Positions 1 to 60,000 of a DNA stretch of 60,000 nucleotides are shown piece by piece. Location: assembly GCF_026151205.1 (NCBI RefSeq), contig NC_087074.1, positions 13,065,182-13,125,181 on the forward strand, in the 5' to 3' direction. The position numbers were made by a program, and so were the translations under genes. The notes under the pieces are model-generated. The model was not told the DNA's origin. It ran no database searches and was given only the letters and a program-made list of their open reading frames with translations. Within the stretch, counting starts at the first letter, position 1. Every line of letters starts with the position of its first letter. This stretch comes from Bolinopsis microptera. Taxonomy: Eukaryota; Ctenophora; Tentaculata; Lobata; Bolinopsidae.

Positions 1-1780
1 AAGACAGGTTAAATAGAACACTAAGTGGGTATGCAAGGCTTTGGGCACAGTTTTTGAGGACTCTCCCATGAATCCCATCAGGGCCAGGGGCCTTGTTAGG
101 ATTTAACTTTTTAAGAATCAACAGAACATCTTCTCTACTAAACACAAGACTTGAAAAACAATCATCACGAAAATCTATGTCAATGCCATAATCGCTCTCT
201 TGAGAAAACTGCTCATAAAAATATTCGTTAAAAAGGGCAGCTTGATCAGATGGATTGTTTCGAAAGCGATTATGATATTTGACAGTTTCAGGGATCCTGG
301 TTGACTTTGATTTAGATTTAACGTAGGTCCAGAATTTCTTGGAGATAAGAGCATCATCGGAGTCATCCTCAACACTGAGTCTCATTCTTTCGTCCATCAA
401 ATTTTTAAATTTTGTGCGAAATGCACGAAACTTTTGTTTATGAGACTCAGAGTTGCTCCCCTTATGCCTTATTCTCCATTTCTCCTTATTTCGTAGGAGA
501 CGATCACATTCGGAGTCATACCATGGGGGCTGGAACTGAGACTTAATGGTCTTTTTAGGGATCCATCGGTCACAGGCTGCACCGAGAACTCCTCTGAATC
601 GACTCCAGGCAAGATAAGGATCATTACTCTCAAATATACTATCCCAATCGATGCAAAATAACTCAGAATTCAGGCCCCTAAAATTACCTTTACTATAATT
701 AAAGATCTTTCTTTTAGGCTGCTTAATATACTTGGTCTTAATATCAATGTCAAATGTGATACAAAAGTGGTCGGACATACACATTTCGTTTTGATCTAAA
801 ACTTTAACATTCTTAATAAGGTTTTGAATGTTAGTGAACACAAGATCTAAGGTGTTGCCTGACTTGTGAGTAGGGGAGCTAATAAGTTGTGTATGTCCGA
901 GGTCATCAGTGAGAAAATTTACAAAGCTAGAATGTAGCTGGCAAGATGACTGACCATCTGGCCAGGAAATCGAAGCCAAATTAAAGTCACCTACCAGAAT
1001 GTGCCTTTGCAATTTTCTGGCAGATGCTAGAGTAACAAAATGTTTCTTGAAAGATTCAAAATTATCTAAGCCAAGCGTTCCTACTCTATAAAATGTTGAT
1101 ATACAAAAGTTTCTTCCACACTGAGTCTTAATTATGATGGATAATAATTCAGCTTGAACACTAACTTTAGAGAACTTTACACTCGAGATATCAATGTCTG
1201 TTCTATGGGCAATCAGAACACCACCACCGTTTTTTCTGAATTTCTTGGGCTGGGTTGCATCCACTGGATGCGATCTTAAGGATCGGTCAAGCCTAAATAC
1301 TTTGTATTTGTCAGGGAGCACCTCATTACTGAGAATGGAATTTTTCAGCCATGTCTCGTTTAGAATAATGATGTGAGGCTTATGTTTGTAGATATAACCA
1401 TGGAATTCATGTATCTTGGTCATATTTAGTGGTGGTGTTCCTGATGCTAAATCGCGTGTATTTAGGAAACCATGGACATTATTGTAAACAACGGATAGAT
1501 TTGGTCCAGGGTTCAGTAAGGAACAATTACAAATTACTATCAGGGAAATATTAAGGAGAGATAGAAAAACCAGACCACACCTAGACATGACCCCAAGCCA
1601 GCTGCTGGTAATACCGAAAAGTAACTTAACAGTCTGTTTCGGTGACATGGTAGGTGACAGTTCGGTTTTTGTGGTAGATAGCAATTTTACAGAAATTGCA
1701 GCTAAGGCTGTCCCAATGCCCCTCTCCCCCCTATACACAAGTTTAAAGTGTCTGAGAAAAATGGTACAAAATATTACCAT
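1..1780 (-). CDS. LINE ORF2: AP endonuclease and start of reverse transcriptase (runs off left edge)
   Basis: An uninterrupted minus-strand frame reads from an ATG at 1780 to the window edge, about 593 codons. A nearer ATG at 1588 is also possible. Endonuclease landmarks appear in order: NETWL near 1340, the catalytic-type GDFNLASISWPDG near 970, and a terminal SDHF motif near 775. A linker follows, then the reverse transcriptase entry motif NKAPGPDGIHGRVLKNC near 80. The APE-type domain nicks target DNA for target-primed reverse transcription. No stop or frameshift was met, so this copy looks recent. The catalytic FADD box lies outside the window. The family assignment to CR1/L2 is by motif style and the esterase ORF1 and was not tested by alignment. 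Confidence 0.85.
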   Translation of the reverse strand, partial: MVIFCTIFLRHFKLVYRGERGIGTALAAISVKLLSTTKTELSPTMSPKQTVKLLFGITSSWLGVMSRCGLVFLSLLNISLIVICNCSLLNPGPNLSVVYNNVHGFLNTRDLASGTPPLNMTKIHEFHGYIYKHKPHIIILNETWLKNSILSNEVLPDKYKVFRLDRSLRSHPVDATQPKKFRKNGGGVLIAHRTDIDISSVKFSKVSVQAELLSIIIKTQCGRNFCISTFYRVGTLGLDNFESFKKHFVTLASARKLQRHILVGDFNLASISWPDGQSSCQLHSSFVNFLTDDLGHTQLISSPTHKSGNTLDLVFTNIQNLIKNVKVLDQNEMCMSDHFCITFDIDIKTKYIKQPKRKIFNYSKGNFRGLNSELFCIDWDSIFESNDPYLAWSRFRGVLGAACDRWIPKKTIKSQFQPPWYDSECDRLLRNKEKWRIRHKGSNSESHKQKFRAFRTKFKNLMDERMRLSVEDDSDDALISKKFWTYVKSKSKSTRIPETVKYHNRFRNNPSDQAALFNEYFYEQFSQESDYGIDIDFRDDCFSSLVFSREDVLLILKKLNPNKAPGPDGIHGRVLKNCAQSLAYPLSVLFNLS

Positions 1781-2244
1781 AAAGTAAAGATTTATGGATG
1801 ACCTCAAACATGGTACAGGGTGTATTTTGGGTTGTAGGGGAGCACCAGGGAGTATATTAGCATCGATAGTCAAAGAAAATATATACAAAATAACATAAAA
1901 ATAAAATATACCCAATAGAGCACATAACATATGACGAGACAGAAGACAGGACAACAAATTTTCCCCGTTACCTCTATTACTTTTACTGATGATAACATAC
2001 CTAGAAAACATACCAGTTGCAACACGGTGTTGTTGAGCCGATATTCCCATGGAACTTTAAAGTATATTATTAACAGAATTGTGTCTCGCCGTTGTGTTTT
2101 GTTAGGTATTGTGCTATAATATGAAGTAACATACATTATGCTATCACTTCGTTTGAATACATATAAATAACATCCAAATGATCAAATCCAATAGGATACT
2201 GATGCAGACAATGAAAAATTTAAATATTGAATTGAATTACCACA

Positions 2245-3000
2245 TCAGTATCCCAATGGATTAAACCACTTTGAGTGTATGATTCTGAGATAGAACTTTG
2301 CCAACACTGGCATCCCAGCCTTGGGGCTGGGATGAATATCATAAAAGCCCCTAATGTCACATTTAGGAAATAATCTCTCGTTTCTGTTTCCATAGCGGTC
2401 TAAGAAAGCCCAAAAAACATCAAGGTAAAACAGTTTATGCCTAGAGCAGCGATCAAAGATCAAATTGTTCATAGCACAAACATTACCAGGGATTTTATCT
2501 TGTCCGTTGGGGTGGACTGGTGGAATAGCTTGTACAAAAACACGTGCATTTGGATAAAGTTTTTTTGCTGTCTTCATAAGGTCACTCACAGGGGTCTTGA
2601 GATGATTGACACCCTGGGTACAGTACCGGATGTCGTTGGCACCGAAGCTTAAGAACAGTTTCTTTACCTGCACAAGAGGGTTCTTTGTATGAAAGGCCTC
2701 AATAGATTTCTGTATAGCTGATATCTTAAGCCCACCCTTAGCGATGTTGGTGACAGTTTCTTTACCTCTACTGAGGCGATCAGCGTCCAATCGAGCAGCA
2801 AAGGAGTCACCAGCAATGAGAATGATAGACTTCTGGTGTTTTTGAGAGTCTGTGATGGGAGCTTTTGGGGATACTTTATTAGGACTGTCGGATGTAGGAG
2901 AGGGAAGAATAGGAGATGACACATTGACTCCCTTGTTTTCTTGAAATTGTTGTTTTCTTGAGATGAAGGGGAAGAGGAAGGAGTGGTTAACTTTCTGCAT
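2245..3000 (-). CDS. LINE ORF1 with SGNH/GDSL esterase domain, 5'-truncated
   Basis: This frame encodes 251 residues. An N-terminal Ser/Pro-rich stretch of about 55 residues precedes an SGNH hydrolase fold. The nucleophile block GDSFAAR has Ser66, the oxyanion block FGAND has Gly120 and Asn122, and the last block YDIHPSPKAG has the Asp221/His223 pair. Esterase domains are a known feature of ORF1 proteins in CR1-clade LINEs. Their role in retrotransposition is unclear, and lipid or membrane association has been proposed. The first Met is probably not native: a neighbouring frame upstream reads a Pro/Ser-rich sequence (ECRKLTTPSSSPSSQENN) that looks like the continuation, so a frameshift near 2945 plus truncation at about 3015 is likely. 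Confidence 0.8.
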   Translation of the reverse strand: MQKVNHSFLFPFISRKQQFQENKGVNVSSPILPSPTSDSPNKVSPKAPITDSQKHQKSIILIAGDSFAARLDADRLSRGKETVTNIAKGGLKISAIQKSIEAFHTKNPLVQVKKLFLSFGANDIRYCTQGVNHLKTPVSDLMKTAKKLYPNARVFVQAIPPVHPNGQDKIPGNVCAMNNLIFDRCSRHKLFYLDVFWAFLDRYGNRNERLFPKCDIRGFYDIHPSPKAGMPVLAKFYLRIIHSKWFNPLGY

Positions 3001-3020
3001 TCATCTAGAGTAGCTACTTT

Positions 3021-6000
3021 GATTGAAATAAATTTTCGTGCACATACAGAATGAATGGTTAATAATTTAATATATATGTAGACCAAGGTCTGTGCACGGG
3101 ATGCTTCCTGGAAGAATCCAGTTCTTTTAGCGGGGCACCCTACCTAAAGCCAAATTGAGATATAATAATCATATTCCTAGAGAAATAATCAGAAATCGAA
3201 TACCAATCAAATAATATGATATATAGGAGTAGTAACCATATTTACTATGCAAAATGCCCCAACCACATAGTGTAAATTTATATAGAATTCAAATTCCATA
3301 TCATCATTAAACCTCAATAGTCAATATAATAGCCCAAGCAAAATTAAATAACTTCTTATATACCTTACTGTCATACTACAAATTAATTAAACATTTGAAA
3401 TCTGTTAACCAGAGAATAAATTTCTAAACCTAATGCAAGTGAAATAATTTAGATGCAATAATGAATGCCTAATGTGAGTATCATCTGTCAATGTCCTTGT
3501 AAAAAAGTCTGTAAAAGAGATATGAGTAACTAATATAGAAGAAAAAAACAGGAAGTTGTCGTCTGTTGAAAAATAAATAAAATATCTAGAATATAAATTA
3601 GAATATAAAATAACATTCAGTCAATGTGTCGTCAATAAACTGTACAATTATCAAATGTTAAAACTGGGTGATACAGTCACCAAAAATAAATACTAAGTAT
3701 AATAAGTAAATAAATTAAATGTGGTCTATAAAACTACCACTAGGTATAATAGGTCAATAAATTAAAAGTGGTTTATAAAACTACCACTGTGCGAACCCTT
3801 TCTCCAGTTAAAACATGTCAGTCATGTGCAAAATCAATCAAAATGGTAAGGTGGTAAAAAAGGGAAAATTCTTTCGATACATCAATTATATATGCCTCAG
3901 ATTTAAAAGAATTAGAAGATACTTAGTTATCGTCGACTATGATTGCAGTGTAAAATTTGTCATATGAATTGTCGACGGTATAATTAGGGTCTGTTGTTAT
4001 AGATGAGAGTAGCTGTTTCTTATACGAATCAAGTTAAAGCTTTTAACATCGGGCAGATTTCGTAGATCTGTTGGAACATTATTCCAACATTTTGCCCCCA
4101 AGTATTGAAAGTTTTTATGTGATGTTGATCTATTAACATATAGGTTGCAGCTTTCGCCGCTCCTACTACCTCCTGATATGTAACTAAATTTGTTCATAAA
4201 GTTTGTAGGACAATTGTCATGGATGATTCTAAACATATAATTTGACAGATGGAGTTGCCGTCTAAGATGGAGTGGTAACCATTTCATGTCTCTATAAACA
4301 TTAAGGCTGCTCTCTGTTTGTGGAACGTTGAGAGCTATTTTGGCTACCTTTTTGTACAGAGTGTCAAGTGCAGCAAGTTTTGTCTTGCCAGCTCTACAAT
4401 AGATCGTGTCTAAATAATCGAATTGTGGCAACATGAGTGCATTGGCAAACATTTTCCTATATTTAATGGGTAGCAGTGCTTTACTTCTATACATGGCACC
4501 AATTCTCTTCATGACCTTCTTAATAATATAATCTACATGGCTTTTGAAGTTTAATTTACTATCTAGAATGAGGCCAAGATATTTTGTCTCTTTGCACTCC
4601 TTGATTGTGAAAGTTACCTCATTACATTCAATGGTTAATTCATCATGTTGATCAACAGAATCAAACAATAGGAATTCAGTCTTCTTTTCATTGAGTGATA
4701 ATTTATTTACACTGAGCCATTTAAAGATTGTCATAAGTTCTATTTTCATGTTTATAAATGTGCTTCTGCAGGTTTGATCAAAGAATAGTGCACCATCATC
4801 TGCAAATAGAAAGGGCTTAGATAGGTTACAGGCATAAATGATGTCATTTATGAAGATACTAAATAATATAGGCCCAATGATGCTTCCTTGTGGTACACCA
4901 CTCAGAACTTCTAAAAATGAACTTAGTTTGCCATTGATCCTAGTGCATTGATATCTACAAGATAAGAAGTTCTTAAACCAGGTTAAAGCAATGCCACCAA
5001 TTCCATAATATGCCAATTTTTGAAGCAATATTTCATGATTCACTGTGTCAAAGGCCTTCTTAAGATCAAGAAAGATGATTCCTGGTTTATAAGACTTAGA
5101 TTTACTCATATATATTTCGTCCATCAGATCGTACATCAAATAAGTTGTGGAGTGATTTTTCCGAAAGCCATATTGATGCCGGATGAAAAGTTTGTTCTCC
5201 TCCATGTAATCAGTGAGTTGCTTGCCGACAAAGTATTCTATAAGTTTTCCTACAAGTGGAAGGATGGATATTGGCCTGTAATTATTAGGATCATCTTTCA
5301 TTCCTGCCTTATGGATGGATACTAATTTATAAAGATACCTTGCAGTATTTCTTTGAGGTCTAAAGCCTTCTTGCTCTTCGTCGAGTAAGCCCTCTAGTTC
5401 GCAATGGAGCTTTATTCTTCGTTCCAAGATCTTTTCTAGCAGCTTTCCAACATATGATGATATCGATATTGGTCTATAAGCAGAGGGGTTCATGTAGTTA
5501 TCCTTCCCATCCTTTTTGATGAAAGTGACATTGGATACCTCCCAGACCCATACACCAGTCTCAAGGACAAGGTCATATAGTTTTGTTAGAATCCGAAGAG
5601 CTGACACAGGCAGATGTTTCAGGATTTTTGGGTGAAGATTATCAGTGTCAAAACTTTTGGCATTGCTATTTTGAGCCTTCAGTGCTAAAGTAACTTCCTC
5701 TAGACCTATTTTCCCATTCAGATGATCATTAATGATGTGATCTAATTGGTCGGTAGGGAACTGAGTCGATATAATGTTATTGATTTCTTGTTCGAAGACA
5801 TGATCAAAACTGCATCCATTCATGTGTTCACCCGAGAAGAATGATTTGTACAAGATGTTTTCTTTCTGAGTTCTGTCAGAGTGGAGGATACCACCATCCA
5901 TAAGATTTCCCATGTACTCGTTAGGCTTATTGGTCAATGTCTTCTTATAATTTTTCCAGAATATTTGAGACTGAGCAACATTGAGATTTTCCAGTTGCTG

Positions 6001-6246
6001 ATGAATCCATTTGTTTTTTTCGGATATCAAGGTATTAGAAAACTCCTCCTTTGCTTGTTTGTGGAGGGAGACGTTATATGGTGTGTAGCTGGTTTTCATG
6101 GTTTCCTGCGCAGCTTGAAGAGTTCGTGAAAGGTCTGTAAGGAGAGAGTTCCAGAAAGGTTTTGAGTGGGTACTGACTTTCTTGAGAGGAATCCATTCAT
6201 TACCAATCGCAGATGTTTGTTGTTTAGTTGTGTTGGAAGGGAACAT
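3021..6246 (-). mobile_element. LINE family B, copy 1 (chimeric 5' part)
   Basis: Bases 3021-5312 match 43653-45946 almost base for base, including a 3' untranslated region of nearly 1 kb (3021-3996). That pair defines family B and its 3' terminus. On the minus strand the element ends in TTTCAATC followed by other DNA, the short-repeat type of 3' end seen in CR1-like LINEs. The part from 5313 to 6246 has no counterpart in the second copy and encodes a different reverse transcriptase segment. Confidence 0.85.
3997..6246 (-). CDS. Chimeric LINE reverse transcriptase ORF (two RT entry domains in frame)
   Basis: This is a 749-codon frame. Residues 1-308 look like the pre-RT and finger region of one LINE lineage: a YRPIS motif at 257-261 and a QEGFRPQRNTA motif near 292. 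From about residue 310 a second, complete RT starts again with NNYRPISILP (322-330), then QYGFRKNHST, FLDLKKAFDTVNH, GVPQGSIIGPILF, the catalytic FADD at 481-484, and a thumb region. So the first RT is cut after motif 2 and fused in frame to another RT. No endonuclease is present. Compared with the copy at 44559-45946, the C-terminus is altered by a small indel near 4030 that changes the last ~30 residues. It is probably not functional as two enzymes, although the second RT domain is intact. Confidence 0.85.
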   Translation of the reverse strand: MFPSNTTKQQTSAIGNEWIPLKKVSTHSKPFWNSLLTDLSRTLQAAQETMKTSYTPYNVSLHKQAKEEFSNTLISEKNKWIHQQLENLNVAQSQIFWKNYKKTLTNKPNEYMGNLMDGGILHSDRTQKENILYKSFFSGEHMNGCSFDHVFEQEINNIISTQFPTDQLDHIINDHLNGKIGLEEVTLALKAQNSNAKSFDTDNLHPKILKHLPVSALRILTKLYDLVLETGVWVWEVSNVTFIKKDGKDNYMNPSAYRPISISSYVGKLLEKILERRIKLHCELEGLLDEEQEGFRPQRNTARYLYKLVSIHKAGMKDDPNNYRPISILPLVGKLIEYFVGKQLTDYMEENKLFIRHQYGFRKNHSTTYLMYDLMDEIYMSKSKSYKPGIIFLDLKKAFDTVNHEILLQKLAYYGIGGIALTWFKNFLSCRYQCTRINGKLSSFLEVLSGVPQGSIIGPILFSIFINDIIYACNLSKPFLFADDGALFFDQTCRSTFINMKIELMTIFKWLSVNKLSLNEKKTEFLLFDSVDQHDELTIECNEVTFTIKECKETKYLGLILDSKLNFKSHVDYIIKKVMKRIGAMYRSKALLPIKYRKMFANALMLPQFDYLDTIYCRAGKTKLAALDTLYKKVAKIALNVPQTESSLNVYRDMKWLPLHLRRQLHLSNYMFRIIHDNCPTNFMNKFSYISGGSRSGESCNLYVNRSTSHKNFQYLGAKCWNNVPTDLRNLPDVKSFNLIRIRNSYSHL

Positions 6247-6960
6247 TACTTGATTAATTCATCCATTCGGATTTTAATAACGATGAGCTATGATATACCG
6301 TTCATCTTAGACTATTGGATCAATCTTATTATATGATTAGATTTTATAAACGAACTTGGCACACAAAAGATTATAATGCGGAGGTTGGCTGGCTCTTCTA
6401 TAATAAATACGACACTTCAATTTACAGAATGCTCGCTAGAGACAAGACAAAATATTATCAGACTATACATGCAGCATGAGTAACTGGTGGATAAGCCTTC
6501 GGTAAAAACGGATCCGGAAAAGTCAATGCGGCACTCGGTCCTTGGTATTGTCGTCGGTATATTGTCCATTATCTACGTTCTGCTTTCGTAGTTTAAACAA
6601 TAGTGAGTTCTAAATATACAGCTTTAAACCGATTAAGTATGAATGAATGAAATACCTGACAATCCGCACTCTTATAATCCAAAAGCATGAGTAACTCGTA
6701 GTGATGTATGATTTCTAGAAACTTTAAATTAATTTTGGCGCTCACAGGTCCTCGTGAATATGTGATCGCCGCATAAGGTTCTGTAAATGCGCAGGGCACC
6801 TTCAAGCTTAAATTATTCACCTTACTGAGGCAGTCAACCAACGCGCGGCTTTATTTTTATGATATGATATGTTTTGATTGTTATTAATAAATACCAAAAT
6901 TTAAATTTGTTTTCCTAAAATTTATTTTCCTAACAAAAATTAATCACATGGGAAATTAGA
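6247..6960. other. No gene recognised
   Basis: AT-rich sequence with no supported coding region, RNA gene or clear repeat. The 5' boundary of the chimeric LINE lies somewhere near 6246-6480, but no target site duplication could be identified. Confidence 0.5.
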
Positions 6961-8670
6961 GCAAGTTGTTGCGCTCGATTTTGAATGTTGAATCGAGTTA
7001 TTATTCACGCCCAGGAAACCTTACTGGTAGGGGCCTAACTTCGAAAATAAAAGAGATAGAAACGTCTGGTTTTCAACAAAATGTTCGCCTTATAAAAATA
7101 ACGTTTCCTCCCCAGGAGGAAAATTCTTACCTGAGGACCCCAGGCTTTACTGTTGGTAAACGAATAGAGATTAGGCGGAATGACAGGCTGAGCGCGGCCC
7201 AGTAAGAAAATTCAAAACAATGTAGATTTTGAACTATCGCGAAAAGTCATATTTTAGGCCTTATAAAACTGCGTAGCTTTAACTTTGCGGATTCTTGTTC
7301 TCTGATTGGCTGAATCGTATCACGTGTTGTAGCGCGATGCATTACTGTGCCGCGCCGCGCACTTAATAAGGCTTCTCACTTAATAAGGCTTCTCACTGGC
7401 TAGATCGGCGAGATGCGCTACTGTGCCGCACCGAGCTGCCATGAATTGACATCGTCAATTAATATCACGTGGTACGTGGTGAAATTGCATTCTTGGAATA
7501 ATTGAAGCGTGCAAATGCAATAAACTAACGTAAACGAGCGCGCGCGGAGTTCAACAAGCTGTGAAGAGGCGATCACCTTTAGTAATATCGCCAGCCAGTA
7601 AGGTCTGCTTATCATACGTTGTATGACCCGCCGCGCACGAAGTGCGCGGCTCCCCCTGTATCGTCAGGACGATAAAGTGAAACGACCGTGGGTGTCACAA
7701 CGTGATACAAAGGTCTGCTGGGCGTGGTACATTATTAATGATCCATTACGAAAAACGCGCGGTGTGAACAGTGAATGATCGATGCTAAAAACTAAATTTG
7801 TTTACATTTTAATTTGCAAGGTTATAAAATATTTTACCTGGTAACCCCAAGTTATAAAATATAATGCATATGCTGCAGTGGAGTAACAAGCTCAAATATC
7901 GAAACCGTAAAGCGTAACCGTTAACAAGTCAAATTGAACAAATTGCACGTTTTGAGCTCGGTAGATCATAAAATTACTACAAACTTTTAAAAATCAAAAA
8001 TTAGTGATTAGGTCATGCAATCATACTATGGCCGAAATTTTTATTGACGATGTAACATGTAATGTCAATTTTATGCATAGCTTCACCTAACCATGTGCTT
8101 TCGCGCGCTCCTACTATGTACTAAATCGCTCTGCGCCCAAATTTTAAGAAAATTCTTGTGAAAAGGCCCTTTAGGCATGAAAGTGATCCGGACCGGTGTA
8201 TTTTTGGACGCTGATTCCGAATCACCCCCATGACGTAGGGTTAAAATGCTTCCCTACTGGAGATGTGGAGAGTTATGGGCAAAAAACCGTTTTGGTCACG
8301 TGACAGGCTAGTAAAACGTTTGTAGCGCGATGCACTACTGGGTCGCGCGCGCATCAAATAATGCTTCTCGCAACCACTTCGGTAGATCGGCGAGATGCAC
8401 CACTGTGCCTCACCGAGCTGCGAAGGATTGACATCGTGAATCAAGTAAAACGTGAATTCGATTATTTAGGGCTCGGGTTAGGGTTGTGGTTAAGATTATG
8501 GATAGCTTCGGGGTTATAGTTAGGGTTAGGGTTGGGATTAGGGTTTATGTAAAACCGTTTTGTACGGCTGTTACCTGAGGACCCCAGGTTGATTCACGAT
8601 GTCAATCCTTCGCAGCTCGGTGAGGCACAGTGGTGCATCTCGCCGATCTACCGAAGGATTGATGCATAAC
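6960..8670. repeat. Decayed GC-rich foldback/MITE-type repeat cluster
   Basis: GC-rich islands here share blocks with 13-15 kb, 19-20 kb and 49-50 kb. One is GCGGAATGACAGGCTGAGCG (7171, 19213, 49798). Another is the terminus-like TTACCTGAGGACCCCAGG (7129 and 8571). A third is a block containing GTAGCGCGATGCA (7327, 8321 and, inverted, 19155 and 49915). Lone blocks at 8080-8130 and 8180-8310 resemble the arms of the foldback element at 13-15.7 kb. This looks like one or more old, partly deleted insertions of the same family. No transposase frame is visible. Confidence 0.6.
8377..8656. repeat. Perfect 68-bp inverted repeat enclosing telomere-like TTAGGG DNA
   Basis: Bases 8377-8444 are the exact reverse complement of 8589-8656. 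The 144-bp spacer holds degenerate TTAGGG units at 8465-8547. The arm sequence also occurs, diverged, near 7400 and 20150, so the arms are part of the dispersed repeat family. Confidence 0.85.
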
Positions 8671-10610
8671 AACAAGACCGGCGCTAAAGACGCGCATTTT
8701 CTGAGTGATGTTAACGATAGCTTTAAATTCACTGATGTCATTATTATTCAGCGTGACCGGTAATAGTTTAAAAATCAGAAGGAGAAAACACATTTTTAAA
8801 TTACTAAAAAAGGAGTATCACTTTACAGGATTGAATTTAAATATAGTCATAATAGATAAGAGAGGAATTTGTTTCCCTTTGAATCAATCAAACTAGATGA
8901 ATTGTCGTAAATACTTAGATCAAACTATCAATCTACAGGCTATCGTCAAACATGTTGCAAGGCGTCATCTTCAGTGACATAATAGATAAGAGTTTATTAA
9001 CTATCATGCCAACTTTAGAGACGGTAACCACATTAAACTAAAGTTTTCCCAATCAAAATAAAGGGTTTATACAAAATAAAAGGTTTATGCACTAGACTGC
9101 GAGACAATTAACCTTATGCAATGCAGGTTAGTATAACTATAATATCGGACTGAGTTGAAATTTCTGAGAGCATGATACCCCAAAATAAATATATGCCTGT
9201 GTCTGGCAATAGCGTTCAGATGGCTTCCGAACTTGTGCGGATAAGATAATATAAAAAATACAAATAAACTATAATAACAATCTGAAAATTAATGTATCAG
9301 TACAGATCTTATACTCGAAATCAGGCACTTTCAAAACATTTCTCTTAAATTATCTTTCTTAACACCGTTCAATTGTAACTTTAAATTAAAATATTATGAT
9401 GATCCGGACGATGATAAATATTAAATTACAACTGATTATATTTATGGATTTCGGCCTGTCGATGCTGGAAGCTGATCAGCTAATCGTTAATCGTTACCAT
9501 GTGACAAGAATAGTATGATGAACCTCCCAATCAGTATCTATGTATCAAAAGAAAATATTGATCTAATTCAACTCGTCGGGAGCCCTTTTGAAACATCTCG
9601 AAGTTAGAGTGCAGAGTGCATGATTACTGATTATCAGCACGATTGGGTGAAACAAAGACGAAACCGTGTGTTGATTAGAATTAAAAGAGGAAGATATTTA
9701 GTGATAAATTGTGCACTCTTGCATTTAAGTTTTAATTGTTAGACTTGTTCGATGTAGGGCCTTTAATTTAACCTAATACTAATGCAGTTACTTAATACTT
9801 GGTAAGTCTAGGGAAAACAGGTGCTAGTTGTCGGAAATGAAATGGAGTCTGTTCCTGATCGAAGTTACATGATGCTGATAGATTTGATGCAGCTCAGCAC
9901 TCAGCAGCCACTGTCTTCAAATAGAGTGTTCCAGTTCTGCAATCTGCAGTCTCAAATGTTTTCGCCCAGCTTTTCTTTTCATCGTGGTTATAGAAGACAG
10001 ACCTGAAGAAATACTAGTATAATGATAATATAGGTAACATGTCCAGAATGAGTAAAATTGTATTATCGGCAAATTTACTTATGTGAAAACTCCCAACAGG
10101 GTGGCGCTGGCCCAGAAGTAACTGCACACAAGCAACCCTTTAATGATCACGCACGTAATTTGTGTGAAAATATGTAACTCATTTAACGAAGTCAGTGAAA
10201 AGAACCTACCTTTATTTACCAATGTCGATTTTTTGCTTGTGATGAAGTAGTCCTCGCAAATGTGAGATATGTATGTAGTTTGTTTTTAAAAGTAGGATTG
10301 TAGTCATAGTCGATGTATAGCGACGGTAGTTTACCAGCAGCTCCCTGTACAAATAGAAATGTGGTTTTTATATAATATTACTAGTTAAATTAATGAGTAC
10401 AATGCAGGAATAAAAAAATGTGTCTTAAATGTTTTATATTAAATGTGTTATAATTATATTAACCACCTTATATTCGTATAATATGTACTCACAAACAATG
10501 ATAGTCCCAACTGTTTTTAATTGCTTATAATTTAAACCTTCTTATTAAATAATTTAGATGACTGTGTCTGATCTAAAATTGAACGAGAAATAGAGAAAAT
10601 TAGGTCTCAG
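8671..10610. other. No gene recognised
   Basis: AT-rich sequence. Short open frames here have no recognisable protein features and I see no splice-supported exons. Confidence 0.5.
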
Positions 10611-10614
10611 ACAG

Positions 10615-10715
10615 AACTCGACCGGGATATAACCGGCGCAGCCGGAATACCGGCTGGTATTTGGCGATTTTGTACCGGTACCGGCCGGGATTTTGGTTTT
10701 AGCCGGGATTTTTCC
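10615..10715. repeat. GC-rich CCGGGA/ACCGGC low-complexity patch
   Basis: A hundred bases dominated by ACCGGG, CCGGC and CCGGGA words in AT-rich surroundings. The words resemble the CCCGGT arrays at 25.65-25.75 and 26.44-26.73 kb. Confidence 0.6.
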
Positions 10716-11123
10716 AAAATAAATTCAGTTTTTCTCAACGTTAATTTGAGTCCAAAATTAACAAATCTGTGAACATTTTCCTAAAACATTTTGACGAAGT
10801 CATTGAACAATGGAGACTGGAGTCAATCTATATTTAACATAATCATGGGTGTACGAATTATGGACTTCTTTCTGACTTATGACTTAATTATTGTGACTAA
10901 GTGTCACGGCTCACGGTCTTGTGTTACCGAGGGACAAGTAAAACAGAGTTCTCCGGGTAAAGAAAGCATTAATAAATGCTATTCAGTATTCATCCTATTC
11001 AATTATTCAGGTAAGGTGATGTAAACTGTAAAGTGATAAGCTCCAACGTCAAACACCATGTTCAATTAAATAAGTTTAAGTAACCAATACCAGATCACAG
11101 GATTGTTATAGTTACGGAGACTG

Positions 11124-11516
11124 TTGGAAACGATGCAAACCAGGATCGGACTCCTATCAGAAATAGTCGACCACCGGTCCAGCCTCCCTCAAACTCAAAT
11201 GCCCTACCACTACCCCAGACCACATCCACCTCTTCAGCCAGGAACAGCGCTCCCACTATACCACTACCAGCAGTTCCTACCGCCTCAGAGGATACACTGC
11301 ACGTGCCCGTTATTCCTCATGCCTCGTCTTAAATGTCCAGTCCATGAATCCTGTGCATCAAGTGCGAGTATATGGGAAGTGCCAAAAATCTCAGCTCTTA
11401 TTCAGGAGAAATCCAAAAACCACTCGTTACCGTTTATTGCACTAATTACGGAAACGTGGCTCAAGTCCTACATGTCAGACAAATACAAAATGTGCATCAC
11501 CTCTTTCTCCTGCTGA
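11124..11516 (+). pseudogene. LINE ORF2 5' fragment (endonuclease start), copy 1
   Basis: The frame ends in a stretch resembling the start of a LINE AP endonuclease (FIALITETWLKSYMSDKY, where TETWL is the usual first catalytic block). It stops after about 130 codons with no further endonuclease blocks. The sequence from 11252 on is duplicated at 12498. Copy 1 carries a three-base insertion inside the otherwise conserved IALTETWL. It is a 5' remnant of a retroelement, not a host gene. Confidence 0.55.
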
Positions 11517-11917
11517 GCAGAACCTCCCCCTTAAAAGTAAACAAATCTGCATCGCCTCCCAACGACAATCCAGATATATTAAGCAGCAGAGACAATCATT
11601 TAAGGAGACTTCGATATCTATCAGGATCATGATTATACTGCCTGAGAACTCAGCACTTCAGGATGAAACATATAATATTTGGTTTTCTCGATTTCATTCA
11701 TATTTAGACAGAAGTCCGTGTAGATAATTGGTTATAGAATAATTGGATATAATTTCATGCGAAGTTGTGTCTGCGAAAATATACGTGTGAACTGGTCATC
11801 CCGCAAATGCTGAAAAAGTAGATGTTACCTATCATAAAATAACCGCTCGCACCGTACAGTGTACACGACAGAGTTGTGACTGCGTTTACAAATTCTTTAT
11901 CATATTGATGTGTTGCC

Positions 11918-12034
11918 ATGGCAACCGAAACTCCATCGGAAGATCGGCCTGTAAGGCATAATCATGATAATACACAGTATCAAAACATTGCCATTGATAT
12001 CATAGCAACATTCCAGAGATTAGATTATGTGTGT
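11918..12034 (+). CDS. Candidate first coding exon, copy 1 (unknown protein)
   Basis: An ATG in a good context (GCCATGG) opens a frame starting MATETPSEDRPVRHNHDNTQ and running about 38 codons to a GTAAGA splice-donor-like site. The same exon occurs at 15751-15865 in the second unit. Here a two-base gain in a GT run just before the donor changes the phase. I do not recognise the protein and no downstream exon was found, so this may be a captured gene fragment or chance. Confidence 0.25.
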
Positions 12035-12168
12035 GTAAGAAAATGTATGTTATAGTATTATACAGTCTGCTAGAACATTCCGTTTACACATGGTGGCCGA
12101 TAACAACTTGTTTAATTTATCTCCGAATTACACACAAATTTCTGAAAGTTTCGTAGACTTAAATCAAT

Positions 12169-12378
12169 TACAGAGGGTGTGGCTATTGGCCAGCCCCTCT
12201 ATTTCACTATTATGGTTGAAACTATAAGAATACAGATTATATTGTTACAGTGATTTTACAAAAGTCGAAACAGTAAACACCAATTTGTAGGATACTTTAA
12301 ATCACACCAAAATTGGTCCCAGAATGCAATGAAATCTGATGGCGTCTTTTCAGTGAAAAAGAGGCCACACTCTCTGTA
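12169..12378. mobile_element. MITE with TACAGAGGGTGTGGC inverted ends, copy 1
   Basis: The 210-bp segment begins TACAGAGGGTGTGGC and ends with the near reverse complement GCCACACTCTCTGTA. A TA-type boundary would fit a Tc1/mariner-related MITE. It is present at the same position in both duplication units, so it inserted before the duplication. Confidence 0.65.
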
Positions 12379-12432
12379 ATTTATTAAAGTTTACGAGACC
12401 TTTAGAAAATGAGTTATATAACTTGCAACTTA

Positions 12433-12474
12433 AACTAAGATAAATTGAGTATTTATACTCAATTTATCTTAGTT
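12433..12474. repeat. Perfect 20-bp stem hairpin, copy 1
   Basis: AACTAAGATAAATTGAGTAT, two bases, then its exact reverse complement. Repeated unchanged at 16264-16305. Confidence 0.9.
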
Positions 12475-12564
12475 GCATGAGTAATATATATATACTACCC
12501 ACTATACCACTACCAGCAGTTCCTACCGCCTCAGAGGATACACTGCACGTGCCCGTTATTCCTC

Positions 12565-12759
12565 ATGCCTCGTCTTAAATGTCCAGTCCATGAATCCTGT
12601 GCATCAAGTGCGAGTATATGGGAAGTGCCAAAAATCTCAGCTCTTATTCAGGAGAAATCCAAAAACCACTCGTTACCGTTTATTGCACTTACGGAAACGT
12701 GGCTCAAGTCCTACATGTCAGACAAATACAAAATGTGCATCACCTCTTTCTCCTGCTGA
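12565..12759 (+). pseudogene. LINE ORF2 5' fragment (endonuclease start), copy 2
   Basis: 64 codons, the duplicate of 11313-11516. It keeps the uninterrupted endonuclease block FIALTETWLKSYMSDKYK and then stops. Other frames here are shadows. Confidence 0.55.
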
Positions 12760-13079
12760 GCAGAACCTCCCCCTTAAAAGTAAACAAATCTGCATCGCCT
12801 CCCAACGACAATCCAGATATATTAAGCAGCAGAGACAATCATTTAAGGAGACTTCGATATCTATCAGGATCATGATTTTACTGCCTGAGAACTCAGCACT
12901 TCAGGATGAAACATATAATATTTGGTTTTCTCGATTTCATTCATATTTAGACAGAAGTCCGTGTAGATAATTGGTTATAGAATAATTGGATATAATTTTA
13001 TGCGAAGTTGTGTCTGCGAAAATATACGTGTGAACTGGTCATCCCGCAAATGCTGAAAAAGTAGATGTTACCTATCATA

Positions 13080-13087
13080 AAATAACC
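13080..13087 (+). repeat. Target site duplication, left (AAATAACC)
   Basis: AAATAACC flanks the foldback element on both sides (also 15670-15677). It is present once at the corresponding site in the uninterrupted unit (11837-11844). Confidence 0.93.
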
Positions 13088-13475
13088 GGCACTATCCGTC
13101 GCGGAGTCGAGTCCGCGGCGGAGCCGCCGGACTCCGGGCGGACTCCGAGCGGACTCCGGCGGAGCCGCCGGACTCCGAGCGGACTCCGGCGGTGCTCCGC
13201 CAAAATGTATTTACAGTGGACTCGAGTACATTTTGGCGGACTCCAAGCGGCTCCGCGGCGGCTCGGCGGAGTGTCCATGTCCGCCGCGGACTAAGCCACT
13301 AGGCGGACTCCGGCGGAGTGCTTGGCGGACTCCGCCGGACCTCTCCGCCAGACTTGAATCCGGCGGAGTCCGGCGGAGCTTGGCGGAGTCCGCCAGCTCG
13401 GCGGACTCCGCTCGGAGTCCGCCGGACTCCAACAGAGTCCACTGACTTCCGACCTCCGTCTTCCGACCCTCGGCT
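13088..13475. repeat. GC-rich subterminal repeat array, left arm
   Basis: A block of CGGACTCCG, GAGTCCGCC and GGCGGAGCCGCC words repeated in direct and inverted orientation, sharply distinct from the AT-rich flanks. Such arrays are typical of the ends of foldback elements and may bind transposase. Many overlapping open frames arise here because the words lack stop codons. Confidence 0.85.
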
Positions 13476-15239
13476 AAATTTGTCACGTGACATACAACAT
13501 AGCATTTTGCAATATTGTGGTCAGATGAAAAGGTCGCTAGTGATAAATTCCTTAACCATTACCCTCACAATGTCAATAGTGTACAACTCTAGTCCTAACT
13601 TTGACCCTATAATGTATAAACGTTGACCCTAACCCTCCACCAAACCGTCAGCAGCGAAATATCAATGTCATTGACTGGTCACGTGACCAAAACAATTTTT
13701 GTCATATTATCTCATATGGGGAAGCGTTTTTAGCAAGCAAAAATACGTCGACCATCACAGGACGACGCCAGCCAGCACTCTCTACGCTCTTCGAGCTCCG
13801 ATCGTCCTGTGACGAAGTAAGGACGAAGCCTGAGGTCCTCAGGTAACATCGACCACCGATTGAAAATTCAAAGATTTTTTGACATAAAGGTCAAATGTAA
13901 AACTAAAATCTTGATGTTGATTGATTGACGACGTCAATTTTTGAGCACAGCGCGAGCGCATATTGCGGAAAAGGACCGCGTAGCTAGTCAAGATGTTGAT
14001 AAATATTTGGCTTGTGGCGCGATGTGTTGCTCTAACTATAGCCCTCTCGCTTGCAGTAGCGCGCGACCGCCGGAGGCGGAAATGACCTGGTTAGCTAGGT
14101 AAACGCGATGTGCCTTGTAGGATGAAATCCTACTAGCTGACGCGGGACGCCATTCGCAGCTGTGCTGCTCGCTGTACGTCAGCGATCGAAATTTATACGC
14201 GTATCCCCCGTTAAGATGTGCCACTCGAAGCGCCACACAATTTTTTTCGTTGCTCGTCGCACGTCGACGAACAACGAAGCTCGTTGCGACGCGCCGCGCA
14301 ATGAGCTGCCAGGCTAGGACATCGTCCTGGTCCAACAAATTCTGGCGAGCGATTTTCTCCAAAGATTTAATGAGGGCGTCGACGTGCGACGAGCAACGAG
14401 AAAAATTGCGTGGCGCGTCGGGTGGCACATCTTAACGGGTGATACGCGTATAAATTTCGATCGCTGACGTACAGCTAACATCACAGCTGCGAGTGGCGTC
14501 AGCTAGTAGGATTTCATCCTACAATGCAAGGCACATCGCGTTCATTTAGCTAACCAGGTGCTTTCGCGCCGCTGCGGGCGCGCTTGTTCCACAAGTCATT
14601 TCCGGCGGTCGCGCGCTTTTGCAAGCGAGAGGGCTATAGTTAGAGCAACACATCGCGCCACAAGCCAAATATTTATCAACATCTTGACTAGCTACGCGGT
14701 CCTTTTCCGCATGCGCTCGCGCTGTGCTCAAAAATTGACGTCGTCAATCAATCAGCATCAAGATTTTAGTTTTACATTTGACCTTTATGTCAAAAAATCT
14801 TTGAATTTTCAATCGGTGGTCGATGTTACCTGAGGACCTCAGGCTTCGTCCTTACTTCGTCACAGGACGATCGGAGCTCGAAGAGCGTAGAGAGTGCTGG
14901 CTGGCGTCGTCCTGTGATGGTCGACGTATTTTTGCTTGCTGGGATCCGGCCGAATGACGCCACATGCAACGTGTAGGGTAAAACTAAAAACGCTTCCCCA
15001 TATGAGATAATATGACAAAAATTGTTTTGGTCACGTGACCAGTCAATGACATTGATATTTCGCTGCGGACGGTTTGGTGGAGGGTTAGGGTCAACGTTTA
15101 TACATTATAGGGTCAAAGTTAGGACTAGAGTTGTACACTATTGACATTGTGAGGGTAATGGTTAAGGTTTATCACTAGCGACCTTTTCATCTGACCACAA
15201 TATTGCAAAATGCTATGTTGTATGTCACGTGACAAATTT

Positions 15240-15669
15240 AGCCGAGGGTCGGAAGACGGAAGTCAGTGGACTCTGTTGGAGTCCGGCGGACTCCGAGCGG
15301 AGTCCGCCGAGCTGGCGGACTCCGCCAAGCTCCGCCGGACTCCGCCGGATTCAAGTCTGGCGGAGTCCGCCAAGCACTCCGCCGGAGTCCGCGGCGGACC
15401 GGAGTCCGCCTAGTGGCTCAGTCCGCGGCGGACACTCCGCCGAGCAGCCGCGGAGCCGCTCGGAGTCCGCGGCGGACTTTAAAGTCCGCTCGGAGTCCGC
15501 TCGGCTCCGCTCGGAGTCCGCCAAAATGTACTCGAGTCCACTGTAAATACATTTTGGCGGAGCACCGCCGGAGTCCGCTCGGAGTCCGGCGGCTCCGCCG
15601 GAGTCCGCTCGGAGTCCGCTCGAAGTCCGGCGGCTCCGCCGCGGACTCGACTCCGCGACGGATAGTGCC
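15240..15669. repeat. GC-rich subterminal repeat array, right arm
   Basis: The inverted counterpart of 13088-13475, built on the same CGGACTCCG core and slightly longer through unit-number differences. Confidence 0.85.
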
Positions 15670-15677
15670 AAATAACC
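15670..15677 (+). repeat. Target site duplication, right (AAATAACC)
   Basis: Second copy of the 8-bp duplication flanking the foldback element. Sequence after it resumes the duplication unit at GCTCGCACCGTACAG. Confidence 0.93.
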
Positions 15678-15750
15678 GCTCGCACCGTACAGTGTACACG
15701 ACAGAGTTGTGACTGCGTTTACAAATTCTTTATCATATTGATGTGTTGCC

Positions 15751-15865
15751 ATGGCAACCGAAACTCCATCGGAAGATCGGCCTGTAAGGCATAATCATGA
15801 TAATACACAGTATCAAAACATTGCCATTGATATCATAGCAACATTCCAGAGATTAGATTATGTGT
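15751..15865 (+). CDS. Candidate first coding exon, copy 2 (unknown protein)
   Basis: Same candidate exon as at 11918: ATGG context, frame beginning MATETPSEDRPVRHNHDNTQ, ending at a GTAAGA donor-like site. The open frame would continue into the presumed intron to 15987. The foldback element ends only about 80 bp upstream of the ATG, in what would be the 5' leader or promoter. Function unknown; no second exon seen. Confidence 0.25.
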
Positions 15866-15999
15866 GTAAGAAAATGTATGTTATAGTATTATACAGTCTG
15901 CTAGAACATTCCGTTTACACATGGTGGCCGATAACAACTTGTTTAATTTATCTCCGAATTACACACAAATTTCTGAAAGTTTCGTAGACTTAAATCAAT

Positions 16000-16209
16000 T
16001 ACAGAGGGTGTGGCTATTGGCCAGCCCCTCTATTTCACTATTATGGTTGAAACTATAAGAATACAGATTATATTGTTACAGTGATTTTACAAAAGTCGAA
16101 ACAGTAAACACCAATTTGTAGGATACTTTAAATCACACCAAAATTGGTCCCAGAATGCAATGAAATCTGATGGCGTCTTTTCAGTGAAAAAGAGGCCACA
16201 CCCTCTGTA
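16000..16209. mobile_element. MITE with TACAGAGGGTGTGGC inverted ends, copy 2
   Basis: 210 bp with perfect 15-bp inverted ends (TACAGAGGGTGTGGC ... GCCACACCCTCTGTA). It is the duplicate of 12169-12378, where one end has a substitution. Confidence 0.7.
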
Positions 16210-16263
16210 ATTGATTAAAGTTTACGAGACCTTTAGAAAATGAGTTATATAACTTGGAACTTA

Positions 16264-16305
16264 AACTAAGATAAATTGAGTATTTATACTCAATTTATCT
16301 TAGTT
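16264..16305. repeat. Perfect 20-bp stem hairpin, copy 2
   Basis: Identical to 12433-12474: 20-bp arms with a 2-base loop. Confidence 0.9.
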
Positions 16306-16325
16306 GCATGAGTAATATATATATA

Positions 16326-19070
16326 CTCTCATTTTTTAGAGCAAACGTAATTTAAATGGCTAAACACAATTCAATAAAATTTGGCTCGATCCGATTATCC
16401 AAACTATCAAATAAATGCGAAAATGAACCTTCTTTTGAAAACAATGAACACAAATATGTTTCGATTTGACAAATTTCTCGAACCAGTGGTGGTAGTAAGT
16501 CATACCAGAACCAATTATTTCAATTGGGCACTCAGTGACTGAGCTATTAATGCCAACGTTTGCACACTGACTTTTGGCCCACCCTGTATATTTATAATAT
16601 ACGGCTGGAAAAAATGTAACTGGATATCTGCCACAATGCTGCTATTATTAAGGTTAAAGTAACATTTAGCACATAAAGAAGTCTGGTTTGCTAGGTTTTA
16701 ATTGGTCGTATAATAACAAATAAAAATGAGTTAAGACTACAAAAACGGTCGATAGAACCTAATTATAATACCTGTATCGAGAACTCGACTTCAATGCACT
16801 GATAGCGTTGGTACTAACATTCTATCAAATTATGTCATATCTTGAGACTTGATAGCTGCCTGAAACAGTTTTGAGTCAACATTATCGTGATATTCTAGAA
16901 ATTGAAACCAATTCTCAACTTTAAAAAAGCAGGTTTCAATAAATGCCATAGAATTAAATTCTACCTTTTTAAATTTTAAGAATTTGTTGATTTATTAAAA
17001 TTCTGTCTCAATTAATATATAAGGGTACATGCAATGTATTTCGACACGCACTGTAGACTCACTTATTGGATTCGTGCTAGATGCTGTGTACGTCACCCTC
17101 TTAACCACCTCTATGGCGAAGATGAGGATGGTAAGTGCAAGTACAGTAATGTGAGGAGAGGATGGGTATCATTTAGCACATTTTTGCTGTAGGTGTAAAG
17201 TAGCTCTTAGTCAAGGAGTATATAAATGACGGCACGACAAGGTTCTGCAACAGATCTCTCAACATGTTATCTTGTGAGCGCCGAGTGAACACTTATAAGA
17301 ACAAGGCCAGCGATGTAAGACAGTATCATTGACTTAGTCCATGCTGGGAGGAAAAAAGCAAGTACAGACGACCGAAAGGAGTCGTGGTTTGGGATCCTGA
17401 GTGGGTCTCGATATTGGATAGTGCTTTTATATATCGGACCTTATGATATTCTCAAGGTCACCAAGACGGCACAGTCTTATGGCGGGAGGTAACGGTACCA
17501 TCTAAAGAGCAGATTGCTGAATCATACAAGTAAAAACTCTACCGGTACAGCAGTCTTACAGCAGACTGAGATTCAAGCGAAAGAATTGTGCTGTTATAAT
17601 TATGCGGTTAAAGTTCTAGCACCGGGAGTAGTTGTTCACGGTTTGGAGAGAGCTGAGTAGGCTAGTACGGGATAGAAGGGAAGAAGCAGCTCACTGTTCC
17701 AGATGGATCTACTTCTTATCAAGGAAGAAGGAGTGGTAGGTATAGTAAGGAAGATTGGAGCCTAAGAGTTAACTTAACATCTAGAGGTACCACAAACTTT
17801 ATCTCGTCGCCAATTGCGAGCTTTAACGGGTTTCCTCAAGTGACTCGATGGTTTAATTGTGACAAATCATGATACGAACTTTGATGAACCCATAATAGTA
17901 TAGTGCAATAATACTATGATAGTATTCTCATAAGTTCTACCCTTGCAACCGAGTACAATGTACATACTAAGTGATATCAAGCTGCAATCTAAAATTTATT
18001 AATTGAATCTCAAAATAACTTCAAATTTTACCTAATAATTGCGACATCGTTGGAAGTGAGAAATAAAATACATTAAATTTTAATCCAATTCTGCGAGAGA
18101 AGATTTGCCCAGACAGCTGACAAGAATGTATTACCATACTTCCTGTAAATGTGGTAGTTATTAGGTCATATCAAACTTGAAAATTATGTCAAAGTTTTTC
18201 TCAGTCTCTGGTTTCAATCACCAGTAGAGTGCCCAGCCGCACCAAAACAACCTGCGATTTTTACGTGGGAAACATCGTATAATACACATGCTATACACTC
18301 TAGTTTTATAGCAGCTACTGATATCATGCGGCAGTATTAATAAGCATACAAATTCAGCGCAAAAAATTGTAAAGACGACACAAATTCATGCGGGATGTTA
18401 ATAAATGTGTCCATGTTGAACTCAAACTCCGACAGAATAATATTTCAAATCGGATATATTATAATTAATCAAATGGTATCTGCTCATGTTCCGTCTATAT
18501 AAACTACAAAACTTAATAAATTAGTGAAGTTCTGAAACAAAGATCACGACTAGGTTTTATCAAAATTGAAAAGAAAACCGATCGAAGTGCACTAGAGATA
18601 TAGTTTAAGTTTAAAGGGTCATCATTACTAAAATCTCTTCCTAGCTCCTAGCAATCAAGTTGTTAATCCTAGTTCTACACCTAAACAAGTACAAAATTAC
18701 AGCCTTACATTTTGAAATTTTTCGATATCCAGCTCAACATAAGACTTCGATACCAATAATGCATAATGGGTACATACCGATGATCGGTGTTCGTAAATAT
18801 TTGATTATTTATAGTATTGAAGTTTAAAATCTTCCTAATTATGTAAGAATAACAAAAGGAATCACGTACTAGTGTGCTGTTACGAAAAACAACTATTTAA
18901 TAAAAATAAATTAACAGTATTCGAGTACAAAATTAAAAATACAAACTCCAACATAATCGACAGACAAACTCAATAAATGAAGATTTCGTCGTGAAACGAG
19001 CTATATATACAGCTATAACGTAGCGCTCGACTCCAGTCTGAACCAAAATTAAGTCGCGTTCGTAGGAAAT
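16326..19070. other. No gene recognised
   Basis: About 2.7 kb without a supported exon. The stretch 17040-17860 is less AT-rich than its surroundings but has stop codons in all frames that I followed. Confidence 0.5.
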
Positions 19071-19079
19071 TGACCACCA

Positions 19080-20250
19080 GCTGCTGGTGGTTCGAATGTT
19101 GGTTTGCACACTACTGTGGTTGCGAGAAGCATTATTTGATGCGCGCGCGACCCAGTAGTGCATCGCGCTACAAGACCCCAGGCTATTATGTTCATTTATC
19201 GAATAAAGATTTGGCGGAATGACAGGCTGAGCGCGACCCAGTAATACGGCTGCAAAACCAAAAAACCAAAGTCACGTGAAATTTTTGGGCGAGCGATTTA
19301 GTAAGAGCCGCTTTCGCGCCACTTTGGGCGCGCTTGTTTCACACGTCAAGAGGCGGGCGCGCGCTACTGCAAGCGCAAGCGCTCTGGATAGAGCAAATGC
19401 ATAGCCATGTGTATACGCGTACTGCGTGACGCGCTTGTTTCACAAGTAGAATATACTCCTGTGCCGCCTTCGGCGGTCGCGCAATACTGCAAGCGAGAGG
19501 GCTCTGGTTAGAGCTAATGTCAATTCTTACAGCTCGGCGTGGCGCCTGTCCCAGTGTTGACGGATGTTCATGTTACTCTCCTAAATTTCTTCGAAGTAGT
19601 ATAGTGTGGCTGGGGCAAGTATTATAACGGAATAGCGCGCGCGGGGTTAGTCCATTAACAATGGACAACATCGCAACGTTGAACGTAAGATCCCGATCTT
19701 GGTCATACGTTGTAGACCTGCCGCGCAGTACGAGTGGCCACGATATACTACCACCTAGTGCATAGTGAAACGACAATGGGGCCGTCACGGCGCGGCGTGA
19801 TACAAACTGATCCAACGTGGTTGCTAGAAATACTATTTGTTGGTCGTTGGAGGACTCCGCCGCGAACTATTATTTTTGCTTTGCAAGATCGTTGCGCTCT
19901 CAGATCTGCTCTGCATGCAGACTGCAGAGCAACGATCTCGAAGGGCTGACATCGTCAATTAATATTATTGGATGCACAGCGCAGCCTAGTACTACTTGCA
20001 GTAGTGCACTACTTCATACGATTATTATTGATTAAATGAACATAAATATGGTAGCCTGGGGTCCCCAGGTAAAGTGTCGCAGTGTCGGTATGCACGGCCG
20101 ATGGTGCCCTCCCTATATATAGGGAAATAAATACCATGTATTTTATTCACGATTTCAATCCTTCGCAGCTCGGCGTGGCTATGGCCCAGTACACAGCGGT
20201 GCATCTCGCCTATCTACCACGGCACAGTGTCAGTACTACTGCATACTGCA
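19080..20250. repeat. Foldback/MITE family member, partly decayed
   Basis: Terminus-like motifs lie in opposite orientation: GACCCCAGGCTATTATGTTC at 19174 and, inverted, GAACATAAATATGGTAGCCT at 20038, continuing as GGGGTCCCCAGG. That gives a candidate element of about 0.9 kb. Internal blocks match the foldback element at 13-15.7 kb (GGGCGCGCTTGTTTCACA region, 19327) and the one at 49 kb (AAATTTCTTCGAAGTAG at 19584, CCATTAACAATGG at 19652). The flanks contain the GAGAAGCATTATTTGATGCG and CAATCCTTCGCAGCTCGG blocks seen at 8.3 and 49.8 kb. No intact coding frame. Confidence 0.6.
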
Positions 20251-20259
20251 TCGCAATAC

Positions 20260-21440
20260 AAACTGCAAACCATGTATATGATGTATGTAATGTTGAATGT
20301 GCAAGCACACGCTCACTTTTACATTATAATGTGACTACTATTATAAAGGGAGAAGTTTTACGTTTAAAACGGACAGAATTTTTAGTTTTACTGTTTATAT
20401 TGGTTCATTTATGAAAATGAAACAGCATATCCCTTATCGAACTTATCATTAAAACAATCATATTCAGAGATAAGATAGGCAAACTTATTATCGATAATAT
20501 TATTTACAAGATTTCTTCCGATTCGCATTTATTATAGCTCTGAAGCTTGAATGTAATGCACAACTTTCTTATTGAAGAAAGGGTCAGATCCGGATTTAAA
20601 ATTACCCGGCGTGCTTAACACCACTTTATTAAGTTAATTTCAACTAACCAAATGGTTTAGGCGTCGAAATCGCCTTTAATTTTGAGACTAAAGCTTCACC
20701 AAACTATGTCACTTCAAACAACCCATATTGAAGAAATATTCACATTTTACGTCAGAATCTTAGGGGGATCGAAAGGGCTTTTTAAAATTTGACGAAAAGC
20801 TGACGCTAATGTAATTTTGGCCAAGGCAATAGTGAATACTCCTTTAATGTAAACATACATGTTAGATATGATATTTTTAGAATATCTTCGATCAAATCAT
20901 AATTTATCAAGGCATCTTCAATCGTGTACATCGACAAAAAATGTAATCCAAAAGTCTCAACAAGTCTCTCATTGATACTTGCGTATACCCTGGAAATTTC
21001 AATAAATTACAACCTAATTATAATTATATATCTCGCCCGATTCTTCCTTTCAGCTCGTCAATCAAACAATAAAATTGCGTCATCAGTCATATTATCTCTC
21101 CTGCATCTTAATATCAAACATACATATCATACATATCTATCAAACATACATATCTATCAAACATACATACGTATTTATCAGTCAGTGCTAAAATCAATTC
21201 AATACTGAAAACTTATCCACGATTTCGAATAAACGCTTCTCCTATCTCCATTGCGATAGCATATAAATTCGTCTGCATGCAACTTAAAAAACTGAACTAT
21301 ACACATTTTCTCATTATAATAATCATATTACAGTATATCAATAATGTTTATCTCGGGTAAATCAAGCATTACAACTTTACCTCTGCCATTACAACTATAT
21401 TCAATTCTGTCAAAGCTAGTCCAATTATCAAAACCCTCAT
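20260..21440. other. No gene recognised; short CATACATATCTATCAAA repeat
   Basis: AT-rich sequence. A small tandem repeat of CATACATATCTATCAAA lies at about 21117-21182. Otherwise nothing supported. Confidence 0.5.
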
Positions 21441-21446
21441 TTTAAC

Positions 21447-24066
21447 CTACTTAACAAACGCCTTGACATAAGAAGTGTTAAGCTGCTCTAACAATAGAAA
21501 CATGATGACGGTGTGAGGTCCCAGTCGGGCGTAGTAAGGGGTAAATCCCTTCCACAAACTGAACACACCTTCGTTTCTTACTGTCTTCAGAAACACGTCC
21601 TGATGGATAATGGAGGATAAAACATGTAATGGTGGAATTAATAAAATGTTGAAATGTTACGTTGAATTGTTTAAAATACGAGGAGAAATGTAAGTAATAT
21701 GCCAGAAAATGAAAACTTACCACGGCTCCCTTGTACTCTGGCACACCGTTCACAACTTTCATGTTCTGTATTCTTGTCTTACAAATGTCTACAGGCATTG
21801 AGGCTAAGGTTGTTACCAAACCACTTATCATACTCGAGGCGAAATGACAAAAGATGTTATCCTTGAAATAACCTGCAAATGATTAGATTGAACTCAGAAG
21901 AATGTTATTGATTCTGTGTTCCGATGTCCTATTAAAAACACCAATAAGTTCAGAGAAGGTCTCAATACTGACTGTAACACACTCAATTTAGATAGAATTC
22001 CTTGCAATGGATTATTATATATATAAAATGCAAGAATATTAAAAGTTAAAATCAGTGTTAACCTGAAGCAAGAAGCTCCTCCTTAGCGCTTGAGTACGTG
22101 ACTAATTGAGCGATGTTAACAACCATAGCACGTGATACAGTCGGTCCACAGCCCTGTAATACATTTATTTATTGTTTTGTTTATTTATTGTTTTGTTTAT
22201 TTATTGTATTTGCTTATTTATAATTCGTCATAACTTATTCACTATTCAGCTAGTACATATATTCAAACAACAGATTTTCTATATTTGGTCTTATTGCTCC
22301 ATTCATTGTTGAATAACAACGTCGTTTTTAGAGTGGGCTGGTCATATAGTGAATATACTACTTGAAAACAAAATACGTTCTGCATATGAATGGTTTATGT
22401 CACAAACGTTTAGGGGATATATAAATAAGATAAGCTACAACAGATGAAATAAAATATACAGTCCATGAGATCTGATTTTAATAAAGTAAACTTGGATTCA
22501 CATACCCTCCAGAGTGTGAACAGTCCTTCCTCTTTAGTGATCCGAGAAAATGCATTGAACACATTTTTGTAATTCCTCCTCTTCTGAGGGGGTAGTGATC
22601 CATCTGAAAAAGAGAGTCTTGTGAAAATGTTTGGAAAACGTAAGCTGCTAATTGCTAAAATATTAGACATTAAAGTACATAAGGATTTAATAATAATATA
22701 ATAAGGAGATTCTAAAATAAAGTACCCTCGACCTCCTAGCAGGTCCCTTTGCCAACCCAGCATTCTTCAAAGAAGGTTCATACCATGGACGAACACTAAC
22801 CTGCTGTCATTCTGATGAGAGATATCTCCGCTGGTGTTCCAATAAATGAACCGATCCCTCCAGCTGTCAGCGCTGAAACAATCAATTTTTTAATAACTTT
22901 GTTTCTTAAAAGTAAAATTACATTTGAATGTATGTACCATAAAAGCAACATACAATTTTATGAACGGGTCGCCAGTTTCTTGATTGTTCATCAATCATCA
23001 TTCAAACGAACCTAACACTGAGTCTCTCCAGCCTCAATCACGGAACAAGTTTCAACAAATTATCTTCTCAAACTCAGAACTTACCGCATCCAGCCTTAGT
23101 GAAGAAACCAGGCGGTTTACCGTCCGGTCCGGAGAACTTCTCGAAGAGAGTAGTGTAAATACCAACACGTGTTGTTGTGTACATGATCTGTCTCGCTAAT
23201 CCTGCTGATAACCTGTTGAAGGTCAGTGTTACAAAACAGGGCTAAACTTGCGGAAATTCTGGGTATTTTGGATATGTTCAAGGGGAATAAACTTATAATA
23301 AAATCTTGAATTTCCCGAGACACTAGACAGTCAAAGCAAACTCATTTTAATCTTTATTATTATATTGAATATTCCTTACTATCGATGTTCTGTTCACCTA
23401 CTTTAGTCCTTAATGCTCGGATTGATCTAATTACATTTTGCTTACTAAAAAGTCTGCGATCAAACAAGTAAATAATGTAATATAGGACAAGTACGACTTT
23501 CTACAGATTTTGTATCCAGTGCTGTCTTCGTGATTATTTTGCAGGATTTGTAATTCTGTGTTCGGTCGAACTGCTTTCTCGATGCTTATTGCTTAAGTTC
23601 TTGACAACTCGATTTCTTATGCTAACCTAATTTAAAAGTAAACAGTGTTCTATTGTTCTATTCAATAAGAGATCTACGATTCTACACCTACCCTTTGTAT
23701 AGCCCAGAAAATCCCTCCGTCTTAAAAACTGAAATTCCTGCATGAAACACAGTGCGATGAGCTCGAGCAGCGCCTCCTTCTCCGCTAAGCTGCATTCTGT
23801 TCTTAAGAAGATCCAGTGGCTGCACCACGACTGTGGCCCCCATTCTGTGGGCGGGTGTTGGTTAGTTTATATTTAGTAAGTAATGGTAGGTGTTTACTGG
23901 TTGGCTAGCTTTTCTTTTAAAATTCCACTTCTAGTACATCTTTAGATAAGCATAACATGAATATTAAATTCACCTAAGTTATGTAAACAAAACTTGAACT
24001 AACTTACCCTGAAATGCCACCAAAAGCGAACTTTACTGGCTTTGGTATATTCTGATTGGAAGCCAT
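21447..24066 (-). CDS. SLC25A11: Mitochondrial 2-oxoglutarate/malate carrier (SLC25A11-like), complete, 8 exons
   Basis: Exons in coding order: 24066-24008, 23844-23692, 23212-23085, 22872-22801, 22603-22506, 22153-22063, 21872-21721, 21599-21447. All have GT/AG borders and compatible phases, summing to 906 bases (301 residues plus stop). The three carrier repeats each show the PX[D/E]XX[K/R] signature: PLDLLKNRM near residue 29, PAEISLIRM near 127, PVDICKTRIQ near 227. Stretches such as TTTRVGIYTTLFEK and KGFTPYYARLGPHTV match the oxoglutarate/malate carrier better than other SLC25 members. It exchanges oxoglutarate for malate across the inner mitochondrial membrane, in the malate-aspartate shuttle. 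Length is close to the vertebrate protein (about 314). There is no cleavable presequence, as usual for this family. The start is the only ATG, just upstream of the first repeat. Confidence 0.93.
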
Positions 24067-24622
24067 GTCTGTGAAGATAGTGTTTTAATATCATTCACAA
24101 GTAAACAGATGGAAATATTTAATGGTTATTGGGATCACGTCACCGAACATGAAAGATGTGAACAATTTTAGGATTCATTGAAGACAATTACTTTCTGTGG
24201 TCAAAATTGATTAAAATATCATCACATCGCGATATAACAACAGCATCAAAATATTCATTCGACTGTGGAAGCAGCAATAAAAATATGAATTAATGGTGTA
24301 AATGCGATGAATAACTGCGTCCGCTTAAATAAGAATATAATATATCAATCATAAAGCTTTAACTTGGTCAAATAAAAAATTACAGAAATAACTGTTTCCA
24401 ATCGAGCAAGCTGCAATTCAGGGTGCAATTGGGTGTGGTACAAATATAGAGGTGTACATAACAAGAAACTCACTAACTCAGTTTCTTAGAAATTGTCCCA
24501 TATCTATTGTCTTATAACTCGCGAACTCTCTTGAGTATACATTGGTACATTGGTTGGAGGGGAACGTCACGACGACATATTCATTACAAAGATAACTCTT
24601 TTGTATGATAGGATCTGCGGCT

Positions 24623-27600
24623 TCAATGCCGCCGATCGCGTCTAGGAGGAGGAGATCTAGATCTGTCTCTACGAGGGGACCTGTCTCTTCTGGGAGACCT
24701 GCCTCTGTCATCACGTCTTGGAGATCTCCCTCTGTCGTCTCTTCTCGGGGATCTTTCCCTTTCTTCTCTATGCCTCCTCGGAGATCTTTCTCGTTTCCTC
24801 TCTGGAGTCGGGCTCCTTCTCTTACGCTCAGGGGGTCGGACTTCGTCTCCGTTTCTCTTTCTCAGGCGAAACACTTCTTCTCCTTTTAGGCGGAGTTCTG
24901 CTTCTTCTTCTGGGAGGAGGTGAACCGCGTGGTTTGGACACGGGCGGAGACCTGCGTGTCAATATCGGGGATTTTCTGGGTGATTTCCTCATGTTCAGTT
25001 TGGCACGAGGCTCGGAGTAAACATAGTCGGGTAACTCGTCGTCGTCGCTTGAAGCATCCATCAAATCATCGTCTAAAGCACTGACTCGCGGTTCGAGCAG
25101 ATTAGTTTCCTCTAGAACGTACCTGAATGTTCTATATGAGTAAATCAGTAAATGTAGTATGTACATACAAAAACGGCACAAATATAGGCGTCATCTTAAT
25201 TCATGGGTTAGTTTATTCGAGGATGTTTGTAAATGAACTATATGTAATGAAGATGCATCAGCTGCCCAGTGACCAGGTTCCAGTGTATTTCATATCAAAT
25301 CTTCGCCGGAAACAGCATAACTTAACAAGGTATTAAAATTACGGCATTTCCTTAATTATATAGACACGTAAATAAGATATGTCGTGCGCGCACCTTTACA
25401 TATGCTGATTTCCATCGCGTCGCTGCAAAACGTTATAAAATTCACGAGCAATGTGTGACAGAAAATTAAATTGGCAATCATACCTTAGCTGTATCCTAGG
25501 CAATGTCTGACCGATCCACGATTCTTCAGTGAGTAGACTTTCTACATATTCGTCAACATGTGATAGTTCGAAAACACCATTACGATTCTTTACTTTTATC
25601 TGAAGATTGGTTTTCAGTTGGACAGACAGTAGTGTGGCCAGCAGCAGGAGGTGACCGGGATTCCCGGTCCCGGTCCCGGTTAATTCAGGATTCTTGGTCC
25701 CAGTCCCGGTCCCGGTCAATCACTCAAATTTGCCGGGATTTTGACCGGGATCTTTTACATAATTTCATTCACTGTGATTTTAAGTTTTTACTTTCATTCA
25801 TTGTGAATTTCAACTTTAAACCACCTCTGAGCCAAATAAAACAATGTTTAAAATTGCTAAACAAGTTTACTAGTTTAGGTAACTTATATCGTTACATAAC
25901 TCATAAGTGCAAACTAACATCAAGTTTTCAACTCGGGCTACGCCCAATTGTCAATTGGAATTGGAGAATGAAACTGTTGAATAATTTGAGGGATCATTGA
26001 TCGAGGAATGAGGAATGAGGGTGAACTTGAGCAGTGGCGTAACGAAAGGCCCTGCTGACCCCGCTGTGCAGGGGGCGCCGTCTTAGGGGGGCGCCAAATC
26101 GTCGTTTGAATGTGGGACAATTTCGAAAACTTAACTAATGTACTAGCAAAACTGCGCGTTTTGGTCTAGATACACACTTTTTTAGAGATTTTACCGGCGT
26201 ATTCTTTAAAATCACCTAATTTGTTCAATTTTAGGGAGGGCACCAAAAGGGGAGGGGGCGCCAACAGGGGGGCGCTTTTTTCGGCAGGGGGCGCCAACAG
26301 GCAACGTTACGCCACTGAACTTGAGTAATCAGTACATGAACATTATTGGTGTAGTACATTAGGCCCATGCCCCATATTGACGGTTTTTTTTTCAATTATA
26401 ATGTAAATGAAAGTTGCAGCTTTCAATATGAGAATACCAGTTTTGGTCCCGGTCATCCCGGTCATCCCGGTCAAATCCCGGTCATCCCGGTCAAATCCTG
26501 GTCATCCCGGTCAAATCCCGGTCATCCCGGTAAAATTGGATTGTTGGTCCCGGTCCCGGTCCCGGTCCCGGTAAGATAGAAATCCCAGAAATTATTGGTC
26601 CGGTCCCGGTCCCGGTCACGGTAAATTGATAATCTCAGTCCCGGTCCCGGTCCCGGTCCCGGTCAAGTCACATTTTGTATCCCGGTCCCGGTCCCGGTCC
26701 CAGTCAGGCCTAAAATCATGTCCCGGTCACCTCCTGGCCAGCAGCCAGAAGAGTATGTTGAGTTAAGGTAACCAACCGACGTTAAATCATGGTATTCAAG
26801 TTTCTGATAAGGACATAAAATTTTATGATTAGGACATAAAATGTATGATAAGGACATAAAATTCCGGTCATTAAAAGTGAGTCGGTAATAAATATCCCAT
26901 AATGTTTGGTCACTGATTATATAAGGTCGCTTCGAAAATCACTGATCAGATTTAACAATTCTAAATAATTTCAACACAAACCTTTCTGTAGTCATTATAA
27001 AGTGGTTCCAGATAATTATAACAGTCAATAGCAGTCCCAGTTAACCGTAGATAGTAGGCTCCCAAACATCGCACATACCTGCAATACAGCGGGTTATGTT
27101 ATCCATTTGAGTTTTACCGGCATGAAAAACACATTATATTATAGACTTTTTAAATTATTGTACTTGTACTGTACTTATACTGCTCGGACTCCTGGGTAGT
27201 ACAAACTCAGCAGCCACCCGAACGAGCATATAATACCACATAATATGACATATAAAACACATGAACCGGAACATACTTTAATCAAATATTACACAATTTC
27301 ATTCCCTTGGGGATCTAAACTGTTAATTTCATGCCTGATACCAATTTTAACCTCTTTCAAGTTAGAATATTATGCCAAAACCGTTTGGCATATTTAATTT
27401 ATATACACAAATCTTGAATTCCGAACGACCGAACTGGAACACTGGCAAGAAATTCGTTATTATTTCTTTGATCTCAATGCCAAGAGGCACTACGTAAATT
27501 TTGTTCCTACTATTTTTCTGAGAAATTAATTTTACCTTCTTAGAAATTTTTCTCATAATTATAACGTTTTGAGTTAACAATAAAAAAGAGACCACTATTC

Positions 27601-30600
27601 GCAGATTATAACGATTTGAGTTAACAAAAAAAAAGAGGGACCACAATTTGCAGATTATAACGTTTTGAGATAACAATAAAAAAGAGAGACCACAATTTTA
27701 GATTATAACGTTTTGAGTAAACAATAAAAAAGAGAGACCACAATTTTCAGATTATAACGTTTTGAGTTAACAATAAAAAGAGAGACCATAATTTGCAGAT
27801 TTCACAACAGCTACATCACAACGTCATGCTGTCGTCGTTAGGCGCCCTACCCTCATTGAATTATAGTATCGTTGTACAATCATTTTGGTAGTTCCAGTTC
27901 TGCAGGGACAGTGGAACTGGTATTTGTTAAAAGCAAAAAGTATAGTTCGGATGACGCTAAAGCGCTAAGAGACCCATTTTTGAAGATGATTGTGTAGATA
28001 ATGCATTTGTGATTAGTCATTAGCTCATTAGGCTATGTTAAAAAGTTTCAGACGTCATCTCCACTACTTTGATGAGGGAGTTATGTGCCTCGCCGGGCTA
28101 AAGTAGTGGATGACCTTGCTGTACGGCAAGTTAAACAAGGATCTGAAACTACTAGGTTCCGTACAGACTCAACTCTGCACCCGTGTCAATATGTTCATTA
28201 TATGCAAGCCTCTTGATTTATAATCACCGAGTCTAGTAATTGTTTAAGAGAGTTCTCTGGCAGTTACGAAACTCGAGAGACTGTGGGATACTGAAGGGAA
28301 AGGAAGCAGTTCTAACGAGCTCTTCTCAAACACAAGGATATAACTTGTGAACTCGGCTAGTATATATGAAACATTTGTCATGGAGATGTAGAGGGAGTTA
28401 TGTGCCTCGCCGGGCTAAAGTAGTGGATGACCTTGCTGTACGGCAAGTTAAACAAGGATCTGAAACTACTAGGTTCCGTACAGACTCAACTCTGCACCCG
28501 TGTCAATATGTTCATTATATGCAAGCCTCTTGATTTATAATGAAGTTAGATGATCATTTAAGGATTCCGGAAATTTACCGCAAATTGTTTTTCCGTCATG
28601 AAGATCGCAATTGAGATTGCTGTTATTTTTGATAGCCGATTATTTTAAATACCCATTTTGTGAATCAGGTTTCTGTGAAATGGTACAATCTTCCTGTGCA
28701 GGCTGCACAGTGCAGCTACTGTGCAGGCTGCACAGTGAGCTCACATAGTAGGTCACGTATTCTGTGCAGCTCAGGTATACTAGCTGGTTTAAAAGTTCAA
28801 AATTCAAAAATTGTTCATGAACGGCCAAGCCCAAATTGGCCGAAAATTGCTATTAACCACTCGCGATTTTTATTAAATTTGAGACCTATTGTTCATGTTA
28901 GAAGCTTTTGTTTCTCCTTAATAAATGTAATAGATTTTGTAAGTAATTAGTTTTAAATAAATATATTATACATGTAACGTTCGCGTTATTGTCTGCCCAG
29001 AATAGGTGTGAAAAATATAATATACCGGAAGACTTAAAACCACAGAAATAAAGAATGAACTAAGCTTAACATTATTTGAGGGAGTTAGTAACTCCGAGTT
29101 ACAGAAACAAAACACAAACAGAACAGAACAGCAAGAAATCTCACATAACTGTAACAATTTCAGCATATATAATACTAAATCTGAATATTTGGAATATTCT
29201 AGATATCCTAAACAACTCGGGAGTCGGGAATAATAAAATCCAAATACTTTAATAAACTTACTTGTAATCTTCATTTCTGATGAATTCGATAATGATATCC
29301 TTCTCCGGTTGTATCTGCAGCATTTTGAGGATCAGGCAGAGGAAGGGAGTTGGTTTTATGTTTCCTCCGTACGTACCGCCAATGTACCTGAACAGGACGT
29401 AATGGATTATGAAGCTTTGTGAAATGGTACTTTTGAGTTTTGACTTTTGAATAAGCGAGAATTCGACTTCCGCAACTCCGTTGCTATACCGTTAAAACAA
29501 GTAACTATGAAAAATAAGTATCTATGGAAACAGTCCTAGCTATGAAAAATAAGTAACTATGAAAAATAAGTAACTATGGAAACACTCCTAACTATGGAAA
29601 CAGTCCTAGAATAAAGCGAAGATTCATCATTAGAGTTGGCAGGTAATTGATCTGATATCGAAGGTAATATAATTAGCTGCCAAGATGCCCTACATGATAT
29701 AATGAACCATGATAAGTAAATGTACTGATTAGGTCAATTTTACACAACGTAGCCCCCTACAATCTGGTTATATGATGCGTGTACTCAGACATGGGACAAC
29801 TTGGTATTGCGTCATGGTAAATACATTATATTTTGTAAATTACATTATGCATGAGCCACAAGACACAATGTTTAAAACAAAGAGTTGCAGAAATCATGTA
29901 TGCTAAAATAAAAATACATCGTCACAATTGCTATGTACGGAATCTGATAAAATCTAGTTGTAAAAGAGCACCTGCAATTCATACAAAGAATATTCTAGAA
30001 GCATCTAGAAGTCCTCGCTGTGTACACTATGGTATGATTCTATAGTGATACCGCAACCCGCCAACCGTGGTCTGTGAGGATAATTCTACTCTCTGATGAT
30101 TCTATATAATTGAGGCGAAGTTCTTTTTGGGCTAGGGCCCAGTCCCCACTTAATATTTTTTGGTTTAAAGTTTAAACGTCCGCTATCTACTAATTACTAT
30201 CTTACTATATATAAAGCGAGACGATATATATATATATGTGTATATATCCGTGCCATTTTACTGACACCACGGCATCTACTTTAACGCGACTTTCCGCAAA
30301 AACCGTTAAACATATACAACTGAAACTTTTGTTGACTGGGTCAAATGCTTTAATGGCCTTCAAATCAGCATGAAAAAATAAAAAATTGGCCAAGGAATAA
30401 TAATTTTAGTGCCCAAAATGTGGACTCTCAAGTGGTGTCAAAAACGCGAATTAAATAGGTAATAATTATTTTAGTCTCTCGAGTCTTGACACCACTTCAG
30501 GGTTAGACGGGTTCCTGCTAGTCCCTATTAATGTATGTAAACTACATTTACTAAGTTACTAATAGTAGCAATTGTTACAACTGCTGATCCAGAATGTTCT

Positions 30601-31362
30601 AGAAGCAACAAATTTCGGGTCTGAGAACAGAAATACCCCAGCTTTGGTCGAAGGTTGTGAAAATAGTGTGTCGATGCTGTGTGAACGAATCTTCAGCACA
30701 TCAACCAAAGGAAAATCACGATTTTAAGTTTTAACTCATTAGTTCACAAGTACCATATCACACAAGTGTTATATTGGCTCACACATCTTTGATATAAGAG
30801 TGTAATGTATAATATTCAGTATTCATCTATCAGGAACTTGATGGTCCAGCACAGGTTGGGGTGTTATCGAGTGTGTCCAAGTATGAATATTGCCGAGAAG
30901 CCGAGAGGTTGGATTTGTATGACTTTGACGGACATTTATAATCGATGTTCGTCAATATTATTTAATCAAACTAGCTGCAGGAAAGGCCGACAAAACCCGC
31001 AAACTTAGTTGTCCAATTCGCCGATCCCGTTGAAGTCCACTAGAAACGACCATACCAAGACATCATATTTCATTCAAGCTCATAATACTTATTTTACTAT
31101 GTGATGTGAGAAGTGTTCTAAAGGGAAAACAGTATATATATCTATATACATATAATGTGAATTCTTTAAAACAGTTGTTTGCGTCTTAAATAACTTACTT
31201 TAAGTCCATTGCTTTGTCAACAATAAGCTCAGCAGTCAAAGCAAAACATTCTTCTTTCCAAAACTTCGACTCGTATACTCTGGTTCTGGTAATCTTTTCT
31301 ATGATATACTGAGGATTTGTGCCCTTGATAGTCACTGCGTCCTTGACAGTTCTGTTCGCCAT
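24623..31362 (-). CDS. PRPF38A: Pre-mRNA splicing factor 38A-like (PRPF38A), 5 exons, one apparent frameshift in the RS tail
   Basis: Exons in coding order: 31362-31199, 29387-29262, 27078-26982, 25599-25484, 25122-24623. The frame starts MANRTVKDAVTIKGTNPQY. The PRP38 domain follows: GGNIKPTPFLCLILKMLQIQ, RLTGTAIDCYNYLEPLYNDY, NRNGVFELSHVDEYVESLL, and RYVLEETNLLEPRVSALDDD. After an acidic patch comes a long Arg/Ser/Pro tail with RRSPTP and ERSPRRDDRGRSPRR repeats. PRP38 proteins join the spliceosome with the tri-snRNP and are needed for its activation in the nucleus. As given, the last exon meets a TGA at 24828-24830 right after a C5 run (24831-24835 on the plus strand as G5). Reading one base fewer continues the RS repeats to a stop at 24623-24625, total about 334 residues. 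I treat this as a likely sequence error; the uncorrected product would be 265 residues. Confidence 0.9.
25634..25755. repeat. CCCGGT hexamer array in PRPF38A intron 3, left cluster
   Basis: Repeated CCCGGT with interruptions. It begins with CAGGAGGTGACCGGGA, whose inverted form TCCCGGTCACCTCCTGG occurs at 26720-26736 near the end of the right cluster, so both clusters could belong to one element. Confidence 0.75.
26032..26317. mobile_element. hAT-type MITE with 8-bp target duplication
   Basis: 286 bp bounded by CAGTGGCGTAACG and its exact inverse CGTTACGCCACTG. The flanks are the direct repeat AACTTGAG (26024-26031 and 26318-26325). CAGTGG-type ends with an 8-bp duplication are characteristic of hAT elements. 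The interior is GGGGGCGCC-rich and has no transposase. It lies in the intron between PRPF38A exons 3 and 4. Confidence 0.92.
26437..26740. repeat. CCCGGT minisatellite in PRPF38A intron 3, right cluster
   Basis: Two nested periods are visible: a longer unit around CATCCCGGTCAAATCCCGGT (26453-26530), and then runs of pure CCCGGT separated by short AT-rich breaks. No coding potential. Confidence 0.8.
26805..26865. repeat. Short tandem repeat of AAGGACATAAAAT
   Basis: Three imperfect copies of an 18-19 bp unit containing GGACATAAAAT. Confidence 0.65.
27553..27803. repeat. 48-bp minisatellite, about five copies
   Basis: The unit starts GATTATAACGTTTTGAGTTA and contains AGAGAGACCACAATTTGCA. Copies begin near 27557, 27605, 27654, 27702 and 27749, with small length changes in A runs. 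It lies in the PRPF38A intron between exons 2 and 3. Confidence 0.85.
28074..28224. repeat. 151-bp direct repeat, copy 1
   Basis: Starts GAGGGAGTTATGTGCCTCGC and is repeated without a difference that I could find at 28391-28541, 317 bp downstream. It is less AT-rich than the surrounding intron. I do not recognise it; a SINE or part of a small tandem duplication is possible. Confidence 0.88.
28391..28541. repeat. 151-bp direct repeat, copy 2
   Basis: Second copy of 28074-28224. Flanking bases differ after the final TTTATAAT. Confidence 0.88.
28694..28775. repeat. Palindromic CTGTGCAGGCTGCACAG cluster
   Basis: TGTGCAGGCTGCACAGTG occurs twice in close succession (28696 and 28721), followed by TGTGCAGCTCAGG. 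Each copy is itself nearly self-complementary. Confidence 0.7.
29495..29612. repeat. Tandem repeat of AAGTAACTATGAAAAAT / CTATGGAAACAGTCCTA
   Basis: Alternating copies of two related short units within the PRPF38A intron between exons 1 and 2. Confidence 0.75.
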
Positions 31363-32047
31363 TCTGAACTATTTGTGTTCTTAATTAAGAGGTTATAATT
31401 ATAGTGCAGACTCAAAAACTGCAGAATGCAGAAAAAATAAATCGACAATTCAATTTTGTGATTTTTTATAAGTCGATTGATCACTGAATAGATTAGATCA
31501 TGAGATGCAGTTAAAATCAGGTGATATCGGGAACGAAGCCTAAAGAAAAACTACCATCAATAAGTTAAACAAAAGATTGAGTATATAATTACAAAGTTTA
31601 GTTTACGAGCACGATCAAGGTAAGCACAAAGGGGTCCAGTGAGAACTTTCAACATCAGATAATTCGAGGATGAGTCTAGTGTCCTACAGTAGGGTCTCAT
31701 AATTATGACGCAATCAAATTTTTTGGTACGCTAAAATACAGTAAAACTCCGATTCGCTGCCCCCGATTTACACCGAATTTTTCTTTAAAAATATTGCTTG
31801 TACGCATTTCAGGCCTTATCCCATTAATGACTAATTTAGGAACCCAAAACCGAAACCCCGATTTACCGCAGGTTTTACCCTTCCCAAGTACGCAGTTAAT
31901 CCGGGTTTTACTGTACAAGTTGCAAAATGTTCAATGCGCCAATAACCACGACAGCCCGCTGCACTGAACGATTGAAATTCTATACGATACCGTCAATCTC
32001 TCTATCAACACTATCAGTTTGACGGTACCGATTAACTAATTGGAATA

Positions 32048-33778
32048 TTAATAGGGTAAAGGACCCTTGCCCTCAGGGGCAATGTGAAGTCCGAGCTCAT
32101 CGGGTGTTTTAATTCCAAGTTCCTCCATGACTGGTGCGAGCTCTTGTAAAACCCATTGATACACGACAGGGTCCTTGGGGATCTTATTCTTTATTCCTTC
32201 CAATAGCCTGCGGACAAATGGTGAAATGTTTTAAACTTTTACCAGGGATGGTAAACATATTGATTCCTTATTTTCATTGATTGCAGATTTGTTAAAAGCG
32301 GCAAACTTAGAACTAAATGAAGAATATAATATAAGGGCCCAATATAAGCACGATATCACGTAAGCACTTTCCCAGTTTAGTACCTGAGAGTCATAGGGTA
32401 ATCGTTGAGTCTCCTACAAGCGTAGAACATCTGCTCCACCAGAGCCGGTTCTGGGATCATATCCAGATCGTGGACGATATTGCAACCTCGCCTCAACTCG
32501 AAGATATCCAGAAGAGGGTTGTTGAAGAAGTGAAGCCACATGGCATCAAACTGCTCCTCCGGCAAGTTGTCACTTCTTAGAGTCCCGTACTTTCTCCAGA
32601 AGAGGTAAGCTTCGTTGACGGCAGGAATTTCGTATTTGTAACGCCACAGATCGGGGGTTGGTCCACTTTCACCGACATCAGTGCCTGGTAGGACGAGGAT
32701 ATCAGTTCAGTAAAAACTTGTATTTAAAACTTTTGATGAGTTAATTTTTGTAAGTAATGAAAAGCGTATTCTCGTTATATAATGTAATGTATTTTTATTG
32801 TAAAAGTAAAATATAATAGAAACAGAAATTTGCAGTTAAAAGCAGGTACCTTTAACTTTGTAAACTTCATCAGCCCCTTTTGGGTAGACCAGGGAACTCG
32901 AACCCGTCAAGCCAGATATCAATAGGTCCTTTTTCAGAATCAGCTGGTATCACTTCTACCAAATCCCTGAGAGAAACAGAACTAATTAGGTATGTAAAGG
33001 GATGGATCATTCTCGTGAGTTTTGTGATTTAATTACGGAAAAACTTGTGCCAAGTGCACTTAAATTTCATCAAGTTTAAATACTAAAACACTGAGAATAA
33101 TTTGAATAAATTATGCAAAGCTGTAAAGAAGCGTCTAGAACAATGTGTATAACTTAGGAAGACATAAATGGAATAAATAGCATGCAATAAATCGACAAGA
33201 CGTCATGATTTGTACTAAGCGCAATTTGTATTATTTCACGAACATGACGGCAAAATCTAGCGCTTTTTTTCCAGTTCTGGAAGACTTGAACCTTACAAAA
33301 TATTAGTTCAAAGCTAAACTGTTGTAACTCTAACTATTTATTTAGATAAGCAAACGACTTCTATTACTCACATGACAGACGTCAAATTTCCACCATGGCA
33401 CCTTAGCCAAATAAACACTAAGCAGGTATAAAATGGCAGTGAAACGATCATAATAAACATTATAAAAACATACTGCACTCACGCAATAGTAAGATCTCCA
33501 TCGTAGCAAGCATCCCTGCAGTGAAAGTAAGGAAACTTTACCACCTCCCCAGTAACAGCATGTACTCCAGTCTCAGCAGGAGGGGGGTCCTTGAAGTTGA
33601 TTCCGGGGATCGGGTGGGACTCTGTCTTGTGGTAATCGTAACCGGGGATGGGGTTCAGTTGGTCAGAGTAACTGGGAATGCTAGTCACTGTCGGTTGTAC
33701 CTTGGTGACCTCAGATAGAGTTCGCAGGCCCATGGGAAGTACCCGAGTGTTGAGAAGCTTTTTTATCAGGGCAGACAT
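32048..33778 (-). CDS. COX5A: Cytochrome c oxidase subunit 5A-like with long N-terminal extension, 4 exons, one apparent frameshift
   Basis: Exons in coding order: 33778-33483, 32966-32850, 32684-32384, 32207-32048. They sum to 874 bases. Removing one base from the AAAAGGGG run in exon 2 (plus strand 32874-32881) gives 873, and joins the frames of exons 1-2 to those of exons 3-4 (290 residues). The C-terminal ~115 residues match COX5A: FFNNPLLDIFELRRG, MIPEPALVEQMFYACRRLND, VVYQWVLQELAPVMEELGIK and TPDELGLH. COX5A is a nuclear-encoded subunit of respiratory complex IV on the matrix side. The first residues (MSALIKKLLNTRVLPMGLRT) look like a mitochondrial presequence. Between presequence and COX5A core lie about 150 residues that vertebrate COX5A lacks, including FPYFHCRDACYDGDLTIADL and DLWRYKYEIPAVNEAYLFWR. 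I do not recognise them. As written, exon 2 stops after LPKRG. Confidence 0.88.
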
Positions 33779-34264
33779 AGCGAGCTATTTGTTATGCTAT
33801 GTGAGAACTTTAATTTAGATTAAATAATTTTGGGATTGTAAATTGGAAGAAATAGTGTGCATGGTTTTAGTCATGGAGATGGTGTAATTTGCAAAATGAG
33901 TCAACCTTTTGTAGTTGTAATCAATATTGATTACTGAATATTTTCCATGATCCATAAAAAAAACAATAAACTGATAAAAGTACATGAAATTACATGTCAT
34001 GGGGTGCAATAGCAATGATTATACATAGTGTTAATTCAATATTAGTATAAAACAAAATTTTGTCCAAAATCCCAAAATAAATATTTAACTTTTCCGGATA
34101 ACATGCCACATGGCATGTGCGTTTAGTGTTTACAAAAAAACTGTAATGTACAATTTATATTATCAGAAGTGTATGTACAGGCCACATGGCCAGGGTCACA
34201 TGTATAGCGATTCATAAAGTTTCCACAAAAAAACGGTAAGTAAAACAATAAACAGTTAAAGGTT

Positions 34265-36118
34265 CTAAATGTCAAAATTATCTTCAAGCTCAATCTTGAG
34301 CTGATCAAAAAGTTTAGCATTCTCTTCCATTAACATTGTGATGTTACTCTTTCTGTCTTTTGAAGTATTTCCAGATGTTTTAAGCACAATTCCTTTCATT
34401 TCAGCTGCCATACCTTTCAGCTTCATTTCTTGATGAGCAACTGTCTTCAAGAACGAATATCCATACCCTGACCCCTTTGCAAAACGGTTCACTAGTGTAC
34501 AGTACTTTTCCTTGAAGCTGTCTACAAGCAAGTACACATCAGTCCACTCAGTCTTTGAGGTGAGACCTCGAAAAGTATCAACCCAACAAGTGGTGTATCC
34601 AATTTGCATCGTGATATCGCTCTTCAGATCTTGCAGATTATTCACAACAGTTTTCGTAGAAATTGTTTCAATACACGACATCAGATATCCTCTATACAAC
34701 TTGTGGTCACACAGCTCAACAAAAGTGCTGAATGGCGCCAGAGATTCAGCTTCGAATTTAGTCTTGGTTTCTTTGATCAGTTTGATGATTATGTCTATAG
34801 ATTTAACAATATGCTCTAACTTGAGCCTCAGGCTGACTACAAACCCAACAAGACTGCGTTCAACTCCTTTCCTATAACTTGGAAATGGTTCAGAGAAATA
34901 CTGCTCTAAAACATTTGGTATACTAGGAATTGAAACAGCAGTTTCAGAAAATTCAGACAAGTAAAGGTAAAGCCCAGCATCATAATGCTCAGGGTTAATC
35001 TCGAGATTTTGGTCTACAATTATTCCATTAGATGTATCGTATGACTGTCTTTCATCATTGTTTATATCGATGAACTGTGTCTTGATCTGCCCACAATGAA
35101 GGACAGAACATATTCTTGTACTGGTTAGTTCAGATATCAGTTTGTAGATCCCATATGAGCCATTACACAAATTGCCCCTCTTTTTACGATCTGATAAAAG
35201 AAGACTTTTAAGAATTTGAAATATCTTCTGCAGAACGAAGTCAGGAAGGGTACTGTTGTGAGGAATGATTGATGTATGGACTGGTAAAAATGCTGGATCT
35301 CGCATTTGCCCTTCCTTGTAAATGTAGATGGTTTCATCAGATTTATCCATGATAGTGCTACAATAAGAACTGATATCCATGTGAATTTGGTGTCCCTGAT
35401 CGTGGAAAAACGGGCGAATACCAAATGCTGCTTCAGACAATATTGTACCAAATCCCCACAAATCAGTGCTTTCTCCCATCTTCATTGTTCCATCATAAGG
35501 GTCATACAAAAGCTGTTCAGGAGCCATGTATGCAAATGTCCCATGAGTCTGTAAAGTGCTGACATGGGTCATTCCATCTGATTTCATTACTTCAGTTACT
35601 TCACCCATATCCCCGATTTTGTAAAGAAGTGGACGTATGGGATCTGAAGTCTTGGAAAGAAATATGTTTTCAGGCTTTATGTCTCTATGGATAATGTGAT
35701 GGACTTCATGAAGGTATTGCAATGCAGAGCCAAGGTCAGAGGATATGTTTAAAAGATCCTCAAGTCTTACTCCATGTTTATTTTGATTAAAAACTTTTCT
35801 CAGGTTACCACCATCACAAAACTCCATGACAAGAACATCTTTCCATATGATTCCACTTTTGTATTGCCTTTCCAGATTAAAATCATCGCTGAATATGTTG
35901 GGATTCAGACAACGGACTATGTTTTCATGACTGACTTGTAACATTTTATCCCTCTCTTTCCTAAGTTTTTCGATGTGTTGTGGGACAGTAGGTATTTTCA
36001 CAACTGCCATTTCTTTAGCTCCATTCCTTATCCTACGCCACACATGAACCTCCCCAAATGTTCCTGTATGCTTCCCTCGACTCTCATCATCTCTTGTCCA
36101 TGGCAAATTGGCAAACAT
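34265..36118 (-). CDS. Serine/threonine protein kinase, IKK/TBK1-like, single coding exon
   Basis: 617 residues with an N-terminal kinase domain: glycine loop TGTFGEV (18-24), probable catalytic Lys41 in AVVKI, HRDIKPEN (144-151), the metal-binding DFG replaced by DMG (170-172), and APE at 199-201. All key catalytic residues are present. The remaining ~340 residues are helical-looking without a recognised domain, and end in a probable coiled coil (MLMEENAKLFDQLKIELEDN). Layout and motif style recall I-kappa-B kinases or NEK-like kinases, but I cannot choose. There are no coding introns, unlike neighbouring genes. A good acceptor (TTTACAG at 36126-36132, minus) just before the ATG suggests an intron in the 5' leader. 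A retrocopy origin is therefore possible but not shown. Confidence 0.8.
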   Translation of the reverse strand: MFANLPWTRDDESRGKHTGTFGEVHVWRRIRNGAKEMAVVKIPTVPQHIEKLRKERDKMLQVSHENIVRCLNPNIFSDDFNLERQYKSGIIWKDVLVMEFCDGGNLRKVFNQNKHGVRLEDLLNISSDLGSALQYLHEVHHIIHRDIKPENIFLSKTSDPIRPLLYKIGDMGEVTEVMKSDGMTHVSTLQTHGTFAYMAPEQLLYDPYDGTMKMGESTDLWGFGTILSEAAFGIRPFFHDQGHQIHMDISSYCSTIMDKSDETIYIYKEGQMRDPAFLPVHTSIIPHNSTLPDFVLQKIFQILKSLLLSDRKKRGNLCNGSYGIYKLISELTSTRICSVLHCGQIKTQFIDINNDERQSYDTSNGIIVDQNLEINPEHYDAGLYLYLSEFSETAVSIPSIPNVLEQYFSEPFPSYRKGVERSLVGFVVSLRLKLEHIVKSIDIIIKLIKETKTKFEAESLAPFSTFVELCDHKLYRGYLMSCIETISTKTVVNNLQDLKSDITMQIGYTTCWVDTFRGLTSKTEWTDVYLLVDSFKEKYCTLVNRFAKGSGYGYSFLKTVAHQEMKLKGMAAEMKGIVLKTSGNTSKDRKSNITMLMEENAKLFDQLKIELEDNFDI

Positions 36119-36879
36119 AATGAACCTGTAAATAAGATAAGATTAATCATATTTGAAGTTTAAATACTTGAGGTTGAACTACTTAAAAATTCTTTGCTTT
36201 ATTTGTATTGTGGTTTGTAAATGGGAATACCGCCTTTTGTTGAATGGGAAGGGTTTTTGTTTTAACAGTTAGTTACCCTGCATTATTGTCAAGGCTAAGG
36301 TATCATGGGTATGACATAAATAATAAATAAACGGATTCATCTCAAACCAACCCAGAAATTTGGCCTGATCGAATAACTTGGGCTAAATGTAGTTCAAGAG
36401 GACAGATGTTTGTAGTAAGTGCAAATAAGCAAACGATCCGAGAGTCAATTTGAAAAACTTTAAAGTTATTCTATTACTAAGGAATATACTAAGAGTATCG
36501 TATGGTGACTTGAGCTATTGAATTGGTAAGTAGATTAAGATTAGTAAACATGCACTTGCATTGTATTTATAAAAACTAGAAATTAGGCTTCACAGTAAAA
36601 TGGAGAAGCAGGCTGATCTTGGAGAGAGCAGACTGTAAAGTTTGTGCACCCACCAGGGCTACCTACCTACCCCAATTGTTCTTTTTGGTTTATCAGCTTG
36701 TATTGTTATATTTATGGACTCCAAGTCACCACACTATAAAGAAGTATATGTAATAAAATAAGTTAAGTTAATGTCATCATATCAGTTTAAAACAGTAAAA
36801 GTTAAGTCGAGGATTGAATTTCCTAGTTAATTTAATGGTTCAAACGGTTTGGAATATAATATTGTTGGTATCTGCTGCA
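36119..36879. other. Upstream region of the kinase gene; nothing further recognised
   Basis: AT-rich. It should hold the kinase 5' leader intron and promoter, but I could not place a transcription start. The gypsy element begins at 36885. Confidence 0.4.
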
Positions 36880-36884
36880 GTAAT

Positions 36885-36982
36885 TGTTGTATCTTGTTAT
36901 ATTCCTATACTAATTGATATTATTTATTAGGGGTTTATGTCTGGAAAGTAAGTGTCTCTCTTGTTCTAGTGTATACACAGCA
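36885..36982 (+). repeat. 5' LTR (98 bp)
   Basis: TGTTGTATCTTGTTATATTC to GTATACACAGCA. The ATGG of gag follows within two bases, so the primer binding site (starting about TGGCGACGAG) overlaps the gag start. Confidence 0.9.
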
Positions 36983-36983
36983 A

Positions 36984-37811
36984 ATGGCGACGAGAAAAGA
37001 GCCCTGGTGCGGTGATGCCACATATCTCAACAGCTGGTTGGAACAATTGGAAGAAGCCTTCATCCTGGAGGACCTGGTAGGAGACGATAGCGACAGAAAA
37101 CGGGTAGCGTCACTGCTAACGTATGTGGGCAGATATGGCTACGAAATTCTTAAAAATCTCTTCTCTCCAACCAAACCGAACACCAAAAAGTATGACGAAC
37201 TGACCAAAGCTCTCAGAGATCACGTTAACCCTAAACCAGTTGTAATGGTCGAGCGGCATCGGTTTGCGCAACAGACGCAAGGAAGCAAAACGGTAACAGT
37301 GTTTCTGACTGACTTAAGAGCAGCGGCCAAACATTGCGAATTTGGGGACTTCTATGAGGACGCTCTTAGGGACAGGTTTATATGTGGGTTGGCGGACAGT
37401 TCGATAAGGAAAGCACTACTATCGGAGGAAAAGACATTGTCGCTGAAAGATGCGCATGCTAAAGCGTTAGCCAGAGAACAAGCAGCCTCGAACGCGAAAG
37501 TGGTTGTTGGTGGGGAGTCTGAAGCGAACTATGTACAGCAGACAACTCCTAAGTGGGGGAAGAAGGAACAGAATAACAGACATCAAAGGACTACAGCTCA
37601 GGAAGCAGAGACAATCTGCAAGTTTTGTAAGTTAAAAGTTCGGAATTCCAAATGTTCTGAGAACAATTGCAAAACGTCTTGTTTTCTGTGTGGTAAAGTA
37701 GGCCATACTAAACGATTCTGTTTTAAAAACCCTAGAAAGTCCAATAGCCATAATGTTGAGATTGATGATTCTTTAAATTCGAATAGGAGGCCGAAGACGG
37801 TGTTGGGCTGA
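36984..37811 (+). CDS. Gypsy gag (capsid and zinc knuckle)
   Basis: 275 codons from ATG 36984, starting MATRKEPWCGD. The capsid-like region contains YDELTKALRDHVNP and FLTDLRAAAKHCEFG. The C-terminal nucleocapsid has a CCHC knuckle CFLCGKVGHTKRFC (CX2CX4HX4C), preceded by another Cys cluster. The frame ends in TGA at 37809-37811, where a deletion joins it to the RT region. Confidence 0.88.
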   Translation: MATRKEPWCGDATYLNSWLEQLEEAFILEDLVGDDSDRKRVASLLTYVGRYGYEILKNLFSPTKPNTKKYDELTKALRDHVNPKPVVMVERHRFAQQTQGSKTVTVFLTDLRAAAKHCEFGDFYEDALRDRFICGLADSSIRKALLSEEKTLSLKDAHAKALAREQAASNAKVVVGGESEANYVQQTTPKWGKKEQNNRHQRTTAQEAETICKFCKLKVRNSKCSENNCKTSCFLCGKVGHTKRFCFKNPRKSNSHNVEIDDSLNSNRRPKTVLG

Positions 37812-39075
37812 TCAAGGATTTCCGAGCTAACATACAGGTGAAAGAGGGCAGTATGCCAGTTTACAGGAAGTCAAGAACTGTAGCCTATGCTTTGCGAGAA
37901 AAGGTTGATAACGATCTCAGACGTCAAGTACGGGAAGGTTTGCTGGAGAACGTTGAACACAGCAAGTATGCAAGCCCGATCGTGATCGTAGACAAGCCAG
38001 ACGGAGCAATACGGATTTGTGGGGATTACAAAGCTACTGTAAATCCTCAGCTGGACGCAAAGCAGTACCCGCTACCGACGGAGGAAGAGTGCTTTTACCC
38101 CATGAGAGGCGGGAAGAAGTTTACTAGGCTGGATATTAGACAGGCTTACAACCAGGTTGAACTCAGCGAGGAAGCTAAGGATCTGTTAACTCTTAATACC
38201 CCTCTAGGATTATTCAGACCGACGAGACTTCCGTTTGGAGTGTCAACAGCGATGGCAATTTTCCAGGAAAAGATTGATAAGGCACTGTTCGGGATACCTA
38301 ACACAGTATGCAGGGTTGACGATATCTGCATCACGGGTCGCAACGACCAAGAGCATAGAGATAACGTTACCAAGGTGATTAACAGGTTAGAGCAGGCAGG
38401 ATATCGTTGCAGATTAGATAAGTGCGAGTTTTATAAAGATTCGGTAATTTACTTAGGTCATAAAGTTAGTAGTCAGGGTATATCTCCAGTAGAAGACAAG
38501 GTTAAGACTCTCAAGGAAGCACCTTATCCTGAGAACTTATCGGAGTTAGTATCGTTTATAGGCGCTATTAATTATTACGCTAAGTTTATACCGAATATGT
38601 CGATGATAGCTGAACCACTGAACAGACTACGAGGATCTGGTGTCAAGTGGAGTTTCGGACCGGAGCAGAAAAGGGCGTTTGACACGCTGAAGCAAGTGTT
38701 ATCATCTGACAAAGTATTGGTACAGTATAATCCAGACTTACCAATAAAAGTGGATTCAGATGCGAGTAAATCTGGGTTAGGAGCAGTGATCAGCCACACC
38801 TACCCAGACGGAAGTGAACGGCCGATAGAGTACGCGTCGAGGTCACTAAATGCAGCAGAGAAAAACTACGGGCAGATAGAGAAGGAGGCTCTTAGTTTAG
38901 TGCTGTGGGCGGTAAAGAAGTTTCACCGCTACATATTCGCCCGAAAGTTCGAGTTAGTGACGGATCACAAGCCTCTGAAGTTCCTGCTGGGAGAGAATAA
39001 GCAGATCCCGGAAATGGGAGTAAGCAGGATACAGAGATGGGGAGTTCTACTCGCTAGTTATCAGTATACGCTTAA
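37812..39075 (+). CDS. Gypsy pol: reverse transcriptase and RNase H, 3' end interrupted
   Basis: The frame is open from just after gag (first Met 37838). RT motifs: KYASPIVIVDKPDGAIRICG, FTRLDIRQAYNQVEL, LPFGVSTAMAIFQ, and the catalytic box as RVDDI (usually YVDD). Then the connection and RNase H: KVDSDASKSGLGAVISHT and VTDHKPLKFLLGENKQIPEM. There is no aspartic protease D[T/S]G motif between gag and RT, so a deletion removed it. The frame is broken at TTAA (39072) by the nested element, and the original reading frame resumes after 41180. Confidence 0.9.
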
Positions 39076-41176
39076 GGGGGCAGGGGGGGGGTCTTTATGA
39101 AATTTCTCTCAAAATTGATTTTATAGTTGTTTCTAATAGAGGGGAGTGATATCTATCTGCTACTTTTGGTCCCATGGAAAAATTTTGTTCCTAGGGCAAT
39201 TCCACCGTGACGGACACCACGATTTTGCTGTTTTTTAAAGTTCAAACGATTGTTGTACTCGAGATGTTATTTATTTATCAGCTCCAACTGTTTATTTGTC
39301 CACATTTAACCTTTCTACAGGTTGTGTGAAAATTTCAGACCCCTACCATTATTACTTTCTGAGATAGCACCCCTGTGACGGACGCGACTTAAATATGACA
39401 CTTTTTTTGGGTGTCTACTCAGATGGTACCCAAATTTATCTCAAAAAGTTATCTATTGTCTCTAATTTGGAATTACAATGATAGAAGAAGGTTTAGGGAT
39501 TTCTGAGATGCCATTTTCTTGGAGATTGCTCAATTTTTGTTTGCGTGGTGCCATTTTCAAATTGTGACAGACGCGACTGTGACGGACACACGTTTTTTTC
39601 CAATTTTTCCAAATCTTCCACTTGACACTTTTATCTTGTTCAGTGACATCTACTCTGTATTCATGCCAATTTTTAGGCCTCAAATACCCCCAAGAGGTCT
39701 GCAATAGCCAAAATCGTCCATTTTGGGCATACGCTAGGGTATCAGTCTAGGGGCATCAATTATTTCTCAACTTGAACAAATTTATAACTCTGGTAAAACA
39801 TTCGTCACTGTTCAACGCATCATACTGTTGAGACCATCTCCTAAAAGTTTCATTACTTTAGTGTTTAAAATGTGGAAGATATTGAATTTTTACTTCAAAA
39901 ATATGCGAAAATAGGGTAAAGTTCATTTTTTGTGCCTTTTACCTCTGAAAAAGTTGTAAGCAAATAAAATGGCAAAAACTCAGTAAATTTAATTATTGAA
40001 TTGCATATGATATTATTTGATAGTCAAGTCAACATAGTCAACACAATCCAACCTTATTTGACTTCTATTTGTCTTGGTTTTAGTCAAAATAATGGAAATA
40101 TGGATAAAAATGGCTAAAAGTGAGCCGTACGCCCATATATGGGCATATACAAAATTATACATAACTCGGTCATTTTCTGTCCAATTTTCGATTTGACGAC
40201 ATAGTTGTGTTGAGGACGGCCTCAGCTTTAAGAAAAATGCATTTAAAGTCTGTTTAAAGATTTTCTGGAGCATTTTCAAAAAAATGTGACGGACGCGACA
40301 AGTTGGGACCCCCCTTCCAAAAATTTGCTCTTAAAAGATACAAGCCTGATAATTTCTACGGTACTCCCTTACCTTCAGAAGAGATAGGTTACAGTGGTTT
40401 TTTTAATATAAATAGCACTATGTGGCTCTGAAAAAACTTTTTTGCTTAATTTTGTGACAGACGCGACACCATCTTTGTGGAAATTTTTTTGAAAAAGTAT
40501 TTGAGTAACGGTTTTGAAACTTTGCATAGCTCTCATTCTTATGCCTATGCCTAAGTGTATGGAATTTCATAGAGAAATATTGCTGCATACCCAAACTATG
40601 GCCCTTTGAAAATTTGAATGATTTTTTTCATTTCCGAGTAGTGTTCCTTTGAATGAGAAAAATCAAAAGTTAATGCAATATGAAACAAAAAACTTTTGTT
40701 GGCCTGTAAGGTTAAGAGTCTAATGAACATATTTTAACCAAAATTAGGTGCCTATCTTAACATTTTTCATTTTCACCAAGTGGAACCTTACCGTGGAATT
40801 GCCCCGAATTGACGATTTTTTCAGGTCCAAGATTTTCAAAATCGAATAAAAAATTTTTAAAGGCCTATCTCGAAATTCTAAAAAGAGTAAAAGTTTCTAA
40901 ATGGTCCTTAGAACATATCCTGAAAGTTTCAAGGTGATTGCTCAAAAAATGTAGGAGGAGATAGATTTTTAGACTCGATTTTCAGGGCGCGCGATTGAAA
41001 ATCGCTCGCGCAATACAATTACACATGAGCGCTGACCTTTGACCGGCAATAATTTCGGCTAGGAACAAAATTTTTCCATGGGACCAAAAATATCTGGTAG
41101 ATATCACTCCCCTCTATCAGAAACAACTATAAAATCAATTTCGAGAGAAATTTCATAAAGACCCCCCCCTGCCCCC
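39076..41176. mobile_element. TTAA-flanked DNA transposon (non-autonomous), 2,101 bp, nested in the gypsy element
   Basis: TTAA stands on both sides (39072-39075, 41177-41180). Terminal inverted repeats of about 120 bp start GGGGGCAGGGGGGG. Collapsing the two TTAA copies restores the gypsy reading frame across the RNase H end, an independent proof of the boundaries. Only frames under 90 codons are present, so no transposase. TTAA duplication is typical of piggyBac and Kolobok elements; G-rich ends lean towards Kolobok, but this is a guess. The interior carries six copies of a GTGACGGACGCGAC-like motif. Confidence 0.92.
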
Positions 41177-41180
41177 TTAA

Positions 41181-42044
41181 GTTTAGAACTACATCCAATC
41201 ACTGTAATGCGGATGTTTGTTCCAGGTTTTACTTACGTACGCAGGATGTTACAGGTTTAACTGACCCAGATATCGTTGATTTAGCAGGTTACCAGGTTAG
41301 CGATATATTCTTAACAAGTTTCGACGACAAGCCCACCATAAATCACAGACAGATCGGATTGATCACGTGTCAGTTCCACCTGCTACTCCGTATTGTAACG
41401 GACTTGCTGAACGGATGGTGCAGACGTTCAAGAAGGCTCTGAAGAAGATGCAAGCTACCGATTCAGATTATAACAAGAATCTGGCAGCTTGGTTACTGAC
41501 GTACAGAAATACTCCACACTCCGTATCAAAACAATGTCCCAGTGCTCTGATGTTTGGACGACTTACACGCACCAGATTATCTTTACTTTATCCGTGTAAA
41601 CCCTTATACCCTAAACAGGAACAGGAGGTTGTAGAACAGGGTTTATTTAGAGAGTTCAAGGTAGGTGAACCAGTGTATTACAAGGACGTCAGAAAACAGA
41701 GCTGGCATATAGGTACAGTTCAAGCTCGACAAGGGAGCAAGGTTTATAGAATTCTGGGGGAGAATGGCGTAGTGGACAAACATGTGGACCAACTGAAGGT
41801 TAGACATACCATACAACCAGCAGTGCCTAGCACACCCCTAGCAATTGAATCTGAGTCTTTACCTAGTCCGCCAGTACCTTGTCCTAGCTTACCAGAAGTT
41901 GTGCATGATGAGCATGTTGTTGAGCACCCAGTGGCTGAACCCAGTCCTGTAAGTAGTAATGATAGAGCACCTAACACGACCCGATCCGGTCGGATCTCGA
42001 AACCTCCATCAGATAAGTGGAATTATTCTAAGTTAGGGGGATGA
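41181..42044 (+). pseudogene. Gypsy pol 3' part: integrase remnant
   Basis: After the nested element, pol continues with the RNase H end (NHCNADVCSRF type) up to about 41360. It then jumps, out of frame, to the end of the integrase catalytic core (PYCNGLAERMVQTFKKALKK, containing the last catalytic Glu). The integrase C-terminal region follows, and a Pro-rich tail ends in KWNYSKLGG at 42044. The zinc-binding HHCC and the first two catalytic Asp are deleted, so integrase cannot be functional. Confidence 0.88.
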
Positions 42045-42531
42045 TTGACGTCTGTGTCGGCCAATTTTAGTCTGTTGTAAGTGATTCACGCCGTGTAATT
42101 TCAACTATTTATTAAGAATTATTAACTATTAAACTTTTTGTAGGACGGACTGTTATATTTTCTGATATTCAGAAATGAATTGCTGAGATTTATAATTTTG
42201 AGAGATTCGTATATTTTGAGTTTTATCTGAATCAGATCTTTCCAGATGGAAGGGAAAGGAGTAGAACTCTGCGTGTTAAATTGCATGTTTCAATCTCGTG
42301 ACAGCCGTTTCAAACTCACGAGTTTTTTATATTTTTTATTTCACTGTCCAAGTTTTAAAATGGACGCGGTGGAACATTTAGTCAGCCGCAGTTGAAAATG
42401 TGTGTTTACGTAACGCGCAAGACACTTAATGTAGCGCAACTTTATTGTTACAATCTTTGTTACAATTCACTCTGAGCAGCGCACGCGAGTTTTCACTTTA
42501 AATTATTAGCTTTCTGATTAAGGTGGAAGGG

Positions 42532-42629
42532 TGTTGTATCTTGTTATATTCCTATACTAATTGATATTATTTATTAGGGGTTTATGTCTGGAAAGTAAGT
42601 GTCTCTCTTGTTCTAGTGTATACACAGCA
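42532..42629 (+). repeat. 3' LTR (98 bp)
   Basis: Same sequence as 36885-36982, with no difference seen. Confidence 0.9.
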
Positions 42630-42634
42630 GTAAT

Positions 42635-43650
42635 AATATCGATAAGTCATTTGTCTAAAAAATCTTTGCCACTTCAATAGATGTTGGGTTGGCAATTTGG
42701 TGAGTGAGTGATGAACTGGTTTGGTCTGTGACTGTGTGAGGGGCGATGTGAAAGTTGTGGTAAGTCCAGGTATTATTATTGGTGATGGATTGGGATCCTA
42801 GGATGATAGTTTTACAGCGTAATTTAACCAAAGATACGGAAGTAGTGAGGATTTTCTTTCCCCATTCTCATTTAGAAACCGTTCATGTATGCTATTCCAA
42901 AATTTGGAAGCTATATAAAGATTTGGTTTTGAATGTTTTCAAGAGCTTGTACAACTTTGTGCAGCTTTGCATGTATCCCTCACACCGGCCCGGTGGGCAG
43001 AATTTGAAAAGTACAACTACTTACTGATAACATAATATAACCATGCATTGAGTATTCATACAAGGTTTTGAAATTTGAAGAACACTTTTAACTCTATGTG
43101 ATACTTTAGAATGTGGCACTTTGTACTTTCGTACTTTTCACGAAACATACTACCTTACTGCCTTTTTATAATATAATATACATACATATTATTATACATA
43201 ATATAGCAATGACCCTATATACAATTTTTTTTTCTTTTCACTAAATTGTAAAAATGGCCACGGGCCCTAAATATTATATATCAATCAATTTTTTAAAATT
43301 ATTCAAACAATATACACATAATATAGCAATGACCCTATATAAAATCAACCCTTTAAGAATTCAAAATTTCCCTTAACAAAGAAAAATTACCCTTGGCCTT
43401 GTGGCTCCAAGTTAAGATCTAGACTGTTTATATCAACAATGTTTTTTCTCGCACCTCTGTCTCCACGGAGAGAAATCACTGTTGAGAAAATCACTGTTGA
43501 GAAATCACTGTTGTTAATTTATTAACATTACCAATATTAAAAACAAAAAAAAAAAAGAAAAAAAAGGAAGCATCTCACGGTATCACTCTCATAAGAGACA
43601 TGTTTCATCATTTACCGGAGTTGCAACCAAATATACACAATAAGGTTTGA
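42635..43650. other. No gene recognised; small repeats and an A-rich tract
   Basis: ATAATATAGCAATGACCCTATATA occurs in two copies (about 43198 and 43319). GAGAAATCACTGTTG-type units repeat at 43471-43515. An A-rich tract lies at 43540-43568. Confidence 0.5.
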
Positions 43651-43652
43651 TT

Positions 43653-45946
43653 GATTGAAATAAATTTTCGTGCACATACAGAATGAATGGTTAATAATTT
43701 AATATATATGTAGACCAAGCTCTGTGCACGGGATGCTTCCTGGAAGAATCCAGTTCTTTTAGCGGGGCACCCTACCTAAAGCCAAATTGAGATATAATAA
43801 TCATATTCCTAGAGAAATAATCAGAAATCGAATACCAATCAAATAATATGATATATATGAGTAGTAACCATATTTACTATGCAAAATGCCCCAACCACAT
43901 AGTGTAAATTTATATAGAATTCAAATTCCATATCATCATTAAACCTCAATACCTAGTCAATATAATAGCCCAAGCAAAATTAAATAACTTCTTATATACC
44001 TTACTGTCATACTACAAATTAATTAAACATTTGAAATCTGTTGACCAGAGAATAAATTTCTAAGCCTAATGCAAGTGAAATAATTTAGATGCAATAATGA
44101 ATGCCTAATGTGAGTATCATTTGTCAATGTCCTTGTAAAAAAGTCTGTACAAGAGATATGAGTAACTAATATAGAAGAAAAAACAGGAAGTTGTCGTCTG
44201 TTGTAAAATAAATAAAATATCTAGAATATAAATTAGAATATAAAATGACATTCAGTCAATGTGTCGTCAATAAACTGTACAATTATCAAATGTTAAAACT
44301 GGGTGATACAGTCACCAAAAAAAAAATACTAAGTATGATAAGTTAATAAATTAAATGTGGTCTATAAAACTACCACTAAGTATAATAGGTCAATAAATTA
44401 AAAGTGGTTTATAAAACTACCACTGTGGGAACCCCTTCTCCAGTTAAAACATGTCAGTCATGTGCAAAATCAATCAGAATGGTAAGGTGGTAAAAAAGGG
44501 AATATCTTTTCGATACATCAATTATATATGCCTCAGATTTAAAAGAATTAGAAGTTACTTAGTTATCGGCGACTATGATTGCAGTGTAAAATTTGTCATA
44601 TGAATTGTCGACGGTATAATTAGGGTCTGTTGTTATAGATGATAGTAGCTGTTTCTTATACGAATCACTAAAGCTTTTAACATCGGGCAGATTTCGTAGA
44701 TCTGTTGGAACATTATTCCAACATTTTGCCCCCAAGTATTGAAAGTTTTTATGTGATGTTGATCTATTGACATAAAGGTTGCAGCTTTCGCCGCTCCTAC
44801 TACCTCCTGATATGTAACTAAATTTGTTCATAAAGTTTGTAGGACAATTGTCATGGATGATTCTAAACATATAATTTGACAGATGGAGTTGTCGTCTAAG
44901 ATGGAGTGGTAACCATTTCATGTCTCTATAAACATTAAGGCTGCTCTCTGTTTTTGGAACGTTGAGAGCTATTTTGGCTACCTTTTTGTACAGAGTGTCA
45001 AGTTCAGCAAGTTTTGTCTTGCCAGCTCTACAATAGATTGTGTCTAAATAATCGAATTGTGGCAACATGAGTGCATTGGCAAACATTTTCCTATATTTAA
45101 TGGGTAGCAGTGCTTTACTTCTATACATGGCACCAATTCTCTTCATGACCTTCCTAATAATATAATCTACATGGCTTTTGAAGTTTAATTTACTATCTAG
45201 AATGAGGCCAAGATATTTTGTCTCTTTGCACTCCTTGATTGTGAAAGTTACCTCATTACAATCAATGGTTATTTCATCATGTTGGTCAACAGAATCAAAC
45301 AATAGGAATTCAGTCTTCTTTTCATTGAGTGATAATTTATTAACACTGAGCCATTTAAAGATTGTCATAAGTTCTATTTTCATGTTTATAAATGTGCTTC
45401 TGCAGGTTTGATCAAAGAATAGTGCACCATCATCTGCAAATAGAAAGGGCTTAGATAGGTTACAGGCATAAATGATGTCATTTATGAAGATACTAAATAA
45501 TATAGGCCCAATGATGCTTCCTTGTGGTACACCACTCAGAACTTCTAAAAATGAGCTTAGATTGCCATTGATCCTAGTGCATTGATATCTACAAGATAAG
45601 AAGTTCTTAAACCAGGTTAAAGCAATGCCACCAATTCCATAATATGCCAATTTTTGAAGCAATATTTCATGATTCACTGTGTCAAAGGCCTTCTTAAGAT
45701 CAAGAAAGATGATTCCTGGTTTATAAGACTTAGATTTACTCATATATATTTCGTCCATCAGATCGTACATCAGATAAGTTGTGGAGTGATTTTTCCGAAA
45801 GCCATATTGATGCCGGATGAAAAGTTTGTTCTCTTCCATGTAATCAGTGAGTTGCTTGCCGACAAAGTATTCTATAAGTTTTCCTACAAGTGGAAGGATG
45901 GATATTGGCCTGTAATTATTAGGATCATCTTTCATTCCTGCCTTAT
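43653..45946 (-). mobile_element. LINE family B, copy 2 (5'-truncated)
   Basis: Nearly identical to 3021-5312 over 2.29 kb. The 3' end carries an extended tail TTTCAATCAATC, a short-repeat end. The 5' truncation point lies at the same nucleotide at which copy 1 diverges into its chimeric part (45946 here, 5312 there). Confidence 0.9.
44559..45946 (-). CDS. LINE B reverse transcriptase, 5'-truncated, intact C-terminus
   Basis: RT motifs from NNYRPISILP through QYGFRKNHST, FLDLKKAFDTVNH, GVPQGSIIGPILF, LFADDG and the thumb. The C-terminus (FSDSYKKQLLSSITTDPNYT region) is probably the native one, since copy 1 has an indel here. The frame continues open by chance about 32 codons further into the neighbouring element's 3' untranslated region (to 46043). 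No endonuclease, so a dead copy. Confidence 0.9.
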
Positions 45947-48348
45947 TTGGTACTTTATCTGTACCTCCCCTTTCATAGAAATAATAGCAAAAATATACAC
46001 CTATCTTTAAGAAATCAACATCTGATATAAAACATTTGATCAACCAAAATTAAGACAATTTTCCTGTTAATAATTTAACGGCACTCATAAGAGGTCATAC
46101 TAGGTATAAGTCCAAATGCTGTGTCAGCAACCGTTTTTGTTACTTTCTTTTCTTCTTGACTCCTCACACCATGAACTGATACCACTATGCTTTTGAGCAT
46201 AGCAAAGCATATCTTGGTCCTGATGTAGTTGATAACATCTGTGTAGCTCTCCTTTCTCTTCTTTGATATCAATCTAGCAAGACGTTTGTGAAATCTGTCA
46301 CATTCTGGTGCTGTAGTCCCTGCTGTAGAAAACACTAGAGGAATGAAAGACGCTCTTTCAGTGTTGATGACTCGTGAGTTATACTTAGTTTTTTTTTCTT
46401 CCTCATTTCTCTTGTACAACTTGTCCAGGGGAACATTAAGGTTTGATGGTGCATTTGGGTGTGTTATTCTTACATCCATGAAAGTCCTGGCATTCCTGCC
46501 ATATAATCCAGTTGCAACAATATCTAGCCTTGCTCCGCTGTCAGTAGTAGTTCCTTTGGGATGAAGTTCTGGAGACGTTGGTAAGAGAGCTGGCTCAGTA
46601 TAAACGTTTCTACATTTAGCCTCACGTAGTAGATCTGCTTCGGTTTCTACAAGCACTGTATGTCTAAAGGAAACATACCCTCCTTTTTTACAAGAAAGGG
46701 CATGATCGACGGAGTTTCTTTCTCCACACGCACAGTGTTTAGCAATATCTTGTATAGGCCAGCCATATCGCAAACATATACCATCTCTAAAGTCCTTCTT
46801 GTTCAAGCAGTAACCATAAGACTGCATTGGGAGGGCTGACAGCCAGGATGAACTGCCTTTTTGTGTAGCCAGTGAAAACGATCTTTTCTTTGCTGGAGAA
46901 CTTATTGCGTTTTCTATTCTGAGTCTCTCTGCTGCAAAATCTTTTTCTTTTTCAGCTTTCAGTGCTGCTTTGGTGTTTGCAATAGCTTTGAGGTCAAGTT
47001 TGCCTAGATCATGATCTTGGTTATAGATAAGATTAGCCAGAGGTTTTGTGATTTTCTGTGACGCCTCGTATTCTCTGTCTGCTGTATGAACAGGATTTTG
47101 AATTCCTAAGCCACCGTGTCTAAGAGGTAGTGCGACCATGTCTCTCTCTAGGTCTGTTACTGGGCGATTGAATATAGAAGGAAGAAGTATTGTTCTAATT
47201 GCTTCTTCGAGGGGTCTAAACAGCTCTGATATCCCTCCAATTGTTCTTTGAACAAAAGACCATCTATGACTCAACCCTTTAGTGTAAGCAGAATATGCTA
47301 TTTGAGGTTCTTCTTTGGCAATCTCAGCCAGTTGTTTAACATCTTCAATCCAGGATGAAACTTTATTTTTCACATAAAGGTCTCTGTAGTTTTCTGATCC
47401 AATAACAGCCCCAAGGTGTCTGTCTCCATCCCTCTTTATGTGAACCCCTGAGTCTTTGAAGATAGCATTAGCTGCAGGAAGATTTACTAGGTCCTTGACT
47501 ATTAACACAGTCTTTGTAGCATTTGGGAAATAACCATACTTTGGTCCTAACTGTTGTAAGGTGTCCCAGAGCTTCTTAAGCTGAAGAAGTTTTCCCCCTG
47601 CTGTTCCATCATCTGCAAACCAGGCTTGTTTTGCTAAGGGTAACATATGGTCTTGGTTTCTGGTGATGTCATCCATTAATGGTCTTATTGATATTGCATA
47701 TTTAGCCATGGCTGCTGGGTCGCCTTGGGTTGAACCATCTTCTCCCTTGATGATTTCAAGCTGTCCCTTTTCATCCACTATGTATAGATCTGTTGAATCT
47801 TGATAACAGTTTTGGAGGAAGCAATGAAGAGATGGACACAGTTCTCTTATGTTGTTTAGTGCTACCTTTCTATTGAGGGAGTTAAAAGCATTTTTGGCAT
47901 CGATCAACAACACTGCTTCGCAGTCTTCGTCCTCAAAAACTGCTTTCATTCCGTGAATAGCAGCTTCTATGCCCGACTCTGTCCCTGAACATGTTTGAAG
48001 ACTCCCAGCAGCCATTTGGATGTCCAACTTGAGTATTCTTGTGACTGCTTTGGCAACGATTCTTCGAAGGACTTCTCCAATTCCTATAGGTCTTATGGCA
48101 GGAACTATAGAGCCAGGCTCTTTGTCAAGGGGTATAAGTCTTCCTGCAACAAACTCTTTTAGGTAGCTAGATGGAGTTTGTTCTGTGCAGAGCTTTTTAG
48201 TCAGATCAGCTACTGTCTGGGCAAGCTTATCTGATTCAGTGCTGTGGAATCTTGAGCATATCATATGCTTGAAAATATGGGCACTTATCTTTGTTGGACC
48301 TCCTGCCCCATCTAGATCTTTATTAATATTAAAAACTGTCCAAAATGT
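45947..48348 (-). mobile_element. Retroelement with restriction-like endonuclease (R2/R4/NeSL-type grade), truncated
   Basis: The minus-strand ORF at 46075-48348 is followed by about 130 bases of 3' untranslated sequence that stop where LINE B copy 2 starts. The 5' side is cut: an in-frame TAG lies at 48349. The missing N-terminus would normally hold DNA-binding zinc fingers. Confidence 0.75.
46075..48348 (-). CDS. Reverse transcriptase with C-terminal zinc knuckle and restriction-like endonuclease
   Basis: Open frame of about 757 codons (729 from the first Met at 48264). The bases before that Met also read as native protein (GAGGPTKISAHIFKH), so the Met is not the true start. RT: PIGIGEVLRRIVAKA, the first catalytic Asp122 in LLIDAKNAFNSLNR, STQGDPAAM near 180, FADDG at 216-220. 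After the thumb comes a CCHC knuckle (CACG 511-514, His521, Cys525), then EPALLPTSP, ARLDIVATGLYG and FMDVRITHP, giving the Asp581...Asp597 spacing expected of PDXnD-type restriction-like endonucleases. Such enzymes cut a target and prime cDNA synthesis there, often at specific sites. No stop or frameshift interrupts the frame, so decay is slight. Confidence 0.82.
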   Translation of the reverse strand, partial: TFWTVFNINKDLDGAGGPTKISAHIFKHMICSRFHSTESDKLAQTVADLTKKLCTEQTPSSYLKEFVAGRLIPLDKEPGSIVPAIRPIGIGEVLRRIVAKAVTRILKLDIQMAAGSLQTCSGTESGIEAAIHGMKAVFEDEDCEAVLLIDAKNAFNSLNRKVALNNIRELCPSLHCFLQNCYQDSTDLYIVDEKGQLEIIKGEDGSTQGDPAAMAKYAISIRPLMDDITRNQDHMLPLAKQAWFADDGTAGGKLLQLKKLWDTLQQLGPKYGYFPNATKTVLIVKDLVNLPAANAIFKDSGVHIKRDGDRHLGAVIGSENYRDLYVKNKVSSWIEDVKQLAEIAKEEPQIAYSAYTKGLSHRWSFVQRTIGGISELFRPLEEAIRTILLPSIFNRPVTDLERDMVALPLRHGGLGIQNPVHTADREYEASQKITKPLANLIYNQDHDLGKLDLKAIANTKAALKAEKEKDFAAERLRIENAISSPAKKRSFSLATQKGSSSWLSALPMQSYGYCLNKKDFRDGICLRYGWPIQDIAKHCACGERNSVDHALSCKKGGYVSFRHTVLVETEADLLREAKCRNVYTEPALLPTSPELHPKGTTTDSGARLDIVATGLYGRNARTFMDVRITHPNAPSNLNVPLDKLYKRNEEEKKTKYNSRVINTERASFIPLVFSTAGTTAPECDRFHKRLARLISKKRKESYTDVINYIRTKICFAMLKSIVVSVHGVRSQEEKKVTKTVADTAFGLIPSMTSYECR

Positions 48349-48950
48349 CTAAGAAAGTATTTTCTAGCCAAAGGGCTCAATATTTAAATCTAAATCCTTA
48401 ATATTGTCTGGTTTAAGTAGTAAAAGTAGCCAATTCAATTTGTTGGCTCCAAATTTATATATAAATCTGATATTTTAACTGCACTAGCACTTTTTATCGC
48501 TCTTTCTCCTCTACACTCTAAGAGCAATAATTGTTGTTCTCAATAATATAAGTACTACCTTATTGCCTTGATTCAGTGAGCTGCCTGCTGCATGATTTAG
48601 ACCACTGGGCACCCGGCACTGTCCCAATCAAGCGACTTTGAAATGTCTTTTCTTCAAATCAAATTGATGCTGTAGTGTATATACGATCTGTAAAAGTTTC
48701 AAACCAAATCTAAAATCATGTAAAGCAGTAGATCTGAAAATCGACAGGTGTTTTAAAAACAAGTGATAATTAGCGCTCGATTTTTACAGAACGGTTTAGA
48801 TCAGTTAAGATACAAACTACAAACTAAGCGCGGCGCGCCACTAAAAATTAGTGCAGCGCACGTAAAATTTTTATTGTTTTATAAAATTTTAAGTCAAATT
48901 AGTGGTTTAATAATAATACACATAAGATCAAAGGTCTTTATGAACATAAC
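48349..48950. other. No gene recognised
   Basis: AT-rich, no supported exon. A GC-rich patch (CTAAGCGCGGCGCGCCAC, 48822) begins shortly before the foldback element. Confidence 0.5.
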
Positions 48951-48951
48951 A

Positions 48952-49783
48952 GCCTGGGGTCCTCCAGTAACAATTGTTTGTGTGCCCGCGTCCGTGCTTG
49001 ACAGATGTAACTCGTCTAAATTTCTTCGAAGTAGCGCGCGCCGCTTTCTTCTCGAAATGGCAAGCGCTACGAAGTAGCGCGCGCCGGGCCTGATCATTAA
49101 CAATGGTCAACGTCCGTGCGCGTGTAATATAATTCCGAGCGGCTTATATAATTAATGATAATCAAGAATACGGTACCGTATTCTTGATTATCATTAATTA
49201 TACGTATGAGTTACGCCATTACAGGCCTAGTTTTTTCGGTAACGCGGTAAAGGATAAATTAGTGCCGATAAAACTCTGACGAAGCCAAATGCAAATGACA
49301 TGATAAAGGTTTTTTTAAATCGGTCGGTAGTAATATAAATGGTTTGATTGGTAGTTTTGTAGCGCAAACAACAAACAACAAATGTGACATAAAATGAATC
49401 ACTTTTTCTTCTTGACCATTGTTAATGGTTTGGCCCGGCGCGCGCTACTTTTGACTTTGTAGCACGTGCCATCGGGCCATAACTGATAACATTTCGAAAA
49501 GAAAGCGGCGCGCGATACTTCGAAGAAATTTAGACGAGTAACATCCGTCAATGTTTTTTTCCTCCTCGCTCTCTCTCCCATTACAGCTGCATAGGCAAAA
49601 AGTTAAGCATTAGGCCTAGTGTTGGTACATAAATCATAATTAGGTTAGCATAGCTTCGCGTCCTTCGATATTCACGGTCATGTAATACTATAAGCTTATT
49701 AGGGGAGGGGGCACTCATTGCGATCTGATTGGACTGTGGAGAGTTCATACTTTCTTGATTCCCGTTACCTGGGGACCTCAGGC
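48952..49783. mobile_element. Foldback-type MITE centred on a perfect palindrome
   Basis: The ends GCCTGGGGTCCTCCAGTAAC (48952) and GTTACCTGGGGACCTCAGGC (ending 49783) are imperfect inverted copies. Inside, 48999-49110 is inverted at 49412-49550: GACGAGTTA-AAATTTCTTCGAAG blocks, a GCGCGCGCC block, and CATTAACAATGG. A 56-bp palindrome lies between the arms. No target duplication was identified and there is no coding frame. Related blocks occur at 19.55-19.67 kb. Confidence 0.75.
49147..49202. repeat. Perfect 56-bp palindrome
   Basis: 28-bp arms with no spacer, centred on GGTACC at 49174/49175. The left arm starts TATAATTAATGATAATCAAG. Confidence 0.95.
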
Positions 49784-49998
49784 TATCAGAGATTCGGCGG
49801 AATGACAGGCTGAGCGCGGCCCAGTAAGATTCACGATGTCAATCCTTCGCATCTCGCCGCTCTGCATAAGGTGGTTGCGAGAAGCATTATTGGATGCGCG
49901 CGCAGCCCAGTAGCATGCATCGCGCTACAAATACTTTCATCATTCATACGACAATGTTATGCGTACGTTTTCAAATATAATATAATAATAATATAATA
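49784..49998. repeat. Dispersed family blocks and TAA-rich target region
   Basis: GATTCGGCGGAATGACAGGC, CACGATGTCAATCCTTCGCA and GGTTGCGAGAAGCATTATTG blocks shared with 7.2, 8.3-8.6 and 19.1-20.2 kb. After them comes AT-rich sequence with AATAATATAATAA runs. Confidence 0.65.
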
Positions 49999-50006
49999 GG
50001 CGGGTT

Positions 50007-50892
50007 TTCCAACTGAGTGGGAATATTCAGACGATTGTGACTTTGCTGACGAGGACATCGAGAAACTGAGAATTTTCCTTCCTACAGTGAAGGAGATTCT
50101 CAAAGACTGGAACCTCCAAGTAAATGAAAGTAAAACTGAATTCAGTACCTTCTACCTAGTGACAAAATCTGATAAAGATACAAACGGTCAGCCATTAGCT
50201 AATATTAATAACGAACCATGGAGAAGTAACAAGTCACTAGGTTCCTTACTGTGTACTGAGAAGGACATTCAAAGAAGAAGAATCCTAGCTGAGATTGCTT
50301 TTCAGAACTTTGAAAAAGTTTGGCTGTCTGGTAAGAAAATATCCCTTGAAAGAAAGCTGAGGTTATACGATGCTCAAGTTGTATCTGTATTGATTTACAA
50401 CTCAAATAGTTGGAGTCCTAAGAAAGCAACCATGGAGAAAATGGACACACTCCATCGTAGACACCTCAGGTCCATTTTAAACATCAAATGGCCTAAAGGT
50501 ATGATAAGCAACAAAGCATTGTATGAAAGGTGCAAAGTTGAAAAGTTATCCAAGCGTATTGAACACCAGCGGTGGAAAATGTTTGGACACATTCTCAGGA
50601 GTATGGAGAACACCCCAGCCCAAACGGCTCTCTCATTTGCTATTGAATCAGATAATTTATTCATTGGAAGATTGGGGAGACCTAGAATGAACTTGTTATC
50701 GGTTTTAAGAAGTGATTTAAATAGTAGAAGTTTGCAAATGGACAACTTGTATGAATTGAACGAAATTAAAGATATAGCTGCATGCAACAGATGTTGGGAA
50801 AATCTTTTTCAAGGGTACAGTTTACCGCATTAAGGTATTTTTAAGAATCATTTTTGTCGGTAAGATCCTGTTTTATAATAATAATAATAATA
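50007..50892 (+). mobile_element. 5'-truncated non-LTR retrotransposon with TSD and TAA-repeat tail
   Basis: Flanked by the direct repeat GGCGGGTT (49999-50006 and 50893-50900). The 3' end is an (ATA/TAA)n tail, as in I-group and related LINEs. Contains the C-terminal part of a reverse transcriptase only. Confidence 0.85.
50008..50833 (+). CDS. LINE reverse transcriptase C-terminal fragment
   Basis: Open from the 5' truncation point. It begins within the catalytic box (EYSDDCDF, a variant of YADD), with the first Met at 50087. Then come LKDWNLQVNESKTEF, the thumb, and the typical LINE tail: LHRRHLRSILNIKWP, the HQRWKMFGHILRSMENTP segment and GRLGRPRMN. The frame ends with a natural stop at 50833. 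It is a dead fragment, intact over 270 codons and hence fairly young. Confidence 0.87.
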
Positions 50893-50900
50893 GGCGGGTT

Positions 50901-52799
50901 CATATTTTTGCATTTCAACTGCGATAGTGAAGTCCCGGCCGTATGCACGGGTTGCACTAGTATTGCAATAAACTAGGGGTAGTTTGGGGTATAGGTGATA
51001 GGTATTGACAACCACTCTTATTTACTATTATTAAATTGTTATTTGTATTGTTTTGGTGGTAATATTATTGTTATTCAGCTTTGAAATTCGAGCTTATGAT
51101 AGTTTTTCTGTGACCTACCAATTAAAACAAGATTTTTACCGTAATATTTACTCGTCAGAAATTGGTTCAACTAGCACTTAATATCATCCTTTAAAATATA
51201 GATCAAATAGCTCAAAGCAATGTCTGTAATAACGTTATAACTTTCATGATTAATCGAAGTGTAGTTTGGTCGAATTGAGGTTGATTTCAACAAGCAAATC
51301 GTAAATTTGCATAACAAGCTCCTAGTAAGTAGTATTACTACTGGAGCCCATTTTTAATGGTCTCCTTCAAACAATAGCATTTTAATGTAGCATCAACCAA
51401 CTGCAGCTATTCTTAACGACACAGTTTCAATTCGACCCAACAATACTTAGATTCAACAGATTTCGAAATAAATTAGCACCGATGCCCCGGATAACACTAA
51501 AAAGATCAGCAATGAGCAAGGAGTATTTCTTCAAAACGATAGTAACGTTATTTAGTGTCATCATACTATTCACTGAGGTAAGAGACCTGGTGCTAAAATA
51601 GACATCCTTTTCATTAATATGAAACCAGGGGATCAACTATTTTAGTTTCTCCTGCCATTTTGTGCACACTTGGTACCATTGAGACCTCAGGAAGCTAAAA
51701 TGGTGGTTCCCCCGGAAACAATCTCGGTGAAAAAGTACAAGATCTATTCTGGCTCAGGTATCTTTTTCGAGTGAGGCAAGTATAATTTCAACGTACCAAG
51801 CGAAAGCCTGCAGATCTGTGCTGCAAATTTTAACAATTGCTTTCCTAAGATCGTTATTGATAATATAGCATAATATTTGCAACAAGTGCATGGCAGCATC
51901 ACTTCGGTAAACTTCATAACGGCAATGTACTTTAAAAGCCACAACAATAAAATAGATCCAAATACCGCATCCCAAAGTTAAATGAATAACGTTCTATGTA
52001 AGAGAAACCCAGAGGTGAAATCTGGAAAGTAGCATGACTGGTAACAGATGAAGTGTAACGTATATTTATAGAAACTTGCTTAGTAGTATAGCTGAAATAA
52101 TAAGTTGATAAATTTAATGCTTAATTTCACAAAATTTAATATACATCACATCGACAGGACAACGATTGTTATATAATCTATTTTTCGTACATACGTAATA
52201 ATATTATTCAACCAAAACATTTCAAAATGACCGAACATTTTAACTTCAAGATCACCCAAAAAGGGATTATACTTGCACCGGCTGAAGACAATATTTACAG
52301 AGATCAAACTACGAAAACCTTCAAGATTTGAAAAGGAAGCTTCCCAAAAATGACATGAACCTGAAATCCTCCCGACAAAAAATAGTCACAATCGGGTACG
52401 GGTTTATACAATGCATATTAATTGTATCATGTACATAATATCACTATACAATATACATTGCACAAAGTCGCTTCTATTTCTCTCTGCCTAGTTAACATAT
52501 TACGTATAAATAATAAACTCTCAATTCAAATAAGTATTATATTAGACTCTCGCAGTAGTATTATATATAGAACACCACCAAAACACCACCCTTAATTCGA
52601 CCAGTCCATCTCGAGCATTCTATGATGAAATAGTTAATAACTCGATAATTAGGAGGAAAACTAATTGGAAGTCTGCAAGTTCAATGGCAACTAATATTGG
52701 ACGTGTGTGTGTGGGTGTGTCACATTGACCCAGGTGAACGTGTGGTTGCTTAATAAATACTGCTCGGTTGAAGAAGTAGGGTTCGGGGGAGTAAACTCT
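50901..52799. other. No gene confidently recognised
   Basis: About 1.9 kb downstream of SERCA. Two minus-strand frames (51427-51636, 51754-51975) look somewhat protein-like (hydrophobic segments such as GCGIWIYFIVVAF) but are separated by stops. I cannot assign them. The SERCA 3' untranslated region should lie at the right end of this stretch. Confidence 0.45.

Positions 52800-60000
<7,201 letters not shown>

Follow-up and report, generated by a model that had tools for sequence, protein, structure and literature searches.

The window analyzed here, a 60,000-nucleotide stretch of the genome of the comb jelly Bolinopsis microptera, contains a 2,582-bp inverted-repeat element at positions 13088-15669 with AAATAACC on either side (Table 1). 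Its left flank reads ...CATAAAATAACC and its right flank AAATAACCGCTCG..., the corresponding empty site at 11837-11844 reads ...CATAAAATAACCGCTCG..., and the target duplication of this copy is exactly 8 bp long. The element consists almost entirely of one inverted repeat with the long, internally repetitive arms that define foldback anatomy. These arms reach inward to 14146-14269 and 14377-14500, so that a 107-nt loop remains, and they are 93-100% complementary in the seven biggest segments and 79-97% in the lesser ones, with numerous small gaps. The outer ~350 bp of both arms is GC-rich and composed of short repeat units, for which TRF reports a period of 11 at 13128-13189, 15483-15521 and 15565-15629 and nowhere else in the window. 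Both ends of the element read GGCACTATCC and thus start with the GG that is characteristic of Merlin terminal inverted repeats. At each end, the terminal 150 nt give a better self-fold than any of 200 shuffled versions (z scores of -7.0 and -6.6), and an Rfam search of the window matched nothing. The initial annotation had proposed a complete foldback DNA transposon with exact boundaries and an 8-bp target duplication, and this identification is confirmed, with the same end points found in other copies.

Table 1. Window coordinates of the foldback element, its parts and the repeat units in which it lies.
Feature	Position	Strand	Basis
Uninterrupted first unit of dispersed dimer repeat	11251..12496	+	unit alignment; genome search
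Empty site, AAATAACC once, in uninterrupted neighbouring unit	11837..11844		sequence; alignment of the two units
Interrupted second unit, first half	12497..13087	+	unit alignment; genome search
Left target duplication copy AAATAACC	13080..13087		read in sequence, rechecked with family flanks
Complete foldback element, 2,582 bp, without transposase gene	13088..15669		longest ORF inside 142 aa; tblastn with Merlin proteins: no match
Left terminal sequence GGCACTATCCGTCGCGGAGT	13088..13107	+	197 exact genome occurrences; reversed control 0
Left inverted-repeat arm, ~1.18 kb	13088..14269	+	segments I1-I7, 93-100% complementary; gapped alignment
Subterminal GC-rich array, periods 11 (unit CGGACTCCGGG) and 41	13116..13192	+	repeat listing; putative transposase-binding array
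Left arm second GC-rich array	13359..13430	+	TRF periods 10 and 18
Loop of 107 nt separating the arms	14270..14376		inverted-repeat pair I4
Right inverted-repeat arm	14377..15669	-	inverted-repeat segments; gapped alignment
Right arm second GC-rich array	15297..15347	-	TRF period 18
Matching right-end subterminal array, periods 11 and 41	15565..15641	-	repeat listing
Right terminal sequence, same 20 bases on opposite strand	15650..15669	-	sequence and exact genome search
Right target duplication copy AAATAACC	15670..15677		read in sequence, rechecked with family flanks
Interrupted second unit, second half	15670..16326	+	unit alignment

The insertion lies in one unit of a dispersed repeat

The uninterrupted unit at 11251-12496 and the interrupted unit at 12497-13087 plus 15670-16326 align in two segments, of 594 and 660 positions, at 99.2% identity, with a total of five mismatches and two gap openings. 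The pair had been taken for a local tandem duplication, a reading that did not hold, as the dimer sits within a dispersed repeat: the 1.24-kb unit has at least 57 full-length matches at 98-100% identity, including the first unit of the window, a count that rests on 40 scored out of 309 candidate places. At least 56 of these full-length units lie elsewhere and, in the same 40 scored places, are uninterrupted, each representing an empty site. A full-length head-to-tail neighbour accompanies 41 of the 57 units, and these 41 form 20 groups with two or three members each. At the three other loci read, the left flank matches that of the window dimer (99.6-100% over 261 bp), and the right flank, compared by eye, agrees at two of the three and differs at the third. 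Since the unit is dispersed and often dimeric, the foldback element entered one unit of an existing dimer; insertion into an already existing repeated unit, as first proposed, is borne out by both the empty site in the window and the other uninterrupted units. The concern that the unit at 11.8 kb might be an assembly artefact is judged unlikely to apply, because the unit and the dimer recur at many places in the genome, with the unit uninterrupted at at least 56 of them.

Within the dispersed repeat at 11251-16326, head-to-tail 1.24-kb units are a feature of the family, often as two and once as three full-length units, and a perfect AT-rich hairpin lies near the end of each. An ORF fragment at 11112-11516, for which there was no Pfam match, resembles the start of a LINE endonuclease.

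A family of near-identical copies

Across the 264.65 Mb and 232 contigs of the genome searched, the exact 20-bp end occurs 197 times (100 forward, 97 reverse), and its reversed control does not occur. We sampled 36 facing pairs of exact ends lying no more than 11.3 kb apart, the window copy included, drawn from 100 of the 197 end places, which run from C1 partway into C7. More widely spaced pairs, unpaired ends and copies whose ends have changed fall outside this sample, which is therefore biased toward young, intact copies. The 36 copies range from 1,615 to 11,264 bp. Copies elsewhere with different end points had been named as grounds for doubt, and the other copies share the same end points. 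The additional 8-bp duplications that the initial annotation had suggested looking for are likewise present and differ in sequence between copies: 27 of the 36 end-pairs have a perfect duplication, two have one with a single mismatch and seven have none, whereas cross-pairings of the flanks, used as a control, match in 0 of 1,260 cases. No end-pair tested matches over more than 8 bp. The duplications are AT-rich and have no fixed motif, with A at position 2 in 19 of the 27. The seven end-pairs without matching 8-bp flanks (L006, L014, L015, L024, L030, L033 and L038) may be products of recombination between copies; no reciprocal partner for them was found among the 36 sampled copies.

Median arm divergence, calculated from arm segments of at least 290 bp (54 segments from 33 of the 36 copies), is 0.7% for the 21 pairs within a copy and 1.4% for the 1,410 pairs from different copies. 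Such low divergence suggests recent activity of this family of roughly 100 copies. The spacing of the outer repeats also recurs: among 76 distinct 400-bp foldback termini, which are related sequences and not independent cases, the strongest of lags 5-30 is 11 in 64 termini, 10 in eight and 30 in four.

Some Merlin ends of the same genome resemble the foldback ends

Merlin transposons carry 5'-GG ends and 8-9-bp target duplications; the first-described ends span 24-462 bp, some copies contain internal tandem repeats, and matches are on record for three other comb jellies (PMC8101967). The foldback duplications, perfect at 8 bp in 27 of 36 pairs, fall within that range. PF12762, the Merlin domain, has 58 matches in the genome, and Pfam confirms three of the ORFs (E values of 1.6e-15 to 5.8e-13). 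Intact Merlin transposase frames of 318, 337 and 320 aa are present. We read eight Merlin places, extended three of them and added parts of two second copies; elements among them have ends starting GGCA or GGTA and 8-bp duplications, and one clade has arrays with an 11-bp period. Merlin L061 has ends GGCAGTATCG and the 8-bp duplication GAGCACAG, L062 has ends GGCAGTTTAC/GGCAGTCTCC and duplication GAATATCC, and L057 has ends GGTAACTCGG and duplication ACTTAATT, such ends occurring with 8 bp in two copies. The second copies of families F and C have GCTTACTG and ATAGTATA, respectively, in their flanks; in family F the ends GGCAACTTGT are accompanied by an 8-bp duplication in the second copy and by none in the first. 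Family D showed one end only, GGCAACTTGG, family E has apparent ends GGTCAAAGAC without a duplication, and no ends were recognized at the two Merlin places A and I (L056 and L063). As a separate feature of these elements, a second ORF lies beside the transposase at several places, diverging from it in L057 and L060, converging in L061, running in the same direction in L056 and L062 and fused in L063.

The likeness to the foldback family is divided among these elements. In a count of the first 10 bases that leaves out family E and the ends known from isolated flank pieces, the foldback end shares eight bases with Merlin B (L061) and seven and eight with the left and right ends of Merlin H (L062), compared with three, five and five for Merlins C, F and D and with four, one, two and three for four Mutator ends. 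In a simple binomial with equal bases, agreement at 8 or more of 10 positions would be expected by chance in about 4 of 10,000 comparisons. Arrays with period 11 occur at Merlin places C, D, E, F and I, with 21-57 units in the main ones, while those of A, B and H have periods of 14-15. Among 16 further Merlin-flank pieces, taken from 50 previously unread places, six show period 11 (L082, L084, L085, L086, L088 and, by TRF alone, L090); the other ten show no 11-bp array, some being fragments or pieces that may miss the end. The closest Merlin ends, B and H, thus carry 14-15-bp arrays, whereas Merlins with 11-bp arrays share just 3-5 of 10 end bases, so that end and array point to different Merlin clades. 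The array unit sequence is common to no Merlin family seen. Foldback copies match parts of Merlin loci at the DNA level; in B, C and E the matching stretches fall beyond the limits of the Merlin element itself.

The earlier statement that the ends match no known superfamily is weakened by these comparisons, as the GGCAC start fits the published Merlin signature and resembles some Merlin ends of the same genome. The foldback element shares with Merlin the 5'-GG ends (GGCA), the 8-bp duplications and the 11-bp period of one clade in the same genome, but differs in having no DDE_Tnp_IS1595 gene and in arms of ~1.2 kb that fill nearly the whole element, as against ends of 24-462 bp. None of the 36 copies encodes the DDE_Tnp_IS1595 transposase, which a non-autonomous element would lack, and because this defining gene is absent from them we call the element Merlin-like rather than a proven member.

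Search for a coding copy

An ORF scan of the 36 copies revealed no transposase gene of their own. The longest ORF per copy is 111-211 aa, the lower bound being the shorter of two frames given for one copy, and mostly falls within the GC-rich arrays; the one exception is a frame of 1,267 aa. A tblastn search of the 36 copies with Merlin proteins gave a single hit, with an E value of 0.64 and inside nested DNA, and thus no recognizable remnant. When the 58 Merlin places were compared by eye with 195 of the 197 exact foldback ends, no Merlin gene lay within 12 kb of such an end and the nearest was ~12.6 kb away, on C8. The initial annotation envisaged a full-length relative that shares the 20-bp ends and has a transposase; none was found in this comparison, which a relative with altered ends could have escaped.

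Several long copies were considered as coding forms and rejected. Copy L028/L029, 11.3 kb long, contains the 1,267-aa frame, but this frame belongs to a separate transposon nested in the foldback arm: homology of that element to three other copies ends at the arm junction (L028 ~1050), and it is bounded by termini of its own, CCCAGGAAA, with 2-bp duplications (AT in L028, GA at C11). No foldback arm was seen in the 1.2-1.4 kb of outer flank at its copies on C11, C7 and C9; the outermost bases of the left end are missing from the C7 copy, and the C9 read does not extend to the right end. Copies L026 and L040 were likewise dismissed as autonomous forms, their extra DNA being unmatched in other copies and interrupting the arm or core, with no frame above 150 aa except in arm DNA. 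Finally, 12-16 kb separate the left end from the core at C1:6793943, C1:6960659 and C5:5938664. The two C1 places have in common, at the same position and 99% alike, a 43-bp stretch of flank and ~2 kb of internal sequence, and look like one insertion that was duplicated; the frames further inside we take to be retroelement-like. No transposase was recognized by eye in the 3-kb pieces read from the three places, whose middles lie outside those pieces.

The nested transposon is 7.94 kb long (L028 1050-8987, equal to C4:16219500-16227437), with other copies at C11:12729909, C7:16756047 and C9:8858710; three copies are open, with an identity of 100% as rounded. Neither a Pfam match above cut-off nor a PDB sequence match was obtained for its uninterrupted 1,267-aa frame. 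Relatives with 28-36% identity occur at C12:5052250 (1,365 aa), C5:22254295 and C10:6186230 and, where scanned, have no Pfam match above cut-off either. The element may represent an undescribed transposon superfamily.

Proposed mode of transposition and alternatives

Discrete ends, 8-bp duplications, empty sites and many near-identical copies are directly observed in this family, as is the lack of an own transposase in the copies examined. We consider it probable that these copies form a recent family of about 100 non-autonomous cut-and-paste foldback elements moved in trans by a Merlin (IS1595/IS1016-like DDE) transposase. Given the likeness of the ends and of the array period, such a transposase may recognize the foldback ends. 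It would bind the GGCAC end together with the adjoining array, whose 11-bp period, close to one helical turn, would present the binding sites on one side of the DNA. Having paired both ends, the transposase would excise the element at GG and insert it at a target site whose strands are cut eight bases apart; gap repair would then produce the 8-bp duplication that is seen. The long arms probably arose through internal loss of coding DNA and inward copying of one end. The window copy inserted into one unit of the pre-existing dispersed dimer repeat.

The main competing reading, which we consider unlikely, is a non-autonomous Mutator-type foldback that depends on a MULE transposase, the proposal made for the majority of foldbacks described so far. 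FB of Drosophila and Tm1 are foldbacks with long, internally repetitive inverted arms and little or no coding DNA. The anatomy of these Mutator-group elements, and of Tetris, is like that found here. Most published foldbacks are assigned to Mutator, and Tetris duplications measure 8-10 bp (PMC4079207). The present family differs in its duplication of exactly 8 bp and in ends and array period unlike those of the Mutators read. MULE-domain matches number 88 in this genome. We read four of these places in full, representing three families, and two of the four were without recognizable ends. The other two, L073 (C12:4735000) and L074 (C3:14093800), are Mutator elements whose ends adjoin tandem arrays of periods 17 and 15, respectively; subterminal arrays in this genome are therefore not confined to a single superfamily. 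Because L073 is also compatible with an 8-bp duplication and has the GG end GGTAACACGA, duplication length and GG alone do not decide the matter. Against the Mutator reading, the foldback end has 1-4 of 10 bases in common with the Mutator ends that were read. The outermost bases of these Mutator elements are unequal between the two ends, their arrays have periods of 15 and 17, and L074 fits a 9-bp duplication, whereas no tested foldback end-pair matches beyond 8 bp; on the four of 88 places read, with ends recognized in two, the foldback ends are not like those of the same-genome Mutators. On C7, a foldback end and a MULE gene are ~3 kb apart (C7:10589183 and C7:10586219), the one case among the 88 matches within 11 kb of an exact foldback end when compared by eye. 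This MULE starts ~15 bp past the break of the foldback arm, and because the same start boundary recurs in the MULE copies L071 and L072 it reads as nested, on the one junction read. Comparison of the 88 matches with the exact ends thus revealed no autonomous relative with a MULE transposase.

Three further readings fall below this one. The initial annotation had suggested that an undescribed transposase superfamily moves the family, in which case the Merlin likeness would reflect convergence on GG ends and an 8-base stagger, and the coding partner would be lost or unrecognized. Neither the Merlin places compared with 195 of the 197 exact ends nor the ORFs of the 36 copies yielded a coding copy with these ends, and the genome does hold at least one transposon whose 1,267-aa frame is unmatched both in Pfam, above cut-off, and by sequence in the PDB. 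That element, however, ends differently (CCCAGGAAA), makes 2-bp duplications and is present in one foldback copy only as a nested insertion, and the foldback ends, duplication length and array period are each matched among Merlins of the same genome, though not within one family; we regard an undescribed lineage as improbable. The P and hAT superfamilies both make 7-8-bp duplications, in keeping with the 8-bp duplications of the foldback family, and their usual ends are CA-type in P and CAGNG-type in hAT. Such ends are absent here, where the foldback ends begin with GG, which makes an origin as a P-superfamily foldback like Galileo or as a hAT-derived element more doubtful still. Sea urchin TU elements are also foldbacks, with tandem repeats in the outer arms and 8-bp duplications. 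Galileo of Drosophila, assigned to the P superfamily (PMC4079207), resembles the present family in its long foldback-like ends, whose tandem internal repeats can hold many transposase-binding sites (PMC3688188), and differs in that the foldback here starts with GG and has no transposase-length ORF of its own in 36 copies. It is scarcely credible, lastly, that the palindrome is not mobile and arose by assembly or rearrangement: seven of the 36 end-pairs lack a target duplication, and giant inverted repeats are a known type of assembly artefact, but 197 exact ends, 27 perfect duplications among the 36 and at least 56 uninterrupted target-repeat units contradict this reading.

The literature searched, which has Repbase and most subscription journals outside it, yielded no report of a Merlin foldback. 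If the family is tied to Merlin transposase, foldback anatomy arose in a third transposase group beside Mutator and P, and arrays at one-helical-turn spacing beside the ends may be a shared solution to transposase binding. The near-identical copies of this genome are numerous, and the presence of intact Merlin frames and several dozen empty sites beside them makes the binding model directly testable.

Other features of the window

Elsewhere in the window, dense arrays with units TCCCGGTCA / GGTCCC occupy 26447-26728. A 753-aa open frame on the minus strand at 3997-6258 contains the motif FADDGALF and is presumably a non-LTR reverse transcriptase.
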